Source: Candidatus Aphodocola excrementigallinarum (lineage in GTDB: Bacteria; Bacillota_I; Bacilli_A; RF39; UBA660). Taken from it: a DNA stretch of 47,347 bases. The position numbers and the translations under genes are program-made. The notes beneath the pieces were generated by a model. It saw only the letters and a list, made by a program, of their open reading frames with translations. It was not told the DNA's origin and made no database searches. Below, piece after piece: positions 1 through 47,347 of the stretch (positions are counted from its first letter, which is position 1; each line of letters starts with the position of its first letter). Where the stretch lies: contig DVMT01000053.1 of the NCBI GenBank assembly GCA_018714855.1, positions 1-47,347 of the forward strand, written 5' to 3'.

Positions 1-61
1 TGAAAGAGGTATTGATATAATAAAAAAAATAAATAAAGAAGTTATAAATGCAAAAATATAA
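1..61 (+). CDS. 3' end of an unidentified CDS (...ERGIDIIKKINKEVINAKI*)
   Basis: Open frame from window start to TAA at 59-61. Confidence 0.5.
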   Translation, partial: ERGIDIIKKINKEVINAKI

Positions 62-62
62 G

Positions 63-153
63 TACGGTGGCGACCATCGGAATTTAAGCCTGCCTGAGAA
101 GTAAGAATACTTAGTCTATGAAGCAGGAATGCTTGATCGGTGACGACCAATGC
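63..153 (+). ncRNA. Candidate structured leader RNA / small RNA of unknown class
   Basis: Self-complementary segments: CATCGG/TCGGTG, TTAAGC/GCTTGA, CTGC/GCAG, AAGTA-AGAA-TACTT; locally higher GC; followed directly by an intrinsic terminator. Confidence 0.45.
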
Positions 154-180
154 GCAAAATTTTTAATTTTGCTTTTGTTC
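154..180 (+). terminator. Rho-independent terminator
   Basis: GCAAAAT-TTTTA-ATTTTGC followed by TTTTGTTCTTTTT. Confidence 0.6.
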
Positions 181-239
181 TTTTTGTTGAAATTAAATGA
201 TATGTTTGTTAAAATATAATTGTAGAAAAGAGGTAAGGT

Positions 240-881
240 ATGAAAAATGTTCAAACAAAAAATTCAGTTATTGCGGTATTAATTATAATATTGTATTTTG
301 TGTTGCCATATTTATCATCAATGTTTTTAAATACTAATTTAGCAAATGCTATTATATCAATTATCTTTGCAATAGCAATTATATTTATTTATCGTAAAAG
401 TTTTGTAAATGATTTTAAAGATTTTAATAAAAATAAGTGGAAATATGTAAAAAGTATCTTATTAAATGTTTTGATAATATTTGCAATTACGATTGTAACT
501 AATTTACTTTTAGCTTTAATATTTGATATAAGAGAAACTTCAGAAAATGATTATTCATTAAGAACTATGTATAAAAGTTCACCAATAATATTGTTTTTAT
601 TAACAGCTATATATTATCCAATTGTTGAAGGTATAGTTTTTAGAAAGACAATTAAAGAGGTTATTGATAAAAAATGGTTATTCATAATTTTTTCTGCTTT
701 ATTTTATTTCTTCTTTAATGTTGCATACACAAGTTTTACGTTAAATAATATTTTATCTTCTTTGTGTTATTTCTTTATTATGCTTGTGTTATCAAATTAT
801 TATTGGAAAACTAATAATCTTACGGCATCAATACTTGTTATATCAATCAGTAATATAATAACGTATTTTATAGTTATGTAA
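240..881 (+). CDS. CPBP-like intramembrane protease family membrane protein (divergent)
   Basis: Multi-TM protein with YYPIVEGIVFRKTI (EExxxR-like) followed by an FFFNVAYTSF helix. Confidence 0.5.
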   Translation: MKNVQTKNSVIAVLIIILYFVLPYLSSMFLNTNLANAIISIIFAIAIIFIYRKSFVNDFKDFNKNKWKYVKSILLNVLIIFAITIVTNLLLALIFDIRETSENDYSLRTMYKSSPIILFLLTAIYYPIVEGIVFRKTIKEVIDKKWLFIIFSALFYFFFNVAYTSFTLNNILSSLCYFFIMLVLSNYYWKTNNLTASILVISISNIITYFIVM

Positions 882-900
882 CAAAAAAGGAGGCACGCGT

Positions 901-1485
901 ATGAAAAAAATATTTGTTATTTTCTTAGCAGTAGTCCTTTCTTTTGCTGGCATAAGCAGTATTAGTGCCTCAGATAAATTAATAAAGACTGAAACAAAAG
1001 ATAAGGTTATGTTTATTCAAGATAGAAACGGAGAGTTTTTGTATTCTTGGAGCTTTGATAAAAATGAATACAATAAAAGTGACTTGGAATTTGACATGAC
1101 AATCAAGTTTAAAAGTCCTAACAAAGATAAGATAAATAACTTGATTTCTAATAATGTTAAAAAGGAGTTTGTATCATTTAATTATCATGGCGATTTACCT
1201 GGAAAAGCAACCGTAAAGGTTCCAGTTAAAAACTTTGAAGATGGTCAAAGACTTAACTTATACTATTATAATGAGAGTGCAAATGAAATTGAAACAATTC
1301 AAAACAACATAATGGTTCAAAACGGTTACGCATCATTTGAAATAAATCATTGTTCTGATTACTTTTTAACGTTATCCGTTGTAAAAGAAGCATCCGGTGG
1401 CAATAATAATGGAGTTTTAATCATTGGTATGCTTGTTGTTATAGTTGGTCTTGTTGGTTATACAATATTCAAAAATAGAAAGTAG
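901..1485 (+). CDS. Secreted/membrane-anchored protein with signal peptide and C-terminal TM anchor
   Basis: MKKIFVIFLAVVLSFAGISSISA signal; C-terminal VLIIGMLVVIVGLVGYTIFKNRK; RBS AGGAGG. Confidence 0.7.
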   Translation: MKKIFVIFLAVVLSFAGISSISASDKLIKTETKDKVMFIQDRNGEFLYSWSFDKNEYNKSDLEFDMTIKFKSPNKDKINNLISNNVKKEFVSFNYHGDLPGKATVKVPVKNFEDGQRLNLYYYNESANEIETIQNNIMVQNGYASFEINHCSDYFLTLSVVKEASGGNNNGVLIIGMLVVIVGLVGYTIFKNRK

Positions 1486-1568
1486 ATGTTTATTTTCTAT
1501 TTTTTTAGATTGTAATATGTGTCTTATTTTGTTATAATTAACATTGATAATAGGGTTGGTGATAGACG

Positions 1569-1910
1569 GTGAAAAACGAAAAGGGCCAAGCATTAGTTGA
1601 ATTTATCATAATACTTCCAGTTACTTTAATACTTATGTTTTGTGTTATTGATTTTGCTAGGGTAATATCCTTAAGAAGTGATTTGGAAAGTATTACACAG
1701 GATGCAACGATTCTTTTAGAGTCGGGTAAAACAAAAGAAGACATTGAAAGAGAACTTGATTTAAATGGTGCTAATTTAAACATAGAAATAAAAGGTGAAT
1801 ACGTAGATGTTAAAACTTCTAAAGAAATAAAGCCTATTACTCCTGGTTTTTCATACATATTAAAAGATGTTTTTAACGTTGAGGTTAGCCGGGTGATAAG
1901 AAATGAGTAG
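1569..1910 (+). CDS. TadE-like pilus assembly protein
   Basis: GQALVEFIIILPVTLILMFCVIDFAR; GTG start; within Tad operon. Confidence 0.75.
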   Translation: MKNEKGQALVEFIIILPVTLILMFCVIDFARVISLRSDLESITQDATILLESGKTKEDIERELDLNGANLNIEIKGEYVDVKTSKEIKPITPGFSYILKDVFNVEVSRVIRNE

Positions 1911-2298
1911 GTTGGGTAGCAAAGGCCAGGCGCTTGCGATATTCGTTATTTTTGTTCCGGTTTTTATAATGGTAGGAGCGTTTGTCGTGGATTTATCATT
2001 TGCAAGGTATAATGCAAGAAAGCTAGATAACATAGCGGAAATTGTAACTTCTTACGGACTTGATCATTTAGCTGACGAACCTTATAACAACATGGTTGAT
2101 TTAATTTATCAAAACGATAGTGAAATAGATAGTTATACAATTAACATAAACGAAGAAGAAAGTAAAATAGAAGTTAGCATTACAAAGGCAACTAAAGGTT
2201 TTTTTGGAAGTATTATTGGAAAAGAAATATATAAAGAAAAAAGTGAATTTACTGGTTATATAAAAGATGATAAAAAAATAATAGAAAAGGGTGTTTAA
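1903..2298 (+). CDS. TadE/TadG-like (Flp pilus-associated) protein
   Basis: GSKGQALAIFVIFVPVFIMVGAFVVDLSFARYNARKLDN. Confidence 0.7.
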   Translation: MSRLGSKGQALAIFVIFVPVFIMVGAFVVDLSFARYNARKLDNIAEIVTSYGLDHLADEPYNNMVDLIYQNDSEIDSYTININEEESKIEVSITKATKGFFGSIIGKEIYKEKSEFTGYIKDDKKIIEKGV

Positions 2299-2300
2299 TT

Positions 2301-3095
2301 ATGAAAAGTGTTGCAGCAAAAGTAATAACTGTATTTTCTTGTAAAGGTGGTGCAGGTAAAACAACAACGACTTTAAATTTAGCAGGAATATATAGTTTAA
2401 TGGATAAAAAAGTACTTATTATGGATCTTGATTTAAATAGTGGAGGCGTTGCCGTTAGCTTAAACGTTAACAACGAAAAAACAATATATAACGTGGTTGA
2501 TGATATATCTAACAATCGTTTTGATGAGATTGATAATTACGTTTGTAAATATAACGATAAAATAGACGTTTTATCAGCACCTAAAGATCCTAGAAACGCG
2601 CTTAAAATAGATTCTAAATACATTAATTTAGTTATTTCATCAGCAATGTATAAATATGATGTTATTTTAATTGATTCTTCTCATTATATAACGCCTGTTT
2701 TGTTAATGGCTTTAGATAAGAGTGATAATACTTTGTTTTTGGTAACTAATGATCCGGTTGACTTAAAAAACGCAAGAAGCATGATTTCAATATTTAAAGA
2801 TACGGAAGTTAATAATTATAAAGTAGTGTTTAATTCATCTAAGGATACTGGTAAGGATTATTTTTCGCTTTTTGATATTAAAAACATTATAAAACATAAC
2901 ATTGATTATACAATAGATAAATCGTTTTACATAAAAGACATTGATAAATACGTAATTGATGGAGAAATATTAACTCTTAATAAAAAAATAAGGTCATCCA
3001 AGAAAGGTGATATCATGAAGCTTACTAAGCTTGCGAATGCACTACTTGAATCTAATCCAAAAAAAGTGGAGGTAAAAAAAGATGAAGAAAAGTAA
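2301..3095 (+). CDS. MinD/CpaE (TadZ)-like P-loop ATPase
   Basis: FSCKGGAGKTTTTLNLAGIYS deviant Walker A; operon context. Confidence 0.8.
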   Translation: MKSVAAKVITVFSCKGGAGKTTTTLNLAGIYSLMDKKVLIMDLDLNSGGVAVSLNVNNEKTIYNVVDDISNNRFDEIDNYVCKYNDKIDVLSAPKDPRNALKIDSKYINLVISSAMYKYDVILIDSSHYITPVLLMALDKSDNTLFLVTNDPVDLKNARSMISIFKDTEVNNYKVVFNSSKDTGKDYFSLFDIKNIIKHNIDYTIDKSFYIKDIDKYVIDGEILTLNKKIRSSKKGDIMKLTKLANALLESNPKKVEVKKDEEK

Positions 3096-4416
3096 TTTAT
3101 TAAATGCTTTTGATGTTAAAGAACAAAAAGTACAAACAAAGCCAGTTGCAGATTATGATATATTTAAAGATAAAGAACTTTTGGATAATTTAAGAAACAC
3201 CATTATTTCTAACTTAATAGATGATAAAATACCTAACGATAAGCTTCTTCATGAATATATTAATGACGAGATTGATAAAGCTCTTTTAGGTTATGATTTA
3301 ACTAACTTAGAGCGTAGTCATATCTTTAACTTAATTGATAATGAAATAAACGGTAATGGACCTATTACCGAGCTTTTAGAGGATCCTAACATTACGGAAA
3401 TCATGGTTAATGGTAAAAACGAAGTTTACGTTGAAATAGACGGACAAATAAGTAAGGATGATTCTGTATCATTTATAAATGATGAACACATCATAAGAAC
3501 CATTCAAAAAATAGTGCAGCCACTAGGTAGAACAATTGATACGGCAAATCCAATGGTAGATGCAAGATTGGAAGATGGCTCAAGATTAAACGCGGTAATT
3601 CCTCCTTTATCTTTAAAGGGACCGGTTGTTACAATAAGAAAGTTTAGACGTGATATGGAAACCGTTGATGATTTTTTAAGAACTGGTGCAATGACGCCTT
3701 ACATGGCACGTTTTTTAGACGCGGCCGTAAAAGCTAAATTAAACATCATCATATGCGGTGGTACTGGTGCAGGTAAAACAACGCTTTTAAACGCATTATC
3801 ATCTTTTATTGGTGATCACGAGCGTATCATAACAATTGAGGATGCGGCTGAGTTACGACTTCACCAATCACACGTAATAGGTTTGGAAACAAGACTTACT
3901 AACTATGAAGGAACAGGAGAGGTTACCATTCGTGATTTAGTTATTAACTCACTTCGTATGAGACCTGATAGAATAATCGTAGGTGAGGTTCGTGGTAAAG
4001 AAGCTTTTGATATGCTTCAAGCAATGAACACTGGTCATGATGGATCACTTACAACGATGCACGCAAATGGCCCTCTTGATGCTTTAAACAGACTTGAGAC
4101 GATGGTTTTAATGGCGGGTATGGAAATACCTGTCAAAGCAATTCGTGAATATATTGAAAACGCAATTGACTTAGTTGTCAACGTATCTCGTTTATCTGAT
4201 GGAAGAAGAAAAGTAACTAGTATTTGTGAGGTAGACGGATTTAATGATGATGTTATAAAACTAGAGGAAATATTTAGCTTTAAGCAAACAGGACTTACTG
4301 ATACTGGAGAAGTAGATGGCGCTTTTGATTTAAGAAAAAGAGTACCAATGGTTCTTAAAAAGATAAGAAGTAAAGGTATTACTGACTTAGATGATATATT
4401 TAATTTTAAAAAGTAA
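3082..4416 (+). CDS. tadA: CpaF/TadA-type secretion ATPase
   Basis: [19 protein letters not shown] Walker [41 protein letters not shown]. Confidence 0.95.
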
Positions 4417-4428
4417 GTGGGTGATAAA

Positions 4429-5424
4429 ATGAATGTATTTATAATTCAAACTATTATAATGGTTATTCTTGCTTTTATAATTTTCTATCTTATTATTTAT
4501 AATAATAGTTTAAAGCTAGAGCGAAGAATATCTAAATATAGTATTGATTCTATAAAAGATGATACGGTATCACTTTTTGATTATATTTATAATAAGTACT
4601 TAAAATTAGTTGCAAAAGTAACAAGGTTACTTAAAAAATCCGCTGTTTTAAGCAAGTATTCACTTAGGTACAATAAGTATATAACTTATGAAAACGACAA
4701 GAATACTTGTGTAATGGATTACGTAACGAACAAATTTTTTATCGCTTTTGTATTTGTATTTATCATCTTTTTTGCAAGAATAATAGAAGGTGTATTCCCA
4801 AGTTTTATTGATATTATAGTATCATTTTTATTAGGTTTCTTTGTAATAGATATATACTTTAAGATTTATGATATCATGAAAAAAAGAAAAATAGAGCAAG
4901 ATCTTTTAAACGCTATTATTATCATGAATAATGCTTTTAGGTCAGGAAGAAGCACGATGCAAGCAATAGAGATAGTTGCTCATGAACTTAAAGGACCAAT
5001 AAGCCAAGAATTTAAAAAAATGCACCTAGAGATAAGTTATGGCCTTTCTTTGGACGTTGTTTTTGAAAGATTTTCAAAACGTGTTGAATCAGAAGAGGTA
5101 AGTTATATTACTTCGTCTTTATCAATTCTTAATAAGACCGGTGGAAACATAATAAAGGTTTTCTCATCAATTGAAAAAATGTTATTTAACAAAAGAAAAC
5201 TAAAGCAAGAAATGAAGTCTTTAACGTCTTCTGCTAACATGATAAGTAAAATCCTACTTATTATGCCATTTATCTTTGTTGCGATAATAATGATGTTAAA
5301 CCCAAGCTATTTTATGCCACTTATTAATACGAGTTTAGGTAACGTATTACTATTCATAATAATTCTTATTTATGGATTATATGCATTTATTGTAAATAAG
5401 ATAATGAGAGTGAGGTTTAACTAA
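4429..5424 (+). CDS. tadB: TadB-like type II secretion system F domain protein
   Basis: Directly after tadA; T2SSF pattern (LLNAIIIMNNAFRSGRSTMQAIEIVAHELKGPISQEF). Confidence 0.8.
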   Translation: MNVFIIQTIIMVILAFIIFYLIIYNNSLKLERRISKYSIDSIKDDTVSLFDYIYNKYLKLVAKVTRLLKKSAVLSKYSLRYNKYITYENDKNTCVMDYVTNKFFIAFVFVFIIFFARIIEGVFPSFIDIIVSFLLGFFVIDIYFKIYDIMKKRKIEQDLLNAIIIMNNAFRSGRSTMQAIEIVAHELKGPISQEFKKMHLEISYGLSLDVVFERFSKRVESEEVSYITSSLSILNKTGGNIIKVFSSIEKMLFNKRKLKQEMKSLTSSANMISKILLIMPFIFVAIIMMLNPSYFMPLINTSLGNVLLFIIILIYGLYAFIVNKIMRVRFN

Positions 5425-6125
5425 TGAAAGAAAAAAAGTCATTTATTAATCGTATATATAGACAAAAAGACATAAAAAAAGTAGAAGATAAAATAAATCA
5501 GTTTGGTGTTTCTAAAAAATTTTCATGTGAATACTTTATGAATTTTAGACTTTATACTTCATTAATTGTATTTGTTGTTATATTTATATTTATGGATTAT
5601 GGTGCCCTTTTAGCGCCTATTATAACGGTTTTATGGTATTTATTAGTAGGATATTTAATGATTGATAGACCTCTTAAAAAAAGAGAAAGAAAACTAGATA
5701 CGGAGGCTTATTATTACTTTGAGGTTTTAACGCTTGCTTTGGAGTCAGGAAGAAATTTAGAAAACGCTATTAAAATGGCATGTAAATACATTGATTCTGA
5801 AATATCATCCGAGTTTAAGGAAACCTTGAAACAAGTAAACTTTGGTAAATCTCTTACTGAGGCATTATCTTTAATGAGTTCAAGAATTCCTAGTATAACG
5901 GTTAACAACATAATATTAAACATGGAACAATCTAATTTGTTTGGTAATAGCATAATAGAAACCATGTATAACCAACTTGATTTTTTAAAGGATAAGCAAG
6001 TAATGGACATAAAAGAAGAAATTAATAAAATACCAAATAAAATAAGTATTTTCTCGGTTTTATTTTTCATACCACTTATACTTCTTATTATATTAGGTCC
6101 GGTTTTAATAGATTTTATATCATAA
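5424..6125 (+). CDS. tadC: TadC-like type II secretion system F domain protein
   Basis: T2SSF pattern (YYFEVLTLALESGRNLENAIKMACKYI...SEF); operon position. Confidence 0.8.
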   Translation: MKEKKSFINRIYRQKDIKKVEDKINQFGVSKKFSCEYFMNFRLYTSLIVFVVIFIFMDYGALLAPIITVLWYLLVGYLMIDRPLKKRERKLDTEAYYYFEVLTLALESGRNLENAIKMACKYIDSEISSEFKETLKQVNFGKSLTEALSLMSSRIPSITVNNIILNMEQSNLFGNSIIETMYNQLDFLKDKQVMDIKEEINKIPNKISIFSVLFFIPLILLIILGPVLIDFIS

Positions 6126-6151
6126 AAAGTAGGTTTTTAAAACCTACTTTT
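6124..6151 (+). terminator. Rho-independent terminator after tadC
   Basis: AAAGTAGGTTTTT/AAAACCTACTTTT. Confidence 0.8.
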
Positions 6152-6253
6152 AAAATGTAAAAATACTTTACACTTTGTATATATTTTTATTTACCGGGAA
6201 TATTTTTAATGATAAGATTTAAATAGATAATAGTAATAATGGATGTGGTGTTT

Positions 6254-7303
6254 ATGAAAAAAATAAAAAAAGACATAATTGAATATTTAGGCTTTGAAGA
6301 AGATGAAAAACCTAAGGTAGGACGTCCACGTCTTGCAGATAGTAAAACCAAAAAAAGATCCTTAATTATTGCTAGTTTTTCATTTATGTTTGTAATATTA
6401 CTTTTAATATTTGGTTATGGAACGTTATTCGGCTTTAGAAGCTTAAATTTAAAAGCTTCCATCACAAATAATGAACCTAAAGAACAAGTGTTAGTAGAGG
6501 AAATTAATCCCTTAACAAAAAACATCACTTTAAAAGTAGATACCGCAAGAAAAGTATATTTAACCGTTTTACCTGCTAATGCGTCAAATAAAGAAATTGA
6601 GTATGAAAGTTTAAATCCTAGTATTGCATCAGTAGATAAAGATGGTAAAGTAGTTGGTTTAAAACAAGGGGAGGCTAAGATTGTTGCAACAACAACCGAT
6701 GGAAGCAATTTATCAGCTACGTTTAACATAACCGTAATTAAAAATGCGGAAGGGTATTGTTCGTTTACATCGCTTTCAAAAACAAGTTCAGGGGTATCTT
6801 ATGTTACCAATTGTAAAAACGCAACTATAAAGGAAATTCAGTATAAAATAGCAGATGGTAGCTATGAGAAACTTTTAACAAAAAAATCAAGTGATGAAGT
6901 TAAGTTCTCTGATGAGCAATTAAAAAAAGATATTACCTTTAAGATAGTTTATTATCCTAACAATAGTAAAATAACAGATTATTCTACGAAAACGATAAAG
7001 GTTCAAAAGAAAACTACTAAAGCACCAACCGGCAGTTGCTTTTTGGATATTAAAGAAGTTAATTCTAATTCGGCAAAATATGATATAACGTGTAAAAACG
7101 CAAGCGTTAATGAAATAGCATATAAAATAGGTAATGGAAGTTATATTGGACTTGATCCAAGTAGCCTTGCAGATACAATTATATTTGAAGAAAGCGATGT
7201 TACAAGGGTAATTTACTTTAATGTATCATATACGATAGACGGAACAAATAAAGTAAATACCATAACAAAAAATAGTGTTATCGAAAAAGGTAGGAGTCAA
7301 TAA
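6254..7303 (+). CDS. Membrane-anchored Ig-like (BIG2) protein with N-terminal VGRPRLADSK motif
   Basis: BIG2 pattern (VLPANASNKEIEYESLNPSIASVDKDGKVVGLKQGEAKIVATT); TM helix after VGRPRLADSKTKK; two C-terminal Cys-pair repeats. Start chosen at 6254; ORF track gives 6239. Confidence 0.75.
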   Translation: MKKIKKDIIEYLGFEEDEKPKVGRPRLADSKTKKRSLIIASFSFMFVILLLIFGYGTLFGFRSLNLKASITNNEPKEQVLVEEINPLTKNITLKVDTARKVYLTVLPANASNKEIEYESLNPSIASVDKDGKVVGLKQGEAKIVATTTDGSNLSATFNITVIKNAEGYCSFTSLSKTSSGVSYVTNCKNATIKEIQYKIADGSYEKLLTKKSSDEVKFSDEQLKKDITFKIVYYPNNSKITDYSTKTIKVQKKTTKAPTGSCFLDIKEVNSNSAKYDITCKNASVNEIAYKIGNGSYIGLDPSSLADTIIFEESDVTRVIYFNVSYTIDGTNKVNTITKNSVIEKGRSQ

Positions 7304-7689
7304 TGAAAAAAGAAAAACCAAATAAAGTTGGACGCCCACGACTTGCAGATAAAAAAACAATAAAGGAATCTTTATTTGTATGCTTATTTATAATTGTAGT
7401 TTTAGTTATTATATTTATACTTGGTTTTAATACAATAAAACTTGATTTGGAATTTAGTAGTGCAAGTTTATATAACGTGTATAATAACGATGTTAATTTA
7501 TGTAAAATAAATAAAACAAAAGTTAATTGCGGTGGCAATGTAACGTATGTTAAATATAAAACAAATGATAATTCATATAAAGAAATATATAAAAATCGTT
7601 CTAATATATCATTTGATGCAGAATCTTATGATAATATAAAAGTATGTTTTAAATCAATTAAAGATAATTTAAAATGTGTAGATAAATAA
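7303..7689 (+). CDS. Small membrane protein with VGRPRLADKK motif and one Cys-pair domain
   Basis: KVGRPRLADKKTIK, then TM helix, then CKINKTKVNCGGNVTYVKYKTNDNSYKEI. Confidence 0.7.
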   Translation: MKKEKPNKVGRPRLADKKTIKESLFVCLFIIVVLVIIFILGFNTIKLDLEFSSASLYNVYNNDVNLCKINKTKVNCGGNVTYVKYKTNDNSYKEIYKNRSNISFDAESYDNIKVCFKSIKDNLKCVDK

Positions 7690-7707
7690 AAAATGAGGTG
7701 GTAATAA

Positions 7708-8355
7708 ATGGAAAAACAAAGAAAAATAAAAAGTATTGCCGTTGTAGCTTTAGTAGTTGCAGTGCTTGGTCTTACGGTTGCCTTTGCAGCACTTTCACAG
7801 ACTTTAACAATAAATGGAACAGCAAACGTTAATACGGCAACATGGGACGTTCATTTTGCAAATTTAACAGGGCCAGACATAACGGGTACAGGAAAATCTA
7901 ACTCAGAACCAACACTAGATGCAACAACTATAGATAACGTAAACATGTCAGTTACAAAACCAGGAGATTCGGTAACGTATTATTTTGATATAGTAAATGC
8001 AGGCACAATAGATGCTATTTTAGACACTGATTTAAAGAATTCATTATTTTATGAAGGATATTCTAAATGTAATGGTGTGACATCAGGTAATGATTCAAAT
8101 GGATGCTTAGATAAATATGATTTTGATAATTCAGGAGATATAAGCTCTGGTGATCTTGTTATATTTACTAGTGATTTAGATTATGCAATTTATGATGTTG
8201 ATACAGAAGATATGTTATCTAAAGGAGACGTAATAGAAAAAGGAACAACAAAGCATTGTAAATTAGTGCTTGCAATAAAACCAGAATCAAGTTACATATC
8301 AAGTAAGACACTAACTACTACAGATAGATTTGATTTAGTATTTGTTCAAAAGTAA
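7708..8355 (+). CDS. SipW-dependent-type (TasA/camelysin-like) secreted protein
   Basis: KIKSIAVVALVVAVLGLTVAFAALSQTLTINGTANV, typical of SipW-dependent signal peptides. Confidence 0.7.
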   Translation: MEKQRKIKSIAVVALVVAVLGLTVAFAALSQTLTINGTANVNTATWDVHFANLTGPDITGTGKSNSEPTLDATTIDNVNMSVTKPGDSVTYYFDIVNAGTIDAILDTDLKNSLFYEGYSKCNGVTSGNDSNGCLDKYDFDNSGDISSGDLVIFTSDLDYAIYDVDTEDMLSKGDVIEKGTTKHCKLVLAIKPESSYISSKTLTTTDRFDLVFVQK

Positions 8356-8366
8356 CTATAAAAAAT

Positions 8367-8396
8367 TAAAGAACCTAATAAAAGGTTCTTTTTTGT
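8367..8396 (+). terminator. Rho-independent terminator
   Basis: AAGAACCT-AATAAA-AGGTTCTTTTTT. Confidence 0.85.
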
Positions 8397-8439
8397 ATAT
8401 TAATTTTATTTTTGTGAAAAATTATAAATGGTGAATAAT

Positions 8440-9180
8440 ATGATTAACGAAATACTAAATACTAATTTTAATGAGGTTTTAGATGTTTCTATAAGAGCGA
8501 TTACATCTCTTATTCTTTTATTTTTTATAACTAAGTTAATAGGTAAAAAACAAGTGTCAGAACTTAGTTTATTTGATTATGTAATAAGTATTTCAATTGG
8601 TAATTTTGCGGCTGAAATATCAATGAATTTAGATTATCAAATTGCAAATGGCTTGGTTGCGGTTTTAATATTTGGACTAGTAGCTGCTATTGTTGCATAC
8701 CTTACTATGAAAAGTATTTTTTTAAGACGTTTTTTCTTAGGTAGTCCAACCATTATAATCGAGAACGGTAAATTTGTTTACAAAAACTTAAAAAGGCTTA
8801 AAATGGACATTAATGATTTTTTAGAAACGGCAAGGATTGCAGGATACTTTGACATTGGAAAAATAAAGTATGCGATAATGGAAGCTAACGGAAAGGTAAG
8901 TTTTCTTTTAAATGAAGAGGAAAACCCGGTAACTATAAAAGATGCTAAATTAACATATAAAAAAGAAGGTTTACAAGCTAACGTTATAATAGATGGTAAA
9001 ATAATGCATAAGAATTTAGAAGTTATTAAAAAAGATGAAAACTGGCTTTTAAAGCAGTTAAAAGTAATTGGAAAAGAACGCTTAGATGATATATTACTAG
9101 CAACGGTAGATAACGTAACTGGCAAATTATCAATTTATGAAAAAAATAAACAAATAGATATAAAAAACTCACTAGAGTAA
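8440..9180 (+). CDS. DUF421 (YetF-like) membrane protein
   Basis: LIGKKQVSELSLFDYVISISIGNFAAEI; C-terminal YetF-like region. ORF track start 8428. Confidence 0.85.
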   Translation: MINEILNTNFNEVLDVSIRAITSLILLFFITKLIGKKQVSELSLFDYVISISIGNFAAEISMNLDYQIANGLVAVLIFGLVAAIVAYLTMKSIFLRRFFLGSPTIIIENGKFVYKNLKRLKMDINDFLETARIAGYFDIGKIKYAIMEANGKVSFLLNEEENPVTIKDAKLTYKKEGLQANVIIDGKIMHKNLEVIKKDENWLLKQLKVIGKERLDDILLATVDNVTGKLSIYEKNKQIDIKNSLE

Positions 9181-9224
9181 AATTTTTTAGTTGATTATAA
9201 ATTCATATTTATGTTATCATTTAC

Positions 9225-11804
9225 ATGGTGATAACATTGAAAGATAAAATTATGCGTTTTATAAAAAATAACAAATGGCTTTTACTTACTTTTTTATTAT
9301 CAAGCGTTGTTGTAAGTATAATATACACTCTTCAAAAAATCGCACCATTTGGAAACAACTCAATGCTAGACGTTGATTTTTACCATCAATATGGACCTTT
9401 GCTTAATGAGTTATATGATAGGATAAAATCTGGTGAATCACTTTTATATTCATTTAATACGGCAGGAGGTATGCCTTTTTATAAAAATTTTGCAAATTAT
9501 TTATCTAGTCCTTTTAACATTATTTTGTTTTTGTTTAAAAAAGAAAACATCGTAATGGCTTTTTCTATAATAATTGGTTTAAAAGTTATTTTTGCATCAA
9601 TTACCATGCAGCATTACTTAAATAAAACTTTTAAGAAAAATAACTTTATTACCATGATATTTGGCTTGTTATACGCTTTATCGGGCTATTTCTGTGCTTA
9701 TTACTGGAACATAATGTGGCTTGATGGAATGGTGTTCTTACCAATTATAATGCTTGGTATAAATAAAATAATTGAAGAAGAAAAACCAAATACTTATATT
9801 ATTAGTCTTGCTGTTATGCTTTTTGCAAACTATTTTATTGGTTATATGATATGCATCTTTAGTGTTATATACTTCCTTGGATTATTCTGGTATAAAAACA
9901 ACTTTAAATTAAAAAACGTAGTAAAAAAGTTCTTAATGTTTTTTATATCTTCGCTTGCAGCAGGAGCATTGGTAGCGTTTATCCTTCTTCCACTTTTTTA
10001 CTCGATGTCATCAATTAGTGCAACGGGGGATTTGTTTCCTTTGGCATCATCATCGTTTTCCATTACGGACTTTATATTTAATCATATAACAGGCGTTTCA
10101 AGAACGGTTTTTGCAAGTGATATATTACCGCTTCCAAACGTATATCCTGGATTAATATCGCTTGTTTTAATAGTTTTATTGTTCTTAAATAAAAACGTTA
10201 ATATAAGATTTAAAATATTATCAGTTATCGCTATTTTATTTTTCTTCTTTTCATTTAACATAACAACCTTTGATTTTATTTGGCATGCATTTCACGTTCC
10301 AAATGATTTGCCATGGCGATATTCTTTTATATATACTTTTGTGTTAATAGTTATTGCGTATTATTCTTTTATCAAATTAAAGGAAGTATCGTTATTTAAA
10401 ATATGTATATCATTTGGTATAATCGCGCTAATCATTTTATTAGCATCTAAATTGAATTTTGAAAATTTAAATGATGCTAAAATAATTACTTGTATAGTTC
10501 TTTTAGCTTTATATTTTATAATATTTGTTTTATTAAAGAATAGGTCTAATAAAATTGTTTTATGCGTTATTTTAACGCTTGCCGTTTCATTTGAAGTGAT
10601 TTTTGGTATTAATTCAAACTGGAGTATTGATCATGATATAAAAACGTTTATGCAAGATAAAAAACCTTACATAGATTTGATCAAAGAAATAAAAAAAGAC
10701 GATAATGGTTTATACAGAATTGAAAAAACAGATTATTTAACCTTAAATGACGGAGCTTGGTATGATTATCATGGTATTTCTGTGTTTTCTTCAATGGCGT
10801 ATGAAGATACTGCTAAAGCACAAAGAAATCTTGGATTAGCAGGTAATAACATAAATAGTTATTATTATAAGTATTATCAGACACCAGTTTATAACACGAT
10901 GTTTAACGTAAAATACTTATTAGGAAATTACATTGAAAATGATTATTACGTTCCAATAGATGTAAAAGATAATCATGCTTTAGTAGGTTATAACTATTCA
11001 TCATCAATTATGTATGCAGTAAATAATAAATTAGAAGATTTATCTTTAGTCAGTTATAATCCGTTTTTAAATCAAAGCAATTTTGTAACCTTATCAACAA
11101 ACGTAAAAGACATATTTAATAAGGCCCAAGTTACAAGTGTTACTGGTGCAAAAATAACAGAAGATGATTTTTATAATAATTCAAATGGTACTTTTAATTA
11201 CGAGTTAACAGGAAAAACAAATGAATTTACCTTTAACATAGATAATGTATATCAAAAGAATTTATATTTATACATCGGCGGTGAAAACGTTAGCAGTTTT
11301 ACCGTAAATGGTTCTTATTATTCTTTAACTTCTGATGAGTACTTCGTATTTGATACTGGTAGGATATACGATGATAATTTATCTATTACGATTTCTTTGC
11401 AAAGTTCTGATAATGGTAACGTTATATTTTACGCGTATTATTTAGATGATTCTAAGTTTAAAGAATTTTATGATGAAATAAAAGATGAAGCGTTAAACGT
11501 TAAAAGATATAGCGATACTTTAATAGAAGGAGATGTAAATGTTAATGATGATAAATTAATGTTTACCACGATTTCTTATGATGATGGATGGACGGTATAC
11601 GTAGATGATAAAAAGGTAAAAACAAAAAAAGTTATGGATGCATATTTAGCATTTGACATAGATGAAGGAAAGCATAACATAAAATTAGTATATTATCCAA
11701 AAGGGATGACATTAGGAGTAATAATAACGGGTATTTCTCTAGGATTGTTTCTTATTTACAACTTTAAATTTAAAAAAACAAGCCAAAAATCTAATAAAAG
11801 ATAA
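9225..11804 (+). CDS. YfhO family membrane protein
   Basis: DVDFYHQYGPLLNELYDRIKSGESLLYSFNTAGGMPFYKNFANYLSSPFN; multi-TM. TTG at 9237 may be the real start. Confidence 0.85.
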   Translation: MVITLKDKIMRFIKNNKWLLLTFLLSSVVVSIIYTLQKIAPFGNNSMLDVDFYHQYGPLLNELYDRIKSGESLLYSFNTAGGMPFYKNFANYLSSPFNIILFLFKKENIVMAFSIIIGLKVIFASITMQHYLNKTFKKNNFITMIFGLLYALSGYFCAYYWNIMWLDGMVFLPIIMLGINKIIEEEKPNTYIISLAVMLFANYFIGYMICIFSVIYFLGLFWYKNNFKLKNVVKKFLMFFISSLAAGALVAFILLPLFYSMSSISATGDLFPLASSSFSITDFIFNHITGVSRTVFASDILPLPNVYPGLISLVLIVLLFLNKNVNIRFKILSVIAILFFFFSFNITTFDFIWHAFHVPNDLPWRYSFIYTFVLIVIAYYSFIKLKEVSLFKICISFGIIALIILLASKLNFENLNDAKIITCIVLLALYFIIFVLLKNRSNKIVLCVILTLAVSFEVIFGINSNWSIDHDIKTFMQDKKPYIDLIKEIKKDDNGLYRIEKTDYLTLNDGAWYDYHGISVFSSMAYEDTAKAQRNLGLAGNNINSYYYKYYQTPVYNTMFNVKYLLGNYIENDYYVPIDVKDNHALVGYNYSSSIMYAVNNKLEDLSLVSYNPFLNQSNFVTLSTNVKDIFNKAQVTSVTGAKITEDDFYNNSNGTFNYELTGKTNEFTFNIDNVYQKNLYLYIGGENVSSFTVNGSYYSLTSDEYFVFDTGRIYDDNLSITISLQSSDNGNVIFYAYYLDDSKFKEFYDEIKDEALNVKRYSDTLIEGDVNVNDDKLMFTTISYDDGWTVYVDDKKVKTKKVMDAYLAFDIDEGKHNIKLVYYPKGMTLGVIITGISLGLFLIYNFKFKKTSQKSNKR

Positions 11805-11911
11805 ATTTATTGTTTAAATTTATCTTTTTTTGTGTTAGAATGTTTATAGTTATAATATGAGGGTAATGTTTATCTTCATGTTATTAAGGGGTTAGAAAAA
11901 GGAGGTTAGTT

Positions 11912-12934
11912 GTGATAGGAACGATTGAAAGAATTAAAAATAGCGTTTTATTAAAATGTAGTACCTTAAATGACGAAATCATATCTAAAACCTTAAATGA
12001 GATAATTGATACTAGAATATATCGTTTTTGTGAAGAAATGATTAGTATGATAGGAAACGTAGGTGATTTTACTGAGGAAAAGTTAAGAGAATCAGTTAAA
12101 AATGAAATAAAAACACCAATTATAAAGAAAATCAAAAGAAAGTTATTTATAGATTCTTTAGCACTTCAAATTACCAATGATACTTTTATAGAAGATAACA
12201 TAAATGGTAAGATAACACTTGATAAAATTAAAAACACTTACATAAAAGAGTTAGAAAACAACAAAAGTTCTAATCAGTTAAACATGACTGAGGACTTAAA
12301 TTTAGACGAAATTATAAATAATTTAAGATTATACGTAGATCGTAACATTGTTAGTTTAATAAGTGAAAATAAGTTTTTATCAGGCTCTGTTGTTAGTTTG
12401 GTAGATAATTTAAAAAAGAATCTAGAAGATGATTTAAAGAAAATGATAGATGATGCTGATTTAAAATATGAAAATATTTTAATAAGTGAATTAAATGAAG
12501 AAAGTAAAGAAGAAAAAGGGGATGATGTTATGCTTGAGAGCCTAGCTTTAGAAAATGATGCACTTAATAATATAAGTGAGGAAAATGAAGCAAAAGAAGT
12601 AAATAAATTTGAAAAATATGATGATATGACTTTATTTAATAAGATGATATTAAGCCTTAATACCGAGGAAGAAAAATTATCTAGGTTAGAAAGTAAGTTA
12701 GAACAAAATAAAAAAGAAGTTGATGAAAAACTTGCTGCAACTAATAAAAACATTGAGGCTAATATAGAAAGAGAAAATACCTTATCTCAAAGAAAAGTCC
12801 AATTAGAAAATAAAGAATTAGAACTTAATTCTAAATTATCAGAGACGGAAGTTATCTTCCTTAACATGAAACCTCTTATAAAAGGTTTAAATAAAATTAA
12901 GGATTCTAACGAGGGAGGTAATACTAATGAGTAA
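11912..12934 (+). CDS. Uncharacterised coiled-coil protein A
   Basis: Long ORF, RBS GGAGG, overlaps next ORF; C-terminal coiled coil. Confidence 0.7.
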   Translation: MIGTIERIKNSVLLKCSTLNDEIISKTLNEIIDTRIYRFCEEMISMIGNVGDFTEEKLRESVKNEIKTPIIKKIKRKLFIDSLALQITNDTFIEDNINGKITLDKIKNTYIKELENNKSSNQLNMTEDLNLDEIINNLRLYVDRNIVSLISENKFLSGSVVSLVDNLKKNLEDDLKKMIDDADLKYENILISELNEESKEEKGDDVMLESLALENDALNNISEENEAKEVNKFEKYDDMTLFNKMILSLNTEEEKLSRLESKLEQNKKEVDEKLAATNKNIEANIERENTLSQRKVQLENKELELNSKLSETEVIFLNMKPLIKGLNKIKDSNEGGNTNE

Positions 12935-14282
12935 ATTATTAAGTAGTGTATTAGATAAAATAAGTGAAAACAATAACGAATACAGAACGGAACTTCGTTC
13001 GCTAAATAATAAGATTGATGAAAAAACTACTACTTTAATAGGTGATGTTGTAACGCTTTCTGGTTACATGGTAGATTTTTCTAATGCGATTAATTTAGCT
13101 AAAGACTCTTTAGTTAATCCTATCGCAAGAATAGTAGAACAATACGTAATAAAAGATTTAAGAAGTGTAGAGACCGTAAATGAACAATTTATAGAAAAAA
13201 TAAATGATAAATTAGAAAACGAAAACGTAAATACTAAAGAAGAAAAAGAAAAGTTTAATAAAAACTTGAGTTCTTTATTAAATGATAAGTATTTAGAAAT
13301 AGTTAAAATAAAAAGGGTTCCTTTTACCGATGAATCCGGATCTAACGAAGAAATAGAAAACACGGTTAATGGTTTTATTTCAAACTTAGTTTCAAACGTA
13401 AACGTAGATAATGATCGATTAAATAACATAGTAAATGGCTATAAGGCTGAAATATACGCTTTAATTAGTAGTTTATTAACTAAGATTAGTACTTTGTATT
13501 TAAATAACTTTGTAAATGAAGTATCTAGTGCATTAGAAGTTACCGATGGTATAGATGATGAAGTTAATGAAAATTTAAATCAGGATACAAATGATTTTAA
13601 ACCATTTATTCCTGAAATAAATCCGGTTCCACAAAATGATATTCCTTTTGCTAATACTGAAGATCTTGATTCTAAACAAGAGGAAAATAAAGGCATTGAC
13701 ATACCGGTAATTCCTGATATACCACCGATTCCATCTATTCCAGAAATAGAACCTGAATTTAATAAAGAAGAAATAAAACCAATGGATGTTAATTTGCCAA
13801 CCTTAGAAGAAGTAAAAGAACCTCAAACCGAAGAAAAACCTAAAAAAACTTATGATGTTGAGGAAATACTTAAAATAGCTAAATCACCGATTGTAGCTAC
13901 TCCAGAAGAAACACCAAAAAAAGATGATTCATACGTTAGTGTTGAACCAATTGAAGTAAAAGATGAAAAAAATAACTTAGATGCTGAATTTGATGCAAGA
14001 GAAATAGTTGAAGAAATGATAAATAGATTTACTAAAAGATTAGATCAAATAGATCAAAGAAAAGCTAAATACGAAGAAGAAACAAACAAATTAAAAGAAG
14101 ATGAGGCCTTTGTTAATGATCTAATTAAAAGCTCTAAGCAAAAGAAAGAAGAATTGGATGCTTTTGAAAAAGAATTAGATGAAAAAGAAAAGGAATTAGA
14201 TGAAAAACAAAAAGAACTAGATAAAAAGATAAATGACATAATGCCATTTGCAAATGCTGTTTTAAAAAGTGAAGAATCTTAA
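12927..14282 (+). CDS. Uncharacterised coiled-coil protein B with Pro-rich linker
   Basis: PVIPDIPPIPSIPEIEPEF linker; ELDAFEKELDEKEKELDEKQKELDKK coiled coil. Confidence 0.7.
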   Translation: MSKLLSSVLDKISENNNEYRTELRSLNNKIDEKTTTLIGDVVTLSGYMVDFSNAINLAKDSLVNPIARIVEQYVIKDLRSVETVNEQFIEKINDKLENENVNTKEEKEKFNKNLSSLLNDKYLEIVKIKRVPFTDESGSNEEIENTVNGFISNLVSNVNVDNDRLNNIVNGYKAEIYALISSLLTKISTLYLNNFVNEVSSALEVTDGIDDEVNENLNQDTNDFKPFIPEINPVPQNDIPFANTEDLDSKQEENKGIDIPVIPDIPPIPSIPEIEPEFNKEEIKPMDVNLPTLEEVKEPQTEEKPKKTYDVEEILKIAKSPIVATPEETPKKDDSYVSVEPIEVKDEKNNLDAEFDAREIVEEMINRFTKRLDQIDQRKAKYEEETNKLKEDEAFVNDLIKSSKQKKEELDAFEKELDEKEKELDEKQKELDKKINDIMPFANAVLKSEES

Positions 14283-14299
14283 AAAAAGATTCTTTTTTT
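14273..14299 (+). terminator. Rho-independent terminator
   Basis: AGAATCTTAAAAAAAAGATTCTTTTTTT. Confidence 0.85.
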
Positions 14300-14353
14300 G
14301 TAATTAAATTAACATATTATCATATAGTTAAGTAGAAAGATTTGGAGGATAAT

Positions 14354-14866
14354 ATGATTAATAAACAAAAAATATGGTTTTTAACATTATTTAGTTTGAT
14401 ATTAGTATTAAGCGTGTATTACATTACCATGCCAAGTGATCTTCTTTCTGTTACGGCATCAAAAACAACAGATACTACCACAACTACCAAAGCAAGTAAA
14501 ACAACTGAAACGGTTAGTGAAACGGACGTATTAACGGCACTTCAAGTTGAACTAGATGAAGAAAGGCAAGCGTTAGCTGCAGAATATAATGAAATATTAA
14601 CAAATAAAGATACTTCAACCGAAGAGAAAAATAATGCTTATGACGGATTAAAGCAAATTGACGAAATAAAAGCACAAGAAGAAAAGTTAGAAAAAATATT
14701 AAAAGATAATTTAAAACTCGATAGTTTTATAAAAATTGATGGAACAAACATAAACGTTACGGTAAAAAAGAAAGATCATGATTATTCTCTAGCGAACAGC
14801 ATAATGAGATTAATAAATGAAGAGTATGATACTAAAATGTATGTTTCGGTAAAGTTCCAAAATTAA
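14354..14866 (+). CDS. SpoIIIAH-like protein
   Basis: MINKQKIWFLTLFSLILVLSVYYITMPSDLL N-terminus and C-terminal ring-building-like domain. ORF track start 14342. Confidence 0.75.
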   Translation: MINKQKIWFLTLFSLILVLSVYYITMPSDLLSVTASKTTDTTTTTKASKTTETVSETDVLTALQVELDEERQALAAEYNEILTNKDTSTEEKNNAYDGLKQIDEIKAQEEKLEKILKDNLKLDSFIKIDGTNINVTVKKKDHDYSLANSIMRLINEEYDTKMYVSVKFQN

Positions 14867-14946
14867 GTACCTTTTTAATGTTTTCTCATAAAATAATATA
14901 GAAAAAATATTAAAAGACCTCTTATTTATAAGAAAGTGGGGAAATC

Positions 14947-15153
14947 ATGGGAAAACGGGTACTAACTAAAAGAGAAAAAGAAATTTTTGATTTATTAATA
15001 ACTAATAAAACCACAAAAGAAATAGCAGATCAATTAGGAATAAGTGAAAAAACGGTTAGAAATCACATATCTAATGTTATGCAAAAACTTGGAGTAAAAG
15101 GAAGAGCATGCGCTGTAATTGAACTTATAAAATTAAATGAGATTAAATTATAA
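14947..15153 (+). CDS. GerE-like LuxR-type HTH regulator (stand-alone)
   Basis: LTKREKEIFDLLITNKTTKEIADQLGISEKTVRNHISNVMQKLGVKGRACAVIELIK. Confidence 0.85.
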   Translation: MGKRVLTKREKEIFDLLITNKTTKEIADQLGISEKTVRNHISNVMQKLGVKGRACAVIELIKLNEIKL

Positions 15154-15178
15154 AATCGCATATTTAATGCGATTTTTT
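15153..15178 (+). terminator. Rho-independent terminator
   Basis: AAATCGCATATTTAATGCGATTTTTT. Confidence 0.85.
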
Positions 15179-15203
15179 CATATCATTAAATGGAGGATTT
15201 ATT

Positions 15204-16160
15204 ATGCTAAGAAAATTTGCTTATAACAGAATTTTCAGAACTACAGGAATGCTTTTACTTTTTTTACTATTACTATTATTTCCAGCATCTAAAGAGTATT
15301 CTTTAGAAGATGAAAATACCTATACCGTTAGTAATACGGTGTCTTTAAACGAAGTTTATTTAATTGATAAAGATGGATACGTTGCAAGAACTAAGGCAGC
15401 AATTTTTGGCAATGATGATGAAGATTATGCTAGAAATCTAATGGAATTATTAATTATTGATGGCAAATACGAAAGTAAAATACCTAATGGTTTTAGAACG
15501 GTTATACCCTCTGATACTAAAATAAATGAAGTTAAATTGGATAATGATAGCATAACGGTAGATTTATCAAATGATTTATTAGAGTTAAAAAACGATACTT
15601 TAAAAAAAGCTATAAGTTTAATTACTTATAATTTAACTACGATTGATAACGTAAAGTATGTTTATTTAAAAATAGATGGTGATTTACTAAGTACCTACCC
15701 AAATAGTAATATGATGATATCTCAGCCTTTAACAAAGGAAGATGGAGTAAATACTTATTATGATGCATTTAACTATAAAAACGTTAGTAAAACAACGATT
15801 TACTACGTTAATAAAAATAATAATGACTATTATTATGTACCAGTAACTAAAATAAGTAATGATAATCGTGATAAAATAAAAATAATAATTGATGAACTAA
15901 CGTCGTCTCATATATATGAAACAAATTTAATGAGCTTTTTAAACTATAATACAAAATTAATTAGTTATGATTTAAAAGATGATGTATTAACACTTAATTT
16001 TAATGAATATTTATTTGATGATACAAATGATAAAAGTATATTAGAAGAAGTAATATACTCAATTTCATTATCAGTTAGGGATAATTATGATGTTAAAGAA
16101 GTCGTTTTTAACGTTGATGGTAACGAAATTACAAAAAGTGTGTTAAAAAATATTGAATAA
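15204..16160 (+). CDS. GerMN-domain (GerM-like) protein
   Basis: Two GerMN-like segments: YARNLMELLIIDGKYESKIPNGFRTVIPSDTKINEVKLDNDSITVDLSNDL and KIKIIIDELTSS...LKDDVLTLNFNEYLF. Confidence 0.75.
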   Translation: MLRKFAYNRIFRTTGMLLLFLLLLLFPASKEYSLEDENTYTVSNTVSLNEVYLIDKDGYVARTKAAIFGNDDEDYARNLMELLIIDGKYESKIPNGFRTVIPSDTKINEVKLDNDSITVDLSNDLLELKNDTLKKAISLITYNLTTIDNVKYVYLKIDGDLLSTYPNSNMMISQPLTKEDGVNTYYDAFNYKNVSKTTIYYVNKNNNDYYYVPVTKISNDNRDKIKIIIDELTSSHIYETNLMSFLNYNTKLISYDLKDDVLTLNFNEYLFDDTNDKSILEEVIYSISLSVRDNYDVKEVVFNVDGNEITKSVLKNIE

Positions 16161-16210
16161 TTATAAATTTTGAGTTATAATTGATTTGTTCATTTAAGAA
16201 CAAACAGGTT

Positions 16211-16287
<77 letters not shown>

Positions 16288-16298
16288 TTATTGATATT

Positions 16299-16325
16299 AA
16301 AACCTAGCGATAGCTAGGTTTTTTA
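16299..16325 (+). terminator. Rho-independent terminator after tRNA
   Basis: AAACCTAGCGATAGCTAGGTTTTTT. Confidence 0.85.
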
Positions 16326-16405
16326 TATACTAGAGAAATGGTATATATTGAAAAAATTTAATGTATGTAATCGAACGCATATGTGTTAATATAATAAATA
16401 TTAAT

Positions 16406-16440
16406 CAAAAAGATCGGCTTTTATCCGATCTTATTTTTTT
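16406..16440 (-). terminator. Terminator for lipid kinase gene, possibly bidirectional
   Basis: AAAAGATCGGCTTTTATCCGATCTTATTTTTTT. Confidence 0.75.
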
Positions 16441-17371
16441 ATTTTATTTTTCTTTTTAAAACTTTTACCGGTTTTGCAATGCTAAAGGTAACGTCTTTAT
16501 TTGCCCAGTCTGGCTTAATACTTGATTTTTCACCGTCATTATCAAATGAAAATGCTGGATAAGTATCATTAAAGGTGAGTTTAATATTGCTTGTTTTATC
16601 CATTATTAAATAGTCTTTATACTTATTTAAATCAACGTCATTTCTTAAATAGTCACGTACTACTTTTGCAATTAAAGAAGCACTAGGTTCTTTAATTAGA
16701 AGAAGTTCTAGTTTTCCATCGTTTAAAATGGCATCTTTATATATATTTATGCCTGCGAATCCCTTTGAGTTTGATACCGCACCTAATATACAATCAGTGT
16801 TACCTTTAATATTATCTGTTTCATAACTTATGTTATATTTAACTGGCTTTTTAATTATGTATTTGCTAGCGTATAATATGTATCCGCCTTTTTTTAAAGA
16901 TCTTTTTAGTATGGAAGGTGTTACGTAAGGTACGTGCGCTAAATAACCAAAAACAGATGTGTAACAAGCTATTTCATCATTTACTTTAAATGAGTCCATT
17001 AATGTTACTTCACCGTTTAATATATCACGAGTTATTTTATCAGCGTCCTTATATCTTACATCTAAGTTCTTAGCCATGTCATTTGCGGTACCGGTTGGAA
17101 CGTGTGAATATAAACCTTTTTGATCAATATTGTTATAACCTTTATATGCTTCACTTACCGTACCATCTCCACCGAGCGTTATAATAAGCGTATTTTCATC
17201 ATCTAATTCTTCTATTAGTTTTGTTATGCTTCCTTTTTCATTACTTTTAAAAATGTCTAATTTATAACTTGAATTTTTTACGACATCATAAATTTGATTT
17301 AGTTTCTTCTCGCTAAAACCAGTTGATACTGGATTATATAAAATATTTACTTTTTTAATGTCTTTAATCAT
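16439..17371 (-). CDS. Diacylglycerol kinase-family lipid kinase (DagK/YegS-like)
   Basis: NILYNPVSTG; IITLGGDGTVSEAYKG; VPTGTANDMAKNLD. Confidence 0.9.
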   Translation of the reverse strand: MIKDIKKVNILYNPVSTGFSEKKLNQIYDVVKNSSYKLDIFKSNEKGSITKLIEELDDENTLIITLGGDGTVSEAYKGYNNIDQKGLYSHVPTGTANDMAKNLDVRYKDADKITRDILNGEVTLMDSFKVNDEIACYTSVFGYLAHVPYVTPSILKRSLKKGGYILYASKYIIKKPVKYNISYETDNIKGNTDCILGAVSNSKGFAGINIYKDAILNDGKLELLLIKEPSASLIAKVVRDYLRNDVDLNKYKDYLIMDKTSNIKLTFNDTYPAFSFDNDGEKSSIKPDWANKDVTFSIAKPVKVLKRKIK

Positions 17372-17550
17372 ATTAAATAACTCCTAATTGCAACTATAAT
17401 AACATATTTTAAAAAAAAATAAAGATTTTTTGATATTTTTAAGGGGATTTTGAAATAAATAGAGAATAAAAAGGTAGGAAGTAGTTAAAAGTACTAGCTT
17501 TGTTTTCTATTTTTTATTTTGAAAATAAAAATAGAAAGTAGGTGATGCTT

Positions 17551-17634
17551 ATGAGTTTTAGATTTGAAATAAAATTTAATCTAAAACTAATCATCATATT
17601 ACTTTATATAATGATCATTTTGATTATTATATAA
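17551..17634 (+). CDS. 27-aa hydrophobic peptide MSFRFEIKFNLKLIIILLYIMIILIII (candidate type I toxin)
   Basis: ATG preceded by AGGTGATG RBS; 5' UTR hairpin at 17503-17537; not in ORF track because of size. Confidence 0.5.
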   Translation: MSFRFEIKFNLKLIIILLYIMIILIII

Positions 17635-17640
17635 AGTAAG

Positions 17641-17675
17641 AAGAACAGAGCAAAGTAAATACTAGCTCTGTTCTT
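17641..17675. terminator. Hairpin possibly serving as bidirectional terminator
   Basis: AAGAACAGAGC/GCTCTGTTCTT perfect 11-bp arms; weak U tracts on both strands. Confidence 0.45.
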
Positions 17676-17730
17676 CAATTGTTATTATAACTTTTGGAAA
17701 ACAACTAGTAAGCTGCTTCCTTACGTTTAT

Positions 17731-17759
17731 ATTATAATTAAAAACCAAAGTAGTTTCAA
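17731..17759 (-). promoter_or_regulatory. Minus-strand promoter (candidate antisense RNA)
   Basis: On - strand: TTGAAA - 17 nt - TATAAT, directed toward the 27-aa ORF. Confidence 0.55.
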
Positions 17760-17876
17760 TATAAATGTAATAACCATTATATGTTTTTTTAAAAATATAA
17801 ATTTTTTAAATTTTTTCATTTTTTTAGGGGAATTTTAAAAGTTATGGCTAATTATAAGTATGAGGAGGTGATAAAA

Positions 17877-19859
17877 ATAGAAAAATATTTTGTTAAACAA
17901 AAGTCAGTTAATGATTGTGCAGCAGCTTGCCTTACTATGATATTTAAAATATATGGCCTAGACATCGATATAGATGAGGTAAAAAACGAGATGATAATGG
18001 ATAGTGAAGGGGCTAATGCATACGAAATTATAAGGATAGCTAAAAAACATGGTATTAATGCTTTTGGATACAAGGATTTTGACGTTAATAAAGCTATTTC
18101 TTTTCCTTTTATTGCACATACCATAAATAATAAAATGCAGCATTTCGTAGTTGTTATAAAAGTAACTTTAGAAAACGTTTATGTTTTGGATCCTGCAAAA
18201 GGCAACTTGAAATTATCGAAAGAAGATTTTAATAAAGTTTTTACTGGGGTTATAATTGGTTTTAAAGAAAATAAATACGCACTTAAAAACATACTTAAAG
18301 ATAAAAAGTTTATTGGTATTATTACTTTGTTAATTATATTTCTTTCGATATTAAACGTATCATATTCATATGTTCTTTCTTTCATTGTTAATAATTTAAA
18401 TACTAAACTTTTATTTTCCTTTATTTTTCTCTTGTTTGTTCTTGGCCTTTTAAAGGAGATTATAACGTTTATTAAAAAAAGATTACTACTTGATTTACAA
18501 GTGAAAACTGACTTAAGAATAACTTTACCTACAATAAGAAGAATTTTATCACTTCCTTTAAAAGCATATTCTAATTTAGCTTTAGGGAATTTAACATCAA
18601 AATTTAATGATTTGTCATTCATAAAAGAAATGGCTTATTATGTAAGTGAGGTATTATTTGTAGATTTAATTATTATATTTGTGTTTTTATTGTCGATATT
18701 ATTTATTAACGTAAAATTGTTTTTTGTAAATGTTTTTGTTTTCTTACTAATCTTTTTATTAAACAAAAGATTTTATAAAAAGTATCATTATAGGACTTAT
18801 GATTTACAAGTTAAAAATGAACAATTAGAGTCTTTAATAACGGATACTTTAAACGGTATTATAAATGTTAAAAATTTATCTAAAGAGTATTATTTCAATA
18901 AAAATTTAAAAAATAAATATAAAAATTTAATAAACGATTACAATACCACTTCCTTTATATATATTAAAAAAGAGTTTATCTTTAAAATTATTTTTACAAT
19001 ACTATATTTTCTTTGTTTCATAATACTTACAAACACTAACATAACAAGCGTTAATTTGCTTTTTATAATATATATTGAAATGGTGCTTTTAGATGAAATA
19101 AGTACTTTATATAATATATGGCCAATTTATGCTAATTATAAAAGTGCTAAAAAAAGATTAGATGACATTTATGATATTAACGAAGTAAAAACAGGTTTTC
19201 AAATTCGAAGTATAAATAGTATAACCTTTAATAATTTAAATTATAAGTATGATAACAAATTAATTTTAAAAAACATAAATTTAAAAATAGATAAAGGAAC
19301 GTTTACTCTTATTTCGGGTAAATCTGGAGTGGGTAAAACAACGCTATTTAAAATACTAACAAAGCAGTTAAGCATAAGGGATAACATGTTATTTATTGAT
19401 AATGTTGATATAAATGATATAGAAGACTTTTCGTTAAGAAGAAAAATAACATATGTTGATCAAAAGGCTAGACTGTTTAATAAAACCATATATGAAAACA
19501 TATATTTGGGTAGTAAAAACACTTTGGGAAAAAACGTTAAGAAAATAATTGATGATATGATTTTAAAAAATAACTTAAGTTATAATTATGTGATTGATAA
19601 CATAAACGCAAATATATCTGGAGGACAAAGACAGCTTATTATAATCGCACAAAGCTTGGTTAATCAATCAAACGTAATAATATTTGATGAGACTACAAGT
19701 CAGTTAGATGAGGCTTTAGAAAAAGAGATTTTATGTGCGATAAAAAAAGATTATCCTTTAAAAACCATAATATTAATATCACACAGAATGACAAATAAAG
19801 ATATGTTTGATAACGTGGTTATATTAGAAAATGCTAATAAAACAAAAAAGGAGGATTAA
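17877..19859 (+). CDS. Peptidase (C39)-containing bacteriocin ABC transporter
   Basis: KYFVKQKSVNDCAAACLTMIFKIYGL C39 Cys motif, MQHFVVV and DPAKG motifs; ABC Walker A SGKSGVGKTTL, signature ISGGQRQ, Walker B VIIFDETTS. ORF track start 17844; AGGAGGTGAT RBS points to ATA at 17877. Confidence 0.9.
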   Translation: MEKYFVKQKSVNDCAAACLTMIFKIYGLDIDIDEVKNEMIMDSEGANAYEIIRIAKKHGINAFGYKDFDVNKAISFPFIAHTINNKMQHFVVVIKVTLENVYVLDPAKGNLKLSKEDFNKVFTGVIIGFKENKYALKNILKDKKFIGIITLLIIFLSILNVSYSYVLSFIVNNLNTKLLFSFIFLLFVLGLLKEIITFIKKRLLLDLQVKTDLRITLPTIRRILSLPLKAYSNLALGNLTSKFNDLSFIKEMAYYVSEVLFVDLIIIFVFLLSILFINVKLFFVNVFVFLLIFLLNKRFYKKYHYRTYDLQVKNEQLESLITDTLNGIINVKNLSKEYYFNKNLKNKYKNLINDYNTTSFIYIKKEFIFKIIFTILYFLCFIILTNTNITSVNLLFIIYIEMVLLDEISTLYNIWPIYANYKSAKKRLDDIYDINEVKTGFQIRSINSITFNNLNYKYDNKLILKNINLKIDKGTFTLISGKSGVGKTTLFKILTKQLSIRDNMLFIDNVDINDIEDFSLRRKITYVDQKARLFNKTIYENIYLGSKNTLGKNVKKIIDDMILKNNLSYNYVIDNINANISGGQRQLIIIAQSLVNQSNVIIFDETTSQLDEALEKEILCAIKKDYPLKTIILISHRMTNKDMFDNVVILENANKTKKED

Positions 19860-19999
19860 TGAACAAATTAAAAAAAGAAGAACTAAAAAGCATAAAAGCA
19901 GGAGGTCTAACAGGATGGGCCGTTGCTGGAATAATCGCTGGTATTACGTTTTTAGTAGGCGTATTTGACGGTCTTGCTAGACCATTTAAATGTAGATAG
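19859..19999 (+). CDS. Double-glycine leader bacteriocin-like peptide 1 (46 aa)
   Basis: MNKLKKEELKSIKAGG|LTGWAVAGIIAGITFLVGVFDGLARPFKCR; start overlaps transporter stop; RBS AAGGAGG. Confidence 0.75.
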   Translation: MNKLKKEELKSIKAGGLTGWAVAGIIAGITFLVGVFDGLARPFKCR

Positions 20000-20013
20000 G
20001 AAAGGAGAAATAA

Positions 20014-20181
20014 ATGAGATTAAATAAAAATGAATTAAAAATGATAAAGGCGGGAGCATCTATAAGTGCTACTTTGGTTAATGCTTTAATTAAGGGTTTT
20101 ACAACTTTTATGGATGTAGGTAGATACTTAGGTAGTAGCATAAGAAGGCTTTTTGGTAATAGTGCATGTCCATTAAAGTAA
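20014..20181 (+). CDS. Bacteriocin-like peptide 2 with GA-type leader (55 aa)
   Basis: MRLNKNELKMIKAGA|SISATLVNALIKGFTTFMDVGRYLGSSIRRLFGNSACPLK; RBS AAAGGAG. Confidence 0.7.
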   Translation: MRLNKNELKMIKAGASISATLVNALIKGFTTFMDVGRYLGSSIRRLFGNSACPLK

Positions 20182-20315
20182 AGGGTATTTTAAAAACTAT
20201 TTTAATTATTGTATCATTACCGTTTGTAGCGATAATATTTAATAATATTATAAACTTTATTATGCAACTTGGAAGGATATTTGGTACTTTAATTAGAATA
20301 ATAATGGAATTATAA
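20166..20315 (+). CDS. 49-aa cationic/hydrophobic peptide (candidate immunity or third component)
   Basis: MSIKVKGILKTILIIVSLPFVAIIFNNIINFIMQLGRIFGTLIRIIMEL; overlaps end of peptide 2. Confidence 0.45.
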   Translation: MSIKVKGILKTILIIVSLPFVAIIFNNIINFIMQLGRIFGTLIRIIMEL

Positions 20316-20347
20316 GGACGGTTTTTGTAAAAAAACTGTCTTTTTTT
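20314..20347 (+). terminator. Rho-independent terminator of bacteriocin operon
   Basis: AAGGACGGTTTTTGTAAAAAAACTGTCTTTTTTT. Confidence 0.8.
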
Positions 20348-20433
20348 GTTTAAAATGGCAAAAAACTTATTGTAATAACATAATTTAGGTGATATAATTA
20401 CTAATAGAAAAAAAGGAGAGGGGGGAAAGAAAA

Positions 20434-20634
20434 ATGATAACTGTTAAGGTTAAGAACGGAAACGTTGACGGTGCGCTTAAAAAGTTCAAACAAAGAGTAG
20501 CTAAAAGCGGTCTCCCTTCAGAAGTAAAGAAAAAGCAAGCTTTTGATAAACCAGGGGTACAAAGAAGAAACGCTAAGAAAGAAGCTATTAAAAATAGCCG
20601 TAAAGCTGCTAAGCGTGAAAGAAGAGATTCCTAG
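20434..20634 (+). CDS. rpsU: 30S ribosomal protein S21
   Basis: ITVKVKNGNVDGALKKFKQRVAKSGLPSEVKKKQAFDKPGVQRRNAKKEAIKNSRKAAKRE. Confidence 0.9.
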   Translation: MITVKVKNGNVDGALKKFKQRVAKSGLPSEVKKKQAFDKPGVQRRNAKKEAIKNSRKAAKRERRDS

Positions 20635-20720
20635 TTTTTCTTTGCCAGAATAAATATTTGACTTACTATTTTACATAGTAAGTTTTTTTGTGCATAGAAT
20701 AAATTGGTGATAATATCGTG

Positions 20721-20969
20721 ATGTTAAGGCAAATGATAGATGATTTAACTGAGTGTAATAAATTCGAAATAAAGATAAAAGATAATAAAGTAACTTTTTA
20801 TTATTATGATAAAATAAAACATTTTTCTAGCACTAGCGTAGTTATTTCAAGTGCGAATAAAGACGTTATAATATCTGGGAATAACCTTATTATTGAGCAA
20901 ATGTTTTTAGAGTATGTTACAATATCAGGAAACATAACGAAAATGGAGTTTAAAAACAATGAAAAATAG
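20721..20969 (+). CDS. yqfC: YqfC-like sporulation protein
   Basis: YabP/YqfC pattern (VVISSANKDVIISGNNLIIEQMFLEYVTISGNITKMEF); adjacent to yqfD. Confidence 0.8.
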   Translation: MLRQMIDDLTECNKFEIKIKDNKVTFYYYDKIKHFSSTSVVISSANKDVIISGNNLIIEQMFLEYVTISGNITKMEFKNNEK

Positions 20970-22131
20970 TTATGTTAGGTTGCGTATTGAAGGTAAAAAC
21001 CCAGATTTGTTTTTTAAATTATACATTATAAATAAAATTAGTTATAAAAATTTAAAAAGAAGAAAAGGCGTTTTAGAATTAACGGTTAAGTATGAAGATT
21101 ATCTATTTTTAGAAAACAAAAAAGGCATATATAACATTTACGTTATAAAAGAGTATGGCCTTATAAAGTATAAAAACTTCATCTTAAAAAACATAAGCCT
21201 TGTAATAGCGTTTATTATATCACTTATATATTTAATTATAATAAGTAACATGGCATTTAACATAGATGTCATTCATAATAATAAAGAAATAAGGAACTTG
21301 GTTTATGATGAATTAAAAAGAAATGATATATCAAATTATCGCTTTATACCATCATACAACAAAAGAAGAAAAATACTTGATAAAATAGTAAAAGAAAACA
21401 AAGATGATTTAGAATGGCTTGAAATAGAAAGAAAAGGCAGTATTTTAAACGTAAAGGTAACCGAACGTAAAATAAATGATAAAGAAAAAAGCACCAAGCC
21501 AAGGCACATAATCGCTAAAAAAAGCGGAATAATAACTAGTATAACTGCAAGTCATGGAGAAATCTTAAAGAAGAAAAATGATTATGTAAACGAAGGGGAA
21601 ATACTAATATCAGGTGATATTATAAAAGATGAAACGGTAAAAGGACAGGTAAGAGCAGAAGGACGTGTATACGCTGAGACCTGGTATTTAGTTAACGTAA
21701 CATATCCGTTAAATTATGAAGAAATAATATATCAAAGTAAAGTTAAAAATAATATTATACTTAATTTTTTAGGTAAGGATATTCAACTTTTTAAAAACTA
21801 TTCTAAAAATTATTTAGAAAATAGTAAAACACTTATAAAAGATAAGATATTTCCATTTAGCATTAGGATAGAAAAGCAAAGAAAAATAAAAGTAAACAAG
21901 CAAAAATATACTGAAGAGGAAGCCTTAAATAAAGCAATTGAAGAAGCAGAAAACAAAATAAATAAAAAACTTGAAGCTGGTGAATACATTATAGATAAAA
22001 AAGCTTTGAATTTTACCATGAATGATAGTACAATAGAAGTAGAAGTTTTTTTTAAAGTTAACGAAGACATCACGGCCTATAAAGACGTTGATGAAAGTTT
22101 GTTAAACAAGGATGATAACAAAGTAGAATAA
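20959..22131 (+). CDS. yqfD: YqfD-like sporulation protein
   Basis: VRLRIEGKNPDLFFKLYIINKISYKN; single TM; VKVTERK; AKKSGIITSITASHGEILKKKNDYVNEGEILISG. Confidence 0.85.
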   Translation: MKNSYVRLRIEGKNPDLFFKLYIINKISYKNLKRRKGVLELTVKYEDYLFLENKKGIYNIYVIKEYGLIKYKNFILKNISLVIAFIISLIYLIIISNMAFNIDVIHNNKEIRNLVYDELKRNDISNYRFIPSYNKRRKILDKIVKENKDDLEWLEIERKGSILNVKVTERKINDKEKSTKPRHIIAKKSGIITSITASHGEILKKKNDYVNEGEILISGDIIKDETVKGQVRAEGRVYAETWYLVNVTYPLNYEEIIYQSKVKNNIILNFLGKDIQLFKNYSKNYLENSKTLIKDKIFPFSIRIEKQRKIKVNKQKYTEEEALNKAIEEAENKINKKLEAGEYIIDKKALNFTMNDSTIEVEVFFKVNEDITAYKDVDESLLNKDDNKVE

Positions 22132-22144
22132 AGAGGTAATATTT

Positions 22145-22762
22145 ATGTTTACTAATATTTTTTTAAAAGCAGTTCATAATATATGGCCAATGCTTTTTAT
22201 ATTTGCGGTTATATTAATATCAATTAGAATAACTTATCTTTTGTGTAATAAAGAAAGGTTTGTGTTTCATAAAGAGTTACTTACCCTTTGCTTTATAATA
22301 TACATTCTTCTTTTATATTACATAGTAACGTTTCAAGATAATAACTATGGAACTAATAACTTTATTCCGTTTAGAGAAATATTTAGGTATGATTTAGATT
22401 CTAAGTTATTTATAAGAAACGTATTAGGAAACGTTTTATTATTCGTTCCTTTTGGAATTTTTGTTACTTATTACGTTAAGGTAAATAAAGTATACATTCC
22501 AATAATTCTTTCCTTAATTGTTTCTTGTGCAATTGAGTTTGCACAAAGCCTAATTGGTAGAACGGCAGACATAGATGATGTTATACTAAACGTACTTGGA
22601 GGAATAATAGGATATTTAATCTTTAAGTTCGGCGGGAAGTTATATGATAAGTTACCAAGGTTTATGAAAAGTGAAATATTTTTAGATGCACTTTCATTAG
22701 CCTTTGTACTTGTTTTAGTTTACCTAGCGTTTAGATTTAATTTTTGGAGGATATTATCATGA
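22145..22762 (+). CDS. VanZ-like family membrane protein
   Basis: NNFIPFREI, RNVLGNVLLFVPFGIFVTY, ISCAIEFAQSLIGRTADIDDVILNVLGGIIGY-type pattern. Confidence 0.9.
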   Translation: MFTNIFLKAVHNIWPMLFIFAVILISIRITYLLCNKERFVFHKELLTLCFIIYILLLYYIVTFQDNNYGTNNFIPFREIFRYDLDSKLFIRNVLGNVLLFVPFGIFVTYYVKVNKVYIPIILSLIVSCAIEFAQSLIGRTADIDDVILNVLGGIIGYLIFKFGGKLYDKLPRFMKSEIFLDALSLAFVLVLVYLAFRFNFWRILS

Positions 22763-23211
22763 ATTATATTGAAGTAATAAACGAATATGAAAAAAACGTT
22801 GAAGAACTTGAAATACTTAAGGATTTTATAAATTATGCGGCATCAAACTTAGGTTTGAAAAACGTAATGTTTAATGTTATAATAATAAACGATAATACGA
22901 TTCATAAGATAAATAAAGAATATCGTAATATAGATAGACCAACGGACGTTATAACGTTTGCTTTAGAAGATAATAAAATGATAGAAACGCCAGAAGTTCG
23001 GGTTTTAGGTGATATATACATATCTTATGATAAAGTAAAGAGTCAAGCTAAAGAATATAATCACAGCACAAAAAGGGAAATATGTTTTTTAGCGGTTCAT
23101 GGACTTCTTCATTTGTTAGGTTATGATCACATGACAAAAGAAGATGAGGAAAAAATGTTTGGATTACAAAAGGAGTTGTTAGAGGGCTATGGCATCAAAA
23201 AAGAAAGTTAA
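22759..23211 (+). CDS. ybeY: Endoribonuclease YbeY
   Basis: NKEYRNIDRPTDVITFAL; AVHGLLHLLGYDHMTKEDEEKMF; RBS TGGAGG, ATG at 22759. Confidence 0.95.
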   Translation: MNYIEVINEYEKNVEELEILKDFINYAASNLGLKNVMFNVIIINDNTIHKINKEYRNIDRPTDVITFALEDNKMIETPEVRVLGDIYISYDKVKSQAKEYNHSTKREICFLAVHGLLHLLGYDHMTKEDEEKMFGLQKELLEGYGIKKES

Positions 23212-23626
23212 AGTAGAAATATCACGTGGTAGATACGTAGAGGAACAAGGTTTTAAAAAATTAGGAATAAAAAGAATTTTTAAGAGTTTTAAATATTCTT
23301 TTGATGGATTAAAATACGCGTACTTACATGAACAAAGCCTTATTTTGCACATTATCGTTATGGCTATAATAATAGCTTGTGGAATAGGTTTTGAAATAAC
23401 TCCAATCCAGTGGGTTATAACGCTTGTCATGGGAGCATTAATTTTAGTTGCTGAACTTTTTAACACGGCTATTGAAGCAGTTGTTGACATGGTAACCGAA
23501 GAGTATCATCCACTTGCTAAGGTTGCAAAAGATACCGCATCAGCAGCATGCTTTGTTGCGGATATGATGGCTTTTGGTATGTGGCTTGTTGTGTTTGTTC
23601 CAAAGATAATATCACTTTTTAGGTAG
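23189..23626 (+). CDS. dgkA: DgkA-type (undecaprenol/diacylglycerol) kinase, copy 1
   Basis: AELFNTAIEAVVDMVTEEYHPLAKVAKDTASAACFVA. Confidence 0.9.
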   Translation: MASKKKVKVEISRGRYVEEQGFKKLGIKRIFKSFKYSFDGLKYAYLHEQSLILHIIVMAIIIACGIGFEITPIQWVITLVMGALILVAELFNTAIEAVVDMVTEEYHPLAKVAKDTASAACFVADMMAFGMWLVVFVPKIISLFR

Positions 23627-23631
23627 GTTTT

Positions 23632-23958
23632 ATGAAGAAGATAAAGGAGTTTTTTAACAGAGAGCAAAATCTTTTAATTCATATTTGCGCAACTGTTGTT
23701 GTTACTATATTTGGTATTATATTTAAGCTTAAGTTATATGAATGGTTACTTGTATATAGTATGGTTACGCTTGTAATTACATCAGAGCTTATTAATTCAG
23801 CAATTGAGTTAACCGTTGATTTATACACGAAGAAGTTTCATCCACTTGCGATGGTTGCAAAAGATGTTGCAGCAGGAGCTGTTGTTGTTTCTGCTTTTAC
23901 CGCGATATGCGTAGGACTATACGTTTTTTTACCAAAATTTATTGGCTTGATAAATTAG
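23632..23958 (+). CDS. DgkA-type kinase, copy 2
   Basis: SELINSAIELTVDLYTKKFHPLAMVAKDVAAGAVVVSA. Confidence 0.85.
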   Translation: MKKIKEFFNREQNLLIHICATVVVTIFGIIFKLKLYEWLLVYSMVTLVITSELINSAIELTVDLYTKKFHPLAMVAKDVAAGAVVVSAFTAICVGLYVFLPKFIGLIN

Positions 23959-24027
23959 AAATCATTTTCTAATTTTTTTTATTTTCTAAAAATATGTTAT
24001 AATAAAAAAAGTTAAGGAGATGTATTA

Positions 24028-24918
24028 ATGAGATCAGGATTCGTAAGTTTAATAGGAAGACCAAATACTGGTAAGTCAACTTTAATAAATGCTTTAGTAG
24101 GTTATAAAATCGCTATAACATCAAATAAAGCACAAACAACAAGAAATAACATACAAGGAATATATAATGATGAAGACGCTCAAATAGTATTTGTTGATAC
24201 ACCAGGTATTCATAAACCAAAGGATAAACTAGGACAAAGACTAAATGATGATGCTTATTTTTCAATAGATGATGTTGATATAATTTTATTTTTAATAGAT
24301 GTAACGATGCCTTTTGGTAAAGGAGATAACTTTGTTTTAGATAGAATTAAAGAAGCTAATAAACCAGTGTTTTTAATACTAAATAAGGTAGATAAAATAA
24401 ATAATGAAAAACTAATTGAATTAATTAATAAATATAAAGATTTATACGATTTTAAAGAAATAATTCCAATATCTGCTTTAAAAGAAAAGAATTTAAAAGA
24501 ACTAATTAAAACGTTAAAAGAATACTTACCAGATAAAGTGAAGTATTTTCCAGATTCTGATTTAACTAATACTACAAAAGAATTTAGAGTATCGGAATTA
24601 ATAAGAGAAAAAGTTTTAAGACTTACTCATGATGAAGTTCCTCATGCAATTACCTGCGTAGTTGAAAAATTTGATGAGAAAAAAGACAAAGCAATAATAA
24701 ATGCTACAATAATAGTTGAAAGAGATTCATTAAAAAGCATTATCATTGGGAAAAAAGGTTCAATGTTAAAGGAAATAGGAACAAAAGCAAGGCATGACAT
24801 AGAAGACATGCTTGGTAAAAAAGTATACTTAGAGTTATTTGTTAAAACAATTAAAAACTGGAGAGATAAAGAAAAGTATTTAAAAGAACTAGGTTTTTAT
24901 GATATAGATGAGGAGTAA
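24028..24918 (+). CDS. era: GTPase Era
   Basis: GRPNTGKSTLINAL, DTPGIHKPK, NKVD, C-terminal KH domain. Confidence 0.97.
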   Translation: MRSGFVSLIGRPNTGKSTLINALVGYKIAITSNKAQTTRNNIQGIYNDEDAQIVFVDTPGIHKPKDKLGQRLNDDAYFSIDDVDIILFLIDVTMPFGKGDNFVLDRIKEANKPVFLILNKVDKINNEKLIELINKYKDLYDFKEIIPISALKEKNLKELIKTLKEYLPDKVKYFPDSDLTNTTKEFRVSELIREKVLRLTHDEVPHAITCVVEKFDEKKDKAIINATIIVERDSLKSIIIGKKGSMLKEIGTKARHDIEDMLGKKVYLELFVKTIKNWRDKEKYLKELGFYDIDEE

Positions 24919-24922
24919 GAAT

Positions 24923-25564
24923 ATGACAGAAAGTATTAAAACGTTAATAGAATTAGGATATAGTAAAAAAGATGCGGAAGAAATAATAAAGGCGTATCCT
25001 TTAACTAATTTAAAAGATGAAACGTTAAAAGAAAATATAAAAACTAATTATAAATTGTTAATGAATTTAGGCTATACCAACGAAGAAGTAATAAAAATGA
25101 CAAAGATGTTTCCTGTATTATATAGTTATAGTGAAGATAACATAACAAATAAGATAAACTTTTTAATAAAGTTAGGTTACAGTAAAGAAGAAGTAATAAA
25201 AATGACAAAGGTACTTCCAGTACTGTATGGTTATAGTGAAGAAAACATAACAAATAGGATAGATTTTTTAATAAAGTTAGGTTATAGTAAAGAAGAAGTA
25301 ATAAAAATGACAAAAGCACTTCCCTCATTGTTTAGTTTAAGTGAAGGAAACATAACAAACAAGATAGAGTTTATGATAAGCTTTGGTTACACCAAAGAAG
25401 AAGTAATAAAAATGACAAAAACCCTTCATTCATTGTATAGCTTAAGTGAAGAAAACGTAACAAATAAAATAAACTTTTTAATGGGATTAGGATACAGTAA
25501 AGAAGACGTAATAAAAATGACAAAGACTCATCCTGCATTATATAGTTATAGTGAAGAAAACTAA
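24923..25564 (+). pseudogene. mTERF-like helical-repeat protein, copy 1, disrupted before its C-terminal domain
   Basis: One divergent and four full 35-aa repeats, then a truncated repeat ending LYSYSEEN*; copies 2 and 3 carry about 100 further residues. Confidence 0.75.
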
Positions 25565-25724
25565 AGCAAGATATAATTATTTAACGCAAGTTAGGTTAAT
25601 GGTTATAGATGAAAGTAGTTATAGGAGATTATTTATGGGTGAAAAAAGCTTTCAAAAAACATATGGAGTGTCAACTGATGCACTCATAAAAATATATGGT
25701 TTAGACCCTAAAATAAAAGATTAA
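25562..25724 (+). pseudogene. Out-of-frame remnant of the C-terminal domain of mTERF-like copy 1
   Basis: TKARYNYLTQVRLMVIDESSYRRLFMGEKSFQKTYGVSTDALIKIYGLDPKIKD*, homologous to C-termini of copies 2 and 3; +1 frame relative to the repeat ORF. Confidence 0.8.
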
Positions 25725-25743
25725 ATAAAAAGGAGATATAAAA

Positions 25744-26127
25744 ATGGTAGATTTTTTATTAGAACTAGGAATAGATGTAAAAGATATTAATAATATAATT
25801 GAAATGAATAAGAATTTAGTTGATTATGAAGATTATAAAAAGAACGTAGAAGTATTAAAAATGATTGGCTGTGATGATAAAGAAATAAGAAACATAATAA
25901 TAAGCAACCCAAATTTTATAATACGAAATAATGGAGATGTTGTAAAATTAATTAAAGTATTTAATAATTATAGTTTTACAGATTTAGATATGTTATTTGA
26001 TTCAAATCCATATTTATTAAACTTAGATGATTTTGAATTAATAGATTTTTTTGATAAGAAAGAAAAAGAAGGTTTAAGTAAACAAGAAATAATAGATTTA
26101 GTAGAAACAGAATTTGATGTAATATAA
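25744..26127 (+). CDS. Small (127 aa) divergent mTERF-like repeat protein
   Basis: Periodic pattern MIGCDDKEIRNIIISNPNFIIRNNGDVVKLIKVF / NYSFTDLDMLFDSNPYLLNLDDFELIDFF; RBS AAGGAGAT. Confidence 0.6.
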   Translation: MVDFLLELGIDVKDINNIIEMNKNLVDYEDYKKNVEVLKMIGCDDKEIRNIIISNPNFIIRNNGDVVKLIKVFNNYSFTDLDMLFDSNPYLLNLDDFELIDFFDKKEKEGLSKQEIIDLVETEFDVI

Positions 26128-26140
26128 TAGGGTGATATTA

Positions 26141-27034
26141 ATGAAAGAAAGTATAAAAACGCTGATAGAATTAGGTTATAGTAAATCTGATGCAGAAGAA
26201 ATAGTAAATTCATATCCTTTAAATGGTTTTAAAGATGAAACGTTAAAAGAAAACATAAAAAGAAATTATAAATTATTAATAAGCTTAGGTTACACCAAAA
26301 ATGAAGTAATAAAAATGACAAAGACACTTCCTGCGTTGTATAGTTTAAGTGAAGAAAACATAACAAACAAAATAAATTTTTTAATAAGCTTAGGTTATAC
26401 TAAAGAAGGAGTGTTAAAAATGGTAAAATCACTTCCTCAATTGTATGGTTTAAGTGAAGAGGCCATAACAAATAAAATAAACTTTTTAATAGGATTAGGA
26501 TGCACTAAAGCCGAAGTAATAAAGATGACAAAGACGCTTCCTACGTTATATGGTTATAGTGAAGAAAACATAACAAAAAAAATAGAGTTTTTAGTAAACT
26601 TAGGTTATAATAAAAAAGAAGTAATAAAGATGACAAAGATGCTTCCTGCATTATATAGTTATAGTGAAGATAACATAACAAATAAAATAGACTTTTTAAT
26701 AGATTTAGGTTATAGTAAACAAGAAGTGTTAAAGATGACTATTAATTTTCCTGCTTTATATAGTTTTAGTGAAGAAAATATTATTGAAAAAATAGAGTAT
26801 TATAGAAAGAAAAATTTGGATTTTATTATAATAGAAAATACAAAGTATTTAATGCAAAGTATGAAGAAAACTAAGGCTAGATATAATTATTTAACAGAAG
26901 AAAAAATGTTTAGCTTAGATGAAAGTAACTATAGTAGATTATTTATGAGTGAAAAAAGATTTCAAAAAACATATGGAGTGTCAACTGATGCACTTATAAG
27001 AATGTATGGATTAAATCCACAAATAATAGATTAG
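26141..27034 (+). CDS. mTERF-like helical-repeat protein, copy 2
   Basis: N-terminal divergent unit plus five 35-aa units (LGYTKNEVIKMTKTLPALYSLSEENITNKINFLI...) and C-terminal RYNYL...KTYGVSTDALIRMYGL domain. Confidence 0.85.
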   Translation: MKESIKTLIELGYSKSDAEEIVNSYPLNGFKDETLKENIKRNYKLLISLGYTKNEVIKMTKTLPALYSLSEENITNKINFLISLGYTKEGVLKMVKSLPQLYGLSEEAITNKINFLIGLGCTKAEVIKMTKTLPTLYGYSEENITKKIEFLVNLGYNKKEVIKMTKMLPALYSYSEDNITNKIDFLIDLGYSKQEVLKMTINFPALYSFSEENIIEKIEYYRKKNLDFIIIENTKYLMQSMKKTKARYNYLTEEKMFSLDESNYSRLFMSEKRFQKTYGVSTDALIRMYGLNPQIID

Positions 27035-27110
27035 ATAAAAAGAAAAAGAGGGTTTAAGTAAACAAGAAATAATAGATTTAGTAGAAACAGAATTTGATGT
27101 AATATAATAG
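27035..27110 (+). pseudogene. Relic of the 3' end of the 127-aa ORF, carried by tandem duplication
   Basis: 27041-27110 repeats 26061-26130 almost exactly, including GTAGAAACAGAATTTGATGTAATATAATAGGGTGAT. Confidence 0.85.
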
Positions 27111-27120
27111 GGTGATATTA

Positions 27121-28026
27121 ATGAAAGAAAGTATAAAAACGCTAATAGAATTAGGTTATAGTAAATCTGATGAAGAAGAAATAGTAAATTCATATGCTTT
27201 AAATACTTTAAAAGATGAAACATTAAAAGAAAATATAAAAGCAAATTATAAATTATTAATAGACTTAGGTTATACCAAAGAAGAAGTAATAAAAATTACA
27301 AAAATGCTTCCTGCATTGTATAGTTATACTGAAGAGAACATAACAAAAAAGATAGATTTTTTAATAAGTTTAGGTTATAGTAAAGAAGAAATAATAAAAA
27401 TGACAAAAACACTTCCTCAATTGTATGGTTATAGTGAGAAAAAAATAATTGATAAAATAAGCTTTTTGATAAATTTAGGTTATAGTAAGAAAGAGATATT
27501 AAAAATAACAAAGACCTTTCCAACATTGTATGGTTTAAGCAAAGAAAACATAACAGATAAAATAGATTTTTTAATAAGCATTGGTTACACAAAGGAAGAA
27601 GTGTTAGAAATGACAAATATTCTTCCAACACTTTATAACTATAGTGAAGATAATATAAAGGATAAAATAAACTTTTTAATAGATTTGGGTTATAGTAAAC
27701 AAGAAGTGTTAAAGATGACTATTAATTTTCCTGCTTTATATAGTTTTAGTGAAGAAAATATTATTGAAAAAATAGAGTATTATAGAATGAAAAATTTGGA
27801 TTTTATTATAATAGAAAATACAAAGTATTTAATGCAAAGTATGAAGAAAACTAAGGCTAGATATAATTATTTAACAGAAGAAAAAATGTTTAGCTTAGAT
27901 GAAAGTAATTATAGTAAATTATTTATGAGTGAAAAAAATTTTCAAAAAACATATGGAGTGTCAACTGATGCACTTATAAAATTGCATGGATTGGATTCTC
28001 AAATAAAAAGATGTATAAAAAAATAA
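27121..28026 (+). CDS. mTERF-like helical-repeat protein, copy 3
   Basis: Same architecture as copy 2; five 35-aa units and C-terminal KTYGVSTDALIKLHGL. Confidence 0.85.
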   Translation: MKESIKTLIELGYSKSDEEEIVNSYALNTLKDETLKENIKANYKLLIDLGYTKEEVIKITKMLPALYSYTEENITKKIDFLISLGYSKEEIIKMTKTLPQLYGYSEKKIIDKISFLINLGYSKKEILKITKTFPTLYGLSKENITDKIDFLISIGYTKEEVLEMTNILPTLYNYSEDNIKDKINFLIDLGYSKQEVLKMTINFPALYSFSEENIIEKIEYYRMKNLDFIIIENTKYLMQSMKKTKARYNYLTEEKMFSLDESNYSKLFMSEKNFQKTYGVSTDALIKLHGLDSQIKRCIKK

Positions 28027-28062
28027 ATTTATCACCAATATATAAATAGAAGGTGATTAAAA

Positions 28063-28179
28063 ATGAATATAAATGACGTTTGGCATTTATTTGAAAAAAC
28101 AGGAAAGATAGAATATTATATGAAATACAGAAAAATGAAAGAAGGGAAGATTGATACCCTTGGAAGTGATAGAAGTTGA
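28063..28179 (+). CDS. YqzL-like small protein
   Basis: MNINDVWHLFEKTGKIEYYMKYRKMKEGKIDT; RBS AAGGTGAT; immediately upstream of recO as in B. subtilis. Confidence 0.6.
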   Translation: MNINDVWHLFEKTGKIEYYMKYRKMKEGKIDTLGSDRS

Positions 28180-28891
28180 AGGCGTTGTAATTGATGAGAA
28201 ATCTTTTAGTGAAACAAGCAAGATACTTAACATAATTACAAAGGAAAAAGGTGTAATAGGAGTACTTGCTAAAGGTGCTAAAAGACTAAAAAGTCCGTTA
28301 AGAAGCGTAAGCGAAAGATTTTCTTATGCTAAGTTTAACATTAGCTATAAAGAAAATAAGTTATCTACTTTAATTAGTGCGGATATTATTAACTCGTTAT
28401 TTAATATAAAAAAAGATATAGAAAAAGTATCTTATTTAAATTACATATCTGAACTTACTAACCTTGTGTTAAAACAAAATAATGATAAAAGAATATATGA
28501 TATTTTTATAAGTGCTATTTTAAAAATTGAAGAAAACTTTGATCCAATGCTAATAACTAATATTTTAGAAATAAAATACTTATCTTTTTTAGGCGTTGCT
28601 CCAAAATTGGATGGATGCGTTGTCTGTGGTAAAAAAGAAGTTGTAACTATATCTAGTTATAAAGGCGGGTTTGTATGTAAAAATCACGTTGATGGTGAAT
28701 ACATTGTAAGTGATAAAACGATTAAGTTAATTAGGGTATTAGAGTATGTTGATATATCTAAAATAACCAAGTTAGATGTTTCAAGCAAGGTAAAAAAAGA
28801 AATAAATGATTTTATAGATGATTATTATGATAGATATACAGGTCTTTATTTAAAAAGTAAGAAATTTTTAAAAAATCTTGTAAATTTATAA
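28151..28891 (+). CDS. recO: DNA repair protein RecO
   Basis: EGVVIDEKSFSETSKILNIITKEKGVIGVLAKGAKRLKSPLRSVSERFSYAKF; CVVCGK...CKNH; TTG start. Confidence 0.93.
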   Translation: MIPLEVIEVEGVVIDEKSFSETSKILNIITKEKGVIGVLAKGAKRLKSPLRSVSERFSYAKFNISYKENKLSTLISADIINSLFNIKKDIEKVSYLNYISELTNLVLKQNNDKRIYDIFISAILKIEENFDPMLITNILEIKYLSFLGVAPKLDGCVVCGKKEVVTISSYKGGFVCKNHVDGEYIVSDKTIKLIRVLEYVDISKITKLDVSSKVKKEINDFIDDYYDRYTGLYLKSKKFLKNLVNL

Positions 28892-28907
28892 ATTAATTGA
28901 AATTTTA

Positions 28908-28916
28908 TGTTATAAT
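28908..28916 (+). promoter_or_regulatory. Extended -10 promoter for T-box leader
   Basis: TGTTATAAT (TGnTATAAT). Confidence 0.5.
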
Positions 28917-28930
28917 ATTTGTAATAAATG

Positions 28931-29049
28931 TGCGATGACGGGCTTGGAAACCTATCAGCAGTATAAATGAAGCGATTTCTTCTAGAAATAAAAAGGGTGG
29001 AACCGTGGGAATTATTCTCACCCCTTACGTTTTCTAGAAGTTTTGTTTT
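28931..29049 (+). promoter_or_regulatory. T-box riboswitch (short form)
   Basis: AGGGTGGAACCGTGGG...CTCACCCCTT antiterminator/T-box; 10-bp arms CTTCTAGAAA/TTTCTAGAAG followed by TTTTGTTTT; upstream of an operon containing glyS. Confidence 0.85.
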
Positions 29050-29064
29050 ATATGGGAGGCAAAT

Positions 29065-29802
29065 ATGAATATACATGGTAAAAAGTACTTAGATGCTAAT
29101 TTATATGATGAGATATTAGTTTTAAATAATAAAGTAAACGTAACTGGAAACATTAAATTTACATTAAAGAAAGGTTCTGAATCATTTTCAGATGATTTAG
29201 AAAAAATGGATGATTTAGATGCTACAGAGGAACTTATAGATTATTTTCTTAGAAATAATAACATAGATTTTGTTGATATTTATTATAATGGTTATTCATC
29301 TGCTGAGTCTGCAAGCGTTAAATCTAAAAATAAGGAAATATATCTTCTTAATTATGTAGATAAAAAGCAGAAAAACAGGATATTAAGTAAATACATGTAT
29401 GATAGGGCTAAAAAATTATTTAATAATAATTTTGATGAATATCATGTTACGGCATCAAATGATTCATATTATTATGAAAAATGCGTTAATGGTAAAAAAA
29501 TTTGTTTAATAAATTTAAAGTTGTTTGACAATACACCGGAATATGAAGAAATGAAGTTTATAAAAGAACTTTTTGAAGATAAATTATCAAATGAAAAAGA
29601 AGAGGCTATTTTAAACGGCGGTTATGTTTATAGTGAAAAAGAAAACAAAAAACCTAGTTATGTTTATGAACTTTTTTGTGGTGATATAAAAGTATTAACT
29701 GATAATCGAAGTGTTGCTGAATTATTAAAAGATATTATTGTTAATCATAATTTAGAAATAAAAGATAATAATGTTAAACAATTAAAATTAAAAGGATTTT
29801 AA
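29065..29802 (+). CDS. Uncharacterised protein (first gene after T-box)
   Basis: Long ORF with RBS GGGAGG; no recognised motif. Confidence 0.75.
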   Translation: MNIHGKKYLDANLYDEILVLNNKVNVTGNIKFTLKKGSESFSDDLEKMDDLDATEELIDYFLRNNNIDFVDIYYNGYSSAESASVKSKNKEIYLLNYVDKKQKNRILSKYMYDRAKKLFNNNFDEYHVTASNDSYYYEKCVNGKKICLINLKLFDNTPEYEEMKFIKELFEDKLSNEKEEAILNGGYVYSEKENKKPSYVYELFCGDIKVLTDNRSVAELLKDIIVNHNLEIKDNNVKQLKLKGF

Positions 29803-29830
29803 TCATATTATAAAGTAGGGAAGTGATATT

Positions 29831-30625
29831 ATGTCAATGATTAAAAATCCAGATAATAAAGTCATATTAAACGGTAAGTGGACTTTAATAAAAATAACTG
29901 GTAGAAATAAAACTAATGTTAGGGTAAAAGATCTTCATTATGATTTAAATAAAAATTATAATAATAACTCAACGATAATTTATTATAAAAGTTTAGTTGA
30001 TGATGGTAATGATAAAACGGTATCTTTAATAAAGGCAATTTTAGCAACAAAAAACGTAACTGGTATTTATATTGATAATAAAAAGGAAATTATAAGATTT
30101 GAAAAAGAGCCACAATTTTTAAATAAATATCCGGTTTTAAAAATTTCTTTTACAACTGATGAGTTAAAAGAAAATCAAGGTGAAATATCAAAGTTATCTT
30201 TAAATAATTTAAAAGCATCAAGAGAACAATTTTTAGATAAAACTATGCGTGATAAAGATGTATTATATAATTTTGATTTTAGTGGTCTTTCATCGTCATA
30301 TTGGGTTGACACTGATAAAAAAGAAATATTTTTTGCTTTACAAAAAAACAGGTTTGATGAAAATTTTATGATTGATTCTTTAACAAATTTTATAAATAAG
30401 TTTAATGATAGAGTTTTAATGCTAAAAACAGATGAAAACGTTTTTGGATATGATGATGATTATGTAAGTTTTTCACTTATTTTAAATGAAACAGAAATAA
30501 AGGTTAAGTATGCCAATTTATATTTATATAATTTAATTGCAAAATCAGTAATTGATCATAATAAAAAAATAGAATTTAGAGATTTTAATTATGATTATTC
30601 TATGTACAAGAAGAAGAAAAAGTAG
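29831..30625 (+). CDS. Uncharacterised protein
   Basis: Long ORF between 29065 gene and glyS; no recognised motif. Confidence 0.75.
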   Translation: MSMIKNPDNKVILNGKWTLIKITGRNKTNVRVKDLHYDLNKNYNNNSTIIYYKSLVDDGNDKTVSLIKAILATKNVTGIYIDNKKEIIRFEKEPQFLNKYPVLKISFTTDELKENQGEISKLSLNNLKASREQFLDKTMRDKDVLYNFDFSGLSSSYWVDTDKKEIFFALQKNRFDENFMIDSLTNFINKFNDRVLMLKTDENVFGYDDDYVSFSLILNETEIKVKYANLYLYNLIAKSVIDHNKKIEFRDFNYDYSMYKKKKK

Positions 30626-30637
30626 GAGGATTAAAAA

Positions 30638-32008
30638 ATGAAAGATTTAACAATGGACAAAATAGTTAATTTATGTAAGCAGTATGGATTTGTATTTCCT
30701 GGAAGTGAAATATATGATGGTTTTGCTAACACTTGGGATTTTGGACCAGTAGGTGTAGAACTTAAAAATAACATAAAAAAGGCTTGGTGGAAAAGGTTCG
30801 TTCAGGAGGATATGACAACTTATGGAGTTGATGCCGCAATTCTTATGAATCCAAAAGTGTGGGTTGCATCAGGCCACGTTGGTTCTTTTAGTGATCCTAA
30901 AATGGATTGTAAGAAATGTAAACAAAGGTTTAGAGCGGATAACCTAATTGAAGAACACTCAAATGGAAAAGTAGCTGCAGAAGCAATGACAAATGAAGAA
31001 ATGGAAAAATACATTAATGATAACCATATTACTTGTCCTAACTGCGGTGGGTTTGATTGGACACCAATTAAACAATTTAAGTTAATGTTTGAAACTTCTC
31101 GTGGAACGGTAGAAGGAGAAAAGGACACCGTTTATTTAAGACCTGAAACATGTCAAGGAGAGTATGTAAACTTCCTTAACGTTCAAAGAACGATGAGAGC
31201 AAAACTTCCTTTTGCAATTGCACAAATAGGTAAGAGTTTTAGAAACGAAATAACTCCTGGTAACTTTTTGTTTAGAACAATAGAATTTGAACAAATGGAA
31301 CTTCAAAAATTTTGTAAACAAGAAGAAAGCATGAACTTTTATGAAGATTATAAAAAACGTGCTTTAGATTTTGTAAAAGACTTAGGTTTAAGTGAAGATA
31401 AATTAAGATATCATGATCATGATAAACTAGCTCATTATGCTAAAGCAGCTTGTGATATTCAATATAAATTTCCAATTGGTTGGGAAGAGTTAAATGGTAT
31501 TCATCATAGAGGTACTTGGGATCTTTCAAGGCATAGCGAGTTTTCAGGTAAAAAGATGGAATATCAAGACCCAGAAACTAACGAAAAATACATACCAAAC
31601 GTAATTGAGTATTCAATTGGAGCTGATAGATTAACTTTAGCCATTTTATGTGAAGCTTATGACGAGGAAAAACTAGATAATGATACCAGAGAGGTTATGC
31701 ATTTTAATCCAGCAATTGCACCATATAAAGTAGCAATACTTCCACTTGTTAAAAAGTATCATAGTAATAAAGCTAAAGAATTATTTAATGTTTTTGCAAA
31801 GAAATTCATGACTTCTTATGATGAAACCGGTTCAATTGGTAAAAGATATAGAAGGCAAGATGTTATTGGTACTCCTTTTTGTATAACGGTAGATGATGAA
31901 ACTCTAAATAATAACACCGTTACAATAAGAGACAGAGATACAATGAAACAAATTACTTTATCAATTCATGATGCTATAAAATACATACAAGAAAAAATAG
32001 AATTTTAG
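30638..32008 (+). CDS. glyS: Glycyl-tRNA synthetase, homodimeric type
   Basis: GFVFPGSEIYDGFANTWDFGPVGVELKNN; RPETCQGEYVNFLN; SIGADRLTLAIL; Zn motifs CKKC/CPNC. Confidence 0.98.
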   Translation: MKDLTMDKIVNLCKQYGFVFPGSEIYDGFANTWDFGPVGVELKNNIKKAWWKRFVQEDMTTYGVDAAILMNPKVWVASGHVGSFSDPKMDCKKCKQRFRADNLIEEHSNGKVAAEAMTNEEMEKYINDNHITCPNCGGFDWTPIKQFKLMFETSRGTVEGEKDTVYLRPETCQGEYVNFLNVQRTMRAKLPFAIAQIGKSFRNEITPGNFLFRTIEFEQMELQKFCKQEESMNFYEDYKKRALDFVKDLGLSEDKLRYHDHDKLAHYAKAACDIQYKFPIGWEELNGIHHRGTWDLSRHSEFSGKKMEYQDPETNEKYIPNVIEYSIGADRLTLAILCEAYDEEKLDNDTREVMHFNPAIAPYKVAILPLVKKYHSNKAKELFNVFAKKFMTSYDETGSIGKRYRRQDVIGTPFCITVDDETLNNNTVTIRDRDTMKQITLSIHDAIKYIQEKIEF

Positions 32009-32019
32009 GAAGAATTAAA

Positions 32020-33414
32020 ATGAAAAAGGGTAAGAAGAGTTTAAAAGAATTAAAAAAAGAGTATCAAGAAGCTTTAGATAATGAAGACTATGACCTCATA
32101 TTAGAATTATCTAGTCAAATAAAAAAGAGTTTTCCCAAAAACCCTTTAGGTTATATGGCAACCATCCAATCAAAAACCAATAATTATAAAAAATACTTAA
32201 ATGAAAGTGAAATGAAAGATTTAAAAGAAGACGTAAATAAATTAATTGAATCATCTAAAAAAGATGAAAAAAAACATGTAGAAGATGATTTTAATGAATA
32301 CGTAAATGATTGTAAGGAAGTAGAAAATCTAATTAAAATAAAAAAAGAATTAACTAAAGAGGAATTCTTAAATGATTTGTATCATGATGGTATTTCATTT
32401 ATAAACCAGAACATTAGTATTTTTAATAATTATAATATTAAGGGTAAAAGAATAATAAATATATATGATTTTATAAATGGTTTATTTTATGTTTTTTGCA
32501 TGATTTTTAATCTTATATATAGAAATTATTTATTAATATTAACAATACCATTTGGTATTTTTGGTGTAATTACAATATATTCATTTTTAAATATGAATTT
32601 TATAAAAAAGGATAATTTGTTTTTTAAAAGGTCAAGTAATAAAAAAATACTTGATAGTGCTAAAGAAAAAATAAACTCCTTAAAAAAAGAAATAGATAAA
32701 ACAAGTGATGTAATTACGTTTTTAAAGGAACAAAAACTAACTACTATATCTAGAATACCATCATGTTTTGTTAGCCAAATAGGTGATCTTATAGAAGATG
32801 ATGAGGCTTTAGTATCTTCTAATATATTAAATGAATTAAAAAATGATAATATGTCTTCTTTTACTTATTTGATAAATGAAAAAACGGATTTAAAAGCTGA
32901 TGAAGTAATATCAAAATTAACGCCATATATAAAAGAAGATGATGAACTATCAAGTTTTATTGATAAAAAGTTATTAGAAATAAAAAACGGGCAAAAGAAG
33001 TCTATTTTAATGAAGGATGTAAAAAAGATTAATTACATTATAACGATAATTCTTATGGCAATTAGTGTTTTATCATTTATAGTGTTAATTAAAAACTTTT
33101 ATGAAGTTAATCTAACATCATTTATTATTGCAGTTATAACCGGTGTTATTAGTATGTTTATTTATAATATAAATACTGGTAAGCATAACACTCTTAGTGA
33201 TACCTTTGGTGATAATTTATTAACGACTATATTTAATGCATCACTTATATATGATTTAGTTTATTTTTCAATTATTGGTGAAATTAGGTTTACTTATGCA
33301 ATAATTGAAATGCCAATTATATTTATTTTAATACTTATTGGATTTGTTATGTTAGCATCAATTCTAAAATATAATTATTTATTAAAAAAGTTAAGAGAAA
33401 CAAAAAAAATGTAA
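32020..33414 (+). CDS. Uncharacterised membrane protein
   Basis: Long ORF with two TM clusters. Confidence 0.7.
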   Translation: MKKGKKSLKELKKEYQEALDNEDYDLILELSSQIKKSFPKNPLGYMATIQSKTNNYKKYLNESEMKDLKEDVNKLIESSKKDEKKHVEDDFNEYVNDCKEVENLIKIKKELTKEEFLNDLYHDGISFINQNISIFNNYNIKGKRIINIYDFINGLFYVFCMIFNLIYRNYLLILTIPFGIFGVITIYSFLNMNFIKKDNLFFKRSSNKKILDSAKEKINSLKKEIDKTSDVITFLKEQKLTTISRIPSCFVSQIGDLIEDDEALVSSNILNELKNDNMSSFTYLINEKTDLKADEVISKLTPYIKEDDELSSFIDKKLLEIKNGQKKSILMKDVKKINYIITIILMAISVLSFIVLIKNFYEVNLTSFIIAVITGVISMFIYNINTGKHNTLSDTFGDNLLTTIFNASLIYDLVYFSIIGEIRFTYAIIEMPIIFILILIGFVMLASILKYNYLLKKLRETKKM

Positions 33415-33440
33415 AGTTATTAAAGCTTTACATTTTTTAA
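33412..33440. terminator. Bidirectional terminator between convergent genes
   Basis: GTAAAG-TTATTAAAG-CTTTAC followed by ATTTTTT. Confidence 0.55.
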
Positions 33441-34052
33441 TTACTTATTATAGAATTCAACGATCATAGATTCTTTAATGTCTGCTGGAAGTTCACTTCT
33501 TTGTGGGTATCTTAAGTAAGTACCTTGAAGTTTCTTTTTATCAAACTCAACGTATTCAGCAGTTTTATTAACTTTTTCAAGAGATTCTAAAATAGCTTTA
33601 TGATCTTTAGATGCTTCTTTAACCGCGATAACGTCACCAGGTTTAACTTGGTATGATGGAATATCAACCTTTTTACCATTTACGGTAATGTGTCCATGGT
33701 TAACGATTTGTCTTGCAGCTTTTCTAGTTGATCCAAGTCCCATACGATAAACGATGTTATCTAATCTACTTTCTAAAAGCTTTAAGAAGTTTTCACCTTG
33801 AATACCTTTCATTTTAGCTGCTTTTTCAAAAGTTAGTCTAAACTGTTTTTCATTTACACCATACATTAATCTAACTTTTTGTTTTTCCATTAATTGAAGT
33901 TTATACTCAGATGCTTTACCACGTCTTCTGTCATTTCCATGTTGACCAGGACCATAAGGTCTTTTTGCAAGTTCTTTTCCAGTTTCTAATAAAGAAAATC
34001 CTAAGTGACGACTTTTCTTATATGTAGGGCCTGTATATCTTGACATTTTCAT
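33441..34052 (-). CDS. rpsD: 30S ribosomal protein S4
   Basis: [40 protein letters not shown]4 domain [38 protein letters not shown]. Confidence 0.98.
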
Positions 34053-34210
34053 TCCTCCTTTTGTTTTTTTGTAAACTAAAGGACTCTTGCCATTTAATAG
34101 GGAGTTTGTTTTAATACTTTCACTACTCGCAGCTTAAAAGAGTTACTAATATAACAAACGCAAACAAACACGTTATTAAATTCAAGAAGTGCTGCTTTAA
34201 AGTTTACACG
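34053..34210 (-). promoter_or_regulatory. Long rpsD leader (candidate S4 autoregulatory leader RNA)
   Basis: About 155-nt untranslated leader between a strong promoter and rpsD; structure not verified. Confidence 0.5.
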
Positions 34211-34216
34211 CACTTA

Positions 34217-34245
34217 ATTATAACTAATTATATGAAAGTAGTCAA
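34217..34245 (-). promoter_or_regulatory. rpsD promoter
   Basis: On - strand: TTGACT - 17 nt - TATAAT. Confidence 0.8.
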
Positions 34246-34310
34246 GTATTATTGATAAATTAAGACTTTTGTGGTAGCATATAAAGATAAGTTTTGGAAG
34301 GATTAGGATT

Positions 34311-35207
34311 ATGTATAATAAAAGTGGTATAAAAACGGATTTAATGTTACTTGAAAGATATTTATCAATAAAGCAAACCCCAGTTATAGAAAAAAATAAA
34401 ATTACTAAGTTTAAATGTGCTGATGAGGTTTATCCGTATACTAATGAGCCGTTAAGTTTATATTATGATAAAAACTTAGATAATAAAAAAGTACTTACGG
34501 TAACATCATCTTGTGATCATGCACTTCATGCCGCATTAGCGGGTGCTTTAGATATAACTTGTTTTGATATTAATAGATTTTGTAAATATTATGCCGGTTT
34601 AAAAATTGCAATGATAAAAAAATATGATTATGATGAATATTTAAAAAAGATTGAAGATTTAATTTTTTGGCTTACTGAGTATGAATGGGATAAAGATGCT
34701 TCTAAAGTAAGAGATTTTGCCTTTATGATTTTTGATTTATTTAGTTATTTAACAGATGATGAAAAAGCCTTTTTCCAAACTTTTATTAGAACTGCTAATG
34801 AAGATGGTTTAAAAAATAGATTTTTAACACTTTTATTTTTAGATAAAGATCCTTTTGAAATGGTTAATAACAATGCGTACTTAGTTCCTGATAATTATTA
34901 TAAATTAAAAGAAAACCTTAACTACTGTAATTTTAAATACATTGATTCTAACGTAAACAAGTTGCGCAATAAAAAATTAGGTAAATTTGACGTTATATAC
35001 TTAAGTAATATTTTAAGTACATTATATAAAGATGATTCTAAACTTTTGATTTATCTAAGCAAGTTACTTAATGATGAAGGCATAATATATGATTGCGCTT
35101 GGCAAGTTAATGATTATGTATTTTCTTCAAAGGTAAAAAAATACTATGATTCTAATAGTATTGAGTTAAAGGATGGACATGTTATTACAACTTTCTTTAA
35201 AAAATAA
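34311..35207 (+). CDS. DUF3419/BtaA-like putative SAM-dependent enzyme
   Basis: VLTVTSSCDHALHAALAGALDITCFDINRFCKYYAGLK, like a SAM-binding motif I; later KFDVIYLSNILS. Confidence 0.5.
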   Translation: MYNKSGIKTDLMLLERYLSIKQTPVIEKNKITKFKCADEVYPYTNEPLSLYYDKNLDNKKVLTVTSSCDHALHAALAGALDITCFDINRFCKYYAGLKIAMIKKYDYDEYLKKIEDLIFWLTEYEWDKDASKVRDFAFMIFDLFSYLTDDEKAFFQTFIRTANEDGLKNRFLTLLFLDKDPFEMVNNNAYLVPDNYYKLKENLNYCNFKYIDSNVNKLRNKKLGKFDVIYLSNILSTLYKDDSKLLIYLSKLLNDEGIIYDCAWQVNDYVFSSKVKKYYDSNSIELKDGHVITTFFKK

Positions 35208-35218
35208 GAACATAATAC

Positions 35219-35247
35219 GATCAATTTTGTATTTGATCGTTTTTTTA
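35219..35247 (+). terminator. Rho-independent terminator
   Basis: CGATCAATTTTGTATTTGATCGTTTTTTT. Confidence 0.8.
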
Positions 35248-35309
35248 TATATATTGATGCAAAATATTACAAAATGTGATAAAATATTTTTATGGTAGGA
35301 GGATATTAA

Positions 35310-37019
35310 ATGACAAGAGGATTATATATTGGTACCATAATTGTTATTCTTATTGTTATAATAATTACTTTAATTATAATAGTTAAAAATAAAAGAAAAA
35401 AAAGAATTGAAAACGCTTTAAATAAATTAGAAAAGGAAAAAAACTTACTTATAAATGTTCCTGTTTTAAACGAGCTTTCAAAAGTTGAGGCATTAGTTAA
35501 AAATAATGCTAAGTTAGAAGAAAAATATAATAATTGGAAAACCAAGTTTGCAATTATTGAAAACGAAACAATTCCACTTGTTAATGATATGCTAATAGAT
35601 GCTTCTTTTGCAGCTGATAAATCTAAACCAATAGATATTTATAAAAAAATAACGGAAATTGAAATAAAGTTATATGAAATAAAAACCAAGGTAAAAAACA
35701 TATTATCAGAGATAAAAGAAATAACTTCTAGTGAGGAAAGAAATAGAGCAACCGTAATTAAATTAAAGGCAATATACAGAAACTTAAAAAAGAGATTCGT
35801 TGATACTAAAGCTGATTATGAGGAAACCGCAAAAACGATTGAACTTCAATTTGAAACAATTGAAAAAAGGTTTGAAGAGTTTGAACGTGTTATGGAAAAG
35901 AAAGATTATGAAGAGGTTATATACGTTGTTAAAGGGTTAACTGAGATGCTAGAACACATGACCATTGTAATTGATGAAGTACCTGAAATAATGCTTATGG
36001 GTAAGAGCTTAATACCAAAAAGAACCGAGGATGTATCTTCTGAGTACATAAAACTTACCAGAGAAGGGTACCAATTAGATTATTTAAACGTTGAATATAA
36101 CATTATGGAAACCGAGAAAAAAGTAAATACTATTTTTGATCGGGTGCGGGTTCTAAACTTAGAAGACGTAAGTTTTGAACTTAAAACAATACTTGATTAT
36201 TATGATTCATTGTTTAATGATTTTGAAACCGAAAAGATATCTAGAAAATATTATGAAGAAGGTTTGGTTAATTTTGCTAAAAAACAAAAACATGTAAGTA
36301 AGATATTAAACGCGGTATCTAATAAATTACCGGAGATGAAAGAGCATTATAACTTAACTGATGATACTTTAAAGTCCGTTGATTTACTTAAAGATGAGTA
36401 TGATGATATCATTAAGGATTATGAAAAGTTAAAAGATTTAGATAGAAATCACACTTTTGCTTTTTCTAAACTTAATTCAGAATTAGAAATAATCATGTTA
36501 AAACTAACTAAACTTAATGAGAAATTAAATGGTTTATTACAAAAAGTAGGTAATTTAAAAGATGATGAAGAGCGAGCTAAAGGTCAGTTAGAAGATATTA
36601 AGCTTTTATTAAAACAATCTAAGTATCAAATAAGAAAAAACAGACTTCCTATTATACCTGATGTGTATTATGTTGAACTTACTGAGGCATCTGAGGCAAT
36701 TAAGGAAATTCAAAAAGAATTATCTAAAAGTCCAATAGATGTTGATACTTTAAACATAAGGGTTGATACTGCCCGTGATTTGGTATTTAAACTTCATAAT
36801 ACAACAGCAGACATGGTAAAAGCGGCACTTTTATCTGAATATGCAATTGTTTATGGAAACAGATATAGATCATCAAAGCAAATAATAAATGAAGGGTTAA
36901 TTAAAGCTGAAAGATTGTTTTTTAAAGGTGAATATAAAAAGTCTTTAGAAATAAGTATAAGTACGCTTGATGTTGTTGAACCGGGAATTCATAAAAAAAT
37001 ATTAGATTATAAAAAGTAA
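35310..37019 (+). CDS. ezrA: Septation ring formation regulator EzrA-like
   Basis: N-terminal single TM followed by long coiled-coil domain with EzrA-like pattern; near rpsD. Confidence 0.85.
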   Translation: MTRGLYIGTIIVILIVIIITLIIIVKNKRKKRIENALNKLEKEKNLLINVPVLNELSKVEALVKNNAKLEEKYNNWKTKFAIIENETIPLVNDMLIDASFAADKSKPIDIYKKITEIEIKLYEIKTKVKNILSEIKEITSSEERNRATVIKLKAIYRNLKKRFVDTKADYEETAKTIELQFETIEKRFEEFERVMEKKDYEEVIYVVKGLTEMLEHMTIVIDEVPEIMLMGKSLIPKRTEDVSSEYIKLTREGYQLDYLNVEYNIMETEKKVNTIFDRVRVLNLEDVSFELKTILDYYDSLFNDFETEKISRKYYEEGLVNFAKKQKHVSKILNAVSNKLPEMKEHYNLTDDTLKSVDLLKDEYDDIIKDYEKLKDLDRNHTFAFSKLNSELEIIMLKLTKLNEKLNGLLQKVGNLKDDEERAKGQLEDIKLLLKQSKYQIRKNRLPIIPDVYYVELTEASEAIKEIQKELSKSPIDVDTLNIRVDTARDLVFKLHNTTADMVKAALLSEYAIVYGNRYRSSKQIINEGLIKAERLFFKGEYKKSLEISISTLDVVEPGIHKKILDYKK

Positions 37020-37033
37020 AAAGGGATGATAGC

Positions 37034-37951
37034 ATGAAAGAATGGCTTTTAAAAGATGAAAAACTTAAAGTTGGACGTCCACGTCTTGCAGATAGTAAGG
37101 TAATTAAAAAAGCTAAAATATTAATTTGTATTAGTGCTGTTATCGTCTTTTTTCTTTGCTTTAGTTTTTTTAGTGTTTTAAAAGGCACCACACCCATTAA
37201 TTTAGCTAAAGAACTTATGGCTTCTAAATTTAAAGGGGTATTATCTAACGAAAACGGATTTTTAGTTAAAGAATATTATGATAAAAATAGTAATTACGTA
37301 ATAGAAGTTAAAGTTCCAGACGTAATTTATAATTATTCCGGAAGTTATACTTACACTTTATATGAACAAGATGGTAAAAAATTAAAAAAGAAACAAGAAG
37401 AGACATTTGATAAAAAAACTCGTAATTTTAAAATAAAAATTAAGTCTTTAAAAAATGAGAATAAAACTTACAAAATAAAACTTCAAATAATAAACGCTGC
37501 TAAAATAACGGAAAACTATGCTCCTATTACCTGGGGATTTATTGATGCTTCAAAAAACGAGGATATGTATGCATATAAAACGTTTACCGTAAAAGGTTAT
37601 TATAGTCCAGTTACAAATGAGGAGATAAAAGAAGCAAAAGAAAGTGAAGATAAAATAACGGTTACCACAAATAAAAATGAACCAAGGTGCTTTATTCTAA
37701 ACGTTCCACAAAACGTAGAAAAAATTAAAGTAACTTATACAGACTCTTATAAAAAAGAAATAGTTTTAGCAAATGACAAAAATGTTTTGGGAAAGAAAAC
37801 TTACTGCGTTCCAAACCAAAATACGTTATCTAAAGTTACTTTTAAAGTGTATACTACAAATGATGATCTAAAGTTATCTAATTGGGATGTTAACGATAAT
37901 TACATAAGTAATACCTATGTTTTAAAGCCAGAAGCAGCATACAAAAATTAA
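37034..37951 (+). CDS. Membrane-anchored extracellular protein with VGRPRLADSK motif
   Basis: LKVGRPRLADSKVIKKAKILICISAVIVFFLCFSFF; extracellular beta-rich remainder. Confidence 0.7.
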   Translation: MKEWLLKDEKLKVGRPRLADSKVIKKAKILICISAVIVFFLCFSFFSVLKGTTPINLAKELMASKFKGVLSNENGFLVKEYYDKNSNYVIEVKVPDVIYNYSGSYTYTLYEQDGKKLKKKQEETFDKKTRNFKIKIKSLKNENKTYKIKLQIINAAKITENYAPITWGFIDASKNEDMYAYKTFTVKGYYSPVTNEEIKEAKESEDKITVTTNKNEPRCFILNVPQNVEKIKVTYTDSYKKEIVLANDKNVLGKKTYCVPNQNTLSKVTFKVYTTNDDLKLSNWDVNDNYISNTYVLKPEAAYKN

Positions 37952-37974
37952 GACTATTTAAAGTCTTTTTTTTT
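37950..37974 (+). terminator. Rho-independent terminator
   Basis: AAGACTATTTAAAGTCTTTTTTTT. Confidence 0.75.
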
Positions 37975-38006
37975 AAATTATTCATATCATTAATTAGGTG
38001 ATTATA

Positions 38007-38849
38007 TTGCTAAAACAAATGAGTAAATTAGCGTCTTTATTCTTACTTTTATTAGTTAGTTTTATATACACTGATAAAGTTTTTAGTGAGGTTAAGAAAA
38101 ACGATCCTTTAATGCAAGAAGTTATAAGTTATAAACAACAGCATGACGAAAAGCCGCTTGAGCCTAAGATTAGGGATAATGAGATGATTTTAGGATTATC
38201 AGGTCTTTATGTTGATGAAGAAGAATCTTATGAAAACATGAAAGATGATGATTCGTTTAACGAGAATAAAATAGTTTATAAAGAAGAATTACCAAAAAAA
38301 TCAATAACCAATAATTATGATTATTACATAACTAAAGGTAATGCTAAGAATAATAAAGTATCTATAATATTTAAAGTTGATTCTAATAAAAATTTAAATA
38401 ATTTAATTAAAAAGATAAAACAAGATAACGTAAAAATAAATTTATTTATAGATGGTGCTTATTTAGAAAAAAACGTTGAAAAAGCATTTGATTTAACCGA
38501 TTTAAACAGTGAAATATATAACTTAGGATACAATGGTAAATATGATAAAACAATGATAAAAGTTACCAATAATTTAATTGAGAGCATTACTTTAAAAAAC
38601 TCTAATTTATGTTTAAACGAAAGTAAAGATGATAATCAAAAAGAAATATGTAAAAATAAGAAAATGCATACTATAACACCAACGGTAATTAATCCTACAA
38701 TAACAGAATTAAAAGAAAAATTATCCAAAGGATTAATGATATCATATGATTTAGAAGATTATGATTTTTCTAATTTTAAATTAATGATAAACACAATCGA
38801 AAGTAGGGGCTATGAAATAGTTGGATTATCAGAGTTAATAAAAGAATAG
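38007..38849 (+). CDS. Degenerate polysaccharide deacetylase-like secreted protein
   Basis: KVSIIFKVDSNKNLNNLIKKIKQDNVKINLFIDGAYLEKN; C-terminal MINTIESRGYEIVGLSELI. TTG start inferred; ORF track start 37998. Confidence 0.5.
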   Translation: MLKQMSKLASLFLLLLVSFIYTDKVFSEVKKNDPLMQEVISYKQQHDEKPLEPKIRDNEMILGLSGLYVDEEESYENMKDDDSFNENKIVYKEELPKKSITNNYDYYITKGNAKNNKVSIIFKVDSNKNLNNLIKKIKQDNVKINLFIDGAYLEKNVEKAFDLTDLNSEIYNLGYNGKYDKTMIKVTNNLIESITLKNSNLCLNESKDDNQKEICKNKKMHTITPTVINPTITELKEKLSKGLMISYDLEDYDFSNFKLMINTIESRGYEIVGLSELIKE

Positions 38850-38865
38850 TTTTAATTAAAGAGAT

Positions 38866-38892
38866 TAATTGCAACTAAAAAGTTGCTTTTTT
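38866..38892 (+). terminator. Rho-independent terminator
   Basis: GCAACTAAAAAGTTGCTTTTTTT. Confidence 0.8.
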
Positions 38893-38960
38893 TAATTGTT
38901 TTCTATTTCTAAAAGAGTGCTTTAATGTTATAATATTTAAGACTGAAGTAAGGTGATATT

Positions 38961-41900
38961 ATGCATGATAAGTTAAAGTTATTATTAGATAAGATAAATA
39001 CTCCAAAAGAGTATTATGATTATTTTTTAAATGGTAAAATACTAAAATTAAAGCTTGATCACACAAGACGTAATGGTATTTTTGTAATAGAAGTAGAAAA
39101 ACCTTTAGATATTGAGGTTATTAAATACATTAACGAAAATATACGAATTGGTTTTCCTTCAATGGAGTCTGTTAAGGCAAGTTTTGTAATCAAAAATAAA
39201 AATTATGATGATATGATAAAGTATTATAATTACGTAATTGAAAACAGTACTTTAACCAAGCCGATGAAAGAGTTATTTGAAGAAAAAAAAGTTAGTGTTA
39301 AAAATAATACTTTAACTATAGAACTTGATAATATTGCTGAAGAAAACATCTTTAAAAATAATATGGATAGTGTTGAAAAACTATATAAAAAAATTGGGTT
39401 TGATGATTTTAAAATTAATTTATTTATAAATGAAGAGAAAAAAGAAGAAATAAAAGAACAAACGCCTAAAGTAGAAATAGTTAAAGAAGAAAAAAAAGAA
39501 AGTCCAATAATTTATGGTGATGATGTTAAAGGTAGCATTACTTTAATTAAAGATATTATAACGGAAGAGCAAAACATAACGGTTGAAGCATACGTTTTTG
39601 GAGTAGAAGAGTTTGAATCAAGTAAGAGTGCTTTTAAGATATTAACTTTTAAAATAAGTGATAATACTGATAGTATTTATGCTAAGTTTTTTACTAAGGA
39701 TGCAGATTCGTTTAAGAAGTTATCTAAGGCCATGAAGTCTGGCTGGTTTAGGATAAATGGTTATGTAAAGCAAGATCAGTACGCTAAGGATTTGGTGTTA
39801 AACATAAGAAACGTAGTTAAAATACCTTCTAAAGATAATTTGTTAAAGGATGATGCCGATGTAAAAAGGGTAGAACTTCACGCTCACACGATGATGAGTC
39901 AGATGGATGGTTCAACTAAGCTTGATTTAGGAAAACATACTTGTGAGCTCGTTACTAACGCGATTAACATGGGATACCGTGGTGTTGCGATAACGGATCA
40001 TAATGGATGTCAGGCTTTTCCGATTGCATACGGAATTATTAAGGCTCATAATAAGGGCATCGAAGACAAATCAAAACATTTTAAAGGATTATACGGAACT
40101 GAACTTACGCTAGTTGATGATACGGTTAACATCGTAGTAAGGAAAACTGATGAATCACTAATGGACAATACTTACGTTGTTTTTGATACAGAAACAACCG
40201 GTTTTAACGCAGCAGGTTTTGATCAAATGATTGAAATTGGTGCGGTAAAAATACATAAAGGTGAAATTATAGATAGATTTGATAAGTTAATTGATCCTAA
40301 AAGGCACATTCCAGATAGAATAACAGAACTTACACAGATTACTGATGCGATGGTATCCGGATGTGATGATGAAAAGACGGTAACCAAAGAGTTTTTAGCT
40401 TGGACAGGTGATTTACCAATGGTTGCCCATAACGCAAAGTTTGATATTTCATTTATCGAAATGGCCATGAAAAAATATGACTTAGGTGAGTTTAAAAACA
40501 CGGTAATTGATACTTTAGAATTATCACGTGCATTAGATCAAGGATACGCAAGACATAGCCTATCAGCATTAGTTAAAAGATACAACGTTCCATGGGATGA
40601 AGAAGCACACCATAGAGCGGATTATGACGCGGAAGGAACGGCTCTTGTATTTGATAAGTTCTTGCAAAAACTAAATGCACAAAATTATGAGAAGATAAGT
40701 GATTTAGATAGATTAATTAAAAAAGATGAAATTCATAAGTTTGGTAGAACCTTTCATTTTAACGCTATTGCACTTAATAAAACCGGGCTTAAAAACATCT
40801 TTAAAATGATATCGCTTGCAAACACGGTTTATTTATATAAAACGCCTAGAATTTTAAGAAGTGAAGTAGAACGTTTAAGAGAAGGTGTTTTAATAGGTTC
40901 TGGTTGCTATGAATCAGAGGTCTTTATCGAGGCAAGAAGTAAAGAAGGAGAAGAACTTTCTAACATCATTAACTTTTATGATTACGTAGAAGTGCAGCCT
41001 CCTGAGGTATATAACCATTTAATTCAAATGGGTGATTTTAAAGATGAAAAAGAATTAGAAAACCATATAAGAAAGATTATTAACGCGGTTAAAAGTGCTG
41101 GTAAGTTAATCGTTGCAACGGGTGATGTTCATCACTTTAGAAGGGAAGATAAAGTTTATCGAGAGATAATCGTTAATCAAAAAGTACCAGGAGGAGGACG
41201 TCATCCGCTAGCTAAAAAAGACATAAAAGAAATACCTTCACAGCACTTTAGAACAACTGATGAAATGCTTAATGATTTTGCTTTCTTAGGTAAGGAATTA
41301 GCATATGAAATCGTTGTTACAAACACTAATAAAGTGCTTGATATGGCAGATGAGGTAGAGGTAATAATAGATACTAAAGGAATACCTTTTTCACCAAGAG
41401 TTAAATCAGACGATGGAAAAAGTTACCTTGATTGCCCGCGTGTTGTAACAGATTTGGTATATGAAAAAGCAAAAGATTGGTATGGAGATCCTCTTCCATT
41501 AAACATTGAAGAGCGTATCGCAACGGAACTTTATGGTAACATAGTGTTTAACGTATGCTTGGAAAATGTAAAAGAAGAACATAAAGATTTAGCAGAAGAA
41601 GATCAAACTAACATGGCTTATTCAAAATTACATGAAGTTATATTAAAAGGATTTGATGCCGTTAAGGATTTATTAAGAACATACTTTAAAAACAACTGGA
41701 CGGATGATGAAGAACTAACTGATGATGCTTTAGAAAAGAAGGTAAAAAAAGAACTTGGAGGTATTATCGGTGGGGGATTCGATCCTATATACCTAATAGC
41801 ACAAAGACTTGTTAAGCACTCTAATGATGAGGGGTACTTAGTTGGATCCCGTGGATCGGTTGGTTCATCGTTTGTTGCAACCATGATGGGAATAACCGAG

Positions 41901-43544
41901 GTTAATCCGCTTCCTGCCCACTACAGATGTTTAAAATGTAAACATAGCTTATTTAATTTTGATGATGGTAAACCTTTAGGTTCGGTTTACTCAACCGGGT
42001 TTGACTTACCTGATAAAAAGTGTCCGGTTTGTGGAGAGAAGATGTATAAAGACGGACAAGACATGCCTTTTGCAACGTTCTTAGGATTTAACGCTGATAA
42101 AGTTCCTGATATCGACTTAAACTTTAGTGATTTAAACCAAGCATCAGCGCATGCTTATACGAAAGTGTTATTTGGTCCTGACAACGTATATCGTGCCGGA
42201 ACAATTGGTACGGTAGCGGAAAAAACGGCTTATGGTTTTGTTAAAGGTTACCTAGAGGATAAAGAAATAAATAAAAGACCCGCTGAAATTGAAAGATTAG
42301 CACTTGGATGTACCGGAGTTAAAAGAACAACAGGACAGCATCCAGGTGGAATAGTTGTTATTCCAGATTACATGGAAGTATTTGACTTTACACCATTTCA
42401 ATTTCCAGCAGATGATCCAACTAGTGCATGGAGAACAACTCACTTTGATTACCATGCAATAGATGAGTGCGTACTTAAATTAGATATATTAGGTCACTCT
42501 GATCCAACGCAATTAAGAATGATCCAAGATATTACTAAAACAGATATTACTAAAGTTCCACTTGATGATAAAGATACGATGTCTATTTTTACGTCAACTA
42601 AAGCGCTTGGCGTTACAAACGAGCAAATAATGTGTAAAACAGGTACGCTTGGAATACCTGAGTTTGGAACGAATTTTACGATCTCTTTGGTATATGAAAC
42701 CAAACCAACTACTTTTGCGGAGTTAATTAAAATATCAGGTTTATCACATGGTACTGACGTTTGGCTTGGTAATGCTCAGGAATTAATTAAAAATAACATC
42801 GTCCCGTTTAAAGACGTTATAGGGTGCCGTGACGATATAATGGTTTATTTAATGTATCATGGTGTAGAGCCGATAAAAGCATTTAAGATAATGGAATTCG
42901 TTCGTAAAGGAAGAGCATCTAAAGATCCAGAAACTTGGAAAACCCATATTAAGACGATGGAGGATGCAAATATTCCGGATTGGTTTATAAATTCATGTGG
43001 TAAGATAAAATACATGTTCCCTAAGGCTCACGCAGCAGCATACGTTATATCAGCATTTAGAATCGCTTGGTATAAAGTTCATATGCCAGTTGCCTTTTAC
43101 GCTTCATGGCTTACTTCTAAAGCAACGGACGTTGATGTTGAAGTGATGATAAGAGGTTATGATGCTATTAAAGAAAAGATAATTGAAATACAAAATAAAG
43201 GTTTTGATGCATCAAATAAAGAAACTGGTCAACTTGAAAGTTTAAGAGTTTCGTTAGAAGCAACCGCAAGAAAAATTAAGTTTTTGCCAGTTGATTTATA
43301 TGAAAGCGAGGCGACTACTTGGCGTGTTAAAGATGATAATTCTATATATCCACCTTTTAACGCAATAGATGGTCTTGGTGATACGGTTGCTAAAAAAATT
43401 GTTGAAGAAAGACAAAAAAATCCATTTATTTCAATAGAGGATTTACAATCAAGAGCAAAGGTTTCACAAACCTTAATAGATAAAATGAGACTTATGGGAA
43501 TATTAGAAGCATTACCAGAGTCTAGTCAGTTAAGTTTGTTTTAA
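38961..43544 (+). CDS. polC: DNA polymerase III alpha subunit, PolC type
   Basis: OB fold, PHP ELHAHTMMSQMDG, exonuclease VVFDTETTGF, catalytic FNADKVPDIDLNFS, Zn motif CLKC...CPVCG. Confidence 0.99.
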   Translation: MHDKLKLLLDKINTPKEYYDYFLNGKILKLKLDHTRRNGIFVIEVEKPLDIEVIKYINENIRIGFPSMESVKASFVIKNKNYDDMIKYYNYVIENSTLTKPMKELFEEKKVSVKNNTLTIELDNIAEENIFKNNMDSVEKLYKKIGFDDFKINLFINEEKKEEIKEQTPKVEIVKEEKKESPIIYGDDVKGSITLIKDIITEEQNITVEAYVFGVEEFESSKSAFKILTFKISDNTDSIYAKFFTKDADSFKKLSKAMKSGWFRINGYVKQDQYAKDLVLNIRNVVKIPSKDNLLKDDADVKRVELHAHTMMSQMDGSTKLDLGKHTCELVTNAINMGYRGVAITDHNGCQAFPIAYGIIKAHNKGIEDKSKHFKGLYGTELTLVDDTVNIVVRKTDESLMDNTYVVFDTETTGFNAAGFDQMIEIGAVKIHKGEIIDRFDKLIDPKRHIPDRITELTQITDAMVSGCDDEKTVTKEFLAWTGDLPMVAHNAKFDISFIEMAMKKYDLGEFKNTVIDTLELSRALDQGYARHSLSALVKRYNVPWDEEAHHRADYDAEGTALVFDKFLQKLNAQNYEKISDLDRLIKKDEIHKFGRTFHFNAIALNKTGLKNIFKMISLANTVYLYKTPRILRSEVERLREGVLIGSGCYESEVFIEARSKEGEELSNIINFYDYVEVQPPEVYNHLIQMGDFKDEKELENHIRKIINAVKSAGKLIVATGDVHHFRREDKVYREIIVNQKVPGGGRHPLAKKDIKEIPSQHFRTTDEMLNDFAFLGKELAYEIVVTNTNKVLDMADEVEVIIDTKGIPFSPRVKSDDGKSYLDCPRVVTDLVYEKAKDWYGDPLPLNIEERIATELYGNIVFNVCLENVKEEHKDLAEEDQTNMAYSKLHEVILKGFDAVKDLLRTYFKNNWTDDEELTDDALEKKVKKELGGIIGGGFDPIYLIAQRLVKHSNDEGYLVGSRGSVGSSFVATMMGITEVNPLPAHYRCLKCKHSLFNFDDGKPLGSVYSTGFDLPDKKCPVCGEKMYKDGQDMPFATFLGFNADKVPDIDLNFSDLNQASAHAYTKVLFGPDNVYRAGTIGTVAEKTAYGFVKGYLEDKEINKRPAEIERLALGCTGVKRTTGQHPGGIVVIPDYMEVFDFTPFQFPADDPTSAWRTTHFDYHAIDECVLKLDILGHSDPTQLRMIQDITKTDITKVPLDDKDTMSIFTSTKALGVTNEQIMCKTGTLGIPEFGTNFTISLVYETKPTTFAELIKISGLSHGTDVWLGNAQELIKNNIVPFKDVIGCRDDIMVYLMYHGVEPIKAFKIMEFVRKGRASKDPETWKTHIKTMEDANIPDWFINSCGKIKYMFPKAHAAAYVISAFRIAWYKVHMPVAFYASWLTSKATDVDVEVMIRGYDAIKEKIIEIQNKGFDASNKETGQLESLRVSLEATARKIKFLPVDLYESEATTWRVKDDNSIYPPFNAIDGLGDTVAKKIVEERQKNPFISIEDLQSRAKVSQTLIDKMRLMGILEALPESSQLSLF

Positions 43545-43554
43545 AGTTAGTGTA

Positions 43555-43586
43555 AAGAGCAATTTGACAAAATTACTCTTTTTTGC
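43555..43586 (+). terminator. Rho-independent terminator
   Basis: AGAGCAATTTGACAAAATTACTCTTTTTT. Confidence 0.7.
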
Positions 43587-43622
43587 TATCATAGCGCATT
43601 GAAATGCAAAGGGGTGTTTTGA

Positions 43623-44642
43623 ATGAAGAAAAACGAAGATAATTCATCAAAGGAATTTTTCGTGCTTTTAAAAGAAAAATTATCAGAAATTAAAGTAATT
43701 AATCATCATTTTGAAAAAATATATGATTTATATAATACGTGTTGTAGTTATAATTCAAAAGCTGATACTTATTTATGCTATCAAGAAAAAATAGAAAATT
43801 TATTAAATAATAAGAAGGGTAAAAAAGATTTTAAGAACTTGTTAATGGAAGTTTTAGGTCCACATTTTTTTGATTACTCTAAAGAAGATGAAAAAAATTT
43901 GCAAAAACAAAATATCGCTACAAGCTTAATGCTTCCTAAAATATTTGAAGGAGCAATCGGATTTAAATATAAAAACATTGAAATTCCTAAAAATTATGAT
44001 GAATTTGTTGAACAAATAGAAAACATTATTGAAATTTTAAATAATGATTCCATTTCAGATGACGAAAAGAGAAAATATGCTAACCCTTTAGTGGTAGTAG
44101 AAAATATTATTGCATCTAGATATAAAGAATTTTTAGATTCATATAACAACCAAAAATTTGTTATTAAAAAATTAGATGAAGTATTTAATTTATATAATAA
44201 GAAAAAACAAATAAAAATAAATGACGATATTAACTTGTTAATAAGTATATTAGATAAAAACATAGAATATACGGTAACTCATAATGGTGATGCAATAACA
44301 AATAAAGAACTTGGTTTTGGTGAAGTATTAAAATACTTTATTTTAGAACATAATGATTTATTGTTAAAAAAAGAAAAGGAAAAACAATTAAATAAAAGGA
44401 TTAATAGCTATTATAAGGACCTTACCAAAACACCAATAGACGTTATGAAAAAAGAACAATTTCCTTCTTATATTGATGCTGATGCATTAGAATTATATGA
44501 AGGTTTAGTAAAAAAAGTAGGAGATGCCTATGAAAAAAATAATAACTTGGCAGATTTATTTGGAATTACTCAATCAATGTATATTGGATACTTAGTTAAT
44601 AGGTATTATAAAGATTCTGATGAAAATACAAAAACAAAGTAG
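43623..44642 (+). CDS. Uncharacterised protein
   Basis: Long ORF with RBS AAAGGGGTG; no recognised motif. Confidence 0.7.
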   Translation: MKKNEDNSSKEFFVLLKEKLSEIKVINHHFEKIYDLYNTCCSYNSKADTYLCYQEKIENLLNNKKGKKDFKNLLMEVLGPHFFDYSKEDEKNLQKQNIATSLMLPKIFEGAIGFKYKNIEIPKNYDEFVEQIENIIEILNNDSISDDEKRKYANPLVVVENIIASRYKEFLDSYNNQKFVIKKLDEVFNLYNKKKQIKINDDINLLISILDKNIEYTVTHNGDAITNKELGFGEVLKYFILEHNDLLLKKEKEKQLNKRINSYYKDLTKTPIDVMKKEQFPSYIDADALELYEGLVKKVGDAYEKNNNLADLFGITQSMYIGYLVNRYYKDSDENTKTK

Positions 44643-44650
44643 GTGAAACG

Positions 44651-45679
44651 ATGGAAGAAAAAATAAATAAAGTAATAAGTTTTTTACAAAGTAAAATAGA
44701 TGAAATTAAAGTTGATTATAATATTGTATTAAACTCTAAAGAAAAAATATTAAAAAATGAAAAATATTTTTACCATAATACTGATATTACTTTGAATGCT
44801 GCTAATGTTTTAATAAAAAATAGATTTGATGACTTTTTAATACTTCCATTTAATATTAAAGATTTAAAAGAGATAACTAAAATGCAAGGTGATATGATCA
44901 CCAAGTTATTCTTTAATGATGTAAATATTAAAAATGGAAAAATAAAAGATTCTTGCTCATATGTTAATTTAATGCAAAGACTTTTTGCACCTGGTCAAAG
45001 AAGATCATTTAAAAAAGTAGATAAAGACAATAAAAAAGATAATAAAAATGGTATTCAATATAATATTTTAGAAAAAACAAAAACTAAATTTATTAGTTCA
45101 ATGGAATGTTTTTTAAGTAAAAATCTTAAGATTATTAATGCTTATACCAAGTTAATAAATAAGTTAAGTGCCGTTAAGCAATCAATTGGAAATGACGATG
45201 ATTATAAAAAAGCTTGTGAAGATTTATTTTCATATATAAAAGACGAACATATTGATTTGGGTATAATAGATAATTTAAAAGTAGATTTAAAAAGTAAAAT
45301 AAAAAAAGAAGAAAAAGATAATAAAAAAATTAAAGAATCAAAAATAGAAAAAGAAAAATTAGGTAATAACAGTGTTAAACAAGGCACAAGAGAAGAAAGA
45401 ATAAAAGCACATGAAAAAGAAGAACTTAACAAAACAATTTTAAGAGAATCAAAGGCGCTTAATGCTGATGCTAATTTTTGGGTTGATTTATTAGTGGATC
45501 AATTAAAAGAAATGGATTTAAAAACTACTAATGACTTTTTAGAAGATCCAGAATCTTATTTACCTGATGAAAATGAAAATAATTATAATCAAATTTTAGA
45601 GTTAACAATGAATAAATTAAAATATGTGGATGCGGATTCTGTTGTAATTGATACATTAAGTAATTTGGTTAGAAGATAA
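44651..45679 (+). CDS. Uncharacterised protein, Lys/Glu-rich central region
   Basis: Long ORF with RBS TAGGTGA; no recognised motif. Confidence 0.7.
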   Translation: MEEKINKVISFLQSKIDEIKVDYNIVLNSKEKILKNEKYFYHNTDITLNAANVLIKNRFDDFLILPFNIKDLKEITKMQGDMITKLFFNDVNIKNGKIKDSCSYVNLMQRLFAPGQRRSFKKVDKDNKKDNKNGIQYNILEKTKTKFISSMECFLSKNLKIINAYTKLINKLSAVKQSIGNDDDYKKACEDLFSYIKDEHIDLGIIDNLKVDLKSKIKKEEKDNKKIKESKIEKEKLGNNSVKQGTREERIKAHEKEELNKTILRESKALNADANFWVDLLVDQLKEMDLKTTNDFLEDPESYLPDENENNYNQILELTMNKLKYVDADSVVIDTLSNLVRR

Positions 45680-45726
45680 TTTTTTATCTTCTTTTATTTA
45701 TGGTATAATATTTTTTGGTGATGGTT

Positions 45727-46365
45727 ATGCATTTTCTTATAGATGATATAGAGTATAACGTAATAATTGAAAAGAAAAATAATAAAAATTTATATATAAG
45801 AGTTGATAAAGATTTAAATATAAAGGTATCCGCTCCTTTTTTATATACTAAAAAAATGATTATGGGTATTTTAAAGGAAAACGAAAAGTCAGTTATAAGA
45901 ATGATTAAGAATCAAAAAAAGAAAAATGAAAATGAAAAAGATGAATGTTATAACTTACTTGGAAGTAAATTAAACGTTTTATATAAAGACGTTAAAAGGC
46001 CCGTGTTTACTGATAACACGTTAATTGTAAAAGATGATAAAATGCTTGATAATTGGTTTAAAAGGGAAGCTAAAAAAGTGTTTAAGTATTATTTGGATGA
46101 GGCTTATTACGTGTTTGATGAAAAAATTCCTTATCCTAAACTTAAAATAAGAAGTATGAAAACACGCTGGGGAGTATGTAACAGACGTGATAATTCAGTT
46201 ACTTTAAATTTAGAGTTAATAAAAAAAGATAAGAAATACTTAAATTACGTAATTGTCCATGAGTTATCTCATTTTGTTCATTTTGATCATAGTAAAGCTT
46301 TTTGGAAAACGGTTAATAAGTATTGTCCTGAATATAAATTAGTAAGAAAAGAATTAAAGGAGTAA
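45727..46365 (+). CDS. YgjP-like (M48/WLM-type) metallopeptidase domain protein
   Basis: RSMKTRWGVCNRRDNSVTLNLELIKKDKKYLNYVIVHELSHFVHFDHSKAFW. ORF track start 45715. Confidence 0.9.
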   Translation: MHFLIDDIEYNVIIEKKNNKNLYIRVDKDLNIKVSAPFLYTKKMIMGILKENEKSVIRMIKNQKKKNENEKDECYNLLGSKLNVLYKDVKRPVFTDNTLIVKDDKMLDNWFKREAKKVFKYYLDEAYYVFDEKIPYPKLKIRSMKTRWGVCNRRDNSVTLNLELIKKDKKYLNYVIVHELSHFVHFDHSKAFWKTVNKYCPEYKLVRKELKE

Positions 46366-46369
46366 TAAC

Positions 46370-47086
46370 ATGATAGAGTCTAAAGAAAATAAAAAAATAA
46401 AATACATAAGGCACTTAAAAGATGCTAAGTTTATGAAAGAAGAAAAAAAGTTTATTGTAGAAGGAGATCACTTGGTTAAAGAAGCTTATAGCGCTGGTAT
46501 TTTGCTAGAAACTTTTAGCATTAAAGAAGTATCTTGCGGAGTTTTAAATAACATAATTACTGATAGCGTTATGGCAAGTATTAGCAGTTTAAAATCAAAA
46601 CCAGATGTTATTGGCATTTGTAAATTCATGGATGAAGATGAAACTTTAGGTGATAGGATAATCATCTTGGATAACGTTCAAGACCCAGGCAACATAGGAA
46701 CTATTATAAGAAGTGCTAAAGCGTTTAACATAAATAACGTCGTATTAGGTCTTACTTGTGCTAGTAAATATAATGATAAAGTAATAAGAGCATCAGAGGG
46801 CATGATATTTAAACAAAACGTTTTAATAAAAGAACTTAAATACTTTATTCCTTATTTAAAAAGCCTTGGATACACCGTTTTTGGAACTGATGTTGTAAGT
46901 GGAGTTGATATAAAAAGTATAAATAAAAATGGTAAAATAGCGGTTGTTATGGGAAATGAGGGAGCTGGAATATCTAGTGATATTAAAAGTTTGCTTGATA
47001 AAAACATATACATTAAAACATCAAGTGATTGTGAAAGTCTAAACGTTGCTATTGCATCATCTATTATTATGTACGAGTTAAGTTAA
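46370..47086 (+). CDS. TrmH/SpoU-family RNA 2'-O-methyltransferase
   Basis: FIVEGDHLVKEA; ILDNVQDPGNIGTIIRSAKAF; VVMGNEGAGIS; LNVAIASSIIMYEL. Confidence 0.95.
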   Translation: MIESKENKKIKYIRHLKDAKFMKEEKKFIVEGDHLVKEAYSAGILLETFSIKEVSCGVLNNIITDSVMASISSLKSKPDVIGICKFMDEDETLGDRIIILDNVQDPGNIGTIIRSAKAFNINNVVLGLTCASKYNDKVIRASEGMIFKQNVLIKELKYFIPYLKSLGYTVFGTDVVSGVDIKSINKNGKIAVVMGNEGAGISSDIKSLLDKNIYIKTSSDCESLNVAIASSIIMYELS

Positions 47087-47099
47087 GGAGAAGAAAATT

Positions 47100-47347
47100 A
47101 TGGAATATTTATGCGTTGGAAAACTTGTTAATACTCATGGTATTAAAGGAGAGGTAAGATTACTATCACGTTTTAGACATAAGGATAAAGTATTTGTTAA
47201 GGGGTTTAAATTTTACATTGGAAAAGATAAAAAAGAGTATGAAATAGAAAGCTATAGAAAGCATAAAAACTTTGATATGTTCGTTTTTAAAGGCTATTAC
47301 AACATAAACTTAGTTGAACATTTAAAAGGTTCTTTAGTATACATTAA
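47100..47347 (+). CDS. rimM: 16S rRNA processing protein RimM (partial, runs off window)
   Basis: MEYLCVGKLVNTHGIKGEVRLLSRF. Confidence 0.9.
   Translation, partial: MEYLCVGKLVNTHGIKGEVRLLSRFRHKDKVFVKGFKFYIGKDKKEYEIESYRKHKNFDMFVFKGYYNINLVEHLKGSLVYI

Follow-up and report, generated by a model that had tools for sequence, protein, structure and literature searches.

A cluster of mTERF-like pTERF genes inserted between era and recO in a Bacillota genome and the recurrence of its relatives in translation operons

Background

The mTERF proteins control gene expression in mitochondria and chloroplasts and were long regarded as eukaryotic. A bacterial family with similar repeats, the pTERFs, was named by Hu et al. 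2024 from Bacillota proteins, with the native role left open (PMC11417379). Members contain 3–11 repeat units, and two of them, pTERF1 and pTERF2, bind dsDNA sequence-specifically at nanomolar affinity; pTERF1, which derives from a ruminant-gut Clostridia genome, binds ACTNNNAGTC with a Kd of 1.87 nM, and pTERF2 binds a different motif (PMC11417379). The main text of that study does not mention operons, T-boxes, tRNA or a companion gene (PMC11417379).

Here we describe a gene cluster in a 47,347-nt stretch of a Candidatus Aphodocola excrementigallinarum contig (assembly GCA_018714855.1, DVMT01000053.1, positions 1–47,347; the whole stretch analysed is referred to as the window). Like the pTERFs, the cluster proteins come from a Bacillota metagenome genome, consist of tandem three-helix mTERF-like repeats and have an MTERF1-like predicted fold. 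Because of this shared definition, fold and source phylum we assign them to the pTERF family, the comparison with pTERF1 being one of descriptions only. The contig also bears era, recO, glyS and other bacterial genes. pTERF1 comes from Clostridia, and relatives of the cluster genes are likewise found in genomes titled Clostridia.

Human MTERF1 (PDB 3MVA) shares with the cluster proteins the fold, an alignment over the full length including the C-terminal part, and the positions of the base-flipping residues. However, MTERF1 is an organelle protein with diverged repeats, whereas the bacterial repeats are near-identical, and its base-flipping residues are not conserved in them but coincide with hypervariable positions. 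MTERF4–NSUN4 and mS93 of mitochondrial ribosomes belong to the same fold class, but their partners are RNA and the ribosome, and no NSUN4-like gene was recognised beside the bacterial genes.

Results and discussion

Organization of the cluster

All features described here lie on the plus strand. The left host gene, era (24028..24918), is an ORF with 74–96% identity to era in 16 same-genus genomes. It is followed by the truncated mTERF/pTERF gene 1 (24923..25564; PF02536 E = 8.5e-40), whose Shine–Dalgarno-like GAGGAG overlaps the 3' end of era and which encodes a cap and five 35-aa repeats, the fifth cut short, with a frameshift after it. A remnant of its C-terminal domain persists out of frame at 25551..25724 (direct repeat family D5), 69% identical to residues 240–297 of gene 2. 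Next come a 127-aa companion gene of mTERF fold (25744..26127; PF02536 E = 4.4e-9) and the intact, 297-aa gene 2 (26141..27034, with an alternative GTG start at 26132; PF02536 E = 1.7e-44), composed of an N-terminal cap, five 35-aa repeats and a C-terminal domain with the motif LMQS..K.ARYNYL. The segment 27038..27120 is a second copy of the companion gene's 3' tail (repeat D4) and marks the junction of a 980-bp tandem duplication, after which stands the intact, 301-aa gene 3 (27121..28026; PF02536 E = 1.8e-39). The right host genes are yqzL (28063..28179; PF14006 E = 0.0013, under the cut-off of that family) and the recO ORF (28151..28891), both syntenic in relatives. Upstream of era are ybeY and two dgkA-like genes, assigned by eye from the ORFs, rather than cdd, which the preliminary description names as the usual gene there in Bacilli.

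That description had reported three homologous ORFs built of 35-aa units with a shared C-terminal domain. The units are borne out by repeat family D1, whose 15 in-register copies, spaced 105 nt apart, are at least 60% identical, far above chance, and the C-terminal domain is intact in genes 2 and 3; the first ORF is nevertheless broken, with its C-terminal copy out of frame, and the fourth ORF, the companion, had been missed.

The frameshift in gene 1 is explained by a 92-bp deletion between copies of TGAAGAAAA, because genes 2 and 3 have two such copies 92 bp apart and gene 1 keeps a single copy at that place. A programmed frameshift was ruled out, as the deletion suffices and the paralogues still conserve the segment lost from gene 1. 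The two D4 copies (26059–26358 and 27039–27338) are 92% identical, and gene 3 is the product of the 980-bp tandem duplication, which included the tail of the 127-aa gene. Genes 3 and 2 have 79% amino acid identity and a dN/dS of about 0.40. Overall, dN/dS is 0.24–0.46, compared with 0.04 for pheS, which shows purifying selection and indicates that the proteins are functional yet fast-evolving.

Two further elements flank the cluster. An ATCACC/GGTGAT inverted repeat spans the yqzL ribosome-binding site (28031..28057) and is also present in several relatives with an empty site, being kept at the same-genus loci L094 and L096–L099; since its left arm resembles the 16S anti-Shine–Dalgarno sequence, it may gate translation of yqzL-recO. 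A weak T-box leader (28888..29028; RF00230 E = 6.6e-9, under the gathering score) precedes the glyS operon, with the core GGTGGAACCGTG at 28996 and two unknown genes and then glyS downstream. It was missed by two Rfam scans of the window and returned by a whole-genome search.

Identification as mTERF proteins

PF02536, the Pfam mTERF family, is the top match for every ORF of the cluster (E between 1e-9 and 1e-44). The three long genes score 136–152 bits and the companion scores 36 bits, the gathering cut-off being 23.1. Gene 2 alone aligns with human MTERF1 over residues 8–275 (E = 1.7e-11), and a profile built from 33 bacterial sequences matches it at E = 2.9e-23, in an alignment that also covers the C-terminal part. 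Designed, de novo 35-aa toroids also match the bacterial profile (E = 2.9e-11), so repeat composition inflates the scores and the E-values of such proteins call for caution; the case for mTERF is made by MTERF1 standing 12 orders of magnitude above the toroids, by the C-terminal alignment and by the fold. The AlphaFold model of gene 2 (pLDDT 94.7) has three helices per repeat, of about 10, 5 and 13 residues, and forms the superhelical solenoid characteristic of mTERFs, matching MTERF1 with E = 1.6e-9 and TMq 0.62. In a fold search against the PDB, all 17 matches with E ≤ 0.001 were mTERFs, with MTERF1–DNA complexes on top. The resemblance to mTERF proposed in the preliminary description, which would have given way to any unrelated repeat class, is thus upheld by profile, end-to-end alignment and predicted structure, and the cluster proteins can be securely regarded as bacterial mTERF proteins.

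The mTERF motif has been described as a Pro at position 8 and hydrophobic residues at 11, 18 and 25 (PMC11417379). In 268 bacterial repeats, Pro occupies position 17 in 80%, with Y/F/L at 20, I/L/M at 27 and L/M/I/Y at 34. The cluster repeats retain the classical motif of a Pro and three hydrophobic heptad positions and have clear sequence similarity to MTERF1, whereas pTERF1 has neither (PMC11417379).

Other repeat classes were considered. Matches to RuvA_C, UBA and DUF families were weak and short, confined to the LGYS.EE motif within the repeats. TAL effectors and TALE-likes provide a working analogy, having tandem 33–35-aa DNA-reading repeats with hypervariable positions, but their repeats have two helices rather than three, the fold match is weak (E = 0.008, under all confident mTERF matches) and PDB searches gave no sequence match; membership in that class was rejected.

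The companion gene

The companion model has a pLDDT of 91.4. Its best fold match is again MTERF1, with TMq 0.82 but an E-value of only 0.014, and the profile search gives E = 7.9e-12. The protein is acidic (pI 4.2) and conserved in a 13-row alignment (A3), and a long gene is paired with a companion-sized gene in 27 of 75 non-independent clusters. A conserved mTERF-fold companion of about 127 aa thus accompanies pTERF genes.

Two other protein types were observed. In most of the Clostridia loci a family of about 147 aa (EYANAYSEVLEILKYI...), with no Pfam match, adjoins the mTERF genes (L188:8393-8833, L198:6303-6749, L185:2583-3026, L191:10038-10481 and others) and may be a third component of the module. 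In a genome of the same genus as the window, locus L079 (G001:C16, about 1378–3573) contains a 1147-aa frame with short helical repeats (NLLKEKNLLDLLKDCPTILAEGKSKEIE) and a weak mTERF match, perhaps a divergent mTERF relative.

Distribution and history of the era-recO site

Of the 16 same-genus genomes with a readable interval, 15 have an era–yqzL gap of 43–110 bp and the other one has a gap of 241 bp; none contains an intact mTERF cluster at era-yqzL-recO. The 241-bp gap, in a genome with 87% Era identity, holds a decayed mTERF remnant with matching start and end; in nearer relatives, with 96% and 92% Era identity, the site is empty. The short gaps and the one decayed remnant justify the term "inserted", and the earlier view of a bacterial family lodged in a conserved operon agrees with the era and yqzL-recO flanks. 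Either an old gene has been lost several times or there were two insertions.

Of 385 genomes sampled from the order, 52 gave a PF02536 match, 40 of them above the cut-off; 14 control genomes gave none. In samples of the class (395 genomes) and the phylum (392 genomes) the matches were confined to the family of the window. Relatives exist in genomes titled Clostridia, in 13 of 145 genomes of one such family, and a named-genome search with a narrower alignment returned 12 loci. Presence within three genera is patchy (3/17, 24/44 and 3/35), and a locus adjoining nusB is stable across many genomes of one genus. Because of this patchiness and the absence from the closest relatives, the cluster is not essential for era-recO.

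These could be mobile or self-serving accessory genes that settle where an operon is co-directional and well expressed, with rapid turnover and no regulatory effect on the host. The patchy counts in the order and the three genera are what such genes would leave behind, as are the same-site decay in one relative, the broken gene 1 and the tandem duplication. We nevertheless consider the idea improbable, as the inserted interval at era-yqzL holds no transposase or integrase ORF, dN/dS is well under 1 and the nusB-adjoining locus persists in many genomes.

Translation operons as the genomic setting

In the 75 non-independent clusters, the neighbouring genes are co-directional in 57 of 64 cases upstream and 59 of 66 downstream. 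When 39 distinct, hand-curated contexts were considered, aminoacyl-tRNA synthetase genes (glyS, pheS, proS, hisS, asnS and, twice, thrS) made up 7 of 67 immediate flanks compared to about 1.3 expected, with P about 4e-4 in this post hoc test. With the count restricted to the roughly 27 core-gene flanks, and with 350 core genes assumed to include 22 synthetases, the likewise post hoc P is about 1e-3. Further neighbours include nusB-xseAB, rnhC, rplT, rpsF, rpsU, rnpA, prfB, a CCA-adding enzyme and ybeY; the synthetases and other neighbours were checked with NCBIfam. Many pTERF contexts are without any translation link, and tRNA genes are not consistently found as neighbours. At L077:7849-9621 the thrS upstream of the mTERF gene is split into two ORFs (N- and C-terminal parts), by a frameshift or an assembly error. 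At L200 (6932–8360) an mTERF pair is flanked by a dnaA-like gene and rnpA, which probably places it in the region of the replication origin.

This setting could also mean that the proteins act mainly on RNA, as factors for assembly or maturation that bind rRNA, tRNA or leader RNA. MTERF4–NSUN4 acts so in the mitochondrial ribosome, and some plant mTERFs have been proposed to do likewise. The neighbours era, ybeY, nusB, rplT, rpsF, rpsU, rnpA, the CCA-adding enzyme and several tRNA synthetases would suit such a role, and the mitoribosome-bound MTERF4 and mS93 are among the fold matches. A primary action on RNA seems unlikely to us, however, given that the best structural match is the DNA-binding MTERF1, that so patchy an occurrence does not fit a housekeeping function on RNA, and that two bacterial relatives bind specific dsDNA (PMC11417379).

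Several pTERF genes lie inside T-box operons. Seven loci of the pheST type have a conserved leader that bears the T-box core GGTGGTACCGCGG and is followed by mTERF genes and then pheS; Infernal found T-box matches in four of these genomes. Three genomes have a T-box leader ahead of mTERF genes in a context that appears to run on into hisS, with a contig break in between. One genome has, on a single contig, a T-box, asnB (identified by eye), a companion gene, an mTERF gene and asnS. The mTERF genes stand between T-box leader and synthetase in Phe, Asn and, apparently, His operons. With 6–13 T-boxes per genome, three such contexts exceed expectation (Poisson P about 0.002–0.012, post hoc). In the glyS context the mTERF gene precedes the T-box and so lies outside the T-box unit, and for one Clostridia thrS a T-box-like leader lies between the two genes. 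The notion that mTERFs replace lost T-boxes was ruled out, as the T-boxes are still present. Recurrence within translation operons of Bacilli and Clostridia, including operons induced by amino-acid shortage, appears to be unreported.

DNA reading and possible function

By entropy, the most variable position of the 268 repeats is 15 (3.69 bits), followed by 35 (3.40) and 18 (3.30); among the cluster paralogues, positions 1 and 15 differ most. In the profile alignment, repeat positions 15 and 18 fall on R162 and F243 of MTERF1, DNA-distorting residues that stabilise flipped bases; substitutions of both are represented among the crystal structures on DNA in the fold-search entries. This coincidence suggests that the variable residues face nucleic acid. 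To judge from their fold and from the characterized family members, the cluster proteins probably bind DNA. Control of transcription, one of the roles initially proposed, is plausible.

Variable DNA readers might instead recognise invading DNA, another role put forward at the outset. The hypervariable positions, the expansion and the loss do resemble arms-race genes. PADLOC gave no match, though, PHROG matches were only weak and short, and no known defence neighbours or effector domain were recognised. No relative turned up when viral contigs were scanned by pattern, so the genes have not been seen on phages. An anti-phage function is accordingly very hard to credit.

The best overall explanation, to which we assign a probability of about 0.6, is that pTERF genes have expanded locally to form the cluster and encode site-specific DNA-binding local regulators. 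Each intact protein would wrap DNA and read its site via the hypervariable repeat positions 15 and 18, and could act as a roadblock, terminator or repressor of its own translation-apparatus operon or of related genes. In the Phe, His and Asn operons, uncharged tRNA sensed by the T-box would trigger production of the pTERF; at era-recO, production would rely on readthrough and translational coupling from era. That pTERFs serve as local regulators of translation operons we put forward tentatively. Each pTERF is expected to have its own DNA motif; in the Clostridia loci, the published pTERF1 motif occurs near pTERF genes 8 times compared to 8.2 expected, and no operator was identified.

Conclusions

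Because they provide many near-identical tandem repeats with hypervariable positions, bacterial pTERFs could allow the repeat-to-base code to be worked out. Their recurrence in translation and T-box operons is a concrete lead to a natural function and to operons worth testing. We also speculate, as something of a long shot, that pTERFs add a protein level to the control of tRNA charging. As repeat-coded DNA readers expressed from T-box operons in amino-acid shortage, they would bind selected sites and so tune synthetase, ribosome or rRNA operons, with the companion as partner or inhibitor. If that were true, bacteria would have a starvation circuit based on a fold that is otherwise organellar.
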